A stretch of 49,644 bases of DNA from Pseudomonadota bacterium (GTDB lineage: Bacteria; CALINM01), in assembly GCA_026418415.1 (NCBI GenBank), contig JAOABK010000013.1:1-49644 (forward strand), written 5' to 3'. Position numbers and translations under genes: made by a program. Below are positions 1 to 49,644 of this stretch, in pieces. Numbering within the stretch: the stretch's first letter is position 1; the number at the start of each line of letters is the position of its first letter. The notes below the pieces were generated by a model. That model worked only from the letters and a program-made list of their open reading frames with translations. It was not told the DNA's origin and searched no databases.

Positions 1-930
1 AAGAAAGGGGTAACAACTGGTATATCTGCCCATGACAGGGCAACAACAATTTTAACAGCAGTTAACCCCAATGCAACACCAGACGATATTGTGACTCCTG
101 GGCATGTTTTTCCTTTAAAAGCAAGAAAGGGAGGTGTATTAGTTAGAGCGGGACAGACCGAAGGTTCTGTAGATTTGGCAAGGTTGGCTGGATTGCGCCC
201 CGCTGCAGTAATTTGTGAAATTATGAAGGATGATGGTACTATGGCAAGGATGCCAGACTTAGAAAAGTTTTCGGAGAAGTTCAATATCCCTATTGTAACA
301 ATTGCTGACATAATCGAATACAGGATGAGAACAGAAAAGTTTGTTAGAAAGGTTGCAGAAGCGGATCTCCCAACAGCTTTTGGGGATTTTAAAATAATGA
401 TTTATGAGAATGATATAGAACCTGGTGAACAAGTTGTTTTAAAAAAGGGGGAGTTTGGACCTGATGATGAAGTTTTAGTAAGAGTTCATTCGGAATGTTT
501 GACTGGTGATGTTCTTCATTCCCTTAGATGTGATTGTGGAGCCCAGCTTCATAAAGCAATGGAAATGATTGAAAGGGAAGGGAAAGGTGTTATATTATAT
601 CTACCCCAAGAAGGCAGAGGGATAGGACTTTTAAATAAAATAAGAGCTTATGCTTTGCAAGATGAGGGTAAGGATACAGTAGAGGCAAATGAAGCGTTGG
701 GTTTTAAAGCTGACTTAAGGGATTATGGTATAGGAGCTCAAATATTACTTGATCTTGGAATAAGAAAAATTCGTCTAATGACAAATAATCCTAAAAAGAT
801 AAGGGGGCTTGAAGGTTATCACCTAACTATTGTAGAAAGGGTACCGATAGAGATTCCACCTACAAAGTTTAGCGAGAACTACTTAAAAACTAAAAAAGAA
901 AAAATGGGGCATTTAATAGAAAATATATAG
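1..930 (+). CDS. ribBA: Bifunctional DHBP synthase / GTP cyclohydrolase II, 5'-truncated by window edge
   Basis: Makes the two precursors of riboflavin: RibB turns ribulose 5-phosphate into dihydroxybutanone phosphate, and RibA opens GTP. The reading frame is already open at base 1, so the N-terminus lies outside the window; the GTG at 91 is an internal valine. The fragment opens with the RibB signature [12 protein letters not shown] (fragment residues 6-17) and continues through the RibB domain to about residue 120. The RibA domain follows with zinc-ligand cysteines in SECLTG and RCDCG (about residues 166, 177, 179) and the GTP-binding [10 protein letters not shown] stretch. It is followed 13 bp later by ribH and then nusB, a common riboflavin operon order. 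Both domains look intact in the visible part. Confidence 0.97.
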
Positions 931-943
931 GAAGGAGTGAAAA

Positions 944-1405
944 ATGAAAATTTTAGAAGGTAAATTTGAAGGTAAGGGTTTAAAAATAGCAATGGTAGTT
1001 AGTAGATTTAATAGTTTTATCACAGAACAACTTTTGGCAGGTGCATTAGATAGTCTTAAAAGAAATGGAGTAGAAGAAAAAGATATAACAATAGTAAAAG
1101 TTCCTGGGGCCTATGAAATACCTGTAATCTGTAAAAAAATGACAGAGGGGGATTATGATGCAGTAATTGCCTTAGGTGCGGTAATTAGGGGAAATACCCC
1201 TCATTTTGATTATGTGGCAAGTGAAGTGGCAAAGGGCGTTGCACAAGTTGGTTTAGAGTCTGGAAAGCCAGTAATTTTTGGTGTTCTGACAACAGACACT
1301 ATTGAACAGGCAATCGAGAGGGCTGGTACAAAGGCAGGTAATAAAGGGTTTGAAGCAGCTCAAAGTGCCATAGAAATGGCAACACTAATGAGGTTAATAA
1401 AATAA
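944..1405 (+). CDS. ribH: 6,7-dimethyl-8-ribityllumazine synthase
   Basis: Condenses dihydroxybutanone phosphate (from RibB) with the ribitylamino-pyrimidine to give lumazine, the penultimate riboflavin step. The 153 aa match the family length. Visible motifs are the N-terminal [13 protein letters not shown], the phosphate/substrate-binding VPGAYEIP, and [14 protein letters not shown], where His87 matches the catalytic histidine. The C-terminal [12 protein letters not shown] segment is also typical. The ATG is preceded by a good Shine-Dalgarno (GGAAGGAG, 931-938). It lies 13 bp after ribBA and 1 bp before nusB, so it is co-transcribed. Confidence 0.97.
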
Positions 1406-1406
1406 C

Positions 1407-1829
1407 ATGGGACTACGAAGAAGGGCAAGAGAAGCGGCTTTAAAGATTTTATACCAGATTGAAATGTCAGGTTATAGTGCTGAGGAATGTATTGATTCAT
1501 ATTGGAATACCTTGGGAGATAATCAAGATATAAAAGATTTTACAAACTTTTTAGTTAGAGGAGTTAACAGCTTTTTATCAACCATTGATGATAAAATAAA
1601 TAAAACATCTGTTAATTGGAAGATTGATAGAATGCATAAAGTTGACTTGAGTATTTTAAGACTTGCAGTTTTTGAAATGTTTTATACCACAGAAACACCA
1701 TATAAAGTGATTATAAATGAGGCAGTTGAGCTTGCAAAAAAATATGGTACTGATAATTCTCCTTCGTTTATAAATGGCATTTTGGATAAAATAGCAGAAC
1801 AGTATAAGAAAAATGAAAAATATCAATGA
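1407..1829 (+). CDS. nusB: Transcription antitermination factor NusB
   Basis: All-helical RNA-binding protein that, with NusE/S10, recognises boxA in rRNA leaders and supports antitermination. The 140 aa show the family pattern: an N-terminal RRRAREAALKILYQIE and a C-terminal block with ILRLAVFEMFY, PYKVIINEAVELAKKYG and SPSFINGILDKIA. The start is one base after the ribH stop, with no strong Shine-Dalgarno of its own, suggesting translational coupling. The 3' end overlaps the next gene by 17 bp. Confidence 0.95.
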   Translation: MGLRRRAREAALKILYQIEMSGYSAEECIDSYWNTLGDNQDIKDFTNFLVRGVNSFLSTIDDKINKTSVNWKIDRMHKVDLSILRLAVFEMFYTTETPYKVIINEAVELAKKYGTDNSPSFINGILDKIAEQYKKNEKYQ

Positions 1830-2223
1830 AATACCAAAAAGATATAATCTTCTTGTTCAAAAATATTCTTTAATAGTTATTACTGTTTCAAATGCTCTTC
1901 CTTTAAATGGAATTGTTGGGTTAATAGATTGGTGGTTATTTGGGGAAATCACCAAGATAATAAAAACAGGAAGATTTAGTTGTAATTACGGTGAATTATT
2001 GCTATTTTTTTCTGATAATTTATATCAAAACAATAATTTTTTACTTTTTGGTTTGGGCAATAATACACTTATGGATAAGCATATTTTAGATAGGTTTGTA
2101 AATGATTTGAAGGTGAGTCTGGAGTCTCTTAAAGTAAAAAATTTTGCCCTACTAATCAACGATGGAAATGAATCCTATCTAAATAAGGTTTTTAAAGAAT
2201 TTGCTATTGATGTTTATGTATAA
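1813..2223 (+). CDS. Stand-alone leucyl-aminopeptidase N-terminal-like (M17_N, macro-like) domain protein
   Basis: This 136 aa protein resembles only the non-catalytic N-terminal domain of M17 leucyl aminopeptidases. The visible signature is NALPLNGIVGLIDWWLFGEI followed by IIKTGRF and LLLFGLGN. I recall similar short genes near nusB in delta-proteobacterial genomes. The catalytic two-metal C-terminal domain is absent and no remnant follows, because the frame stops before an AT-rich promoter region. It overlaps nusB by 17 bp, so it belongs to the rib-nusB operon. Function unknown; a binding or regulatory role is inferred only from the missing catalytic domain. Confidence 0.6.
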   Translation: MKNINEIPKRYNLLVQKYSLIVITVSNALPLNGIVGLIDWWLFGEITKIIKTGRFSCNYGELLLFFSDNLYQNNNFLLFGLGNNTLMDKHILDRFVNDLKVSLESLKVKNFALLINDGNESYLNKVFKEFAIDVYV

Positions 2224-2230
2224 TTTTATT

Positions 2231-2310
2231 TAAATTTTATAAAATTTTATAAAATTTTAAAAAAATAGTTGACATATCTAACTAACTCTGGTAACTGTAG
2301 AGTATAAAAT
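2231..2310 (+). promoter_or_regulatory. Curved-DNA / promoter region of the pil operon
   Basis: Three A(3-4)T4 tracts recur with an exact 10 bp period (2232-2238, 2241-2248, 2251-2258), a layout expected to give intrinsically curved or UP-element-like DNA. A perfect -35 TTGACA follows at 2269-2274. The best -10-like hexamer, TATAAA at 2303-2308, is 28 bp further on, too far for a classical spacer, so the -10 is not settled. Three TAACT copies (2279, 2283, 2292) lie in between and may be an operator. The first gene downstream encodes an XRE regulator. Confidence 0.5.
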
Positions 2311-2324
2311 GAGGAAAATTTAAG

Positions 2325-2525
2325 ATGTCTAAGAATAGAGTGCTTGAATGGAGAAAAAAACTTTTAATGAGCAGGTCAGAGTTAGCAAGACGTTCGGGAT
2401 TATCTGTAGTTACTATTACAAGGATTGAAAATGGTAAACCATGTAGGATGGATACAATGAAGAAAATTTTGCAAGGACTGGGGCTTTCTGTGGAAGATAA
2501 AAATAAAGTTTTTTTAGAGGACTAA
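2325..2525 (+). CDS. Small XRE-family helix-turn-helix regulator heading the pil operon
   Basis: A 66 aa protein that is almost entirely one Cro/C1-type HTH domain: MSRSELARRSGLSVVTITRI forms helices 2-3, followed by ENGKPCRMDTMKKILQGLGL. It has no sensor or dimerisation extension. The start is ATG 2325 behind a GAGGAAAA stretch. It ends 4 bp before pilM and follows the only sizable non-coding gap in this part of the window. An autoregulatory or pil-regulating role is inferred from position. The DNA target is unknown, though the TAACT repeats just upstream are a candidate. Confidence 0.85.
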   Translation: MSKNRVLEWRKKLLMSRSELARRSGLSVVTITRIENGKPCRMDTMKKILQGLGLSVEDKNKVFLED

Positions 2526-2529
2526 TTGA

Positions 2530-3585
2530 ATGTTTTTTAAGACAAGAAGGGATGTTTTTGGCCTTGATATTGGTTCCCATTCAATCAAGTTGATAGAATT
2601 AAAAAAGGGTAAAAAGGAATATAAACTTAAAACTGCTGGTATAAAGCTACTTCCAAAGGATACCATAATTGATGGTTCAATAATGGATTCAACGACCTTT
2701 GAAGAAACAGTCAGGTCACTTCTTGCAGAAGCAAAGCCCTCAACAAAATTTGTTGCTCTATCAGTTTCCGGTCAAAGCGTAATAGTTAAGAAAATAAATG
2801 TTCCTTTTATGACTGAAGAGGAGTTTGCTAATTCAATCCAATGGGAAACAGAACAGTATTTACCATTCAATATACAGGATGTTTATTGTGATTTTAAAAT
2901 TTTAGGAGAGAGCTCTGAAATTCAAGGGCAGTTAGATGTATTGCTTGTGGCAGCAAAGAAAGATCTTGTAGATGATTATCAAAATGCGGTGAGAGCAGTA
3001 GGCTTAGAACCCCTTGTGGTCGATGTTGATGTATTTGCCTTGCAGAATATGTACGAGCTAAACGAACCCTTAAGTGAAGATAAAATCATTATGTTAGTTA
3101 ACATGGGTGCAAGTTTTACAAATATAAATATAATAAAAAATGGGCTATCTTTATTTACCCGCGATATAATCTGGGGTGGGAATAAGGTTACAGAAGCTCT
3201 TCAGAAAAACTTGGGAATTACTTTTGAAGATGCAGAATTGGTTAAGTGTGGAAAGCCGATGGAAGGGATTGATATAAATGAAGTCTCTTTTATAATAAAT
3301 CAAGAGATTGATGGAGTAGTTAATGAGATAAATAGAACTATAAGTTTTTTCAATAATGCCAATCCTAATGATGTAATAGATAAGATTGTTTTATATGGTG
3401 GTACAGCCCAATTAAGAGGGTTAGTAGATGCATTAAGAGAAAAATTAGGCCTTGTAGTTGAAATAGGAAATCCCTTTAATAGAATTATTGTTGACAATTC
3501 TTTCTGGAATAGGGGTATACAGAATTATGCGTTGCAGACTGCTATAGCAGTGGGTTTAGCAATAAGAAGGCTTGGTGACAGATGA
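2530..3585 (+). CDS. pilM: Type IV pilus assembly ATPase-fold protein PilM
   Basis: Actin/FtsA-like cytoplasmic protein that binds the N-terminal tail of PilN and links the inner-membrane alignment complex to the assembly motor. The 351 aa match the family. The phosphate-1 motif FGLDIGSHSIKLIEL lies near residues 10-24, SIQWETEQYLPF is a typical PilM segment, and KIVLYGGTAQLRGL is the late nucleotide-binding motif. There is no signal peptide or membrane segment. The first gene of a canonical pilMNOPQ set; pilN starts inside its stop codon (4 bp overlap). Confidence 0.95.
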   Translation: MFFKTRRDVFGLDIGSHSIKLIELKKGKKEYKLKTAGIKLLPKDTIIDGSIMDSTTFEETVRSLLAEAKPSTKFVALSVSGQSVIVKKINVPFMTEEEFANSIQWETEQYLPFNIQDVYCDFKILGESSEIQGQLDVLLVAAKKDLVDDYQNAVRAVGLEPLVVDVDVFALQNMYELNEPLSEDKIIMLVNMGASFTNINIIKNGLSLFTRDIIWGGNKVTEALQKNLGITFEDAELVKCGKPMEGIDINEVSFIINQEIDGVVNEINRTISFFNNANPNDVIDKIVLYGGTAQLRGLVDALREKLGLVVEIGNPFNRIIVDNSFWNRGIQNYALQTAIAVGLAIRRLGDR

Positions 3586-4130
3586 TAAAGATAAATTTAT
3601 TACCCTATCGAGACATTCAGAGAAAAGAAAAGGTATGGCAACAGATTTTTGCCATGGCAGGTGGGGTTTTATTCGGGCTGATTATTGTTTTAGCTTTACA
3701 CATACAATTAAGTAGTCTTGTTGCAAGTTATGAAAAAAATAAAGAAGAACTGAATGCTGAAATAAAGGAATTAGAAAAAAAGATAGGTGAAATTGACAAA
3801 ATTAAAGCTCAAAAATCGGAAATAGAAAGAAAAATAGGAGTTATTGATAAATTAAACACAGAAAGGATGAACGCAGTTCTTTTATTGTATAATATCGGTA
3901 GCATGATCCCTGATAATGTTTGGTTAACAGCAATGTCTGACAGGGGAAATGAACTAATTTTGGATGGAGAAGCAATTTCGGGTAATGATGTTTCAGAGTT
4001 TATGAAAAGACTGCAGGGGATAAGTGGATTTTCAAAGGTTACTTTAATGACTATGGATCAGGCTCAAAGAGGGGAACAAAAAATAGTTAAATTTAATTTC
4101 AAAATAGAGAAGGTAAAAAGTGGCTCTTAA
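3582..4130 (+). CDS. pilN: Type IV pilus inner-membrane protein PilN
   Basis: Bitopic inner-membrane protein whose cytoplasmic N-terminus (INLLPYRDIQRKEK, residues 3-16, the PilM-binding INLLP motif) precedes one membrane helix at about residues 23-45. A coiled-coil of about 50 residues rich in Glu and Lys follows, then a ferredoxin-like periplasmic domain (NIGSMIPDNVWLTAM). The 182 aa fit the family. It overlaps pilM by 4 bp (ATGA) and pilO by 11 bp, indicating translational coupling within the alignment complex. Confidence 0.95.
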   Translation: MIKINLLPYRDIQRKEKVWQQIFAMAGGVLFGLIIVLALHIQLSSLVASYEKNKEELNAEIKELEKKIGEIDKIKAQKSEIERKIGVIDKLNTERMNAVLLLYNIGSMIPDNVWLTAMSDRGNELILDGEAISGNDVSEFMKRLQGISGFSKVTLMTMDQAQRGEQKIVKFNFKIEKVKSGS

Positions 4131-4767
4131 TTTAAAGTTAGATTTAAAAAACATTAATTTAGAAGGCGTTTTAAAACTGCCTTTAAAATTAAAATTAGCT
4201 ATAGTGTTAGGAGTAGTTTTGTTTTTCTGGATTCTTTACGGTATATTAGTTGGTTATCCAAAGGTAACTCAGATTCAAGCATTAAGAAAAGAAATAGAAG
4301 ATCTAACTGTAAAAAGAGATGCTAAAAAGAAAGACGCTTCTCAGTTGCCAAAACTAAAAGAAGAGGTAAGGAATTTAGAAAGAGCCCTTGCCTATTCTAT
4401 GACAGTGCTTCCAAACACAGAAGAAATTCCAAGCCTGTTAGATACAATTCAGAATAATGTTAGATTTCATGATCTTGAGTTATTGAGTTTTAAACCCGAA
4501 CCTGAAGCAAAAAAGGATTTTTATGCAGAAATACCATTATCTTTGAGGTTTTCAGGTAATTATAAAGATATAGGAGAGTTTTTACAAACAATTGGCAGGT
4601 ATCCAAGAATAATAAATGTCTCCACAATATCATTAAGAGACCCTAAGCTAAAGGGTAATAAAGTGGTTTTGACTGCTGAACTGAAAGCTTATACTTACAG
4701 ATTTTTAAAAAGTGAAGAGCAACCAAAACAACAAGCCCAAACTGCTGGACAAGGACAAAAAAAGTGA
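4120..4767 (+). CDS. pilO: Type IV pilus inner-membrane protein PilO
   Basis: Partner of PilN in the periplasmic alignment complex. The 215 aa comprise a short cytoplasmic N-terminus, one membrane helix (about residues 25-47), a coiled-coil around RKEIEDLTVKRDAKK, and the PilO globular domain (TEEIPSLLDTIQNNVRFHDL, then IPLSLRFSGNYKDIGEFLQ). The start is GTG at 4120 behind GAGAAGG inside the pilN 3' end. The C-terminus is a Gln/Lys-rich tail. The order between pilN and pilP supports the call. Confidence 0.95.
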   Translation: MALNLKLDLKNINLEGVLKLPLKLKLAIVLGVVLFFWILYGILVGYPKVTQIQALRKEIEDLTVKRDAKKKDASQLPKLKEEVRNLERALAYSMTVLPNTEEIPSLLDTIQNNVRFHDLELLSFKPEPEAKKDFYAEIPLSLRFSGNYKDIGEFLQTIGRYPRIINVSTISLRDPKLKGNKVVLTAELKAYTYRFLKSEEQPKQQAQTAGQGQKK

Positions 4768-5306
4768 AGGAAAATAGAGCATTAATAATTTCCCTTATTA
4801 TTACTTTTTTAATGTTTTATGCATGTAAAAAGGAAACTACTGAAACACCTCAAGCACCTTCTGCTCCTAAAAAACAAGCTTTTTCAGGAACAACATCAAA
4901 GAGTTTATCATCCCCAACATTTCAAAATTTATCAGCAAAAATAGCATCTATGCCTAAATATTCATTTTCAGGTGTTAAAGATCCCTTTTATACAATTCTT
5001 TTACAAACACCAACAAAGGATAAAAAAATAACCCAGATAAAGGGTAAACCTCAAGCTACCCAGAAATACGAAATCGATAAATATAAATTAATTGGTATAA
5101 TGTTAAGAAAACAAGGAAGTTCTGCAATATTTGAGGATCCTGAAGGTAAAGGATGGGTATTGAAAGAAGGTAGTTTTATAGGCAACGAAGGAGCAAGGAT
5201 TAAAAAAATTCAGCAAGATTCAGTGATAATTGAAGAACCTGTTGGAGACCACTTAGGGAATGTAAAATATGTGGAAAGAAGCATTTCAATTAAAAAGGTC
5301 CCTTAG
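4764..5306 (+). CDS. pilP: Type IV pilus lipoprotein PilP
   Basis: Periplasmic lipoprotein that connects the PilNO complex to the PilQ secretin. A hydrophobic leader of about 20 residues ends in a lipobox-like MFYAC with Cys21 as the lipidation site; the -3 position is Phe rather than Leu, so the lipobox is imperfect. A disordered Pro/Lys/Ser linker follows, then the PilP beta domain (YKLIGIMLRKQGSSAIFEDP, GWVLKEGSFIG). The start is GTG 4764, overlapping the pilO stop by 4 bp. The 180 aa are normal for PilP. Confidence 0.93.
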   Translation: MKENRALIISLIITFLMFYACKKETTETPQAPSAPKKQAFSGTTSKSLSSPTFQNLSAKIASMPKYSFSGVKDPFYTILLQTPTKDKKITQIKGKPQATQKYEIDKYKLIGIMLRKQGSSAIFEDPEGKGWVLKEGSFIGNEGARIKKIQQDSVIIEEPVGDHLGNVKYVERSISIKKVP

Positions 5307-5316
5307 GAGGGAGACT

Positions 5317-8016
5317 ATGAGTTTTAAAATTAAAAGAATTACACTAATGGTGTGCATCATATTTTTTATATGCATACCCTACAATAAAGTTTTTGGAGTA
5401 GAAATTGAAAAACTGAGATTAAAGATTAGTTCGGTTGAAGTTAGTGAATCTGAAGATGCTTTAAAATTCTTAATAAAATCAAATAAATCACTTAATTTTA
5501 CAAGTTATGTTCAGGAAAATCCATGGAAACTGGTCGTTGAGTTTCCTGTTGTTGATATAACAAAATTTTCTGGTGATTATGAAGTTAATAAGGGTATAAT
5601 ACAGCGTTACGCAATTCAGCAAAAAGGCAAGAATGATAATTATACAGGTATTTTAGAAGTAAATTTTTCATCCAAGCCTCAATATAATCTCGAAAAGATT
5701 GACAATGGGGTGCTTGTCACAATTAGCAAAAATGTTGTTACAAAGTCCCAAGAAAGATCAGATAATACATCATCACGTATTTCTATAAACAATGTTTTAT
5801 ATTCGGGCGAAAGGAATAAATTTATTTTAATACTCGAAACAACTGGTAAGCCAGTGTTTCTAAATTACACACTTAATAATCCATTGAGGGTGGTTTTTGA
5901 TATAACAAATGCTACTTATGATCTTCCTAATAATGAATTCATCGTAAAAAATTCTTTTATCAATAGCATAAGATTTGAAAGATTTCCTGGGATGACAAGA
6001 GTATTTGTCGATGTATTGTCACCGAAATTGCCAGTTTTCATTCCTAAAGCAGAAAATAATAAACTAATAGTTGAGTTTGCTGTAGATGATGAAAAAGAGG
6101 CTTTAAAAAGAATAACTAATATTGATGCTGTTGATTTTTCAGTGAGGGATGGAATAGCGCAAATTAGGGTAAAGAAGGCAGGTTATCAAGATTTTAGAGC
6201 TTTGAAATTAAAAGATAATATACTTGTATTTGATATAAATAATGTAAATGTAAACAAAGGGATTCAGAAGACCTACGATACAGCATCGGCAAGTGATATT
6301 ATAAAAAGTTTTACATTGTATCAGTTAAAACCAATCGAAGAAAACAAAGCAAGGTTTGTTATAGACCTAAAAGGATCATTTCCCTATAGAAGTTATAAAG
6401 ATGGGGATGATTTAGTATTTGAGTTTTATAAAGAAAGTCCTGTATCAACACAGGCAAAGAAAGAAGAAACAACAAAAACTCGGGAAATCAAAGCTCAGAC
6501 CGCACCAGCTGAAACAAAAGTGGCCGATGTGGTTAAACCCCAAGAGCAGACCAAACCTCTAGAGCAAGTAAAAAAGATTGAACCAACAAAGCCAGCAATT
6601 CAATCATCTGAAAGCAAAGAGCCCCCTACTGAAATTAAAGTTACAATAAAACCAAAACAAGAAACTGTAGATGCAACAGGACAGCAACAACAATATAAAG
6701 GTATTCCAATTACAATTACTTTGAAGGATGCTGATATCCAGCACATTTTAAAACTTCTTGCTGATGCAGCAAGAGAAGATGGGCAAATTCTTAATATAGT
6801 TGCAAGTGATGATGTTAAGGGAAAATTAAGCATTCAATTAGAAAGGGTTCCATGGGATCAGGTTCTTGATTTAGTGCTTGAAGTAAATAACTTGGGTATG
6901 AAAAGGATTGGAAACATAATAAGGATAATGCCAAAAGAAAGATTAAAAAGAGAGCAAGAAGAGCTACTTACAGCAAGTAAGGTTAAAGAGAAGTTAGGAA
7001 CACTTGAGTTAGAAATTGTACCCATAAATTATGGTGAAGCACAGGAGTTAGTTGATAAAATTAAGCCCTTACTAAGCTCAAGAGGCACTGTGACAGTGGA
7101 TAAAAGAAATAATTCTCTAATATTAAATGATTTAAGAGAATATATAACTGAAGCCAAAAAGCTTATCACAAAGCTTGATACACCACCACAGCAGGTTGTT
7201 ATTGAGGCACGAGTAGTTGAAGCAACATCTGATTTCTCAAGAGAAATAGGTATTCAATGGGGTGTTAGGTATGCACAGACCTATAATAATGCTTACCGCT
7301 GGGGTATATCAGGACCAGGGACAAGGGCTGATACAACAACAAATACTATAGATATACTAACTGGGATTGGTGGTACCGCTGTAATGAATACCACAGTTGC
7401 GCCAGTTCCATATTTTCTAAATCTCCCAGCAGCAATAGGACAAGGCGCAGGTGGTGGAATAAACTTTGCACTTGTTAATTTGAAATCTGGACATGCTCTT
7501 GACATTCAATTGAGTGCCCTAGAAAATCGTGGTATGGGTAAGATCCTTTCAAGGCCAAAAATAACTACTCTTAATAATGTTGAAGCTAATATACAACAAG
7601 GCTCATCAATCCCTTATGAAACATTATCTGACAAAGGTACACAAACACAATTTATTGATGCTAATTTACAATTGACGGTCACACCAAGGATAACGCCTGA
7701 TAATTCAATAATTTTAAAAGTAAAAGTAAGCAATAACAATCCTAATACATCTTTAAGAAGTGCAAGGGGTGTTCCAAGTATTGATAAAAATGAGGCTACT
7801 ACTGAAATATTGGTTAGAGATGGTCAGACTATAGTAATAGGTGGAATCATTAGAAATAAAGAAACTGTCTCAAAAAATGGCATTCCCTTTCTAATGGATA
7901 TTCCTGTAATAGGTTGGCTTTTTAGAAAGGAAATTAAAACAGTTGAGAATAGAGAGTTACTTATATTTTTGACACCCAATATTGTAAAAAAGATTACAGA
8001 AACTGAAGCTTCATGA
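5317..8016 (+). CDS. pilQ: Type IV pilus outer-membrane secretin PilQ
   Basis: Outer-membrane channel through which the pilus extends. I choose ATG 5317 because AGGAGGGAG (5305-5313) sits just before it and a signal peptide then follows (residues 1 to about 27, ending NKVFG); the frame is also open upstream to 5269 within pilP. The 899 aa contain AMIN domains in the first 370 residues, a Lys/Pro/Glu/Gln-rich linker (about 375-455), an STN/N0 domain (from about 460), a secretin-N repeat with RNNSLILNDLREYI, and the secretin core ending in the signature IPFLMDIPVIGWLFRKE. aroC starts inside its stop codon. Confidence 0.96.
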   Translation: MSFKIKRITLMVCIIFFICIPYNKVFGVEIEKLRLKISSVEVSESEDALKFLIKSNKSLNFTSYVQENPWKLVVEFPVVDITKFSGDYEVNKGIIQRYAIQQKGKNDNYTGILEVNFSSKPQYNLEKIDNGVLVTISKNVVTKSQERSDNTSSRISINNVLYSGERNKFILILETTGKPVFLNYTLNNPLRVVFDITNATYDLPNNEFIVKNSFINSIRFERFPGMTRVFVDVLSPKLPVFIPKAENNKLIVEFAVDDEKEALKRITNIDAVDFSVRDGIAQIRVKKAGYQDFRALKLKDNILVFDINNVNVNKGIQKTYDTASASDIIKSFTLYQLKPIEENKARFVIDLKGSFPYRSYKDGDDLVFEFYKESPVSTQAKKEETTKTREIKAQTAPAETKVADVVKPQEQTKPLEQVKKIEPTKPAIQSSESKEPPTEIKVTIKPKQETVDATGQQQQYKGIPITITLKDADIQHILKLLADAAREDGQILNIVASDDVKGKLSIQLERVPWDQVLDLVLEVNNLGMKRIGNIIRIMPKERLKREQEELLTASKVKEKLGTLELEIVPINYGEAQELVDKIKPLLSSRGTVTVDKRNNSLILNDLREYITEAKKLITKLDTPPQQVVIEARVVEATSDFSREIGIQWGVRYAQTYNNAYRWGISGPGTRADTTTNTIDILTGIGGTAVMNTTVAPVPYFLNLPAAIGQGAGGGINFALVNLKSGHALDIQLSALENRGMGKILSRPKITTLNNVEANIQQGSSIPYETLSDKGTQTQFIDANLQLTVTPRITPDNSIILKVKVSNNNPNTSLRSARGVPSIDKNEATTEILVRDGQTIVIGGIIRNKETVSKNGIPFLMDIPVIGWLFRKEIKTVENRELLIFLTPNIVKKITETEAS

Positions 8017-9203
8017 GATACTTATCAGCAGGTGAGTCTCACGGTCAAAAATTGACTGTGATACTCGACGGCTATCCAGCAGGGGTCTATATAGACCCTT
8101 CTTTTGTTCAAAAAGAGCTTATCCGTAGAAAAGTTGGTTACGGAAGAGGATTGCGTATGCAGATTGAAGATGATAAAGTAAATTTTACTTCGGGCATACG
8201 CTTTTCTGAGACCACTGGTGCACCAATTACAATGGAAATTGAAAATAAAGATTTTAAAAATTGGATAGATGTAATGTCTCCATTTGCTAAATACTCTGAG
8301 AACAGAGCTATTTATAGACCGAGGCCTGGTCATGCAGATTTAGCAGGAATGATAAAATATGAGAGAAAAGATATTAGAGATATATTAGAAAGGGCGAGTG
8401 CACGTGAAACTGCTTTAAAAGTTGCTGTAGGTTCTCTTTCAAAGATACTTTTGGCTTATTTTAACATAAAAATTTATAGTGTTGTCTGGGAAATAGGTGG
8501 TAAGGGAATAGACTGGAAAGAGGGACTTAAAAAGATTTTAAATAAAAAAGAAGATATAGAAAAATTGCATAATTTTGCAGAAAAAAATGATTTGAGAATG
8601 CCACTAAGAAATAGAAAAGAAGTTTACAATGCTATTGATATGGCTAAGAAAAATGGTGATTCATTAGGTGGGGTATTTTCGGTAGTAGTCAAAGGGGTAC
8701 CAATTGGGTTAGGTTCGCATATACAATATGATAAAAGATTGGATAGTAAATTATCATCAAATTTAATGTCAATACCTGCAATAAAAGCGGTATCAATAGG
8801 TGGTGGTGTCTTTTCCTCTGAATTATCGGGTAAAAATTTTCAAGATGCAATTTATTTGGATAAAAAGGGTGTTTATAGAAAGACAAATTTTTCCGGTGGT
8901 ATCGAAGGTGGTATTTCAAATGGAGAGGATATAATCGTAACATGTTTTATGAAACCTATACCTACACTATTGACACCTCTTCCTTCATTAAACTTTAAAA
9001 CTTGTAAAGCAGAGGATGCAGTATACGAAAGATCTGATGTAACAGCAGTTCCAGCATGTTCTGTAGTTGCAGAAGCAGTAGCTGCTTTTACAATTGCTGA
9101 TGCATTCACTGATAAATTTGGTAAAGACACAATTACTGAGCTAAAAAGAAATTATACTGGTTATAAAAAAATGTTAGCAAAATTATGGAAAAAATTTATT
9201 TGA
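8013..9203 (+). CDS. aroC: Chorismate synthase
   Basis: Final step of the shikimate pathway: anti-1,4-elimination of EPSP to chorismate using reduced FMN. The 396 aa carry the expected motifs: an N-terminal GESHGQKLTVILDGYPAG, central RPGHADLAGMIKY and RASARETALKVAVG, and the C-terminal SDVTAVPACSVVAEAV. The gene overlaps pilQ by 4 bp and aroK by 19 bp. Placement of aro genes directly after pilMNOPQ is a known conserved arrangement in several Gram-negative groups. Confidence 0.97.
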   Translation: MRYLSAGESHGQKLTVILDGYPAGVYIDPSFVQKELIRRKVGYGRGLRMQIEDDKVNFTSGIRFSETTGAPITMEIENKDFKNWIDVMSPFAKYSENRAIYRPRPGHADLAGMIKYERKDIRDILERASARETALKVAVGSLSKILLAYFNIKIYSVVWEIGGKGIDWKEGLKKILNKKEDIEKLHNFAEKNDLRMPLRNRKEVYNAIDMAKKNGDSLGGVFSVVVKGVPIGLGSHIQYDKRLDSKLSSNLMSIPAIKAVSIGGGVFSSELSGKNFQDAIYLDKKGVYRKTNFSGGIEGGISNGEDIIVTCFMKPIPTLLTPLPSLNFKTCKAEDAVYERSDVTAVPACSVVAEAVAAFTIADAFTDKFGKDTITELKRNYTGYKKMLAKLWKKFI

Positions 9204-9709
9204 TTGGCTTTATGGCATCTGGCAAAACTACTATAGGTAAAGTACTTGCTGAGAAATTAGGCTGGGTATTTATTGATACTGATGAAATTATAGAAAGAAA
9301 GAAGGGCATGCCTATAAAAGAAATTTTTAGTACATATGGAGAAATGTATTTTAGAGAATTAGAGAGAGAGGTTTTAGAGGATTTAAAAGACATGGATAAG
9401 GTTGTAGTATCAGTTGGTGGGGGTATGCCTGTTTTTTTTGATAATTTAGAAATTATGAAAAGCACTGGTTATACAGTATATTTATACGTTAGCGAGGATG
9501 TATTACTAAAAAGGTTAAAGAATAATGAGGAATCACAAAAGAGGCCAATAGTATCTTCTAATTCTGAAAACGATCTTTTAAACCTTTTTAGAGAAAGAAA
9601 AGGGGTATATGAAAAGGCTCACGCAAAGTTCAATTGTGATAATATGACACCGATTGAGATTGCAGAAAATATTAGTGAGAGTTTTTTATCGTGGAAGAGT
9701 TCACATTAA
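9185..9709 (+). CDS. aroK: Shikimate kinase
   Basis: Phosphorylates shikimate at O3 with ATP. The 174 aa contain the P-loop GFMASGKTTIGK (about residues 8-19), the shikimate-binding FIDTDEIIERK and YFRELEREVL stretches, and the GGGMPV loop. QKRPIV, further on, corresponds to the lid region. The ATG at 9185 lies inside aroC and the gene overlaps aroB by 19 bp, so all three aro genes appear translationally coupled. Confidence 0.95.
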   Translation: MEKIYLIGFMASGKTTIGKVLAEKLGWVFIDTDEIIERKKGMPIKEIFSTYGEMYFRELEREVLEDLKDMDKVVVSVGGGMPVFFDNLEIMKSTGYTVYLYVSEDVLLKRLKNNEESQKRPIVSSNSENDLLNLFRERKGVYEKAHAKFNCDNMTPIEIAENISESFLSWKSSH

Positions 9710-10785
9710 ATATTAGCTATCCAGAAAGGGAAGTAAAGATCCTAACAGGAAAAAATGCATTAGTTTCCGCTTCTTCATACATTAATAGTACATTCAACAG
9801 TAAGGTGGTTTTAACTAATAAGAACATATGGAATATATGGAAAGAATATTTTAGTGAACATATAAAAGATTTCTATCTTTTTCAAATCGAAGACGGAGAG
9901 AAATATAAGAACTATAAAACTGTTTCAGAAATTTATAAATATCTCGTCTCCATTGGTGCTACAAGAAAAACTGCGTTTATAGGTTTTGGTGGTGGTGTAA
10001 TTGGTGACATTGCTGGATTTGTTGCATCAACCTATCATAGAGGTATACCTTTAATTCATGTGCCAACAACGCTTTTGGCTCAGGTTGATAGTTCAATTGG
10101 AGGAAAAACAGGATACAACCTTAGGGAAGGTAAAAATCTTGTTGGGACCTTTTATCAACCAAACTTGATAGTTTCTGACAGTTTGTTTCTTCATACACTA
10201 TCAGAAAGAGAATTTAAATCTGGTCTTGCAGAGGTTATAAAAGCAGGGTTTATAATGGATTATAAGTTAATTGATTTGATTGAATCAAATCTTAATATGA
10301 TAAAAAAAAGGGATGAAAACATAATTTCAGAAATTATGAAAAGGGCCCAGTTAGTTAAAATAAAAGTTGTTAAAGAGGATGTTGAGGAACAGGGATTAAG
10401 GGCAATACTAAATTTTGGGCATACTTTGGGGCATGGGATAGAAGTTTTAACAAGGTGGAAAGTACCACATGGTTATGCAGTTGCTGCTGGTATGGGATTT
10501 GCGATTTTTTTAAGTTTTTCAATGGGCTATATAACAAAAGGGGAGATGATAAGGGCAATTAATTTATTAAAAGGTATGGGATATAGGCTTTTATATAAAT
10601 TAGATTACACTATGCTTGAAAGCGTAATAAAGAGGGATAAAAAAAAGAAAGAGGATCTTGTTGAGTGGGTTTTATTGAAAAGCATTGGAAAAGCTGAATT
10701 TGGTATTAAATTAGATATGAATTATATAAAAGGCGAACTTAAAAATTATGAGAAATTTATTTTATCTGATGCATCCAGTTTTTAA
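9691..10785 (+). CDS. aroB: 3-dehydroquinate synthase
   Basis: NAD- and divalent-metal-dependent conversion of DAHP to 3-dehydroquinate, the second shikimate step. The 364 aa show the NAD-binding FGGGVIGDIAGFVASTYHRG, the substrate-binding VPTTLLAQVDSSIGGKTGYN, and metal ligands in EVIKAG and NFGHTLGHG. The start is GTG 9691 inside aroK. It closes the pil-aro operon; the next gene begins after a gap of about 58 bp holding a possible promoter. Confidence 0.96.
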   Translation: MEEFTLNISYPEREVKILTGKNALVSASSYINSTFNSKVVLTNKNIWNIWKEYFSEHIKDFYLFQIEDGEKYKNYKTVSEIYKYLVSIGATRKTAFIGFGGGVIGDIAGFVASTYHRGIPLIHVPTTLLAQVDSSIGGKTGYNLREGKNLVGTFYQPNLIVSDSLFLHTLSEREFKSGLAEVIKAGFIMDYKLIDLIESNLNMIKKRDENIISEIMKRAQLVKIKVVKEDVEEQGLRAILNFGHTLGHGIEVLTRWKVPHGYAVAAGMGFAIFLSFSMGYITKGEMIRAINLLKGMGYRLLYKLDYTMLESVIKRDKKKKEDLVEWVLLKSIGKAEFGIKLDMNYIKGELKNYEKFILSDASSF

Positions 10786-10804
10786 TAAGTAGTTATAACA
10801 TTTC

Positions 10805-10834
10805 TTGACAATATTAATATGTTTATGATAGAAA
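10805..10834 (+). promoter_or_regulatory. Possible sigma-70 promoter before the CheW-like genes
   Basis: A perfect TTGACA (10805-10810) lies in the short gap after aroB. With an 18 bp spacer the -10 would be TAGAAA (10829-10834), a weak match; TATGAT at 10824 is too close. No terminator hairpin is visible in the gap, so read-through from the pil-aro operon is also possible. Confidence 0.3.
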
Positions 10835-10843
10835 TGCTTGAAG

Positions 10844-11254
10844 ATGTATCTTATATTTGAAGAAAGCGGTTGTTTTTTTGGTATATCAGTGAATGATATT
10901 TTTAAAATTATAGATTTAGGTTCACTTATATTCAGAGATGATAAGTATTTTTTTTATGATATGGAGATAAGAAAAACATTGATCTCTGATATTTTTGATT
11001 TAAAGAACAGGATTGATCAAGAGGCAAAAAAGGTAGTAATTTTAGAGCATTTTGATTCTTTTAAACCAGCGCTTTTTGTCCATGATGTTGTTGGTTTTAT
11101 AAAAGAAGATGGTAAAATTTTGAAGAAACAAGATTTTCTAAACCTTTACGGTTACAAACATGTAAAAGGATTTCTAATCAATAACAATAGATTGATTACT
11201 TTGATTGATAAAAAGGCTTTTTTAAATTTTGGAAATAATGGTGAAAGAGAGTAA
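10844..11254 (+). CDS. Divergent CheW-like domain protein (first of pair)
   Basis: A 136 aa soluble protein with the CheW beta-barrel pattern: an N-terminal MYLIFEESGCFFGISVNDIF strand pair, then KKVVILEHF, ALFVHDVVGFI and the late GFLINNNRLITLIDKKAFL. Sequence similarity to canonical CheW is weak and the usual receptor/kinase-contact residues cannot be judged by eye. I use ATG 10844; a TTG six bases earlier is also in frame. The following gene is another CheW-like protein and the one after that a receiver protein. No CheA or chemoreceptor gene is in the window, so the partner is unknown; type IV pilus control is an inference from the neighbourhood. Confidence 0.6.
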   Translation: MYLIFEESGCFFGISVNDIFKIIDLGSLIFRDDKYFFYDMEIRKTLISDIFDLKNRIDQEAKKVVILEHFDSFKPALFVHDVVGFIKEDGKILKKQDFLNLYGYKHVKGFLINNNRLITLIDKKAFLNFGNNGERE

Positions 11255-11648
11255 ATTTCTTCTTTTTTCATTAGGAGGGAGATTTTATTTATGTAGAGAA
11301 TCTCTAATAGAAAGGATAATAGCTATTGAAAGTGCTAATATGTATTTTGCTCCCTTTGGTCCAGATTGGCTTAGATATTTTATTTCCTATAATGGGATGG
11401 TTTTGCCAATAATTAAAGAACATGAAGAAATTTTATGTGAAAAAATGTATAATGTTATTATATTAAAAAAGGTTTTTAATTTTGTGGGTTTCTTAGTGGA
11501 TTATATATATAAGTTTGTTAATATTAGTGATGATGTTATTGAAAAGGCATTAAATACACCAGTGTTTATGGCAAAAAAAGCTATAATATACGATGAAAAA
11601 GAGTGTTTTTTACTTGATATAGAAGCCCTTTTAGAGGGCAGGGAGTAA
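11238..11648 (+). CDS. Divergent CheW-like domain protein (second of pair)
   Basis: A 136 aa protein, more recognisably CheW-like than its neighbour: FLLFSLGGRFYLCRESLIER, YFISYNGMVLPIIKEH (matching the 'G-x-x-LPVIDL' strand) and NFVGFLVDYIYKFVNIS (matching 'GLLVDxVxxV'). The start is probably ATG 11238, with in-frame TTG 11229 and GTG 11241 as alternatives. It overlaps the previous gene by 17 bp and ends 3 bp before the receiver-domain gene, so the three form one unit. It may be an adaptor that couples a histidine kinase to the receiver protein. Confidence 0.65.
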   Translation: MVKESKFLLFSLGGRFYLCRESLIERIIAIESANMYFAPFGPDWLRYFISYNGMVLPIIKEHEEILCEKMYNVIILKKVFNFVGFLVDYIYKFVNISDDVIEKALNTPVFMAKKAIIYDEKECFLLDIEALLEGRE

Positions 11649-11651
11649 ATT

Positions 11652-12890
11652 ATGAAGAAAATTTTGATTGCTGACGATAGTTTAACTGTTAGAAAAGTTA
11701 TAGAAATGTTGCTAAGGCCATTGGACTATACATTGTTTTTTACTGAGACAGGGAAGGATACATTGTCAAAAATTATGAGCGAACAAATAGATTTAGCTGT
11801 AGTTGATTATAGCCTTCCAGATATGTTAGGAACTCAGATAGCTAAAGAGATTAAGAAAACAAAGCCTACAATACCTGTATTATTAATGGTTAGTATTAAG
11901 GAACAAGATCTTTCCTCTAAGTTACAAGAGGGCATGTGCGATGATTTGGTAGAAAAACCTTTTGATTCTCAAACTTTTTTAGACAAGGTTGATTCATTGC
12001 TTAAACGTTCTGAAGAGTTAATAAAGGCAGGGCCAGTCGAAGTTCAGGAAAGATTCACTGAAAAAGTTGATTTAGGTGATATTGGTATTCAAATTGGTGA
12101 AGAGTTTGTAAATATAGGTTTAGACAGTAGAAATATAGAGCCAGAAAAGGAAATTATAGGCCCTCAAAAAATTGATGCCAATGAAGAGATAAAGGAATTA
12201 GTTATTGAAGAGATAGATGAAATAGAGGAAATAGATGAGATAGAAGAGCTTAAAGAAGAGGAAGAAGTTTCAGGGATTAAAGAGACCGTTGAAGATGAAA
12301 GTGTTGAGGAAATAAGCATAGATGAGTTGCTTAAGGGTGAGATGGAAAACTTGGGTGTTGTAGAAATTGAAGATAAAGGTTTTGAGTTGACGGAAGTCAA
12401 ATTGGAAGAAGAGAAAAAATTAGAAGAAGAGATAGCCATTCAAGAGGAGACAAGTAAATTAGGTGAAGAAAAAAGCATAGATCTGAATGATTTTTTCTCT
12501 GACTTAAACGAGATTTTAATGGATGATAAGACAGAAAAGAAAACTATTCCAGAAAAAGAAATGGTAAAACCTGTAATTGAAGAAGTTGCAAAGGAATTGA
12601 AAGAAATTGAGATGATAACTGATAGAGAAGAAAAAGCAGTTATTAGTGCTGTTGAAGAAAAAATAGAGTCAGAACAAGTAACGGAAGAGGATATTTGGAA
12701 TTTTGATTTAGAAGCTCCTAAAAGCGAGAAAGCTATTGAAACAGTTTCTATACCGACAAAGATAGATTCGAAGGATATAGAAAATATCGTAAGAGAGATA
12801 ACCTACGATATAGTCGAAAAGATTGCTTGGGAAATAGTACCGGAGATAGTTGATACAATTATGAAGGATAAGTTTAGTAAAAAATCTTAA
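11652..12890 (+). CDS. Receiver-domain response regulator with long acidic linker and conserved C-terminal helix
   Basis: The 412 aa begin with a complete CheY-like receiver (residues 1-118): the acidic pair in ILIADDSLTVRKV, phospho-acceptor Asp52 in VVDYSLPD and the lysine in VEKPFD. Residues about 140-365 are a low-complexity Glu/Ile/Lys-rich stretch, probably disordered, with repeated EEIDEIEEIDEIEEL-like units. The last 40 residues form a predicted amphipathic helix (VEKIAWEIVPEIVDTIMKDK); I recall a similar tail on delta-proteobacterial receiver proteins. There is no DNA-binding or enzymatic output domain. The architecture loosely recalls Myxococcus RomR, the receiver protein that recruits MglA to the pole, but homology is not shown. 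A good Shine-Dalgarno (CAGGGAG) precedes the ATG. Confidence 0.8.
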   Translation: MKKILIADDSLTVRKVIEMLLRPLDYTLFFTETGKDTLSKIMSEQIDLAVVDYSLPDMLGTQIAKEIKKTKPTIPVLLMVSIKEQDLSSKLQEGMCDDLVEKPFDSQTFLDKVDSLLKRSEELIKAGPVEVQERFTEKVDLGDIGIQIGEEFVNIGLDSRNIEPEKEIIGPQKIDANEEIKELVIEEIDEIEEIDEIEELKEEEEVSGIKETVEDESVEEISIDELLKGEMENLGVVEIEDKGFELTEVKLEEEKKLEEEIAIQEETSKLGEEKSIDLNDFFSDLNEILMDDKTEKKTIPEKEMVKPVIEEVAKELKEIEMITDREEKAVISAVEEKIESEQVTEEDIWNFDLEAPKSEKAIETVSIPTKIDSKDIENIVREITYDIVEKIAWEIVPEIVDTIMKDKFSKKS

Positions 12891-12939
12891 AAGTTCATAA
12901 AAACAATCAGGATAGTCAATTCAGTAAAGGATGGATAAT

Positions 12940-15699
12940 ATGGAAGATATTTTGCCCAAAGGATATGAGCCTAAAGATGTGGAAGATAAATGGTATAACT
13001 TTTGGTTAGAAAAAAATTATTTCAAAGCAAATGAAAATTCAAATAAGCCTCCCTTCTCAATGGTCATTCCTCCACCAAATGTAACAGGTTCACTTCACAT
13101 GGGACACGCATTGAATAACACTATTCAAGATATACTTGCCCGATATAAAAGAATGTGTGGTTATGAGGTCTTGTGGGTTCCAGGTACAGATCATGCTGGC
13201 ATTGCGACACAAAATGTTGTTGAAAGACTTATTGCAAAAGAAGGGCTTACGAGACATACTTTAGGCAGGAAAAGATTTATTGAGAGAGTCTGGAAGTGGA
13301 AAGAAGAATCAGGTTCAACCATAATAAAACAGTTAAAAAAGCTTGGTGCTTCTTGTGATTGGTCAAGAGAACGTTTTACAATGGATGAAGGGCTTTCGAG
13401 AGCGGTAAAACAAGTTTTCTTAACACTTTTCAAAGAAGGAGTAATTGAGAGGGATAAAAGGCTTATAAACTGGTGTTCGAGATGCGGTACTGCATTATCA
13501 GACTTGGAAGTTGAGTACGAAGAAAAAGAGGGCTATTTATACTATATAAAATATCCACTTGAAGATGGTAATTTTCTCACTGTAGCTACAACAAGACCAG
13601 AAACTATGCTTGGAGATACAGCGGTTGCAGTAAATTCAAATGATGAGAGATATAATGGTTTAATTGGAAAGAATGTAATACTTCCCCTCGCTATGAGAAA
13701 GATTCCTGTGATAGCAGATTCGATGGTAGACATGGAGTTTGGAACTGGTGCTGTTAAAATAACACCAGCGCATGATTTTGCTGATGAAGCAGTCGGAAGA
13801 AGGCATGGTCTTGCCTTTATTTCTGTAATTGATAGAGAAGGAAGAATGACTGGTCCAATTCCAGAGGTATATAAGTCATTAGATCGATTAGAGGCTCGAG
13901 CAAAGATTGTAGATGATTTAAAAAATTCTGGATTACTTCTTAATGTTGAACCGATAAAGCATAATGTAGGTCACTGTTATAGATGTAAAGAAGTTGTTGA
14001 GCCTCTTCTCACTCTCCAGTGGTTTGTTAGAATAAAAGGTTTAGCTGAACCCGCCTATAGAGCTGTTAAAGAAGGTAAAATATCAATAATCCCTGAAAAT
14101 TGGGCTAATACTTACTATCAGTGGATGGAGAATATTCAAGACTGGTGCATATCAAGACAGATATGGTGGGGGCACCAGATTCCAATATTTTATTGTTCCC
14201 TTTGTGATGGAGACAAAATTTTTATAACCCTAAGACCAAATCAAACTGATACAAAAAGGCTTCAAGGAACTTATTTAGAGTTTAAAAATGAAGGTTTAAG
14301 TTTTGAAAAAATTATTGATGATATAGATTTTTATCTCATAGGTGAGAGTGCAACTCCTATTCCAGAAGGTGAAATTTGCCCTAAGTGTGGGAGTAAAGAG
14401 TTGATTCAAGATCCTGATGTTCTTGATACATGGTTTAGTTCTGCCTTGTGGCCCTTTTCAACAATGGGTTGGCCAGAAAAGACAAAGGATTTGCAAGTCT
14501 TTTATCCAACATCTGTTTTAGTTACTGCCTTTGATATATTATTTTTCTGGGTAGCCAGAATGATTATGATGGGTATTAAATTTATGAATGATGTTCCCTT
14601 CAGAGATGTATATATACATGCCCTTGTTCGAGATTCTAAGGGGCAGAAAATGAGTAAGTCAAAGGGTAATGTAATTGATCCACTTATAATAATGGATAAA
14701 TATGGAACAGATGCATTCAGGTTTACCCTAACTGCTCTAGCTGCTCAAGGGCGGGATATAAGGTTATCAGAAGATAGAATTGAAGGATATAGGCATTTTG
14801 CTAATAAGATATGGAATGCCTCAAGGTTTGTTTTGATGAACCTTAAAAAGGATATAGAGTTTTCAAAACCAGAGATTAAAGAGTGCAATATTTTTGATAT
14901 ATGGATTTTGCAGAGGCTAAATGAAACGATAGGAGAAGTTAGAAAATCCTATGACTCTTATAGTTTTAATGATTCAGCAAGTTCTATTTATAAATTTTTA
15001 TGGAATGATTTCTGTGATTGGTATATAGAGCTTTCAAAACAGAGAATTAATGAACCAGTAGTTCAGAAAACTTTGTGGTATGTTTTAACCAATGCTTTGA
15101 AATTAATGCATCCCATAATGCCCTTTATTACTGAAGAAATTTATCAGAAGTTGCCAAACCATGATGAGAGCATTATGAAATCTAATTTTCCTGAATATGA
15201 TGAAAGTCTTTCAAAATTAGATGTCAAAATAGTTGAAGTATTTATGAACGTAGTCAGGGCAATTAGAAATGTGAAAAGCGAGATGAACGTTTCCCCTTCT
15301 TTGAAACCTAAGACATTAGTACTAATAAAATCATCAGATAAATTAGCATTAAAAGATTTTACCGAATATATAGAGTCCCAAGCAAAATGTAAGATTGAAT
15401 TTTTAGACAGCCTTATAGAAAATCCTGTTAATTCAGCTTTTACTGTAGTTGAAGATGTTGATATATGGGTTAATTTAGAAGGAATGATTGATGTTGATTC
15501 AGAGATTAAGAGAATTGAAAAGGAAATAACAAAAGTTGAAAAGGATGTTACATTTTTAAATAAAAGACTATCAAATGAGGATTATTTAAGAAATGCACCT
15601 CAGGACGTTGTAGAAGATGATAAAGCGCGCTTAAAAGTGTTTTTAGAAAAGTTAAATAAACTTAAAGAAAATATGAAAATATTAAAGGAAATGAGATGA
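12940..15699 (+). CDS. valS: Valyl-tRNA synthetase
   Basis: Charges tRNA-Val and edits mischarged threonine. I favour ATG 12940 because AAGGA (12927-12931) is properly spaced for it; ATG 12931 is also in frame. The 919 aa contain the HIGH motif in VTGSLHMGHALN, the CP1 editing motif TTRPETMLGDTAVAV, WCISRQIWWGHQIPIFYC, KMSKSKGN as the KMSKS loop, and the C-terminal coiled-coil tRNA arm. Between the CSLC and CPKC pairs (about residues 426-476) lies about 45-50 residues more than I expect for this family. nadC overlaps the stop by 4 bp. Confidence 0.97.
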   Translation: MEDILPKGYEPKDVEDKWYNFWLEKNYFKANENSNKPPFSMVIPPPNVTGSLHMGHALNNTIQDILARYKRMCGYEVLWVPGTDHAGIATQNVVERLIAKEGLTRHTLGRKRFIERVWKWKEESGSTIIKQLKKLGASCDWSRERFTMDEGLSRAVKQVFLTLFKEGVIERDKRLINWCSRCGTALSDLEVEYEEKEGYLYYIKYPLEDGNFLTVATTRPETMLGDTAVAVNSNDERYNGLIGKNVILPLAMRKIPVIADSMVDMEFGTGAVKITPAHDFADEAVGRRHGLAFISVIDREGRMTGPIPEVYKSLDRLEARAKIVDDLKNSGLLLNVEPIKHNVGHCYRCKEVVEPLLTLQWFVRIKGLAEPAYRAVKEGKISIIPENWANTYYQWMENIQDWCISRQIWWGHQIPIFYCSLCDGDKIFITLRPNQTDTKRLQGTYLEFKNEGLSFEKIIDDIDFYLIGESATPIPEGEICPKCGSKELIQDPDVLDTWFSSALWPFSTMGWPEKTKDLQVFYPTSVLVTAFDILFFWVARMIMMGIKFMNDVPFRDVYIHALVRDSKGQKMSKSKGNVIDPLIIMDKYGTDAFRFTLTALAAQGRDIRLSEDRIEGYRHFANKIWNASRFVLMNLKKDIEFSKPEIKECNIFDIWILQRLNETIGEVRKSYDSYSFNDSASSIYKFLWNDFCDWYIELSKQRINEPVVQKTLWYVLTNALKLMHPIMPFITEEIYQKLPNHDESIMKSNFPEYDESLSKLDVKIVEVFMNVVRAIRNVKSEMNVSPSLKPKTLVLIKSSDKLALKDFTEYIESQAKCKIEFLDSLIENPVNSAFTVVEDVDIWVNLEGMIDVDSEIKRIEKEITKVEKDVTFLNKRLSNEDYLRNAPQDVVEDDKARLKVFLEKLNKLKENMKILKEMR

Positions 15700-16523
15700 A
15701 TAAATTTTTATTAGAAGAAATAGTAAAAAGGGCATTAGATGAAGATATAGGTTTTGGAGACATAACCTCTGAAATAATAGATAAAAATTTAGATGGATCT
15801 GCATATTTTCTTGCAAAAGAAGACTTTGTATTATGTGGTGTAGTAGTAGCTAAATTGGTGTTTCAACTCTATGATAGTGATTTGAAAGTGTCCTTTGATT
15901 GTAAGGATGGCGAGAAAATAAAAAAAGGACAAAGAGTAGGAACTGTTATTGGAAGATTGAGAAGTATCCTAACCTGTGAAAGAGTGGCTTTAAATTTTTT
16001 ACAAAGATTATCAGGCATTTCTACTTTTACATCACAGATTGTTGAAAAGGTAAGTAAAAAGGGTATTATAGTTTTGGATACAAGAAAAACAACTCCACTA
16101 TTAAGAGTGCTTGAAAAATATGCTGTAAGAGTAGGGGGTGGTCAAAATCATAGGATCAATTTAAGTGATGGAATACTAATTAAAGACAATCACATAAGAG
16201 CATGTGGTGGTATTACTAAGGCAGTAAAACAGGCAAAGAAGGTAAATAGACCTTTAATTAAAATAGGTGTAGAAGTAAAGAATATTAATGAGTTAAGGGA
16301 AGCTCTTGATTTGGAAGTTGATCACATATTACTCGATAACATGACTCCAGAAATGATTAAAGAGGCAATAAAAATTAATAGTGGAAGAACAACTCTTGAA
16401 ATTTCTGGAGGAATAAACCTGGATAATATATCTGAATATGCTATTGAAGGAATTGATTATATTTCTTTAGGAAGCTTAACACATTCTGCTAAAGCAGTTG
16501 ATATTAGTTTAGAAATAGAATGA
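15696..16523 (+). CDS. nadC: Nicotinate-nucleotide pyrophosphorylase (quinolinate phosphoribosyltransferase)
   Basis: Converts quinolinate and PRPP to nicotinate mononucleotide in de novo NAD synthesis. The 275 aa show DEDIGFGDITSEII near the N-terminus, ERVALNFLQRLSGIST, the PRPP-site DTRKTTPLLRVLEKYAVRVG followed by GGQNHR, and IKDNHI. Late in the barrel, ILLDNMTP and LEISGGI are present. It overlaps valS and birA by 4 bp at each end (ATGA junctions). No nadA or nadB is in the window. Confidence 0.96.
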   Translation: MNKFLLEEIVKRALDEDIGFGDITSEIIDKNLDGSAYFLAKEDFVLCGVVVAKLVFQLYDSDLKVSFDCKDGEKIKKGQRVGTVIGRLRSILTCERVALNFLQRLSGISTFTSQIVEKVSKKGIIVLDTRKTTPLLRVLEKYAVRVGGGQNHRINLSDGILIKDNHIRACGGITKAVKQAKKVNRPLIKIGVEVKNINELREALDLEVDHILLDNMTPEMIKEAIKINSGRTTLEISGGINLDNISEYAIEGIDYISLGSLTHSAKAVDISLEIE

Positions 16524-17485
16524 TAAAAAAAAATCAATTATTGGAAGTCCTAAGGCTATTTAGTGATGCTAAAGGAAATTATTTATCAGGCGAAGAGATA
16601 GGTAAAAGGCTTAAAATTAGTAGAACTTCTGTTTGGAAGTATATAAAATCTCTTCAAGAAACTGGTTTTATAATTGAGGGTAAGACGAATATCGGTTATA
16701 AATTCATTTTTCCAACTGACACTCCTTTAGTTATTGATTTAGATACCGAATTATTTAAGAGCACAATTGCACTTATAGAAACAGAATCGACAAATGACAT
16801 CGCAAAAGAATTTTCAAAAAAACTGAGTGAGAACTTTATAGTAGTAGCGGAAAAGCAAACAAAAGGAAGGGGAAGAAGAGGACGACAATGGTCTTCACCT
16901 TTCGGTACTGGTTTGTATTTTTCTTTGTTTTTAAAACCCAATTTACCTGTTTCAGTAATACCGAGATTAACCATTCTTGCTGGTGTTGCAGTTTCTGAAG
17001 CATTAGATAAGTTTGGAGTTGAAACAAAACTAAAGTGGCCAAATGATATAATGATTGGTAATAAGAAAGTCGGCGGAATTTTATCAGAGATGTCTTTGGA
17101 AGGCAATGAGATAGATTATGTTATCTTAGGAATTGGTATTAATGTACATACGGATTACGATAGTTTTCCAGATGATTTTAGAGATAAGGCTGGAAGTATA
17201 AGGACTGAAACAGGGAAGAGCATATCTCGAAGAGAATTATTTAAGGAAATCCTCAAAAATCTTGAAAGTAGGTATATAGAGTTTTACGATAAAAATGGAA
17301 TATTGGGAGAAGTTAGATATATTTGGGAAAAAAGGGCGTATGGATTAAATGAAGAAGTATATATCACAACTGGTGAAGAAAAGGAAAATTGTAAGATTTT
17401 AGGATTGAAAGAAGATGGAGTTTTGTTGGTAAAGACAAAAGAAGGTAAAGTTAAAGAAGTCTTTGCTGGAGAAGTTCTTTTTTAA
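16520..17485 (+). CDS. birA: Bifunctional biotin-protein ligase / biotin operon repressor
   Basis: Attaches biotin to carboxyl-carrier proteins. The 321 aa begin with a winged-HTH (residues 1-65, with SGEEIGKRLKISRTSVWKYI), so this is a class II ligase able to bind DNA. The catalytic domain shows ETESTNDIAKE, the biotinoyl-AMP loop GRGRRGRQWSSP (116-127), KLKWPNDIMIGNKKVGGIL and ILGIGINV. A C-terminal SH3-like domain (ILGLKEDGVLLVKTKEGK) completes it. The 4 bp overlap with nadC continues the valS-nadC-birA unit. No biotin biosynthesis genes or obvious BirA operator were seen here. Confidence 0.95.
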   Translation: MIKKNQLLEVLRLFSDAKGNYLSGEEIGKRLKISRTSVWKYIKSLQETGFIIEGKTNIGYKFIFPTDTPLVIDLDTELFKSTIALIETESTNDIAKEFSKKLSENFIVVAEKQTKGRGRRGRQWSSPFGTGLYFSLFLKPNLPVSVIPRLTILAGVAVSEALDKFGVETKLKWPNDIMIGNKKVGGILSEMSLEGNEIDYVILGIGINVHTDYDSFPDDFRDKAGSIRTETGKSISRRELFKEILKNLESRYIEFYDKNGILGEVRYIWEKRAYGLNEEVYITTGEEKENCKILGLKEDGVLLVKTKEGKVKEVFAGEVLF

Positions 17486-17540
17486 TAAAATTGATGCCCT
17501 TTTTTTATTCAAATTTCTTTTAAATTTTTCTAAAAAAAGT

Positions 17541-17588
17541 TATAATTTTTTCAAAAGTTGAACTAATTTTGTGCAATCTGGAGGTAGT
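17541..17588 (+). promoter_or_regulatory. Candidate -10 element and ribosome-binding site of coaX
   Basis: The 103 bp gap after birA is almost pure A/T and contains a perfect TATAAT (17541-17546). A recognisable -35 is missing (TTTTAA at 17518-17523 with a 17 bp spacer is poor). GGAGG at 17580-17584 precedes ATG 17589 with ideal spacing and decides the coaX start over an in-frame GTG at 17571. No GC-rich terminator hairpin is visible. Confidence 0.4.
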
Positions 17589-18359
17589 ATGCTTTTTGTT
17601 CTTGATATAGGTAATACTCAGATGGTTGCTGGTGTTTTCAAAGAAGATAGGTTAATTAATTCATGGCGGATGAGAACAGAGAGAAATAAAACTGCCGATG
17701 AGTTAGGCATACAGTTTTATAGTTTCTTAGAGCATTCAAATATAAGAGTAGATGATATTGATGGCATAGCAATCTCAAATGTTGTACCACCACTTACTAT
17801 TATGCTTACAATTATGAGTAAGAAATATTTTCATAGAGAACCATTTTTTGTTGGGCCTGGCATAAAGACTGGTATGCCTATTTTGTATGATAACCCTAAA
17901 GAAGTTGGAGCAGATAGGATTGTTAACGCTGTGGCAGCCTATAAAAAATATAAAACTGCACTTGTTGTGATAGATTTTGGCACTGCTACAACTTTTGATT
18001 GCGTTTCAAAACGCGGAGAGTATATAGGTGGGATAATAATACCAGGGATAGAGATATCTCTTGAGGCATTAGCAGAAAGAACAGCAAAACTGCCTAAGAT
18101 TGAATTAGTAAAACCTCAAACCGTTATTGCAAAAAATACAGTCTCTGCTATTCAGTCTGGGATTATTTATGGCTATGCAGGCATGGTAGATGCGATTTGT
18201 GAAAAGATAAAAAATGAGATGGAAGAAAAGGAAATTAACTTTATTGCAACTGGTGGGCTTGCTCATGTTATTTCCAAAGAGACAAGTTACATAAAGGAAG
18301 TGGATGAAAACTTAACCCTACAGGGTTTAAAAATACTTTATGAATTAAACCAAAAATAA
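17589..18359 (+). CDS. coaX: Type III pantothenate kinase
   Basis: First step of coenzyme A synthesis, with the ASKHA fold characteristic of type III enzymes. The 256 aa (from ATG 17589, chosen for its GGAGG box) carry the phosphate-1 motif LDIGNTQMVAGVF, the central GADRIVNAVAA, and DFGTATTFDCVSKRGEYIGG followed by IIIPG, the phosphate-2 and substrate region. IATGGLAHVI near the end is the adenosine motif. Following birA is a common arrangement. The EF-G-like gene starts 13 bp downstream. Confidence 0.95.
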   Translation: MLFVLDIGNTQMVAGVFKEDRLINSWRMRTERNKTADELGIQFYSFLEHSNIRVDDIDGIAISNVVPPLTIMLTIMSKKYFHREPFFVGPGIKTGMPILYDNPKEVGADRIVNAVAAYKKYKTALVVIDFGTATTFDCVSKRGEYIGGIIIPGIEISLEALAERTAKLPKIELVKPQTVIAKNTVSAIQSGIIYGYAGMVDAICEKIKNEMEEKEINFIATGGLAHVISKETSYIKEVDENLTLQGLKILYELNQK

Positions 18360-18372
18360 AAAGGGGGCACAT

Positions 18373-20457
18373 ATGGGAGAATTTGAAAAAAAATGGAACA
18401 TTGCACTTGTAGCACATGGTGGAGCGGGTAAGACCACTTTAGCAGATGTTATTCTCTACAATGGTAAAGTTGTTGATAAGATAGGAAGGGTAGATGATGG
18501 AACGTCAAATTTTGACTTTGAGCCTGAGGAGGTTACAAGGAAAATCAGTATATCTTCAAGTTTTCATCATATAACCTGGAACAAAAATTATATAAATATT
18601 CTTGATACACCTGGCTATGCCAATTTCCTTACAGATACAGAATTTTGTCTTAAAGCAGCAACTGGCGCAGTATTAATTGTGAGTGCAATTTCTGGTGTTA
18701 AGGTAGAAACACATACATTATGGAATTTATTGACCGAGTGGCGAATTCCAAGAATAGCTTTTGTAAGTAAGATGGATAGAGAGAGAGCTGATTTTCTTAA
18801 AGCGGTTGATGACATAGAAAAGGATTTAAAGGTAACACCTGTACCACTCCAATTCCCAATAGGGACTGAAGCTGATTTCAAAGGAATTGTAGATTTAATA
18901 AAGAAAGAGGCTTATTTCTTTGAAAATAATGGGTCTGGTATTTATAAGAAGGGTGAAATTCCTCAAGATATTATGGGAGAAGTTGAACGTTTGAGAGACT
19001 TTTTAATTGAAAAGGTTGCTGAAGTTAATGATGAATTAACAGAAAAGTATTTGGAGGGTATTGAGATTACCGAAGAAGAACTAATTAATGGCTTGAAATT
19101 GGGTGCTATGACCCATCAGTTTTTACCTGTCCTATGTGGTTCATCTTTTAAAAATATAGGTGTTTCTCATTTACTTGATTGGGTAGTAAAAATACTTCCT
19201 TCAGCAGATGAAGTACCAGATGCAATTGGGATAAATCCAAATACAGGAAATGAAGAAAGAAGAAAGAGAGTCCCTGAAGCACCATTTTCTGCTTTTGTTT
19301 TTAAAACCTATGTTGATGCCTTTGCGGGAAAGGTTTCTGTTGCAAGAATTTTTTCAGGAAAAATAACTCCAGAATCCACTGTATATAATGCAACTCAAAA
19401 GGAAAAAGAGAAGATAGGTAATATTATGATTATAGAGGGCAAGAAATATAAACCAATTAATTTAGCACAGGCAGGTGATATTGTTGCTTTTCCAAAATTG
19501 AAAAATGTAAAAACAGGGGATACCCTATGTGATGAAAGTGCACCAATAGTTTACAAAGGTCCTGATATCCCAGAACCCGCTATATCTTTTGCTGCAATCC
19601 CAAAATCAAGAGCAGATGAAGATAAACTTAGCAATGCCATTTCAAAAATAATTGAAGAAGATCCAACTATAAGATTTGCAAAAGATGAACAAACTAAGGA
19701 GTTTCTGCTTTCAGGAGTTGGTCAAACTCATGTTGAGATTACATTAGAAAAATTGAAAAGAAAGTATGGTGTAGAGATAGAGTTAAAAACACCAAAGGTT
19801 CCCTATAAAGAGACAATTAAAGGGAGGGTGCAGGTTCAAGGAAAATACAAAAAACAATCAGGTGGACATGGTCAATATGGTGATTGCTGGATTGAAGTGG
19901 AACCACTACCAAGGGGTGCAGGATTTGAATTTGTCGATAAAATAGTAGGTGGAGTAATCCCCCGTCAATATATTCCTGCAGTTGAAAAAGGTATAAGAGA
20001 AGCTATGCAGGAGGGGGTCCTTGCAGGATATCCAGTTGTAGATGTTAAAGTTACTCTTTATGATGGTTCTTTCCATCCCGTTGATTCTTCAGATTTGGCT
20101 TTCCAGATTGCAGGTTCTCTTGCATTCAAGAAAGCAGCACAGCAGGCAAATCCAGTTCTTCTTGAACCAATTATGGATCTTGAAGTAATAACTCCTGAAG
20201 ATTGTTTAGGTGATGTCATTGGTGATATAAATAGTAAAAGAGGACATGTAGTTGGTGTAGAGCCTAAAGCAAATAGTCAGATAGTTCGCGCAAAGGTTCC
20301 GATGGCGGAAATTCTTAAATATGCAAATGATTTAAAATCAATGACAAGTGGAAGGGCACTCTTCCATGTTAAATTTTCCCATTATGAAGAGGTACCAACA
20401 CATTTAAGTGAAAAGATAATACAGCAAGCTAAAAAGGAAAAAGAAGAGAGTAAATGA
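18373..20457 (+). CDS. EF-G-II-like translation elongation factor GTPase
   Basis: A 694 aa five-domain EF-G homologue: the GTPase domain (to about 280) with G1 AHGGAGKTT and G5 CGSSFKN, the domain II barrel, and domains III-V including SGGHGQYGDCWIEVEPL and the tip loop GFEFVDKIVGGVIPRQYIPA. The G-domain is not canonical. The switch I RGIT motif reads RKIS, the catalytic His of DTPGH is Tyr82 (DTPGYANF), and NKxD reads SKMD (132-135). A Tyr at that His position is known in EF-G2-type paralogues, so this is probably a second EF-G rather than the housekeeping copy. AAGGGGG precedes the ATG. The next gene overlaps its stop by 4 bp. Confidence 0.85.
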   Translation: MGEFEKKWNIALVAHGGAGKTTLADVILYNGKVVDKIGRVDDGTSNFDFEPEEVTRKISISSSFHHITWNKNYINILDTPGYANFLTDTEFCLKAATGAVLIVSAISGVKVETHTLWNLLTEWRIPRIAFVSKMDRERADFLKAVDDIEKDLKVTPVPLQFPIGTEADFKGIVDLIKKEAYFFENNGSGIYKKGEIPQDIMGEVERLRDFLIEKVAEVNDELTEKYLEGIEITEEELINGLKLGAMTHQFLPVLCGSSFKNIGVSHLLDWVVKILPSADEVPDAIGINPNTGNEERRKRVPEAPFSAFVFKTYVDAFAGKVSVARIFSGKITPESTVYNATQKEKEKIGNIMIIEGKKYKPINLAQAGDIVAFPKLKNVKTGDTLCDESAPIVYKGPDIPEPAISFAAIPKSRADEDKLSNAISKIIEEDPTIRFAKDEQTKEFLLSGVGQTHVEITLEKLKRKYGVEIELKTPKVPYKETIKGRVQVQGKYKKQSGGHGQYGDCWIEVEPLPRGAGFEFVDKIVGGVIPRQYIPAVEKGIREAMQEGVLAGYPVVDVKVTLYDGSFHPVDSSDLAFQIAGSLAFKKAAQQANPVLLEPIMDLEVITPEDCLGDVIGDINSKRGHVVGVEPKANSQIVRAKVPMAEILKYANDLKSMTSGRALFHVKFSHYEEVPTHLSEKIIQQAKKEKEESK

Positions 20458-21470
20458 AGCTTTCACCAATAGCAGAAAAACTACTTTCAGAAACTAATTT
20501 AGAAGTTATTAAAATGGTGGCAAGTGGTAAGTTTCCACTGCCACCGAATGAATTAATTTATGTTGTGTCCCATTATGGCATTGAAAATATAGGTAATCTG
20601 AAAGATGAATGTATTAATACTTTAAAGGGTTTGCCTGAATCATTCTATCATAACTTTTTAAGAGCCCCAGATATACCAGAGAAAATTATTCTTTTTCTTG
20701 CCTATGTTTTTCAAAATCAGTCTAATATATTAGAAGTTTTATTTAGACATCCTTCGACTCCTCAAAAATTATTTGAAATGTTTTCTAAGCATTCGAATGA
20801 AATAATATTGAGGCGTTTAATAGAGGCTGAGAGTAAGTGGATAGATAATCAAAAAGTTATAGAAAATTTACTGGGTAATCCAAATGTACCTTTAGACTTG
20901 ATAGAAAAAATTAAGTTCTATAGAAAATCCGATGTAGAGTCAAGTAAGACAATTGTTGATAAGATTGAGTCCCATGAAGAAGTCGTAATTACAGAACAAG
21001 ATAGAAAGACATATAATGAGTTTATAGAAGAAAGGGATATAGAAAACGATGCTGAGGCTAAAAGAAGCCTTTCTGGAAAGATTGCTAAGCTAAGTGTTGC
21101 AGAAAAGATTAAGTTAGCTCTTATGGGAAATAAAGAAGTCAGGTCTATTTTAATAAAAGATAGTAATAAACTTGTATCAACCGCGGTTTTGAAAAATCCA
21201 AGAATAACTGATGGTGAAATAGTAAAGATAACACAAGATAAAAATGTAAACGAAGAGATTATAAGACTTATTTGCCATAATAATAACTGGACTCAAAATT
21301 ATGCTGTAAAATATAATCTTGTTATGCATCCTAAAACTCCTCTTCCTATGGCTCTTAAGTTTTTGACTTCTCTATCTATTAAAGATTTAGGAAATGTTGC
21401 AAAGAGTAAGAATGTGCCTGCTGCATTAGCTACTAATGCAAGAAAGCTTATGACTTCAAGGAGTAAATAA
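20454..21470 (+). CDS. LRV-like alpha-helical repeat protein next to MglA
   Basis: A 338 aa cytoplasmic protein of unknown function. It has short helical repeats with a recurring 'NP-x-hP-x-x-h' turn: APDIPEKIILFL, HPSTPQKLFEMF, NPNVPLDLIEKI, NPRITDGEIVKI, HPKTPLPMALKFL and SKNVPAALATNA. This resembles leucine-rich-repeat-variant (LRV/ARM-like) proteins. A charged linker around residues 155-200 splits two repeat blocks. The second (LSVAEKIKLALMGNKEVRSI, then LIKDSNKLV) resembles a family I recall from delta-proteobacteria and Nitrospirota without an assigned role. It overlaps the EF-G stop by 4 bp and the mglA start by 1 bp. A scaffold or effector of MglA is an inference from position only. 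Confidence 0.65.
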   Translation: MKLSPIAEKLLSETNLEVIKMVASGKFPLPPNELIYVVSHYGIENIGNLKDECINTLKGLPESFYHNFLRAPDIPEKIILFLAYVFQNQSNILEVLFRHPSTPQKLFEMFSKHSNEIILRRLIEAESKWIDNQKVIENLLGNPNVPLDLIEKIKFYRKSDVESSKTIVDKIESHEEVVITEQDRKTYNEFIEERDIENDAEAKRSLSGKIAKLSVAEKIKLALMGNKEVRSILIKDSNKLVSTAVLKNPRITDGEIVKITQDKNVNEEIIRLICHNNNWTQNYAVKYNLVMHPKTPLPMALKFLTSLSIKDLGNVAKSKNVPAALATNARKLMTSRSK

Positions 21471-22507
21471 TGGCATATGTAAATTACACAAACAGAGAAA
21501 TTAATGCAAAAATTGTATATTATGGACCTGGTTTATCTGGAAAGACAACAAACATACTCTATATTCATAAAAAATTGAATCCCGAATCGAGGGGAAAGCT
21601 TGTAAGCTTAGCTACACAAACAGATAGAACATTATTTTTTGATTTTCTACCAGTTAATGTTGGAGAAATAGGTAATTTCAAAATAAGAATTCATTTATAC
21701 ACCGTTCCAGGTCAGATTTTTTATAACACTACAAGAAAAATGGTATTGAAGGGAGTAGATGGTGTTGTTTTTGTTGCCGATTCACAAAAGCAGATGCTTG
21801 AAGATAATATTGAGAGTTTAAATAATTTAGAGGAAAATTTAAAAGAATATGGAAAAAGCATAAGTGAAATACCACTTGTCATCCAGTACAACAAAAGAGA
21901 TCTTCCTGATGCAATGGATTTAGAAGAACTGCATAGGCATCTAAATAGGTATAAAGCCCCATTTTTTACTGCTGTAGCAACTCAAGGGCAAGGTGTGCTT
22001 GAGACATTAACAGGTATTTGTAAGCTTGTAATAAATAAGTTAAAGAAAACAGCTGGGATTTTAGAAACAGAGAAAGATACTTTTGAAGATGAAATAGGAA
22101 AAATAAGTGGAGAGACTACGAAAAAACCAGAAAGAAAAATAATATTACCCGAGGATTATTCTGATGAAGCTTTAAAAATGCTTGATGTTTTTGGCACAAA
22201 AGAGACCATTGAAGGCAGTAAAGTTGATGAAATTGAAGAGATAGAATCAGTAGAAGAGGATATCTTATTACTTGAAGAAAAGGCGAAGGAATTTATAAAA
22301 AAAGAGGAGGAAGCTCAAGTTACAGAAACAATAAGCGAGGAAGAAATTGAAAAAAAATTAAAGACTAAAGAAGAAGATATAATTATTATCGAAACGGAGA
22401 GTATTGGTGTTAAGGGTAATGAGATAGAATTGCCATTAAAGATTATGGCAGGGGGGAAAGAGAAAGCGATTAAAATACGATTAAAAATTGAGGTAGGGGA
22501 GGAGTAA
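21470..22507 (+). CDS. mglA: MglA-family small Ras-like GTPase with long acidic C-terminal extension
   Basis: MglA sets leading-pole identity for gliding and type IV pilus motility in Myxococcus. The first 195 or so residues are a complete MglA domain: P-loop YYGPGLSGKTTNIL, RTLFFDFLP, the unusual G3 TVPGQ (Thr instead of Asp, as in MglA) and G4 QYNKRDLP. Unlike Myxococcus MglA (about 195 aa), this one carries a further 150 residues: a Glu/Lys/Ile-rich linker and a terminal basic/hydrophobic strand-like segment (LPLKIMAGGKEKAIKIRLKI). No MglB/roadblock gene (its GAP) is adjacent. The start is ATG 21470, sharing one base with the preceding stop. Confidence 0.85.
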   Translation: MAYVNYTNREINAKIVYYGPGLSGKTTNILYIHKKLNPESRGKLVSLATQTDRTLFFDFLPVNVGEIGNFKIRIHLYTVPGQIFYNTTRKMVLKGVDGVVFVADSQKQMLEDNIESLNNLEENLKEYGKSISEIPLVIQYNKRDLPDAMDLEELHRHLNRYKAPFFTAVATQGQGVLETLTGICKLVINKLKKTAGILETEKDTFEDEIGKISGETTKKPERKIILPEDYSDEALKMLDVFGTKETIEGSKVDEIEEIESVEEDILLLEEKAKEFIKKEEEAQVTETISEEEIEKKLKTKEEDIIIIETESIGVKGNEIELPLKIMAGGKEKAIKIRLKIEVGEE

Positions 22508-22510
22508 TTT

Positions 22511-24742
22511 ATGTACAAAATTGCCCTTTTTGGTAGTAGTGGAAAGGTAGTGGATTTATATAACGCAATTCAAAAAGAAAAAAATTGCTATGTTAGTGCG
22601 GTTATTGATCCTACTGGAAAGAACCTCAAACCATCCTATTTTTTACCCGGTACCTATAAGCGGAATGTTTCAGACTTAAAATATGAAGATGATATTTTCG
22701 CCATAGTGAATGTTGATGATTCGCCAGAACTAATTGAAGAGTTAAAAAGTGCTGGATTAGAAAAGATTAAGGTAATAAGTGGTGCCTCAGCTTCATTTTT
22801 ATATGAAACAGAAGTTTCAGAAGCGACAAGAAGGGAGAGTTATAAAAAGATTGTTGAAGATTTTAAAGTAATAGCAAGTAATTTTTCTATGCTTTTTGAT
22901 AGGGAAAAACTTTTAAATGAAATACTAAGAAATTTATGTACTAGAACTGATGCTCATAGAGCATCCATAATGCTTTATGACAAAAAAGAGAGAGTTTTAA
23001 AGGTTTCTATGGCATATGGTATAGATCCAGTTTTATGGGATTTTATTCGTATCCCTATTGGTGAAGGAATAGCAGGAAAGGTTGTAGAAAATAAAGAGCC
23101 CATGCTTATTACAGGGAAACCAGATGATAAAATATTTAAGAAATTGAGAAAAAGAGAGGATATAAAGTCAGCGATATGTGTTCCCTTGATAAAAAATGAT
23201 GATGTTGTTGGAGTAATAAATCTTGCTAATTTGGACAAAATAGATGGTTTTACAAAAGAGGATTTAGAGTTTGCTAAAGAAATGGCAGGGGTGGTTACTG
23301 AAATAATTTCGGCTTCAAAAAGTTTTTATGAATTTAAAGAAGATGCAATCAGATATGAAATAATCAATTATGTTTCTCAGGTTATTGCTGAAAACATATC
23401 TCTTTATGATAGGTTAATGAAGATAGTGAATTATTTGAAAGAAAGCCTAAATGTTTATTCAATGATAGGTATACACGGAGATGATGGTTCTTTTGAAACT
23501 TATGCTACTAATTTTTCAATGTGGGATCAACCAGAGATTTTTGGTGAAGATACAATTGAAAAAATGGTTTTCCAAACAAAGAAAGATTTAACTTTTGTGG
23601 ATTTAGAAAATAAAGGGTTTAGAGGATATATATCAATACCCCTTATTTACAATGAAAAATGTATTGGGGTTATTTCAATGGTCAATTTTGGAGAGCCTTT
23701 ACCTGAGCGTGTTGATTTTTATAAGGAGTTGGGCAAGCAGATTTCAAAGTTAATAGTTCTAAGTTATAAAAATGAGAGTATGGCGGAGATTAATAGAAGG
23801 AATGATATTATAGATTCTGCTATAAAAAATATTTCTAATTTGAAAGATTTAGTTTCCATCGGTAATTTAGTGCTTGATGTGTTAAATAGAGAATTCGAAG
23901 CATTAATCGGTGTTTTTAGGATATTCGATGAGGATAGAAATTCTTATATAGTTAAAGATGTGAAAGGTATAGAGAATGTTATCAAAAAGGACTTTTTTCA
24001 AATTGACAAAGAAATAGCAAAAAAAGCATTAAAAGAGAAAATCCCTTTTTTTGTGAGAAATACGAGAAAAGATAAGGATTATTCTGGCTTATACCCTTCA
24101 ATACAGAATTTCTTAGTTTATCCTTTCTCTCTTGATGGCAAACAATTGATGGTATTCTCTTTCTATAATTGTGAAAGTAGAAAATATTCAAAAAGTCCAA
24201 ATGTATATGACATTAATTTTATTAATAAGTTATTTGAGAAGGGGTATGATAAGATAAAGGAAATTTATAAGAGTAGTCAGATATTTAGCGAGATATATAT
24301 AGATTCTCTAACTGGTTTGCCAAATTTTCAATACTTCGAGAAAAGAGTTTTTGAAGAGGTAATGAGAGCTAAGAGAAATAAGGAAAGATTAATAGTTCTT
24401 GTAGCAGAATTTCAGCCATATGATTTGTATTTAAAGACATATGGCAAAAAGAAAGCAGATGAAGTTATAAAAAGAATTGGGCAGAAAATGAGAGAGAGTA
24501 TAAGATCCTATGAGGTTGTTGCAAGGCTTAATTTAAATAAGTTTGGTGTAATACTTGTAGAAGCAGACGAGAAGGCTTTAGAAGTTATTTTTAGGCTTAA
24601 AAAGATACTTTCTATGGAAAACTGGGATCCTAAAGGATTAATCAAAGAGGGTATTTCAATTAAATATGGGTATGCAAGATTTCCAGAGGATGGTGAGGAA
24701 TACGATGAATTGATAGTCAAAGCTAACCATATAAGGGGGTAG
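22511..24742 (+). CDS. Rossmann-GAF-GAF-GAF-degenerate GGDEF signalling protein
   Basis: A 743 aa cytoplasmic multidomain protein. Residues 1-95 look like a small nucleotide-binding Rossmann domain (YKIALFGSSGKVVDLYNAIQ). The first GAF spans about 120-265 (HRASIMLYDKKERVLKVSMA, IPIGEGIAGKVVE, AICVPLI). Two weaker GAF-like domains follow (about 295-425 and 440-590), then a GGDEF-fold domain (DSLTGLPNFQYFEKRV, from about 598). The signature position reads LNLNKF (about 672-677) instead of GGDEF, so cyclase activity is unlikely. It starts 3 bp after mglA behind GGGGAGGAG. It may be a sensor acting with MglA or a c-di-GMP/nucleotide-binding receptor; both are inferences. Confidence 0.75.
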   Translation: MYKIALFGSSGKVVDLYNAIQKEKNCYVSAVIDPTGKNLKPSYFLPGTYKRNVSDLKYEDDIFAIVNVDDSPELIEELKSAGLEKIKVISGASASFLYETEVSEATRRESYKKIVEDFKVIASNFSMLFDREKLLNEILRNLCTRTDAHRASIMLYDKKERVLKVSMAYGIDPVLWDFIRIPIGEGIAGKVVENKEPMLITGKPDDKIFKKLRKREDIKSAICVPLIKNDDVVGVINLANLDKIDGFTKEDLEFAKEMAGVVTEIISASKSFYEFKEDAIRYEIINYVSQVIAENISLYDRLMKIVNYLKESLNVYSMIGIHGDDGSFETYATNFSMWDQPEIFGEDTIEKMVFQTKKDLTFVDLENKGFRGYISIPLIYNEKCIGVISMVNFGEPLPERVDFYKELGKQISKLIVLSYKNESMAEINRRNDIIDSAIKNISNLKDLVSIGNLVLDVLNREFEALIGVFRIFDEDRNSYIVKDVKGIENVIKKDFFQIDKEIAKKALKEKIPFFVRNTRKDKDYSGLYPSIQNFLVYPFSLDGKQLMVFSFYNCESRKYSKSPNVYDINFINKLFEKGYDKIKEIYKSSQIFSEIYIDSLTGLPNFQYFEKRVFEEVMRAKRNKERLIVLVAEFQPYDLYLKTYGKKKADEVIKRIGQKMRESIRSYEVVARLNLNKFGVILVEADEKALEVIFRLKKILSMENWDPKGLIKEGISIKYGYARFPEDGEEYDELIVKANHIRG

Positions 24743-24745
24743 TTA

Positions 24746-25177
24746 GTGGAAGGCAAAATCATTTCTATAAATATAAGCGAGAAAAAATCAATTAGAAAAA
24801 AACCTGTAGAAAGTGCTAAATTGATAGAAAATTTAGGGATATATGGAGATGCTCATGCAGAAGGTGGCATAAGGCAGGTGAGTTTATTGGCAATAGAAAG
24901 TATAAGGAAGATGATCGATTTAGGCTTAGAAGTGAAGCCGGGTGATTTTGCTGAAAATATAACAACTGAAGGACTTGATTTATTATCATTACCAGTAGGT
25001 TCAAAGTTGAATATCGGAGATGTAGTCTTAGAGGTTTCTCAACATGGTAAAATTTGTCACACAAAGTGTAATATTTATAAAACCGTTGGAGATTGTGTCA
25101 TGCCCCGAGAGGGTATCTTTTGCAAGGTAATCAAGGGCGGGGAAATTAAGAAAGGAGATATTATAAAAGTAATATAG
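24746..25177 (+). CDS. MOSC domain protein
   Basis: A 143 aa stand-alone MOSC domain, the C-terminal domain of Mo-cofactor sulfurases and of YiiM/MoaB-associated proteins, thought to carry sulfur or bind molybdopterin-type ligands. Typical segments are LGIYGDAHAEGGIRQVSLLA, VKPGDFAENITTEGLDL and the cysteine-rich GKICHTKCNIYKTVGDCVMP, holding the conserved MOSC cysteine region. The start is GTG 24746 with AAGGGGG upstream. It lies 3 bp after the GAF protein and 2 bp before the kinase gene. No molybdopterin synthesis gene is in the window, so its link to the neighbours is unclear. Confidence 0.85.
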   Translation: MEGKIISINISEKKSIRKKPVESAKLIENLGIYGDAHAEGGIRQVSLLAIESIRKMIDLGLEVKPGDFAENITTEGLDLLSLPVGSKLNIGDVVLEVSQHGKICHTKCNIYKTVGDCVMPREGIFCKVIKGGEIKKGDIIKVI

Positions 25178-25179
25178 TC

Positions 25180-26247
25180 ATGAAAAAAAGAGAAAAATTT
25201 GACTTTGAAAACTTATTAGAACATCTTCCCTATGGTGTACTTTATTTAAATGATGATAAAATCGTTTATATTAATAGTGCATCAGAGAGTATTTTAGGAC
25301 TTTCCAGAGAAAAAATTCTCTCTAAATCAATATATTCTCAGCAATTTTCTGATAAACTAAAGGATACTTTTAGAAAGTTAAAGGATTCTGGGAAAACCGC
25401 AAGATTATATGAAGAAAATTTTGTAAATTATTTTGGGAAAAAATATATTCTTAACGTTCATTTTGTGCCTGTAATAACAAAAAACATTAATTATTTACTT
25501 CTTATTGAAGACTATTCCTTTTTAAAGGAAGTGGAAAAGAAAAGTAATGAGTATTCTAACATAGAAAAGCTTTCTACTCTTTTTGCAAGTATGGCACATG
25601 AAATTAAAAATCCTCTGGGAGTGATAAAGGGCACAATTCAGTTAGTAGAAAAGCAAAGTTTACCACTCGATTCAGAGGCATTAAATATTATAATTTCAGA
25701 AGTAAATAGGATTGAAAAGGTTATTCAGGAACTTTTAAATTACTCAAATCCACAAAGAGTCAATGAGGAATACGTTAATATACATCAGATTTTAGATAAA
25801 TCTATAGTATCATTGACGAGTTTAGCTAAAGAGAAGTCTGTTATGATTTTTAAAGAATATGATACAACGTTACCAAATTTTTTAGCCGATCCAGAGACTT
25901 TATATAGAGCCTTATTTAATGTAATAAAGAATGCGATAGAAGCTTGTTCTTACAATGGGAAGGTCGTTATTTCAACAAAGGTAAATGTAGATCTTAGATA
26001 CAAGAGTTCAACTAAAGATGTGAACTATGTTAGTATTGAAATAGCAGATAACGGGGAGGGAATGAGTGAAGAGGATTTAAAAAGGATTTTTACGCCCTTC
26101 TTTACAAAAAAAGCTGGTGGAACAGGATTAGGGATGGTTTATGTACAGAAGGTTGTTTTAGATCATAATGGCTTTTTAAATATTTGGAGCATGCCTAAAG
26201 AGGGTACAAAAGTAAGTATTTATCTACCAATGAAGGGAGCAATGTGA
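25180..26247 (+). CDS. Cytoplasmic PAS-domain sensor histidine kinase, NtrB-like
   Basis: A 355 aa soluble kinase with no membrane segment: a PAS domain (about 10-110, LPYGVLYLNDDKIVYINSAS), an HisKA dimerisation domain with phospho-acceptor His140 in MAHEIKNPLG, and an HATPase domain with N-box NVIKNAIEAC, G1 DNGEGMSEEDL, and FTPFFTKKAGGTGLGM. The architecture is that of NtrB. It is followed with a 1 bp overlap by an NtrC-type sigma-54 activator, its obvious partner. mtnA and glnE further down suggest nitrogen regulation, but the true signal is unknown. Confidence 0.88.
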   Translation: MKKREKFDFENLLEHLPYGVLYLNDDKIVYINSASESILGLSREKILSKSIYSQQFSDKLKDTFRKLKDSGKTARLYEENFVNYFGKKYILNVHFVPVITKNINYLLLIEDYSFLKEVEKKSNEYSNIEKLSTLFASMAHEIKNPLGVIKGTIQLVEKQSLPLDSEALNIIISEVNRIEKVIQELLNYSNPQRVNEEYVNIHQILDKSIVSLTSLAKEKSVMIFKEYDTTLPNFLADPETLYRALFNVIKNAIEACSYNGKVVISTKVNVDLRYKSSTKDVNYVSIEIADNGEGMSEEDLKRIFTPFFTKKAGGTGLGMVYVQKVVLDHNGFLNIWSMPKEGTKVSIYLPMKGAM

Positions 26248-27728
26248 TGGAAGATAAAGTAAACATATTAGTAGTTGATGATGAAAAAAATATATGTTGG
26301 ATTTTAAAAAAATTATTCACACAAAAGGGGTATAATGTAGATGAGACAAACTCGGGTAGAGAAGCTCTTGAGAAAATAGAAAAGAACAAATACAATCTAA
26401 TATTTCTTGACATTATAATGCCAGATATTTTGGGTTTTGAGATTTTAGAGAAGATTAAATCCTTACCTATGAGTCCTCCTGTAGTTATTATGACCGCCCA
26501 GAGCACAATGAAAAATGCTGTCGAGGCTATGAAGAGAGGGGCTTTTGAGTATATAACAAAGCCTTTTGAGTTAAATGAGGTTGAAAATATCACATCAAAA
26601 GCACTTGAAAGTTATAACAAGATACTACTTCAAAAGGAAGGTAAAACGGGAAGAAGAAATGAAAAGTTAGAAGAGGAAGAGTTTACGATAATTGGTAAAT
26701 CTCAGGCAATAAATAATGTTTTCAAGATAATTGGAAAAGTAGCGAATAGTGACGTAACAGTCTTAATACAAGGTGAAAGGGGAACGGGAAAAGAGCTTGT
26801 TGCAAGGGCAATACATTATAATAGCAATAGAGCAAAATATCCCTTTATATCTGTTAATTGTGCTGCAATACCAAAGGAACTTTTAGAGAGTGAGCTTTTT
26901 GGACATGAAAAAGGAGCATTTACAGGTGCTGTAGAGAGAAAAGTTGGTAAATTTGAGTTAGCTCATTTAGGCACTCTTTTTCTTGATGAAATAGGAGATA
27001 TGTCAATTGAACTTCAGGCGAAAATTTTACGTGTACTTGAAGAAAAGGAGATTGTTCCTGTAGGAGGGACAAAACCAGTTAAAGTTGATGTTAGGATAGT
27101 AGCAGCAACAAATCAAGATTTAATAGAATTAATAAGAAATAAGATGTTTAGAGCAGATCTCTATGATAGATTGAATCAAATACCCATCTTTCTACCACCT
27201 TTGAGAGAAAGACTTGAAGATATCCCATTACTTGTAAAGCATTTCCTTGCAAAGTTTTCTTCTGAAATTGGAGTTAAAAAAACAATTACTGAAGAAGCCA
27301 TTAATTTTCTTAAATCCTATGAATGGCCTGGTAATGTTCGAGAGCTACAAAATACCATAAGGAGAGCTTTTATAATTTCTCCAAATAATGTTCTTGATAA
27401 ACAGGACTTTCTTTTTCTAATAAAGGTAATGCCTAAAGAAGATATGATTCATGAGCTATCATTGGAAGAGATAATCGATTGGAAATTGAAAGAGTTTATG
27501 AAAATTATTCAGTCTGGTGAAATGGAAAATGTGTATGACTTTGTAATTTCCCAAGTTGAAAAACCCCTTATTAAAAAAATTCTTGAGATGACCAGGGGAA
27601 ATCAAATAAAAGCTTCCAAGGTACTTGGTATAAATAGAAATACCTTAAGAAAAAAGATTAAGGACCTAAATATTAACAGTAAGGAATTTAAGAATAAAAG
27701 GTTGAATGCTAAAAGAAAGGAGAGATAG
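26247..27728 (+). CDS. NtrC-family sigma-54-dependent response regulator
   Basis: A 493 aa activator: receiver domain (residues 1-120, ILVVDDEKN, phospho-Asp in FLDIIMPD), AAA+ domain (about 145-380) with Walker A GERGTGKE, the sigma-54 contact loop GAFTGA, Walker [11 protein letters not shown] and the R-finger region, then a Fis-type HTH ([20 protein letters not shown]). I choose ATG 26247, sharing the A of the kinase stop codon; GGGAG at 26235-26239 suits it better than GTG 26244. It requires RpoN, which is not in the window. Target genes are unknown; no clear -24/-12 promoter was seen in the gaps here. Confidence 0.93.
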
Positions 27729-27729
27729 A

Positions 27730-28785
27730 TTGGGGAAAAATTTCTATACCATTGCTTATAATGATCAAGGTGTTTCAATGATAGACCAAAGACTCTTACC
27801 AGAGCAGGAGGTTTATCACCTTTTTACAAATTATGAAGACGTGGCAATGGCAATAAAGAATATGGTTATTCGAGGTGCTCCAGCGATTGGCATTGCAACT
27901 GCTTTTGGTATATCTCTTGCAGTCGAGAGGTGCAATTTATCTGATAGAGAAAAGTTTGATGAGTTTTTTCATCATGTTTTGAATGTTTTCTCTAAAACAA
28001 GACCAACAGCGGTAAATCTATTTTGGGCTATTGATAGAATGAAAGGGGTTTATGAACAGAATAGACATCTTACTTTAGATGATTTAAAGGCAATGATGAA
28101 AAGAGAAGCTTTAACTATTTATAAGGAAGATTTAGAGACATGTAAAAAAATAGGCGTTAACGGTTCAGTTTTGATTGGGAAAAATTTTAAGATTCTTACC
28201 CATTGCAATGCTGGTGCTTTGGCAACATCTGATTATGGTACCGCTTTATCAGTAATAAGGCAGGCCCATTTAGAGGGCAAAAATATTAGTGTTTTTGCTG
28301 ACGAAACAAGACCTTATCTTCAAGGAGCAAGGCTTACCTCATGGGAACTTAACAAAGATGGTATTCCAGTAACAGTGATATGCGATAATATGGCGGGATT
28401 CCTAATGGCGAAAGGAGAGATAGATTGTGTAATAGTTGGTGCAGATAGAATATCTGCGAATGGTGATACTGCAAACAAAATTGGTACATATAGTTTAGCA
28501 GTACTTGCAAATTATCATAAAATTCCCTTTTACGTATGTGCTCCCCTTTCAACAATAGATCTAAATATTCCAGATGGAAGTAAGATACCAATAGAACTTA
28601 GGGACGCAGAAGAAATAACTCATTTCAAAGGTCATAGAATTGTGTGTGAGGGAGTTTCAGTATTTAATCCCTCTTTCGATGTTACACCATCTAAATTGAT
28701 AACAGCAATTGTTACAGAAAAGGGAGTAATATATCCAGATTTCACACAGAGTATTCAAAAACTTTTTTCTAATGAACTTTCATGA
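27730..28785 (+). CDS. mtnA: S-methyl-5-thioribose-1-phosphate isomerase
   Basis: Aldose-ketose isomerase of methionine salvage, converting methylthioribose-1-phosphate to methylthioribulose-1-phosphate. I place the start at TTG 27730 because AAAGGAGA (27716-27723) lies 6 bases upstream; in-frame ATG 27706 inside the previous gene is the alternative. The 351 aa carry RGAPAIGIATAFG, the catalytic cysteine in HCNAGALATSDYGTA, ETRPYLQGARLTSWEL, and the catalytic Asp in VGADRISANGDTANKIGT, followed by APLSTID. No other salvage gene is nearby, and related ribose-1,5-bisphosphate isomerases share the fold. glnE overlaps its stop by 4 bp. Confidence 0.93.
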   Translation: MGKNFYTIAYNDQGVSMIDQRLLPEQEVYHLFTNYEDVAMAIKNMVIRGAPAIGIATAFGISLAVERCNLSDREKFDEFFHHVLNVFSKTRPTAVNLFWAIDRMKGVYEQNRHLTLDDLKAMMKREALTIYKEDLETCKKIGVNGSVLIGKNFKILTHCNAGALATSDYGTALSVIRQAHLEGKNISVFADETRPYLQGARLTSWELNKDGIPVTVICDNMAGFLMAKGEIDCVIVGADRISANGDTANKIGTYSLAVLANYHKIPFYVCAPLSTIDLNIPDGSKIPIELRDAEEITHFKGHRIVCEGVSVFNPSFDVTPSKLITAIVTEKGVIYPDFTQSIQKLFSNELS

Positions 28786-31526
28786 GAATAATAGACAGTG
28801 AATTATATGAAAAGTTTTGTCAATCAAAGGAATCAGAGAACTTAAGAAAAGAAGAAAGGGATTTTCTTGCTTCTATCGCTTCAATTAGTCCTTTTGCATA
28901 TAGAATTTTAACAAAACAAGATTTAAATGATTTTTTGAAAAGTTATTCCATCTTTCCTTTTGATAAAATAAAGCTTGAGATTAATGGTATTCTTAAAAGT
29001 GATGAGGAAAGCTTTTTAAAAAATCTTAAAGAAATAAAGTATAGAGAGTTGCTAAAAATCTTAGTTAGGGATGTGTTATTAGATCAAGATATACTCGTTA
29101 CATTACAAGAACTATCTCTTCTTGCTGATTTAATAATACAGGGGATTTATGATTTTACCGCTCCAACATTTTCAAAGAAAGTGGATAATCCAATCTGTTT
29201 GATTGCTATGGGTAAATTAGGTTCAAGGGAGTTAAACTTTAGTTCCGATATAGATATTATGTATGTCCATGATACAGATAATATAGATTTTGAGGAAAAT
29301 TATAATAAATGGGCCTTAAAAATAAATAGAATGCTTTCTCATTACAATCAAGATGGATTTTTATATAGGGTTGATAATGATATTAGACCTGGTGGAAAGT
29401 ACTCACCCCTTTCAATGTCTGTCAAAGCAGTTACTAATTTTTACACGCTCTATGGTGAAACTTGGCAAAGAGTTGCCCTTTTAAGAGCAAGGCTTCTTTG
29501 TGGCAGAGAAAATATTTTTGAAAGTCTTTTTAGTGAACTCGAACAGTATATTTATAGAAAATATGTAGATTTTACAATGGTAAATGAACTAAGAGAGTTG
29601 AAGTTAAAGATTAATAGAGAAAGTTTAGCAAGGGATTTAGAAGGAAGAAATATAAAGCTTGGGATGGGAGGAATAAGGGAGATAGAGTTCTTTGTCCAAA
29701 CGCTTCAAATAATGTTCGGCGGTAAAAATAAAAAGTTAAGAGTTCCCTATTTGGTAGATGCAATAAAAGCGCTTAATTCTGAGAATATTATTGATAATGA
29801 AGAAGCTGAAAAATTGATTAAGGCCTATAAATTTTTGCGAAAGGTAGAAAATGCAATACAAATGGAAGAGGAACAGCAAGTTTATATGCTTCCTTCAGAT
29901 AATAGAAAATTGCTGATGGTTGCGAAGAGAGTAGGTTATGATGTATTAGACAGGTTTCTTGAAGACTTAGATTTTTATAGAAAATTTGTAAATAAGATGT
30001 TTTCCCAGTTATTAGGGGAAAGACAGGATATAAGTAGCTTTAAAGGTATAGAAAATTCATTGGAGCTCGAGAAATTAATATTTAATATTGAACAAAAGGT
30101 TAATCTTTCAAAAGAAAATATAAATGATCTAATTAAACAAATAGACAAATTACCCAGCAAATACAAAGAACCCTATTGTGTGGTTATAAAAGAGTTAATA
30201 GTTAAGTTAAGCGATTATGAGGGATCTGAGGATTTAATGAATAAACTAACAGAATTTATGAAAGTCCTTGTTAGAAAGCCTGTTTATTTGTCTTTACTTG
30301 CTGAAAATAAAAGAATTATAGAAATGCTCATTCATTTTTTTAGTGCAGGCCCTTTTCTGGGTAAGATATTAATAAACTCCCCTGAAACTCTTGATTTTCT
30401 TCTAATTAAGGATGATATTAGGAGAGATAACTGGTTTGAATATTATAAAATGACTCAATCATTACTGAGTGGTATTGATGATTTCGAGATCCAGATGAAA
30501 ATCATAAGGCAGTATAAAAATAGTGAATGGCTGAAAATTGGTATGCTTTTTTCAAATAATATAATAGGCATTCAGGAATTGGAATTATATTTAACAAATT
30601 TAGCCGAAGCCTGTTTAATTTCTGTTATAAACCTATGTAAAAATATAGTTAATCAAAAAATTCCTGAGCCCTATCAAGATATTGCAGTTATAGGAATGGG
30701 AAAATTAGGTTCAAAAGAAATGAACTACTTTTCCGATCTCGATCTAATTTTTTTATATAGATCAGAGGATGAAAATGCAGGTTACTTTAATACAAAGCTT
30801 CTCCAGAAAGTTATTTCTTCTCTAACAATAATTACTGAAGAAGGGAGTCTTTACGAAGTGGATATGAGATTAAGGCCTACGGGCAGTCAAGGACCACTTG
30901 TTACAACCTTTAATAATTTTAGAGAATATCATTTAAAAAGCTCTTGGCTTTTTGAAAAACAGGCTTTAACAAGAGCAAGAATACTTGGTGAAGAGAATGA
31001 ATTCAAAAAAGAAATAGAAGGCTTTATTGATGAAATATTATATTCTAAACCTTTTGATGATACACTGCTAAAAAAAGAGATTCTTGAAATGAGAAAGAAG
31101 ATGGAAGATGAATTAGCTGTTAAAGAAAGAAGCAGTGAATTTCTTGAAATTAAGTATGGACAGGGCGGTATTACAGATATTGAATTTATAATTCAGTATT
31201 TAAAATTGAGATATGGTGCAATTTATAAAAGTTTACAGGTAAAAGATCCCTATAATTTTTTTAAAAATTTATCGAAAATAGATATATTTGATGGAAGAAC
31301 CATAGAAGAAATCGAGAGAAATTATATCTTTTTGAAAAAAGTTGATATGGCTTTAAGATTGATACTTGGCTATTCTAAACATTCTATAAGAATTGGTAGC
31401 GATTTAATATCCAATATAGCAGTTTTTATGGGATATAAGAAGGGACAGGATAGAAAGTTTCTTGAAGACTTAAAAAAAATAAAGAAAGATGTAAGAAAGA
31501 AATTCTTAAAAATTATCAATGGATAG
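28782..31526 (+). CDS. glnE: Bifunctional glutamine synthetase adenylyltransferase/adenylyl-removing enzyme
   Basis: Controls glutamine synthetase by adding and removing AMP under PII control. The 914 aa are close to the E. coli length (about 946). Both nucleotidyltransferase domains are present: AMGKLGSRELNFSSDIDIMY near residue 142-161 (N-terminal adenylyl-removase half) and GMGKLGSKEMNYFSDLDLIF near 637-656 (C-terminal transferase half). Each is followed by a helical GlnE/GlnD-type domain with GGIREIEFFVQ and GGITDIEFIIQ. It overlaps mtnA by 4 bp and the transporter gene by 8 bp. Co-location with an NtrBC-like pair supports a nitrogen-control unit, although glnA and glnB are not here. Confidence 0.95.
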   Translation: MRIIDSELYEKFCQSKESENLRKEERDFLASIASISPFAYRILTKQDLNDFLKSYSIFPFDKIKLEINGILKSDEESFLKNLKEIKYRELLKILVRDVLLDQDILVTLQELSLLADLIIQGIYDFTAPTFSKKVDNPICLIAMGKLGSRELNFSSDIDIMYVHDTDNIDFEENYNKWALKINRMLSHYNQDGFLYRVDNDIRPGGKYSPLSMSVKAVTNFYTLYGETWQRVALLRARLLCGRENIFESLFSELEQYIYRKYVDFTMVNELRELKLKINRESLARDLEGRNIKLGMGGIREIEFFVQTLQIMFGGKNKKLRVPYLVDAIKALNSENIIDNEEAEKLIKAYKFLRKVENAIQMEEEQQVYMLPSDNRKLLMVAKRVGYDVLDRFLEDLDFYRKFVNKMFSQLLGERQDISSFKGIENSLELEKLIFNIEQKVNLSKENINDLIKQIDKLPSKYKEPYCVVIKELIVKLSDYEGSEDLMNKLTEFMKVLVRKPVYLSLLAENKRIIEMLIHFFSAGPFLGKILINSPETLDFLLIKDDIRRDNWFEYYKMTQSLLSGIDDFEIQMKIIRQYKNSEWLKIGMLFSNNIIGIQELELYLTNLAEACLISVINLCKNIVNQKIPEPYQDIAVIGMGKLGSKEMNYFSDLDLIFLYRSEDENAGYFNTKLLQKVISSLTIITEEGSLYEVDMRLRPTGSQGPLVTTFNNFREYHLKSSWLFEKQALTRARILGEENEFKKEIEGFIDEILYSKPFDDTLLKKEILEMRKKMEDELAVKERSSEFLEIKYGQGGITDIEFIIQYLKLRYGAIYKSLQVKDPYNFFKNLSKIDIFDGRTIEEIERNYIFLKKVDMALRLILGYSKHSIRIGSDLISNIAVFMGYKKGQDRKFLEDLKKIKKDVRKKFLKIING

Positions 31527-32730
31527 AACTTTATTAATTTTCCTTTTATCTTACATTGTAATTGCTTTAGGACAACCACCCCTTTTTAGAATTGATAGGG
31601 CTGGTGCAGCAATAATTGGTGCTGGTCTTATGATACTTGCTGGTTCTATATCAGAAATAGATGCGTTTATGGCGGTGGACTATAAAACAATAATCATTCT
31701 TTTTGGTATGATGATTGTCGTTGCCAACTTAAGACTTTCAGGGTTTTTCAATATTGTTGAAGGCTTTATCTTAAAAAAGGTCGATAATCCAAAATTATTC
31801 TTAAAGTGGTTAATAATCATATCAGCATTTCTATCAGCTTTTTTTGTAAATGATACTGTATGTCTTATGTTTACGCCCTTTATATTAACTATTTGTGAAA
31901 ATTTGAAACTAAATCCCAAGCCCTTTTTAATAGCCCTTTGTATGTCTTCAAATATAGGAAGTGTAGCAACTTTGACTGGAAATCCACAAAATATAATTAT
32001 TGGAAGCGCTGGTCAGTTATCTTATGCTAAATTTTTTATAAAAATGTTGCCGGTTTCACTTATCGGGATTGTTATTTTGTATTATGCTTTACTGATTTTT
32101 TATAAAAATGAACTTAAAATTAAGTTAGGGACTGTACCTTCATTAAAGATTAGATATAATAGGGCGTTAACTATAAAGACCTTAACTGTAACATCAGTGG
32201 TTGTAATATTTTTCATGTTGGGGTTCCCGATGGAGCTTGTTTCTTTAGGAGCGGGTTGTTTTCTTTTAATTACAAGAAGAGTTAAACCAGAGAAAGTATA
32301 TGCTCTTGTTGATTTTAGGCTCCTTGTTTTTTTTATAGGGCTTTTTATAATAATTAAGTCTCTTGATTATTCTTTTACAGCAAAAAATATAATAGAAAGT
32401 ATTAGTAAGCTTGCTGTTTCAAACCTCTGGGGATTAAGTATTATAAGTGGTTTATTATCAAATATTGTAAGTAATGTGCCAGCGGTATTAATCTTTAAAC
32501 CTATGCTTTCAAGTGCTCAAGAAATTCACTGGTTGATTCTTGCGATGAGTAGTACCCTTGCGGGTAATCTAACAATTCTTGGTTCAATTGCAAATATTAT
32601 TGTTATAGAAGGGGCTAAAGGCAAAGTCAAAATAGGCTTTTTTGAATACAGTAAGGTTGGGGTATTTGTAACAATTTTATCTGTATTTTTTGGTACAATA
32701 ATAGTAATATTACAAAATAATTTTTTTTAG
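31519..32730 (+). CDS. ArsB/NhaD-superfamily membrane ion transporter
   Basis: A 403 aa polytopic membrane protein with about ten hydrophobic helices. Two inverted halves carry the family's hairpin motifs: NDTVCLMFTPFIL then SSNIGSVATLTGNPQNIIIG in the first half, and SNVPAVLIFKP then LAGNLTILGSIANIIV in the second. These are features of the ion-transporter superfamily that includes ArsB, NhaD, P-protein/Tyt1 and anion/dicarboxylate carriers. The substrate cannot be assigned from sequence alone. There are no ArsR or ArsC neighbours. It overlaps glnE by 8 bp and is followed 10 bp later by a ferritin-like protein. Confidence 0.85.
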   Translation: MDRTLLIFLLSYIVIALGQPPLFRIDRAGAAIIGAGLMILAGSISEIDAFMAVDYKTIIILFGMMIVVANLRLSGFFNIVEGFILKKVDNPKLFLKWLIIISAFLSAFFVNDTVCLMFTPFILTICENLKLNPKPFLIALCMSSNIGSVATLTGNPQNIIIGSAGQLSYAKFFIKMLPVSLIGIVILYYALLIFYKNELKIKLGTVPSLKIRYNRALTIKTLTVTSVVVIFFMLGFPMELVSLGAGCFLLITRRVKPEKVYALVDFRLLVFFIGLFIIIKSLDYSFTAKNIIESISKLAVSNLWGLSIISGLLSNIVSNVPAVLIFKPMLSSAQEIHWLILAMSSTLAGNLTILGSIANIIVIEGAKGKVKIGFFEYSKVGVFVTILSVFFGTIIVILQNNFF

Positions 32731-32740
32731 AGGTTGAATA

Positions 32741-33259
32741 ATGTTTAAAAAAGATAAAGAAGAAAAGAGTGTATTACAGAAAAAAGTAGATAGTCTTATT
32801 ACTCATGAAATTAATTTTCTTTTAAATATTTGTAAAAAAATGGAATTTTTAATGGCAAGGCTTTATGAACATTTTTCTGAAGTTTTTAAGGACGATGAAG
32901 AACTTTACAAATTATGGAGAAAAATGGTAATTGAAGAGGAAAATCATGTAAAGCATTTTGAACTGGCAATGAAAGTATCATCTGATGTTATTGAAAATCT
33001 TTCTATAGATAAAAGGGAACTTACAGAAAGATATACAAAGATTCAAGAAATAATTGATGAAGTTCGAAAAAAAATGATAAGTCTTGATGAAGCAATAGAT
33101 TTAGCAATTAGTCTGGAAGAGAATTTTGAGGATATACATGTATCTATGATATCTAAATTTAAGAATCCTTCTTATAAAAAACTATTTAGTTCAATGAAAT
33201 CCTGCGATGAAGCTCATATAGAAATTTTAAAACAAATAGAAAAGAAAAATAAGAGATAA
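32741..33259 (+). CDS. Ferritin-like four-helix protein (rubrerythrin-type, probable di-metal site)
   Basis: A 172 aa helical protein with ferritin/rubrerythrin-like spacing of acidic and His residues: Glu35 in [10 protein letters not shown], an E-x-x-H in EEENHVKHF (Glu66/His69), Glu126 or 127 in LEENFEDIH, and D-E-A-H (156-159), where a strict fourth-helix ExxH would be expected. There is no rubredoxin-type CxxC domain and no membrane anchor. Iron storage, peroxide reduction or metal sensing are possible. It follows the transporter gene and ends the plus-strand unit before the sucCD promoter. Confidence 0.65.
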
Positions 33260-33346
33260 TAACTGACTCATTTATCAATCATTTCCACTTAAATAAATTC
33301 CAAAATTATATAAAAACTTTAGAGTATAATTTTAAAAATTTTTTTA

Positions 33347-33405
33347 TTGAAAATAAAATTTTTTTATGCATAATAAAGTTATCTTTTTTCACGGGAGGGG
33401 AATCA
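33347..33405 (+). promoter_or_regulatory. sigma-70 promoter and ribosome-binding site of sucCD
   Basis: In the 146 bp gap before sucC, TTGAAA (33347-33352) and CATAAT (33369-33374) are separated by 16 bp, with a TG just before the -10. This is a good vegetative promoter with a predicted start near 33381. A second TATAAT lies at 33325-33330 without a clear -35. GGGAGGGG (33393-33400) is a strong Shine-Dalgarno for ATG 33406. The rest of the gap is A/T-rich with no gene. Confidence 0.6.
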
Positions 33406-34575
33406 ATGAATATACATGAATATCAAGCTAAGGAAATATTAAAGAAATTTGGTGTTCCAGTGCCGAATGGTGGTGTCGCATTTACCCCCGATGAGGCTTA
33501 TAACGTGGCAAAACAGTTAAATTCTAATATTTATGTAGTTAAAGCTCAAATTCATGCGGGTGGGAGGGGTAAAGCTGGAGGGGTTAAAATCTGTAAATCT
33601 CCAGAAGAAGTAAGAGAGTCTGCTAAAGAGCTTATAGGGAAGAAGCTTATAACCCATCAAACAGGACCTGAAGGTAAGGAAGTTTTAAAGGTTTACATTG
33701 AAGAAGGTTGTGAAATTGCAAAGGAACTTTATTTAGGAGTTGTTATAGATAGAGCGGTTGGCAGAGTTACAGTAATGGCTTCTAGTGAAGGTGGTATGGA
33801 AATTGAGGAAGTTGCTGTAAAGACACCAGAAAAGATTTTAAAAGAGCAGATTAATCCTTCTATTGGAATTATGCCCTTTCAAGCAAGAAAGTTGGCTTAT
33901 GGGTTGGGGTTGAAGGATAAAGAAGCTCAATCAATGACAAAATTTATTATAACGCTGGTAAAATGTTTTGAAGCCTGTGATTGTTCCCTTGCTGAAATAA
34001 ACCCCCTTGCTGTATTAAAAAGCGGTGAAGTACTTGCCTTGGATGCTAAAATGAATTTTGATGATAATGCCCTTTTTAGACATAAAGATATTGAATCACT
34101 TCGTGATTTTACAGAAGAGGATCCAAGAGAAGTAGAGGCAAGTAAATTTGACCTTTCATATATTGGTTTGTCGGGTAATATTGGTTGTATGGTAAACGGT
34201 GCAGGTCTTGCAATGGCAACGATGGATATTATTAAGCTTCATGGTGGAGAGCCAGCAAATTTTCTTGATGTTGGTGGTGGTGCTTCAACAGAGAAGGTAA
34301 CAGAAGCTTTTAAGTTGATTTTATCCGACAAGAATGTTAAAGCAGTTCTTGTTAACATATTTGGCGGAATAATGAAATGTGATGTAATCGCACAGGGGAT
34401 AATTGAAGCTGCCAAGATTGTTTCTATAAATGTACCAGTTGTTGTTAGACTTGAAGGAACTAATGTGGAATTAGGGAAAAAAATGCTCGCTGAGTCTGGA
34501 TTAAATTTGATTTCCGCAGATAGTATGAGTGACGCTGCAAGAAAAGTTGTAGAAGCTTCAAAAGGGAATTTATAA
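33406..34575 (+). CDS. sucC: Succinyl-CoA synthetase (ADP/GDP-forming) beta subunit
   Basis: Forms, with SucD, the enzyme linking succinyl-CoA and succinate to nucleotide triphosphate. The 389 aa start with [20 protein letters not shown], followed by the ATP-grasp domain ([19 protein letters not shown]), the Mg/ATP-binding EINPLAVL and [17 protein letters not shown], and the C-terminal flavodoxin-like domain with [13 protein letters not shown] and [16 protein letters not shown]. It starts behind its own promoter and strong Shine-Dalgarno; sucD follows after 12 bp. Confidence 0.97.
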
Positions 34576-34587
34576 AGGAGGGGAAAA

Positions 34588-35460
34588 ATGGCAATACTTG
34601 TCGATAAAAATACAAGACTTATTACTCAGGGAATTACTGGAAGTGCAGGACTCTTTCACTCAAAGGGTTGTAGAGATTATGGTACTAATGTTGTTGGTGG
34701 AGTTACACCAGGTAAGGGTGGAACAACGGTAGAGGGTTTTCCAGTATTCGATACAGTTTATGAGGCCGTAAGAAAGACTGGAGCCAATGCATCAATGATT
34801 TTTGTTCCTGCTCCTTTTGCGGCAGATGCAATACTCGAGGCAATAGACGCTGGGATTGAGATAATTGTATGTATTACAGAAGGTATACCAGTGCTTGATA
34901 TGGTTAAGGTTAAGAATGTGCTAAATAATAGTAAAAGCAGACTTATTGGTCCAAATTGTCCTGGGATTATTACACCAGGGCAGTGTAAGATTGGAATAAT
35001 GCCAGGTTATATTCATAAAGAGGGGAGTATTGGTTTAGTTTCAAGATCTGGAACACTAACCTATGAAGCGGTATACCAATTGACTCAACTTGGTTTAGGG
35101 CAATCGACATGTGTAGGTATTGGTGGTGATCCAATAAATGGAACAAATTTTATTGATTGCATAAAGTTATTTAATGAAGATCCTCAGACTGAGGCAATTA
35201 TAATGATCGGTGAGATTGGTGGAACAGCAGAAGAAGAGGCCGCTTTGTATATTAAAGAAAATGTAAAAAAACCAGTTGTTGGTTATATTGCTGGTCTAAC
35301 AGCTCCAAAAGGTAAAAGGATGGGACATGCAGGAGCAATAATAAGTGGTGGTAAAGGTACAGCTTCCGAAAAAATTAAGGCTATGGAAGAAGCGGGAATT
35401 GTTGTGGCAAAAAGCCCTGCAGATATTGGGATTACGATGAAGCAGGTGTTAAAAAGGTGA
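34588..35460 (+). CDS. sucD: Succinyl-CoA synthetase alpha subunit
   Basis: CoA-binding alpha subunit carrying the phospho-histidine intermediate. The 290 aa show the Rossmann CoA-binding start ([20 protein letters not shown]), [23 protein letters not shown], the CoA-ligase segment [16 protein letters not shown], and the active-site histidine in [26 protein letters not shown] precedes the ATG. Its stop is only 7 bp from the end of the convergent minus-strand gene, so any terminator must lie inside coding sequence. Confidence 0.97.
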
Positions 35461-35467
35461 AAGCAAT

Positions 35468-36898
35468 TTATCTTATTATTTTTTGAAGATAGATAATTCT
35501 TTCCCTTGATTTTTTACCAATTTCGTTATTTGGGTTTATATTTATTTGCTGGGAATAGGCTTTATATGCCATTTGTATGTCTCCTAATTTCTCATAACAA
35601 AATCCCAAATATCCATACACTTCTTCATGTTTAGGAAATACATTTGCAAAGGCAATGAAATAATCTTTTGCTCTCCTATAGTTTCCTGCTTCATAATTGC
35701 TAAGACCTGCAAAATAATGGGAAACCATATCATTTGGGTAGAGCTTTATTGCCTTTTCAAATTGTCTTATAGCATCAAAATAGCTTTTTTGAGAATATCT
35801 AAAAAATCCCATCGCTCTAATGGCTGGTTGATATTCACTATCTAAATCAAGGGCAATTTTTAAGTATTTCTCAGCCATATCATTTAAGCCCCTTTTCATA
35901 TAAATCAGTCCTTTTAAGGTATAAAAAGCTGGTTGAGTTTGGTCTATGCCCAAGGCAAGATCTAATTCTTTATCCGCATCATTTATCTTATTCTCTCTAA
36001 ACAGTCTGTATGCTTTGTCGTAATGTTGAATATAAGCTCTATTAATTGATCTCAATCTTTCATTCATTTTTAAAAAGATATCTCTATTTGTACCATCTCC
36101 ATATAAACTTCTTACAGGATACTGTTCTGAAATGCTTTTTAGTTCCTCAATTCTTATTGATGATCTTGGATGAGTGGATAATAGATCTTCAAAAAATCCT
36201 CTTTCTCTGCTTTCTTTACCAATTTCTTTAAGATAATTATTAACAGAAATTTCTAAATTTTTATGTGCCTGAATAGCGTTTTCTGGTCTATAACCTATCT
36301 TAGTCATGTATTCTAAACCCAATCTATCTGCTTCAAGTTCATCTTGCCTACTATATTTCAAAAGCAGTAAAGTCCCTCCTATACTTCCAGCTTCAAGGGC
36401 TAATCCTGCATAATCCTTTCCTGATAGAAAAATTCCTGCAGTTGTTAATCCTAACTGGGCGAGGATTCCATATGTTGTTTGTCTTGCTGAATGTCTTGCT
36501 GTGACATGACCAAGTTCATGACCCATGATATAGGCAAATTCCGCCTCACTTTCAAGGTTTGCTAAAAGTCCTCTTGTTATTACAATATATCCTGGCACAG
36601 CCCATGCATTTGGGACAGAGCTATTTTGTATGGCGAACTGAATGGGCAAGTTGCTTCTATGTGAGTTTTCATGCAATCTTTTAACAATACTTTCTAAGTA
36701 TTTTTTTAGTTCTGGGTCTTTAAATTCGCCTCCTCCACCTTCTGCTTCCCATAAAGCATTGGGATAAAAATTTTTCCCCATCTCAATTTCCTGAGATTCA
36801 GTAATGAGAACAAGTTCTTTTTTGCCAGTAACAGGATTAGTAGCGCAGGCGCTAATCAATATTAATAAAAAGAGAAAAGCCAATAATTTTTTAAACAT
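35468..36898 (-). CDS. M48-family metallopeptidase lipoprotein with TPR repeats (BepA/YfgC-like)
   Basis: Periplasmic zinc protease of the type that maintains outer-membrane proteins. I start at 36898, where the protein begins MFKKLLAFLFLLILISAC: a signal peptide with lipobox ISAC and lipidated Cys18. The open frame upstream runs into the preceding gene. The 476 aa have the zinc site HELGH (His127, Glu128, His131) and the third ligand in ELEADRLGL (about Glu189), then TPR repeats from about residue 300 (PAFYTLKGLIYMKRGLNDMA; SYFDAIRQFEKAIKLYPND). The layout matches BepA. It lies 7 bp downstream of the tautomerase gene. Confidence 0.9.
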   Translation of the reverse strand: MFKKLLAFLFLLILISACATNPVTGKKELVLITESQEIEMGKNFYPNALWEAEGGGGEFKDPELKKYLESIVKRLHENSHRSNLPIQFAIQNSSVPNAWAVPGYIVITRGLLANLESEAEFAYIMGHELGHVTARHSARQTTYGILAQLGLTTAGIFLSGKDYAGLALEAGSIGGTLLLLKYSRQDELEADRLGLEYMTKIGYRPENAIQAHKNLEISVNNYLKEIGKESRERGFFEDLLSTHPRSSIRIEELKSISEQYPVRSLYGDGTNRDIFLKMNERLRSINRAYIQHYDKAYRLFRENKINDADKELDLALGIDQTQPAFYTLKGLIYMKRGLNDMAEKYLKIALDLDSEYQPAIRAMGFFRYSQKSYFDAIRQFEKAIKLYPNDMVSHYFAGLSNYEAGNYRRAKDYFIAFANVFPKHEEVYGYLGFCYEKLGDIQMAYKAYSQQININPNNEIGKKSRERIIYLQKIIR

Positions 36899-36905
36899 AA
36901 ATGTT

Positions 36906-37109
36906 TTATAACCCCTGTTTTCTCCTTTCTGTGACACTAATTCCACCTATCCCCCAATTATCGGTGTCAACTTCTTCAATTATAACCACAGTCGTTTGAG
37001 GATTCTTACCTAATACATCTACTAAAAGCTGTGTTGCGCCTTTAATTAATTCTGCTTTCTTTTCTGCTGACACATTGTCCTTTGCAATTTTGATGTTTAC
37101 AAGTGGCAT
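36906..37109 (-). CDS. 4-oxalocrotonate tautomerase-family protein (DmpI-like)
   Basis: A 67 aa small tautomerase whose mature N-terminus would be the catalytic Pro1 (MPLVNIKIAK). Compared with classical 4-OT, the position of Arg11 is Asn and that of Arg39 is Val (TTVVIIEEV), while the NWGIGG hydrophobic-wall motif and VTERR tail are kept. This combination recalls the DmpI/HP0924-like subgroup. The physiological substrate is unknown. AAAAAGGAGGAAATA precedes the ATG on the minus strand, a strong Shine-Dalgarno. The protease gene downstream is probably co-transcribed. Confidence 0.88.
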   Translation of the reverse strand: MPLVNIKIAKDNVSAEKKAELIKGATQLLVDVLGKNPQTTVVIIEEVDTDNWGIGGISVTERRKQGL

Positions 37110-37232
37110 TATTTCCTCCTTTTTCTTTATATTTTACCAAAAAAAATCTTATTCAGAAAGATTCCCCTTTCTTTCAAACTTTAATTTTTTTTTTATTTAT
37201 AGTATATTATAACTTCTTTAAAGGGAGTAATA
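37110..37232. promoter_or_regulatory. Divergent promoter region (tautomerase leftward, heptose kinase rightward)
   Basis: This 123 bp A/T-rich gap separates divergent genes. On the minus strand, TAAAAT (reading from 37136 to 37131) is a plausible -10. On the plus strand, overlapping TATATT/TATTAT at 37203-37210 is a plausible -10, followed by the Shine-Dalgarno AAGGGAG for ATG 37233. Convincing -35 hexamers are not seen on either side. No RNA gene or small gene is recognised here. Confidence 0.35.
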
Positions 37233-38237
37233 ATGAAATCGTTGCATAAATTATTAGAAAAATTCAAAGAAGCCAATGTACTTGTAATAGGTGATCTAAT
37301 TCTTGATCACTATATCTGGGGTAAGGTAGATAGAATATCACCTGAAGCACCAGTTCCAGTAGTCAGGGTTACTAAAGAAAGCTTTATGGCGGGTGGATGT
37401 GCCAATGTTGCACTGAATATTCGGGCTTTAAAGGGTAAAGTTAGCATTTGTGGAGTTGTGGGTAAAGACCAATATGGCCGAAAATTATTATCCCTTCTTG
37501 AGAAAAACGGCATTGATAGTACAGGTGTTTTCATAGATAGTAGAATAGGGACTATTAGAAAGACAAGGGTTATTGCTCATCATCAGCATGTAGTAAGAGT
37601 TGATAGAGAAGAGATTTTTACAATTGAAGAAAATATTTTGAGAGAATTAGATAATTTTTTTAAAGAAAGAAAGAGTGTTTATAATGTAATTATTTTTTCT
37701 GATTATGCAAAGGGTTTTATAAACAATAAGCTTGTTGATAGTGTTAAGAAGAACTTTAAGGAATCATTTTTTTTAGCAGATCCAAAGGTTAAAAATATCT
37801 CGCTATTTAAAAATTTCTATTTAATTACTCCAAATAGAAAGGAAGCTATGGAAGCTGTAGGTATGGAGGATAGGGGAAGGGAAGAGGATATAATTAGTGC
37901 TGGCAAAAAACTATTAAAAGATCATTCTTTAAAAAATCTTCTTATTACAAGAGGCGAAGAGGGGATGAGCCTTTTTAGTGGGAATAATCATATTAAGATT
38001 CCAACCTTTGCCCAAGAGGTCTTTGATGTAACTGGTGCAGGCGATACTGTTATTGCAACAATAGGAGCTGGGCTAAGTTCTGGAATACCTTTAATTAAAA
38101 GTTGCATAATTGCAAATCTTGCTGCATCTGTTGTTGTTGGCAAAGTGGGAACCGCTGTAGCAATCCCAGAAGAAATTGAAGATAGGTGGAAAAAATTAGA
38201 TCCCAATGTTAAAGATACCTTAGAAAGATATTTATGA
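37233..38237 (+). CDS. rfaE1: D-glycero-beta-D-manno-heptose-7-phosphate kinase
   Basis: PfkB-family kinase making heptose-1,7-bisphosphate for the LPS inner core. The 334 aa include VIGDLILDHYIWGKVDRISP, EAPVPVV, the substrate loop FMAGGCANVALNIRALKG and the catalytic DVTGAGDTVIA anion-hole motif. Only the kinase domain is present; the nucleotidyltransferase half of HldE is missing, so a separate RfaE2 must exist elsewhere. The presence of this gene argues for a diderm with LPS. AAGGGAG precedes the start. DUF4416 overlaps its stop by 4 bp. Confidence 0.93.
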   Translation: MKSLHKLLEKFKEANVLVIGDLILDHYIWGKVDRISPEAPVPVVRVTKESFMAGGCANVALNIRALKGKVSICGVVGKDQYGRKLLSLLEKNGIDSTGVFIDSRIGTIRKTRVIAHHQHVVRVDREEIFTIEENILRELDNFFKERKSVYNVIIFSDYAKGFINNKLVDSVKKNFKESFFLADPKVKNISLFKNFYLITPNRKEAMEAVGMEDRGREEDIISAGKKLLKDHSLKNLLITRGEEGMSLFSGNNHIKIPTFAQEVFDVTGAGDTVIATIGAGLSSGIPLIKSCIIANLAASVVVGKVGTAVAIPEEIEDRWKKLDPNVKDTLERYL

Positions 38238-38773
38238 GTTTCCTTAAAGACCCCCAACAGGTGAAGCTTTTTTTTAGTGTTTTTAGCAGTGATAAAGAGT
38301 TGATAGAAAATGTTATTAAAGAACTTGAAAGTAAATATGGTTTAGTGGATATGAGTTCAGAATATATGCCCTTTAACCAGACTGATTATTATGAACCTGA
38401 ATTTGGTAAAGAGCTTGTTAGAAAGATAGTTTTCTTTGAAAATCTCATCTCTCCTGAAAAAATAGTGGATATTAAGCTTGAAGCAATGATATTAGAAGAA
38501 AAAAATAGGGTTTTGGAAAAAAGGAGGGTAAATATTGATCCTGGGTATGTGGCATTATCCAGAGTAGTACTCTCTACTGGTAAGGATTACACACACAGAA
38601 TATATCTAAGCAAAGGTGTTTATGCAGATCTGACTTATATATACAAAAAAAATATAGGTTATGTATGTTTGCCCTGGACTTATCCTGATTATGCAACAGA
38701 TAAGTTTAGAAATATTTTTTTGAAGGCGAGGGAAGTTTTAAAAAAGCAGTTGAGGGTTTTTAAAAATGATTAG
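38234..38773 (+). CDS. DUF4416 family protein
   Basis: A 179 aa cytoplasmic protein matching the DUF4416 pattern: FFSVFSSDKELIENVIKELE, EYMPFNQTDYYEPEFG, INIDPGYV-like NIDPGYVALSRVVLSTGKDY, HRIYLSKGVYADLTY and a C-terminal LPWTYPDY. Function is unknown. It is typically found beside YicC, gmk and LPS genes in delta-proteobacteria-like genomes, as here (heptose kinase before, YicC after, overlapping by 4 and 8 bp). Nucleotide or LPS metabolism is suggested only by this context. Confidence 0.88.
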   Translation: MSFLKDPQQVKLFFSVFSSDKELIENVIKELESKYGLVDMSSEYMPFNQTDYYEPEFGKELVRKIVFFENLISPEKIVDIKLEAMILEEKNRVLEKRRVNIDPGYVALSRVVLSTGKDYTHRIYLSKGVYADLTYIYKKNIGYVCLPWTYPDYATDKFRNIFLKAREVLKKQLRVFKND

Positions 38774-39632
38774 CATGACTGGATTTTCTTCAGGGTCTTT
38801 TGTAATCAATTCTTTTAACTTCACGGTTGAAATTAAGTCTTATAATCATAAGTATCTTGATATTTTTTTAAAGTTGCCAAAATACTTAAATTTTCTCGAA
38901 GCTCCAATCAGGAAGGAAATAACTGAAAATTTAAAAAGAGGTAGAGTTGAAATATATATTAATCTTCAAGAAAGTGGTTTTGTAGACATTATTAATTATG
39001 ATAAATTCAAGAAAGCTCTTAAACTTCTAAGTGAGTTAAAAAAAGAGTTTAAATTAAAGGGAGAGATTGGATTTGGGGAAATTTTTTTGCTCAAGGAGAC
39101 ATTTATTAGTGGACCAGAGATAAATAATTTTGATCCTCAATTTCAAGAAAAGTTTATCCTGAATTTTAAAAAAATTCTAAAAAATTTTGTTAAGACGAGG
39201 ATGGATGAAGGTAAGGTTATTGAGGCTGAAGTATTGAACCGTCTCTCATTTATTGAAAAAAAGGTTAAAATTTTAAAAAATATGCTTCCAAGAATTAAAG
39301 AAAAACAAAAAGAAAAAATAAAGAAAAGATTCGATGAGATTTTTTTAAAGGGCTTTGATAGTTCTAGATTAGAGCAAGAAATTGTTTATTTACTTGATAA
39401 AACTGATGTCAGTGAGGAGATTGCAAGACTTGAAGGACATTTAAAAAACTTTAAAAAAATAGCTAAGCAAAAAAATGAGATAGGTAAAAAGTTGGACTTC
39501 TATTTACAGGAAATCTTTAGGGAGCTTAATACCCTTTCTGTAAAATCACAGGATTGTAATATTTCAGAATTGGTTATCGATTTAAAGACCGAAACAGAAA
39601 AAATTCGAGAGATTATACAAAATGTTGAATGA
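38766..39632 (+). CDS. YicC/YloC-family endoribonuclease
   Basis: A 288 aa member of the YicC family, shown in E. coli and B. subtilis to be an endoribonuclease. The N-terminal domain opens MISMTGFSSG with VEIKSYNHKYLDIFLKLP. The C-terminal DUF1732 domain has LDKTDVSEEIARLEGHLKNF, KKLDFYLQEIFRELNTLSVK and the terminal LKTETEKIREIIQNVE. All are standard. It overlaps DUF4416 by 8 bp and gmk by 11 bp, in the usual YicC-gmk-rpoZ order. Confidence 0.94.
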   Translation: MISMTGFSSGSFVINSFNFTVEIKSYNHKYLDIFLKLPKYLNFLEAPIRKEITENLKRGRVEIYINLQESGFVDIINYDKFKKALKLLSELKKEFKLKGEIGFGEIFLLKETFISGPEINNFDPQFQEKFILNFKKILKNFVKTRMDEGKVIEAEVLNRLSFIEKKVKILKNMLPRIKEKQKEKIKKRFDEIFLKGFDSSRLEQEIVYLLDKTDVSEEIARLEGHLKNFKKIAKQKNEIGKKLDFYLQEIFRELNTLSVKSQDCNISELVIDLKTETEKIREIIQNVE

Positions 39633-40239
39633 AAATTTTATTTTAATTATTTCAGGGCCATCAGGCGCAGGGAAGACCACCGTTGTTAATCTTTTTCTGC
39701 AAGAAAATAAAGATTTTTTATTGTCAGTTTCTCACACAACTCGGAAGAAGAGGTTAAATGAGGAAGAAGGTAAGCACTATTATTTTGTTTCAAAAGAAGA
39801 GTTCAATAGAATGGTTGAAAATAATGAATTTGTTGAATGGGCTGAGGTTTATGGAAATTATTATGGTACTTCAAAAAGTGAAATAGAAAGAATTTTAAAT
39901 AATAAAAAAAATATACTATTAGAAATAGATGTTCAGGGAGCAATATCAGTAAAAAAACATTTTCCAGAAGAATCTGTTTTAGTCTTTATACTTCCTGAGA
40001 GTTTCAGTGAGCTAACTAATAGGCTTATTTCAAGAAATACAGAAAATAAGGAAGATTTAGAAAAAAGATTAGAGACAGCCAAAAGAGAGATTGAACAGAT
40101 AAACTTTTATGATTATGTTATAATAAATAAATATGGGTGTGAAAAAGAATCTTCAAATTTATTAAGCTCTATTGTACTGGCAGAAAAGAACAGAACTAAA
40201 AGATTATGGGATAAACTTAAAGTAAATTTCTGGAGGTAA
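39622..40239 (+). CDS. gmk: Guanylate kinase
   Basis: Phosphorylates GMP to GDP. The 205 aa have the P-loop SGPSGAGKTT (11-20), the GMP-binding SHTTRKKRLNEEEGKHYYFV and EWAEVYGNYYGTSK, the DVQGAI segment following LLEIDV, and the lid SRNTENKEDLEKRL. The ATG at 39622 is inside yicC. GMP metabolism next to rel, which consumes GTP/GDP to make (p)ppGpp, is a conserved arrangement. rpoZ follows after 5 bp. Confidence 0.96.
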   Translation: MLNENFILIISGPSGAGKTTVVNLFLQENKDFLLSVSHTTRKKRLNEEEGKHYYFVSKEEFNRMVENNEFVEWAEVYGNYYGTSKSEIERILNNKKNILLEIDVQGAISVKKHFPEESVLVFILPESFSELTNRLISRNTENKEDLEKRLETAKREIEQINFYDYVIINKYGCEKESSNLLSSIVLAEKNRTKRLWDKLKVNFWR

Positions 40240-40244
40240 AAGAT

Positions 40245-40433
40245 ATGGCAAGAATTACTATTGAAGATTGTCTTGAGGTGATACCAAACAGGTTTACCCT
40301 TTGTCACATTGCTGCTAAAAGGGCAAAAATGCTTAAGAAAGGCGCTTCACCTCTGGTTCAATCAAAAAATCGTGAGATTGTAACAGCCCTTAGGGAAATA
40401 GCTGGAAAAAAAATAACTTTAAAAAAGGAATAG
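40245..40433 (+). CDS. rpoZ: RNA polymerase omega subunit
   Basis: A 62 aa omega subunit that helps fold and hold beta-prime and forms part of a ppGpp site in proteobacterial RNA polymerase. The pattern MARITIEDCLEVIPNRFTLC, AAKRAKMLKKG and NREIVTALREIAGKKI is diagnostic. CTGGAGG (40231-40237) precedes the ATG. It lies between gmk and rel, the classical order. Confidence 0.94.
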   Translation: MARITIEDCLEVIPNRFTLCHIAAKRAKMLKKGASPLVQSKNREIVTALREIAGKKITLKKE

Positions 40434-40443
40434 ATTATTTTTT

Positions 40444-40500
40444 ATGTTCGGATATGACCATGTAAAAGAGTATGGAGATAATATCACATGGTCAGATTAA
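40444..40500 (+). other. Possible 18-codon leader reading frame overlapping the rel start
   Basis: ATG 40444 opens a frame of 18 codons (peptide begins MFGYDHVKEY) ending in TAA 40498-40500, ten bases inside rel and in another frame. It runs through the whole inverted repeat around the rel start. Its Shine-Dalgarno is poor (AAGGA about 14 bases upstream, at the end of rpoZ). It may be a chance frame; it is listed because of its position over the rel initiation region. Confidence 0.2.
40455..40494 (+). promoter_or_regulatory. Inverted repeat enclosing the rel ribosome-binding site and start codon
   Basis: TGACCATGT (40455-40463) and ACATGGTCA (40486-40494) are perfect 9 bp inverted copies separated by 22 bases. 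In mRNA the right arm contains the rel AUG (40488-40490) and the loop contains the Shine-Dalgarno GGAG (40474-40477). The hairpin would hide the start codon while exposing the Shine-Dalgarno. As DNA it could instead be an operator. A translational control element is an inference. Confidence 0.45.
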
Positions 40501-42614
40501 ATGAAATTTTGGAGAAAGTATCAGAATATAATCCAAATGCTAACTTAGATATAATTAAAAAAGCTTATATCTTTTCAGCAAGGGTTCACAAAGATCAGGT
40601 AAGATTATCTGGTGAACCCTATCTTAATCATCCTCTTGAAACTGCATATATTCTTGCTGAATTAAAAATGGATGAGTATTGTATATCTGCTGGTCTTTTG
40701 CATGATGTTTTAGAGGATACACTTACAACAAGGGAAGAGCTTATAAAAGAATTTGGAGAAGAGATAACTCAACTTGTAGATGGTGTGACTAAAATAGGTA
40801 AAATCCAATACGCTAGTCATTTAGAACGCAAAGCAGAGAATTATCGTAAGATGCTTATTGCAATGGCTAAAGATATTAGGGTTATTATTATTAAGCTTGC
40901 TGACCGTCTTCATAATATGAGGACATTAGACTTCCACAGTCCCGATAAACAGGAGAGCATATCAAAGGAAACTGTTGAAATATATGCTCCAATTGCCCAT
41001 AGACTTGGAATGTCAAGATTAAAAGGAGAATTAGAAGATCTAGCCTTTAAATACTTAAAACCTGATATATACAAAGAGCTAAAAGAAGCGGTTGAAAAAA
41101 AGGTAAAGGAAAGAGAAAAATATGTTGAAAAAGTTAAGGATATTATAAAAAAAGTCCTTCTTGAACATAATATAAAAGCTGAAGTTTCAGGAAGGCCCAA
41201 ACACATAAGCAGTATATATCAGAAAATGGAAAGACAAAAAGTGGGATTAGATCAAATCTATGATCTAATTGCATTTAGAGTGATTGTTGGGAGTGTCAGA
41301 GAATGTTATGAAGTATTAGGTATATTACATTCCCTTTGGAGACCTATACCAGGAAGGTTTAAAGATTACATAGGGGTACCTAAGCCTAATATGTATCAAT
41401 CTCTTCATACTACTGTAATAGGCCCTGAAGGTGAGAGGATTGAAATACAAATTAGAACTGAAGATATGCATAGGATAGCAGAATATGGTGTTGCAGCACA
41501 CTGGAAGTATAAGGAAAGCAAAGGAAGGACTGCTAAAGATGATGAAGAGAGGTTTGCTTGGTTGAGACAGATACTGGAATGGCAACAGGAAACTAAAGAT
41601 GCAAGGGATTTTATAGAATCTATAAAAACAGAATTATTTACCGATGAAGTATATGTTTTTACTCCCAAAGGTGATGTTAAAGTACTACCAAAGGGAAGTA
41701 CACCAGTTGATTTTGCTTATGCTATACATTCTGATGTTGGGAATCATTGTGCAGGGGCAAAGGTTAATGGAAAGATTGTGCCTTTAAAACATGAATTGGT
41801 AACAGGCGATATTGTAGAAATAATTACTTCTCCTCAGCAAAAACCATCACCCGATTGGTTGAAGTTTGTTAAAACATCGAAAGCTAAGGCAAGGATTAAA
41901 CAGGTATTAAGACAACAACAGTACGAAACAAGTATTGATATTGGTAAAGAACTTATAGATAAAGCGTTAAAAAAACACGAGTTAAGTTTAGCTAAATTAA
42001 CGAAAAATGAAATTAATCAGCTATTAAAAAAGTTCAATCTTAAGAGTGAAGAAGAACTCTTTTCCAGTGTTGGTTTTGGAAGGATATCGCCTATTCAGGT
42101 ATTAGGTGAAGTCATACCCGAAGATAAAAAACAAGAAATAAAAATAGTTGAGTCAACAGTTAATAAAGAAGTTTCAAAAGAAGGCATAATAATTAAGGAA
42201 TTAGATGGTGTATTAATAAAATTCGCTAAATGTTGTAATCCAATCCCAGGAGAACCTATTTTGGGATTTATTTCAAGAGGTAAAGGGATAACCATACACT
42301 CTAAAGAATGCCCGAATATCTTAAACGCTGATCCTCAAAGGATAATTGAAGCTTCATGGGAACCGGGGAAAAAGATTCTAAGGCAAATAAAACTTAGGGT
42401 GGAGTGTGTTGATGAACCAGGGCTTCTTTCAAATATTTCTTCTTCAATATCTGCACAGAATGTTAATATTTCAGAGGCAAAGATTACTACTACTGAAGAC
42501 AAAAGAGCAATTTGTGACTTTAGCGTTCAGATTACAGATACAAATCTTCTATCCAAACTTATTAGTGGTATAGAAAAAGTAAAGGGTGTTTATTCAGTTA
42601 CACGCTTAAAGTAA
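40488..42614 (+). CDS. rel: Bifunctional (p)ppGpp synthetase/hydrolase, Rel/SpoT type
   Basis: Makes and degrades the stringent-response alarmone. The 708 aa have an intact HD hydrolase domain (LLHDVLEDT, His72-Asp73; KLADRLHNMRTL), a synthetase domain with GRFKDYIGVPKPNMYQSLHT (the RxKD form seen in bifunctional enzymes), a TGS domain (VYVFTPKGDVKVLPKGSTPV), a zinc-finger/CC domain (KFAKCCNPIPGEPILGF) and a C-terminal ACT domain. The start codon lies in a 9 bp inverted-repeat arm, suggesting translational control. The 199 bp after the gene hold no recognised feature. Confidence 0.96.
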   Translation: MVRLNEILEKVSEYNPNANLDIIKKAYIFSARVHKDQVRLSGEPYLNHPLETAYILAELKMDEYCISAGLLHDVLEDTLTTREELIKEFGEEITQLVDGVTKIGKIQYASHLERKAENYRKMLIAMAKDIRVIIIKLADRLHNMRTLDFHSPDKQESISKETVEIYAPIAHRLGMSRLKGELEDLAFKYLKPDIYKELKEAVEKKVKEREKYVEKVKDIIKKVLLEHNIKAEVSGRPKHISSIYQKMERQKVGLDQIYDLIAFRVIVGSVRECYEVLGILHSLWRPIPGRFKDYIGVPKPNMYQSLHTTVIGPEGERIEIQIRTEDMHRIAEYGVAAHWKYKESKGRTAKDDEERFAWLRQILEWQQETKDARDFIESIKTELFTDEVYVFTPKGDVKVLPKGSTPVDFAYAIHSDVGNHCAGAKVNGKIVPLKHELVTGDIVEIITSPQQKPSPDWLKFVKTSKAKARIKQVLRQQQYETSIDIGKELIDKALKKHELSLAKLTKNEINQLLKKFNLKSEEELFSSVGFGRISPIQVLGEVIPEDKKQEIKIVESTVNKEVSKEGIIIKELDGVLIKFAKCCNPIPGEPILGFISRGKGITIHSKECPNILNADPQRIIEASWEPGKKILRQIKLRVECVDEPGLLSNISSSISAQNVNISEAKITTTEDKRAICDFSVQITDTNLLSKLISGIEKVKGVYSVTRLK

Positions 42615-42813
42615 ATATAATAAAATTTTGCAGTTATTAAATTAATCTCTAACGGAAATCTTACTTATAGCTAATCTTTGATTTTAAAAAATGTTTTTGT
42701 CTGTTTTATCTAAAAAAATGTACAAGTATTTTCATCTATGTTTGTGAAAAATCTAATAAAAATTCTTTCTTTTAAAAATAATTTGTATTAAAATTAAAAA
42801 AAATTTAGTTATT
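42615..42813. other. Longest non-coding gap: A/T-rich, nothing recognised
   Basis: These 199 bp between rel and the HD-GYP gene contain no open frame of note, no tRNA, no GC-rich hairpin with a T-run, and no well-spaced -35/-10 pair. Two copies of AAAAAATGT occur about 30 bp apart. Promoter elements for the HD-GYP gene may be present but degenerate (TAAAAT near 42789 lacks a credible -35). Confidence 0.5.
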
Positions 42814-44844
42814 ATGCAGATACCCTTTTATAAAAAGCTTTGGTTTGAGATTCTAATCAAAATAGGGATAGTGATTGGGATAATCACTATTGCTTCTTTT
42901 TTTTATATTACCTATCACCAAAAGAGAGCTATTTTAGCCCATGAAAGAGATTTCATTGTTAAATTAAGTGAAACAATCGAAAAATCAATGTATTACAGCA
43001 TGGAAAAAAACGATTTTTCCATAATAAAACAAATGATTCAAGATATTACTCGTGGTAATGAACATGTTAAATCAATAAAATTAATTGATAAAAGTGGGAA
43101 AGTAATAATTTCTTCTGATATAAGGGATAATGGTAAAGTATTAGTAAGTAGTGAAGGATTATGTAATTATTGTCATACTGGTAATATACCTAAAAGAGAT
43201 AAATACGCAATAGTTGAAACTGGTGATAATTATAAAGTTGTTAATTTATTATATAATGGGCCTACTTGTTCCATTCATCATTCACCTTCAAAGAAAGTTT
43301 TAGGTGCTATGGTTATTGATGTCTCTGCTGTGTCAGTAAATAGCCTGATTAAAAATAATTTAAAGAGAATGTTATTTACTTCAACAATTGCTCTATTTGC
43401 AATGGTATTTCTTACATTTTTAGTAATAACTCTATTTGTGACATGTCCTATCAAAGATTTAATGAAGGCTATGTTAGATGCTTCTAAGGGTAATATGTCA
43501 GCTGAAGTTAAGATATCCGCAGGTAATGAAATTGGCGTTCTTGCAAAAACTTTTAATTATATGTTAGGCAGGCTTCGAGAGTTGCATGATAATGATGTAG
43601 CGAAGGAAAGGGAAATTGCAAAAATGCAAGAAAGTTTAAGATATAAAGCGGAGCTCGAGACATTGAATGCTCAGTTAAAATCAAGAGTTGTCGAATTAGA
43701 GTCAGCAAATAGGCAAATAGAAATGATGGTTAAGGATATAGAAAATAAGAATTATCATCTCGAGAAAGTTGTTGATAGGCTAAAAATTCTTTATAAAATT
43801 AGTACATCTTTAACCACTGTGGTTGATTCTGATGAGGTAATAAAGCTAATTGTTGAAAAGTCCGCTTCCATAATGAAAGCAAAAATTGCATCTTTAATGT
43901 TAGTTGATAGAGAAAGGAACGAACTCTACATAAAATATGCTATTGGATTACGACCTGAGTTATTAAATGCAAGGGTTAGTATGGAAAATTCAATTTCTGG
44001 TTGGGTCGCAAGGGAAGGTAAGCCACTTATAGTAAAGGATATTGAGGTAGATGAGAGATTTAAAAGGGTAAACAGAGAAACTTATGAAAGTAAATCTCTG
44101 ATTTCCTCTCCAGTAATCATTAAAGGTGAAGTTGTAGGAGTTCTAAATGTTAATAATAAGTTTGATGGTGGTATATTTTCTGAAGATGAGTTAGAGTTAC
44201 TGAATACTTTAGCGGGGCAAACTGCTATATCCTTAGAGAATGCAAAACTTTATGCAGATTTGCAAAAAAGCTATTTTGATACTATAAGAGCTCTTGTTAA
44301 TGCGATAGAGGCAAAAGACAAATATACAAGAGGTCACTCCGAAAGGGTAACCTGTTATTCGCTTGAAATAGGCAAGAGATTAAATTTAGGTCCTAAACAG
44401 ATGGAAGCCTTACAACATGCTGCAATTTTACATGATATTGGTAAAATTGGGACTGATTTGGGTATATTACATAAAAATGGTATGCTAACTAATGATGAAT
44501 TTGAAGTGATAAAGGAACATCCCATAGTTGGTTCTCAGATTATTGAACCAATTAGTTTTCTTAATAATGTTAAAAGAATAGTTACAGAGCATCATGAAAG
44601 ATACGATGGAAAAGGATATCCTCATGGTAAAAAGGGGGAGGAGTTATCATTAGAGGCGAGAATAATTGCGATTACAGATGCATATGATGCTATGACTTCT
44701 GATAGACCATATAGAAAGGCTATGAAAAGTGAAGATGCTATAGCAGAACTAAAAAGATGCGCTGGGAGCCAATTTGATCCCAAACTTGTAGATATTTTTA
44801 TTGAAATTTTAAAAGAAGATCCTTCTTGTAAATATATCTACTAA
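42814..44844 (+). CDS. Membrane HD-GYP c-di-GMP phosphodiesterase with periplasmic c-type heme motif
   Basis: A 676 aa sensor-effector: a membrane helix (about 10-32), a periplasmic domain with the heme-c site CNYCH (Cys117, Cys120, His121) and a second altered site CSIHH (152-156, Cys replaced by His) before VLGAMVIDVS, a second helix (about 188-210), HAMP, a coiled-coil, a GAF domain (about 330-480), and an HD-GYP domain with HDIGKIGTDLG and EHHERYDGKGYPHG, so phosphodiesterase activity is expected. It probably senses redox state or a gaseous ligand through covalent heme and lowers c-di-GMP. The ATG lacks a clear Shine-Dalgarno. Its stop overlaps the convergent CooT stop. Confidence 0.88.
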   Translation: MQIPFYKKLWFEILIKIGIVIGIITIASFFYITYHQKRAILAHERDFIVKLSETIEKSMYYSMEKNDFSIIKQMIQDITRGNEHVKSIKLIDKSGKVIISSDIRDNGKVLVSSEGLCNYCHTGNIPKRDKYAIVETGDNYKVVNLLYNGPTCSIHHSPSKKVLGAMVIDVSAVSVNSLIKNNLKRMLFTSTIALFAMVFLTFLVITLFVTCPIKDLMKAMLDASKGNMSAEVKISAGNEIGVLAKTFNYMLGRLRELHDNDVAKEREIAKMQESLRYKAELETLNAQLKSRVVELESANRQIEMMVKDIENKNYHLEKVVDRLKILYKISTSLTTVVDSDEVIKLIVEKSASIMKAKIASLMLVDRERNELYIKYAIGLRPELLNARVSMENSISGWVAREGKPLIVKDIEVDERFKRVNRETYESKSLISSPVIIKGEVVGVLNVNNKFDGGIFSEDELELLNTLAGQTAISLENAKLYADLQKSYFDTIRALVNAIEAKDKYTRGHSERVTCYSLEIGKRLNLGPKQMEALQHAAILHDIGKIGTDLGILHKNGMLTNDEFEVIKEHPIVGSQIIEPISFLNNVKRIVTEHHERYDGKGYPHGKKGEELSLEARIIAITDAYDAMTSDRPYRKAMKSEDAIAELKRCAGSQFDPKLVDIFIEILKEDPSCKYIY

Positions 44845-45032
44845 AAATTTTCAAAGACAACTTTATGGTTTAATAGCGAAATATATTTAATTCTACCCTT
44901 TATTTTGATTTGTTCTCCGAAAATATTTTTTATATACCAATGGTTATCATCCAAAGGGTTAATTACATCTACACTTTCAAGTAGTATTTCTTCCTTATCG
45001 TCTTTTATGATATAAGCATTTGCCTCACACAT
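44841..45032 (-). CDS. CooT-family nickel-binding protein
   Basis: A 63 aa protein beginning Met-Cys (MCEANAYIIKDDKEEILLES) with the family pattern NIFGEQIKIKGRIKYISLLN and VVFENF at the end. In Rhodospirillum CooT, Cys2 of the dimer binds nickel and the protein helps mature CO dehydrogenase. An ideal Shine-Dalgarno (GGAGGTG, plus-strand 45040-45046) overlaps the end of DUF3842, which it follows by 1 bp. No CODH or hydrogenase gene is in the window, so the client is unknown. Its stop codon (TAG) is interleaved with the HD-GYP stop (TAA). Confidence 0.85.
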   Translation of the reverse strand: MCEANAYIIKDDKEEILLESVDVINPLDDNHWYIKNIFGEQIKIKGRIKYISLLNHKVVFENF

Positions 45033-45033
45033 A

Positions 45034-45456
45034 TTATATCACCTCCAATGTTTTAATAATATTCACTAAATCTTTTATATGATGGGGTAAGGGTTCTTTT
45101 TTTTGGCAAGTAATTGTTATGTTTTCTTGTGTAATTGGTATAAGTATTTTTTTTGCCTTTGACATAGATATGGCAGATGCCATTTTATCTGTTAGTTCTC
45201 CTAACATGGAGTTTGCAATTAAAATACTTATTGAACCAATAATGTAATCAACGTCTGAGGAGTTACATACAATAGCATTTTCTCCGGTTGCGCCTTTATT
45301 TGCACCTGCTTCTAGCATAGATAGGGTTGCGATTGAATTAGTGCCAATAGCTATAATTTCAAAACGTTCTTCAAACTCTTTTTTTAGCTCTCTAATTATC
45401 GCATTACCAAATCCACCGCCTTGACCATCAATTACTAATATCTTCTTCTTTTTCAT
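45034..45456 (-). CDS. DUF3842 family protein
   Basis: A 140 aa protein with the DUF3842 layout: a glycine-rich N-terminal nucleotide-binding-like loop ILVIDGQGGGFGNAII, IAIGTNSIATLSMLEAGAN, TGENAIVCNSSDVDYIIGS and LGELTDKMASAIS. The C-terminus contains ILIPITQENITITC. Function is unknown. It overlaps the DUF3343 gene by 29 bp and precedes cooT by 1 bp, so the three are one operon; a role in nickel or sulfur/selenium handling is an inference from these partners. Confidence 0.88.
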   Translation of the reverse strand: MKKKKILVIDGQGGGFGNAIIRELKKEFEERFEIIAIGTNSIATLSMLEAGANKGATGENAIVCNSSDVDYIIGSISILIANSMLGELTDKMASAISMSKAKKILIPITQENITITCQKKEPLPHHIKDLVNIIKTLEVI

Positions 45457-45688
45457 AAATTTTCTCGTAATTTTCCATTTTTTCTATATAAACTTCGTCG
45501 GGTTTTTCTTTTTCTAACGCTGTTAGGATATTTTCTATACTTGTTTTGTTAATTCTTATCGCTAATCCGCAATCGGAACTAAGTTTTCTTGGAACTGGAA
45601 TTGTTTTACTTTCTAATTTTGCTTCTTTTAATAGCTTTTCTGCCTTCATTACTTTGTGTACAGAATTAAAAATGAGTATATAAGCCAT
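45428..45688 (-). CDS. DUF3343 protein (putative Se/S carrier-like)
   Basis: An 86 aa protein with the family signature around a single conserved cysteine: PVPRKLSSDCGLAIRI (Cys40), preceded by YILIFNSVHKVMKAEKLLKE. The family is described as putative Se/S carrier-like because of its resemblance to TusA/YedF-neighbourhood proteins; no activity is proven. It is the first gene of the DUF3343-DUF3842-CooT operon. Its ATG has no clear Shine-Dalgarno and is 45 bp from the divergent DciA-like gene, with which it shares a palindromic -10 element. Confidence 0.85.
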   Translation of the reverse strand: MAYILIFNSVHKVMKAEKLLKEAKLESKTIPVPRKLSSDCGLAIRINKTSIENILTALEKEKPDEVYIEKMENYEKIYEKEEDISN

Positions 45689-45719
45689 ATTCTTAATATT
45701 TAATTTTTTTTTAAAGACT

Positions 45720-45727
45720 ATTATAAT
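45720..45727. promoter_or_regulatory. Palindromic -10 element shared by divergent genes
   Basis: ATTATAAT is its own reverse complement, giving a perfect TATAAT on each strand: 45722-45727 rightward and 45725-45720 leftward. It is the only good promoter element in the 45 bp gap between the divergent DUF3343 and DciA-like genes. Rightward transcription would start at or within a base or two of the DciA-like ATG (45734), implying a leaderless mRNA. Leftward transcription would leave a leader of about 24 bases. No strong -35 is seen on either side. Confidence 0.5.
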
Positions 45728-45733
45728 AAAACC

Positions 45734-46177
45734 ATGTATACATTAAAAGATATAATTTCTAAATTTGTAGAAAAGAATCCTGAAATTTCAAAGCAGTATA
45801 AAATAAATATATATGATCTTTGGAAAGAAGCTGTAGGGGATATAATTTCAGAAATTAGTTACCCCCATCTTCTAAAAGAGGGAAAATTAGAAGTTTTAGT
45901 AAAGAACTCTACATGGATGAATCAATTAAGATTGATGAAATCAGATATAATTAATAAGTTTAATGATATCTTTGGTAGTGAAATATTAAAAGACATAGAA
46001 TATAAGTTAGATAGGAGAAAAAAAAAGCAACAGAGTACTGATAATTATGAAATAGTTAAAAGACCTATTGATGATTCAGTTTTAAAAAGGATAGAAGAAT
46101 CTCTATTTGAAGTTAAAGATAATGAAATCAAAAAGCTTCTAAAAGATATATTTATAAAGTCTTATATTCATCAATGA
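45734..46177 (+). CDS. DUF721/DciA-like protein
   Basis: A 147 aa protein with the DUF721 domain in its first 95 residues: LWKEAVGDIISEISYPHLLK, GKLEVLVKNSTWMNQLRLMK and FNDIFGSEILKDIEYKL. DciA, the widespread replicative-helicase loader/operator, carries this domain, so a role in DnaB loading is likely by family but not shown here. The C-terminal 50 residues are Lys-rich and helical. There is no Shine-Dalgarno upstream, and the -10 element ends 6 bp before the ATG. The last 26 bp overlap the convergent methyltransferase gene. Confidence 0.75.
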   Translation: MYTLKDIISKFVEKNPEISKQYKINIYDLWKEAVGDIISEISYPHLLKEGKLEVLVKNSTWMNQLRLMKSDIINKFNDIFGSEILKDIEYKLDRRKKKQQSTDNYEIVKRPIDDSVLKRIEESLFEVKDNEIKKLLKDIFIKSYIHQ

Positions 46178-46841
46178 AAAGGGGGCTAAGTATTTTTATG
46201 CCAGGATTACCTTTTTTTACCCCTTCAATGATAAATAATTTTCCATCAGAATTTCTTTTAGGATGAATAAATTGTATTACCTTTGGTTCAATATTATTTA
46301 GATTCATTTGCAGTAAAAGCTCATTTAATCTTTCTGAAAGAAATATTAGATATAACTTCCCCTTGTCTTTTAATAATTTTGAGCTTATCTCTACTAAATC
46401 TTTTAGAGAACCTTCTATTTCATGACGTGATCTGGCTTTTAAACTATCTTTACAAATTCTACCTGTGTATGGTTTTCTATACGGTGGATTGGCTAATAAT
46501 ACATCATAACTTGTATAAAGATCTTTATTAATATTTCTATAATCGGAATTTATTATTTCTGTTTTTTCTGTAAGTTTGTTTATTATTATATTTTCTTCCA
46601 TTATTTCACACATTGATTTTTGAAGTTCCACAAAGGTTATTTTTTTTATTTGAGGGAATTTTTTAAGTAGACAAAGTCCAATTACCCCTACTCCAGCGCA
46701 TAGTTCTATAATCTTTGATGAGTTTTTTAGATTTTTGATAAAATTTATAAGATAAAAAGAATCTTCGTTATATCTGTATCCTTCAGAAGGTTGGTAAAGT
46801 TTTAAATTGTATTTTTCAATTTCTTCAAAGGTTCTACTCAT
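46152..46841 (-). CDS. TrmN6-like tRNA1(Val) adenine-N6 methyltransferase
   Basis: A 229 aa class I SAM-dependent methyltransferase of the YfiC/TrmN6 group, which methylates A37 of tRNA-Val in E. coli. Motif I is IIELCAGVGVIGLCLLKKFP (44-63), the acidic loop is TFVELQ, and the N6-adenine catalytic motif is NPPYRK (from 118). The N-terminal YQPSEGYRYNEDSFYL matches the family's 'F..GYRFSLDSLLLA' stretch. It starts inside the DUF1015 stop region (8 bp overlap) without its own Shine-Dalgarno and overlaps the convergent DciA-like gene at its 3' end. Confidence 0.88.
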   Translation of the reverse strand: MSRTFEEIEKYNLKLYQPSEGYRYNEDSFYLINFIKNLKNSSKIIELCAGVGVIGLCLLKKFPQIKKITFVELQKSMCEIMEENIIINKLTEKTEIINSDYRNINKDLYTSYDVLLANPPYRKPYTGRICKDSLKARSRHEIEGSLKDLVEISSKLLKDKGKLYLIFLSERLNELLLQMNLNNIEPKVIQFIHPKRNSDGKLFIIEGVKKGNPGIKILSPLFIDEYKTL

Positions 46842-48138
46842 AAAATGAGTAAATGACTGCTCCAGAGGGTATTTTAGGATAAAAATAAGTAGATTTTTGA
46901 GGCATTGTCTGACCTATTTTTGAAATTTCAGTTAGTTCATTAACATCAGTTGAATTTAGAATGAATCCTATGCTTCCGATTATATTATTTATTTTATTTA
47001 CAACTTCGAAACTATCCTTCTCATAGGATATATTTTTTTGCTTAATCAAGTCCTCTTCAGTAATTTTAAAATAGTTTTTAAGTATTACATAGTATAGTAT
47101 ATTTACATCGAGCTTTTTTAAAACCATTGGAATTTGATCATTATAAAAGGATTCAATTAATTTAAAATCTTTAAGTGTTATTAAAAATAGTGAATCTCTC
47201 ATTACTATTATAAATGAATGAAATTCTCTGTTTTTCTCCATTTCATTTTGAGCAATTTTAAGGTTACTTAAATCAAACTCTTTTATGTGGAAATATTGTT
47301 TTATATAATCTTTGAAATGATTTATATCTATATGAAAATTATGCAGAATTCTATGGGTTGGGAGTATTTTTAAACTTTTGGAGCGTAAATTTGTGAAATA
47401 CATTATTGTGTAATCGGTTTGTTCATTGTTCAAATGCTTTAAATCATTTGCAACTCTTAAAGCTGTTTCATATCTATGATGTCCATCTGCTATATATAAA
47501 GGTTTGTCTTTCATAAAGTTTGATATTTGTTCTATTAAATTGGGGTTTTCAATTTTGTATAGATAGTTTTTAACCTTCTGATAATCAGTGAATTCAAAGT
47601 ATGGTTCAGTATTTTCAATAATTTCCTTTGCAATATTTTCTATGGTGAAAGAATCGTCATCGTATATAGAAAAAACAGCACTAAAGTAAGCCCCACAAGT
47701 TTTTGTAAGAAGATATCTATCTTCTTTTGGTGCTGATTGTGTTTTTTCATGGGGCATAATTGTTTGGGGAGAAAATGATGAAAGTTTATAGACGCCAAAA
47801 AAACCAATTCTTCTCAGGGAATCTGCGTTTTCATTTGTTTTTAGAAAGAAATCTTGAACTAATAAGTAAAAGTTAGGCTTAGGATCTTTTACTAAAATGC
47901 TTTCTTTTTGCCAATTATTAAAATACTCTTTTGCTCGACTGTATACATTGTTTGTTTCATTATCATTTTCGTACCTTTTGCCATAATCTATCCTTATAAA
48001 GTTATAGGGATGTAGTTTGTAAAATTCATCTTGCATTTTTGGGTCTATTATGTCATAAGGCGGAGTTAGAACTTGCGCGAGATCTTTTATTATCTGCTTA
48101 TTATATAGTATTCCTTTAAAGGGCTTGACTATGTTCAC
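46834..48138 (-). CDS. DUF1015 family protein
   Basis: A 434 aa member of DUF1015: VKPFKGILYNK, VLTPPYDIIDP, IRIDYGKRY, IMPHEKTQSAPKEDRYLLTK and the hallmark YIADGHHRYETALRVAND. I start at GTG 48138 because AAAAGGAGG (plus-strand 48143-48151) lies just upstream; an in-frame TTG at 48162 lies inside the preceding gene. Function is unknown. The GHHRYETA motif recalls the G-x-H-R motif of ParB/sulfiredoxin-fold proteins, which is my inference. It lies between GH57 and TrmN6-like genes in one minus-strand unit. Confidence 0.9.
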   Translation of the reverse strand: MNIVKPFKGILYNKQIIKDLAQVLTPPYDIIDPKMQDEFYKLHPYNFIRIDYGKRYENDNETNNVYSRAKEYFNNWQKESILVKDPKPNFYLLVQDFFLKTNENADSLRRIGFFGVYKLSSFSPQTIMPHEKTQSAPKEDRYLLTKTCGAYFSAVFSIYDDDSFTIENIAKEIIENTEPYFEFTDYQKVKNYLYKIENPNLIEQISNFMKDKPLYIADGHHRYETALRVANDLKHLNNEQTDYTIMYFTNLRSKSLKILPTHRILHNFHIDINHFKDYIKQYFHIKEFDLSNLKIAQNEMEKNREFHSFIIVMRDSLFLITLKDFKLIESFYNDQIPMVLKKLDVNILYYVILKNYFKITEEDLIKQKNISYEKDSFEVVNKINNIIGSIGFILNSTDVNELTEISKIGQTMPQKSTYFYPKIPSGAVIYSFYE

Positions 48139-48149
48139 AAAACCTCCTT

Positions 48150-49644
48150 TTATGCTTGCCAAATATAATCTTCAAAATTATGAGGGGGAATTTGAGCTGT
48201 TATAACACCTTTGCCCGGGAATCTTAAGTTTTCCATAAATATTTCTGGTTGAATATTAATGTAGAAATTAATTTTTTCTCCATCCGAAAAATTTATTATT
48301 TTTCTTGGAACTTTAATTTCTATAATTTTTTCATAGGCTGAATCAATTTGATATTCTTCGTTTTCTTTGATTAGTTTAAAAGAAATCTTTTTATCTTCTA
48401 TAAATCCATTGAGGACTGTATTTTTTTCAGGAAAGGCGATTTCTATTTTTATTTTTGATTGTTCAGTAATTTTGTGAAAGTCGAAGTCAGGATCTAACCT
48501 GAAATAAATATTTTCATTATCAAGTCCTAAATAAAGCGTTTCCACATAGGTAGTTGTTCTGTGCATTGCAAATCCAAACTTTTTTAAATTGAATACATAC
48601 GAACCCATCCACTCAAAATAGCTAGAAATCTTACCATCAATTTTAGGTGTGATAAAATTCATTATTTCTTTATCAGGCTTAATAACTTTTTCTTTACTAA
48701 CAATTGGAATATCCAAGTAAGAAGGATATGCAATTCCTAATATTTTATAAATCATTTTTAAATTATTTCTAAAAAGTTCATCAAATTCTAATTGAAACTC
48801 TGTGCTATGTTCATCACCATACCACCAACACCAGTCACTTCCTTCTGCAATGTTTATGTATTGCATAATATCATTTAGATCTGCTTTGCTCATCTTTTCT
48901 TTATTTCTTTCAACTAAATCTCTTGCTTTTGTCAGGTAGACCCATGCTTCGTTATCTTCAGGATGACCTATCCAAATTTTGAAATTACCATTAATCCAAG
49001 AGCCTGGAGCAATATCGTAGAGTATATTTTTTTTATTTGTGTCCTTTAAAAAATCTGAATAGTTTATAATTTCAAAATCCGTATTTCTATCAATAGTTTG
49101 ATAAAGTAGTTTTAGAAAGGGACCACCATCTTGTTCATAAAATTCCCAGGCGTTTTCTCCATCAAGAATAATAGATACAATATTATTTTCTTCATGATTA
49201 TTAAGACTATTTTTAATGTTGTATAGGCTTTTCATAAAATGATTTACAGCTTCTTGTGCGCTCATCCTGCTATATACAAAACCAATATCATCCGAAAGCC
49301 TTCTATCTCTGAAAAACATATTTATTTGTTGATTGTTTTGAACAAAAAGGTAATTTTTATATAGTTGTTCTGCGGTTAAATGAGTAAGCATTCTTTGATG
49401 TTTTTTCAAAGAATTTAATAGAACTTGTTCATCAGATGCAGTCCAAATAATTCCATTCTTAGCCATGATTTCAAGAGTATTATTACTAACAGAGCCTTCA
49501 GAAGGCCACATGCCTTGTGGTCTTACACCAAAGATTCTTTCTATAAAATCAATGGCTTCCACTATTTGTCGTTCAGCATCTTCAGGGCATTGAAATCTTA
49601 GAGAGGGTAGCTGTGTAAAGCTATCTGCTTGTTGAGCAATATAG
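48150..49644 (-). CDS. Glycoside hydrolase family 57 protein (amylopullulanase-type), 5'-truncated by window edge
   Basis: The frame stays open leftward-reading from base 49644 through an internal valine GTG at 49562, so the N-terminus is outside the window; about 497 codons are visible. Family 57 alpha-glucan hydrolase/transferase motifs are present: GMWPSEGSVS with the expected nucleophile Glu, WTASDEQVL, IILDGENAWEFYEQDG with the catalytic Asp (about 112 residues later), and WCWWYGDEHSTEFQLEFDEL followed by FR. After about residue 320 comes a beta-rich C-terminal part (WMGSYVFNLKKFGFAMHR; LYLGLDNENIYFRLDPD). The substrate is probably an intracellular or storage alpha-glucan; specificity is not determined. 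It is upstream of DUF1015 by 11 bp. Confidence 0.93.
   Translation of the reverse strand, partial: YIAQQADSFTQLPSLRFQCPEDAERQIVEAIDFIERIFGVRPQGMWPSEGSVSNNTLEIMAKNGIIWTASDEQVLLNSLKKHQRMLTHLTAEQLYKNYLFVQNNQQINMFFRDRRLSDDIGFVYSRMSAQEAVNHFMKSLYNIKNSLNNHEENNIVSIILDGENAWEFYEQDGGPFLKLLYQTIDRNTDFEIINYSDFLKDTNKKNILYDIAPGSWINGNFKIWIGHPEDNEAWVYLTKARDLVERNKEKMSKADLNDIMQYINIAEGSDWCWWYGDEHSTEFQLEFDELFRNNLKMIYKILGIAYPSYLDIPIVSKEKVIKPDKEIMNFITPKIDGKISSYFEWMGSYVFNLKKFGFAMHRTTTYVETLYLGLDNENIYFRLDPDFDFHKITEQSKIKIEIAFPEKNTVLNGFIEDKKISFKLIKENEEYQIDSAYEKIIEIKVPRKIINFSDGEKINFYINIQPEIFMENLRFPGKGVITAQIPPHNFEDYIWQA

Follow-up and report, generated by a model that had tools for sequence, protein, structure and literature searches.

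The start codon of rel, a RelA/SpoT family gene in the window (the whole stretch of 49,644 nucleotides analyzed here), falls within one arm of a perfect inverted repeat, and its occlusion by the resulting stem is well supported by folding predictions. We give an even chance to the reading that this is a lineage-specific hairpin that would act, if it has any effect, as a passive brake on translation, operating with no dedicated sensor or leader peptide. A species-specific brake, or else an accident, is the probable nature of the structure; a dedicated rel switch we consider quite unlikely. A switch coupled to translation of a short leader frame, as envisaged in the original prediction, is unsupported. 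The features on which these conclusions rest are collected in Table 1.

Table 1. Coordinates of features at the rpoZ-rel junction and in the 5′ part of rel
Feature	Position	Strand	Description
rpoZ (RNA polymerase omega)	40245..40433	+	TIGR00690; 54 nt upstream of rel
18-codon ATG-to-TAA frame	40444..40500	+	overlaps rel by 13 nt; encodes MFGYDHVKEYGDNITWSD; direct reading
5′ arm of inverted repeat	40455..40463	+	TGACCATGT; direct reading
Shine-Dalgarno GGAG of rel	40474..40477	+	in loop, 10 nt before AUG; direct reading
3′ arm of inverted repeat	40486..40494	+	ACATGGTCA; includes rel AUG and codon 2 (GTC); direct reading
rel	40488..42614	+	RelA/SpoT family, 708 aa; TIGR00691, 842 bits
Second hairpin	40581..40620	+	9-bp stem plus inner 6-bp helix; arms AGGGTTCAC/GTGAACCCT; 22-nt loop; -16.9 kcal/mol, z -4.21

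The gene order yicC-gmk-rpoZ-rel is borne out by NCBIfam matches, and we infer that rpoZ and rel are co-transcribed. The rpoZ stop codon (40431-40433) lies 21 nt 5′ of the stem and 54 nt 5′ of rel. Direct reading places an in-frame TAA (40479-40481) ahead of rel, making the ATG at 40488 the first in-frame start. Rel homologs in other phyla and families begin with the residues M-[V/I]-R (MIRLNEI, MVRLDDI, MIRLNDI); because homologs from other families share this N-terminal peptide, the rel start is not misplaced, and its assignment to ATG 40488 rather than to another codon is confirmed. Beyond rel, the window encodes a membrane GAF/HD-GYP protein (42814-44844). Its ortholog in a genome of the same family (G002) is 68% identical and sits on a different contig, so the neighborhood downstream of rel differs between the two. 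GC skew, steady at 0.2-0.4 elsewhere in the window, is approximately zero at 35001-37500 and 45001-47500, and the latter interval has the lowest G+C content (27%).

The two arms of the repeat are exact reverse complements of 9 bp, and 22 nt of loop lie between them. The 3′ arm contains the rel ATG (40488-40490) and the loop contains GGAG, in full agreement with the layout first proposed. Folded in isolation, the hairpin has a predicted energy of -10.8 kcal/mol (z -2.85), with 3 of 200 shuffled sequences folding equally well, whereas wider stretches of 87 and 146 nt stand out only slightly (z -1.31 and -1.81). Stem pairs nevertheless retain a probability of at least 0.99 in stretches of up to 800 nt, and the predicted probability that the rel AUG is unpaired is 0.0006 at 37 °C. 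The start codon is thus predicted to be base-paired in a stable local stem, as expected of a start-codon-occluding hairpin. The Shine-Dalgarno region, at 0.64 unpaired versus a genome median of 0.47, is more open than that of most genes. Within the 5′ arm there is also a 3-codon frame (ATG ACC ATG TAA, 40454-40465) with a GGA 7 nt upstream, in which ATGTAA (40460-40465) forms a start followed immediately by a stop; this frame is probably a product of chance.

How unusual such a stem is was judged against 679 gene starts, predicted by a simple heuristic in 821 kb of contigs from the same genome, and against 3000 dinucleotide shuffles in which the ATG was kept. Stems of at least 9 bp at the AUG arise in 12 of the 3000 shuffles and at 6 of the 679 starts, from which about 8 would be expected per 2000 genes. 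With about 45 gene starts per window, we estimate that approximately 0.2 stems of this length would occur in each, which makes the rel stem uncommon, though no great surprise in something chosen by eye. In terms of inaccessibility, the rel AUG ranks first among the 679 starts when windows of -40 to +40 or larger are folded (second at 55 °C in one window) and 14th when only -25 to +25 is folded, since the stem does not fit that interval; these ranks overstate significance because the hairpin was selected for its striking appearance. The arrangement of a Shine-Dalgarno in the loop and an AUG in the 3′ arm, counted for stems of 6 bp or more, is found at 20 of the 679 starts, among which rel is the strongest in length and G+C. 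A perfect stem also requires GTC at codon 2, which encodes 7.6% of Val residues across the genes sampled. This offers weak evidence, at most a hint, of selection, as one codon with such a frequency is too common to carry weight.

These frequencies bear directly on the possibility that the repeat arose by chance and leaves Rel unaffected, being opened by ribosomes or by the growth temperature, or being incomplete in a rel transcript that starts within the spacer. We regard this explanation as possible, if somewhat doubtful. The number of comparable stems in shuffled and genomic sequence favors it, as does a hairpin without conservation (see below). A pair of promoter-like hexamers (40454-40482) would put a transcript start near the AUG, and a promoter within the spacer, if it drives rel, would remove the 5′ arm; hexamer pairs of this kind occur at chance density (25 found versus 29.5 expected). 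Weighing against an accident are the accessibility of the rel AUG, least or second least of the 679 starts in windows of at least 80 nt, and the uncommon Val codon used by the stem.

A second hairpin lies farther into rel (Table 1). It is stronger than the start-site hairpin and identical to it in arm and loop length (9 bp and 22 nt), and its sequence overlaps that of the conserved HKDQVRLSGEPY motif. The 821 kb contain 51 perfect repeats whose arms span 9 bp or more and include at least 4 G/C, with loops of 3-30 nt; the window has two of them, both inside or at the start of rel. Nineteen repeats in the 821 kb have long loops, and we estimate that finding a pair this close anywhere in the sample is approximately a 5% event. 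The second hairpin is not conserved: 5 of its 9 pairs can form in G002, the mean over 43 loci is 4.9 of 9, and all nine are present in the window only.

The comparison among relatives covered three members of the family (G000, G001 and G002), the next kin in the genome set being related at the domain level only, and a sample of rel loci, 30 taken from whole genomes and 24 from genome contigs, in which the starts of distant loci were assigned heuristically. Across these 30 and 24 loci, the start-site hairpin was seen nowhere but in the window. The one family relative with the locus is G002, whose Rel is 73% identical and whose rpoZ-rel spacer measures 72 nt. This spacer aligns to that of the window by A+T-rich bases only; at the G002 rel start, no stem covers the start codon (2 bp), a Shine-Dalgarno and a leader frame are both missing, and the AUG is open (0.69 unpaired). 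The G002 spacer (locus L002, about 1420-1494) carries a repeat of its own, AATAGC/GCTATT, upstream of the rel start. Among approximately 50 rel loci from other phyla, no AUG is as occluded as that of the window, the lowest value being approximately 0.015 unpaired with heuristic starts. In G001, a member of the same genus, searches for rel, gmk, rpoZ, yicC and the spacer DNA found none of the five. Given that this assembly comprises 240 contigs and is 91% complete, an assembly gap is the most likely cause. A 35-base G001 match at C195 belongs to an unrelated gene.

With no stem in G002 or in the sampled distant rel loci, the repeat is not conserved at the family level, an outcome that the original prediction had itself named as counting against it. 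Nor do G002 and the more distant rel loci provide the shared structure that marks a conserved cis-regulatory RNA of rel. Rfam returned no match at the gathering score and, on the opposite strand, a single hit of chance level (E 0.29); a literature search covering mainly open-access papers turned up no leader hairpin described for rel or relA.

The symmetry of the repeat could instead reflect a DNA operator, in which two inverted TGACCATGT half-sites are bound by a regulator. The symmetry is indeed perfect, and the arm centers are 31 bp apart, or about three helical turns. However, an exact-repeat search of G000, G001 and G002 recovered the paired repeat in no place other than the window, the half-site occurs 8 times in 821 kb versus 3-5 expected and mostly singly, and the repeat is positioned inside a probable operon and over a start codon. 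We therefore view an operator as highly improbable.

The 18-codon frame was proposed to run through the hairpin and to couple Rel synthesis to ribosomes translating it or arriving from rpoZ. The frame exists as described: it opens with the ATG at 40444, 10 nt after the rpoZ stop, and its TAA (40498-40500) ends 10 bases inside rel. Frames this long are present at 42 of the 679 genome starts and in 348 of the 3000 shuffles, however, so the leader frame is not above chance. It has no initiation signal at normal spacing, the nearest Shine-Dalgarno-like sequence being an AAGGA (40425-40429) located 14 nt from the ATG. Both properties by which a uORF would be recognized, an initiation signal of its own and a frame above chance, are thus missing from 40444-40500, and the 18-codon frame is probably a chance occurrence.

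A terminating ribosome reaches approximately 12-15 nt past its P site. Judging from this footprint, ribosomes that end rpoZ would halt approximately 10 nt short of the stem and, because rpoZ ends 21 nt before it, should not melt it. The 54-nt distance to rel is also unfavorable: as measured in E. coli and H. volcanii, reinitiation breaks down once the gap reaches approximately 20-40 nt (PMC10666635). Among sources of upstream translation, then, only the leader frame itself could couple to rel. Such coupling would involve reinitiation after rpoZ at ATG 40444, opening of the stem by translation of the 18 codons and a second reinitiation at the rel AUG in the 13-nt overlap. The geometry permits ribosomes on the leader frame to melt the stem, with 10 nt between the rpoZ stop and ATG 40444 and a leader stop 10 nt inside rel, and unfolding of a start-site hairpin by upstream ribosomes is an established mode of control, as in the MS2 coat-lysis and f1 VII-IX gene pairs (PMC12548453). 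What speaks against it is that frames of this length run across 6% of starts and turn up in 12% of shuffles, that the leader has no Shine-Dalgarno at normal spacing and is absent from G002, and that coupling strength drops strongly with distance (PMC10666635). We consider this route unlikely. A broader reading, in which Rel would be tuned by its own mRNA through an AUG hairpin (perhaps together with the second hairpin) that is opened by ribosomes on the 18-codon frame, such that output follows rpoZ translation, seems to us a little less probable again.

If the start-site hairpin acts as a passive brake, we envisage a mechanism in which the stem would hide the rel AUG while the Shine-Dalgarno is displayed in the loop, where a 30S subunit could bind and remain until the stem opens (standby initiation). 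Any net effect would consist of lower basal synthesis of Rel under a brake that weakens with temperature; we infer both the standby mechanism and the size of the brake. Predicted hairpin energies are -10.8, -8.7, -6.1 and -4.8 kcal/mol at 37 °C, 45 °C, 55 °C and 60 °C, respectively. On the question of a thermometer, predicted pairing is still above 0.95 at 75 °C despite this drop in energy. Data for the MS2 coat hairpin have been fitted by ln(1/E-1) = -13.8 - beta*dG (PMC9894550). Our own application of this fit to the rel hairpin gives approximately 3% of full expression at 37 °C, rising to approximately half at 45 °C and to a nearly full level at 55 °C, with the caveat that the parameters derive from E. 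coli and from a hairpin containing both Shine-Dalgarno and AUG. As to growth temperature, the usual formula converts the amino-acid index of 0.424 to approximately 62 °C, an estimate that may be misleading when a genome is rich in A+T, and the 16S G+C of G002 is 56%. Depending on this temperature, the brake may be strong or negligible; the hairpin might matter little if the organism is thermophilic.

Because Rel output sets (p)ppGpp levels, a brake at its start codon, if real, would be a simple way to set the basal stringent response. Start-codon hairpins are already well known as a class, and the rel hairpin would be a local detail unless coupling were established by experiment, because all that can be tested places it in a single uncultured lineage.

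Translation attenuation leaders of the ermC type also combine a short frame with a nearby hairpin in which a start site is hidden. The rel leader differs in that no stall sequence, alternative fold or inducer was identified and in that the frame overlaps the gene itself. The MS2 coat-lysis and f1 VII-IX pairs are also similar in layout: an upstream frame likewise runs through a hairpin covering a downstream start (PMC12548453). In those pairs the upstream frame is a gene, whereas upstream of rel it is an 18-codon frame of chance frequency, and rpoZ stops before the hairpin. A third point of comparison is the initiator hairpin of the MS2 coat gene, which contains both the Shine-Dalgarno and the AUG and is experimentally proven, while the rel hairpin is a prediction that holds the Shine-Dalgarno in a large loop. 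Like the rel structure, it is a hairpin at the start codon, and under translational standby its stability sets the frequency of initiation (de Smit and van Duin; PMC9894550).
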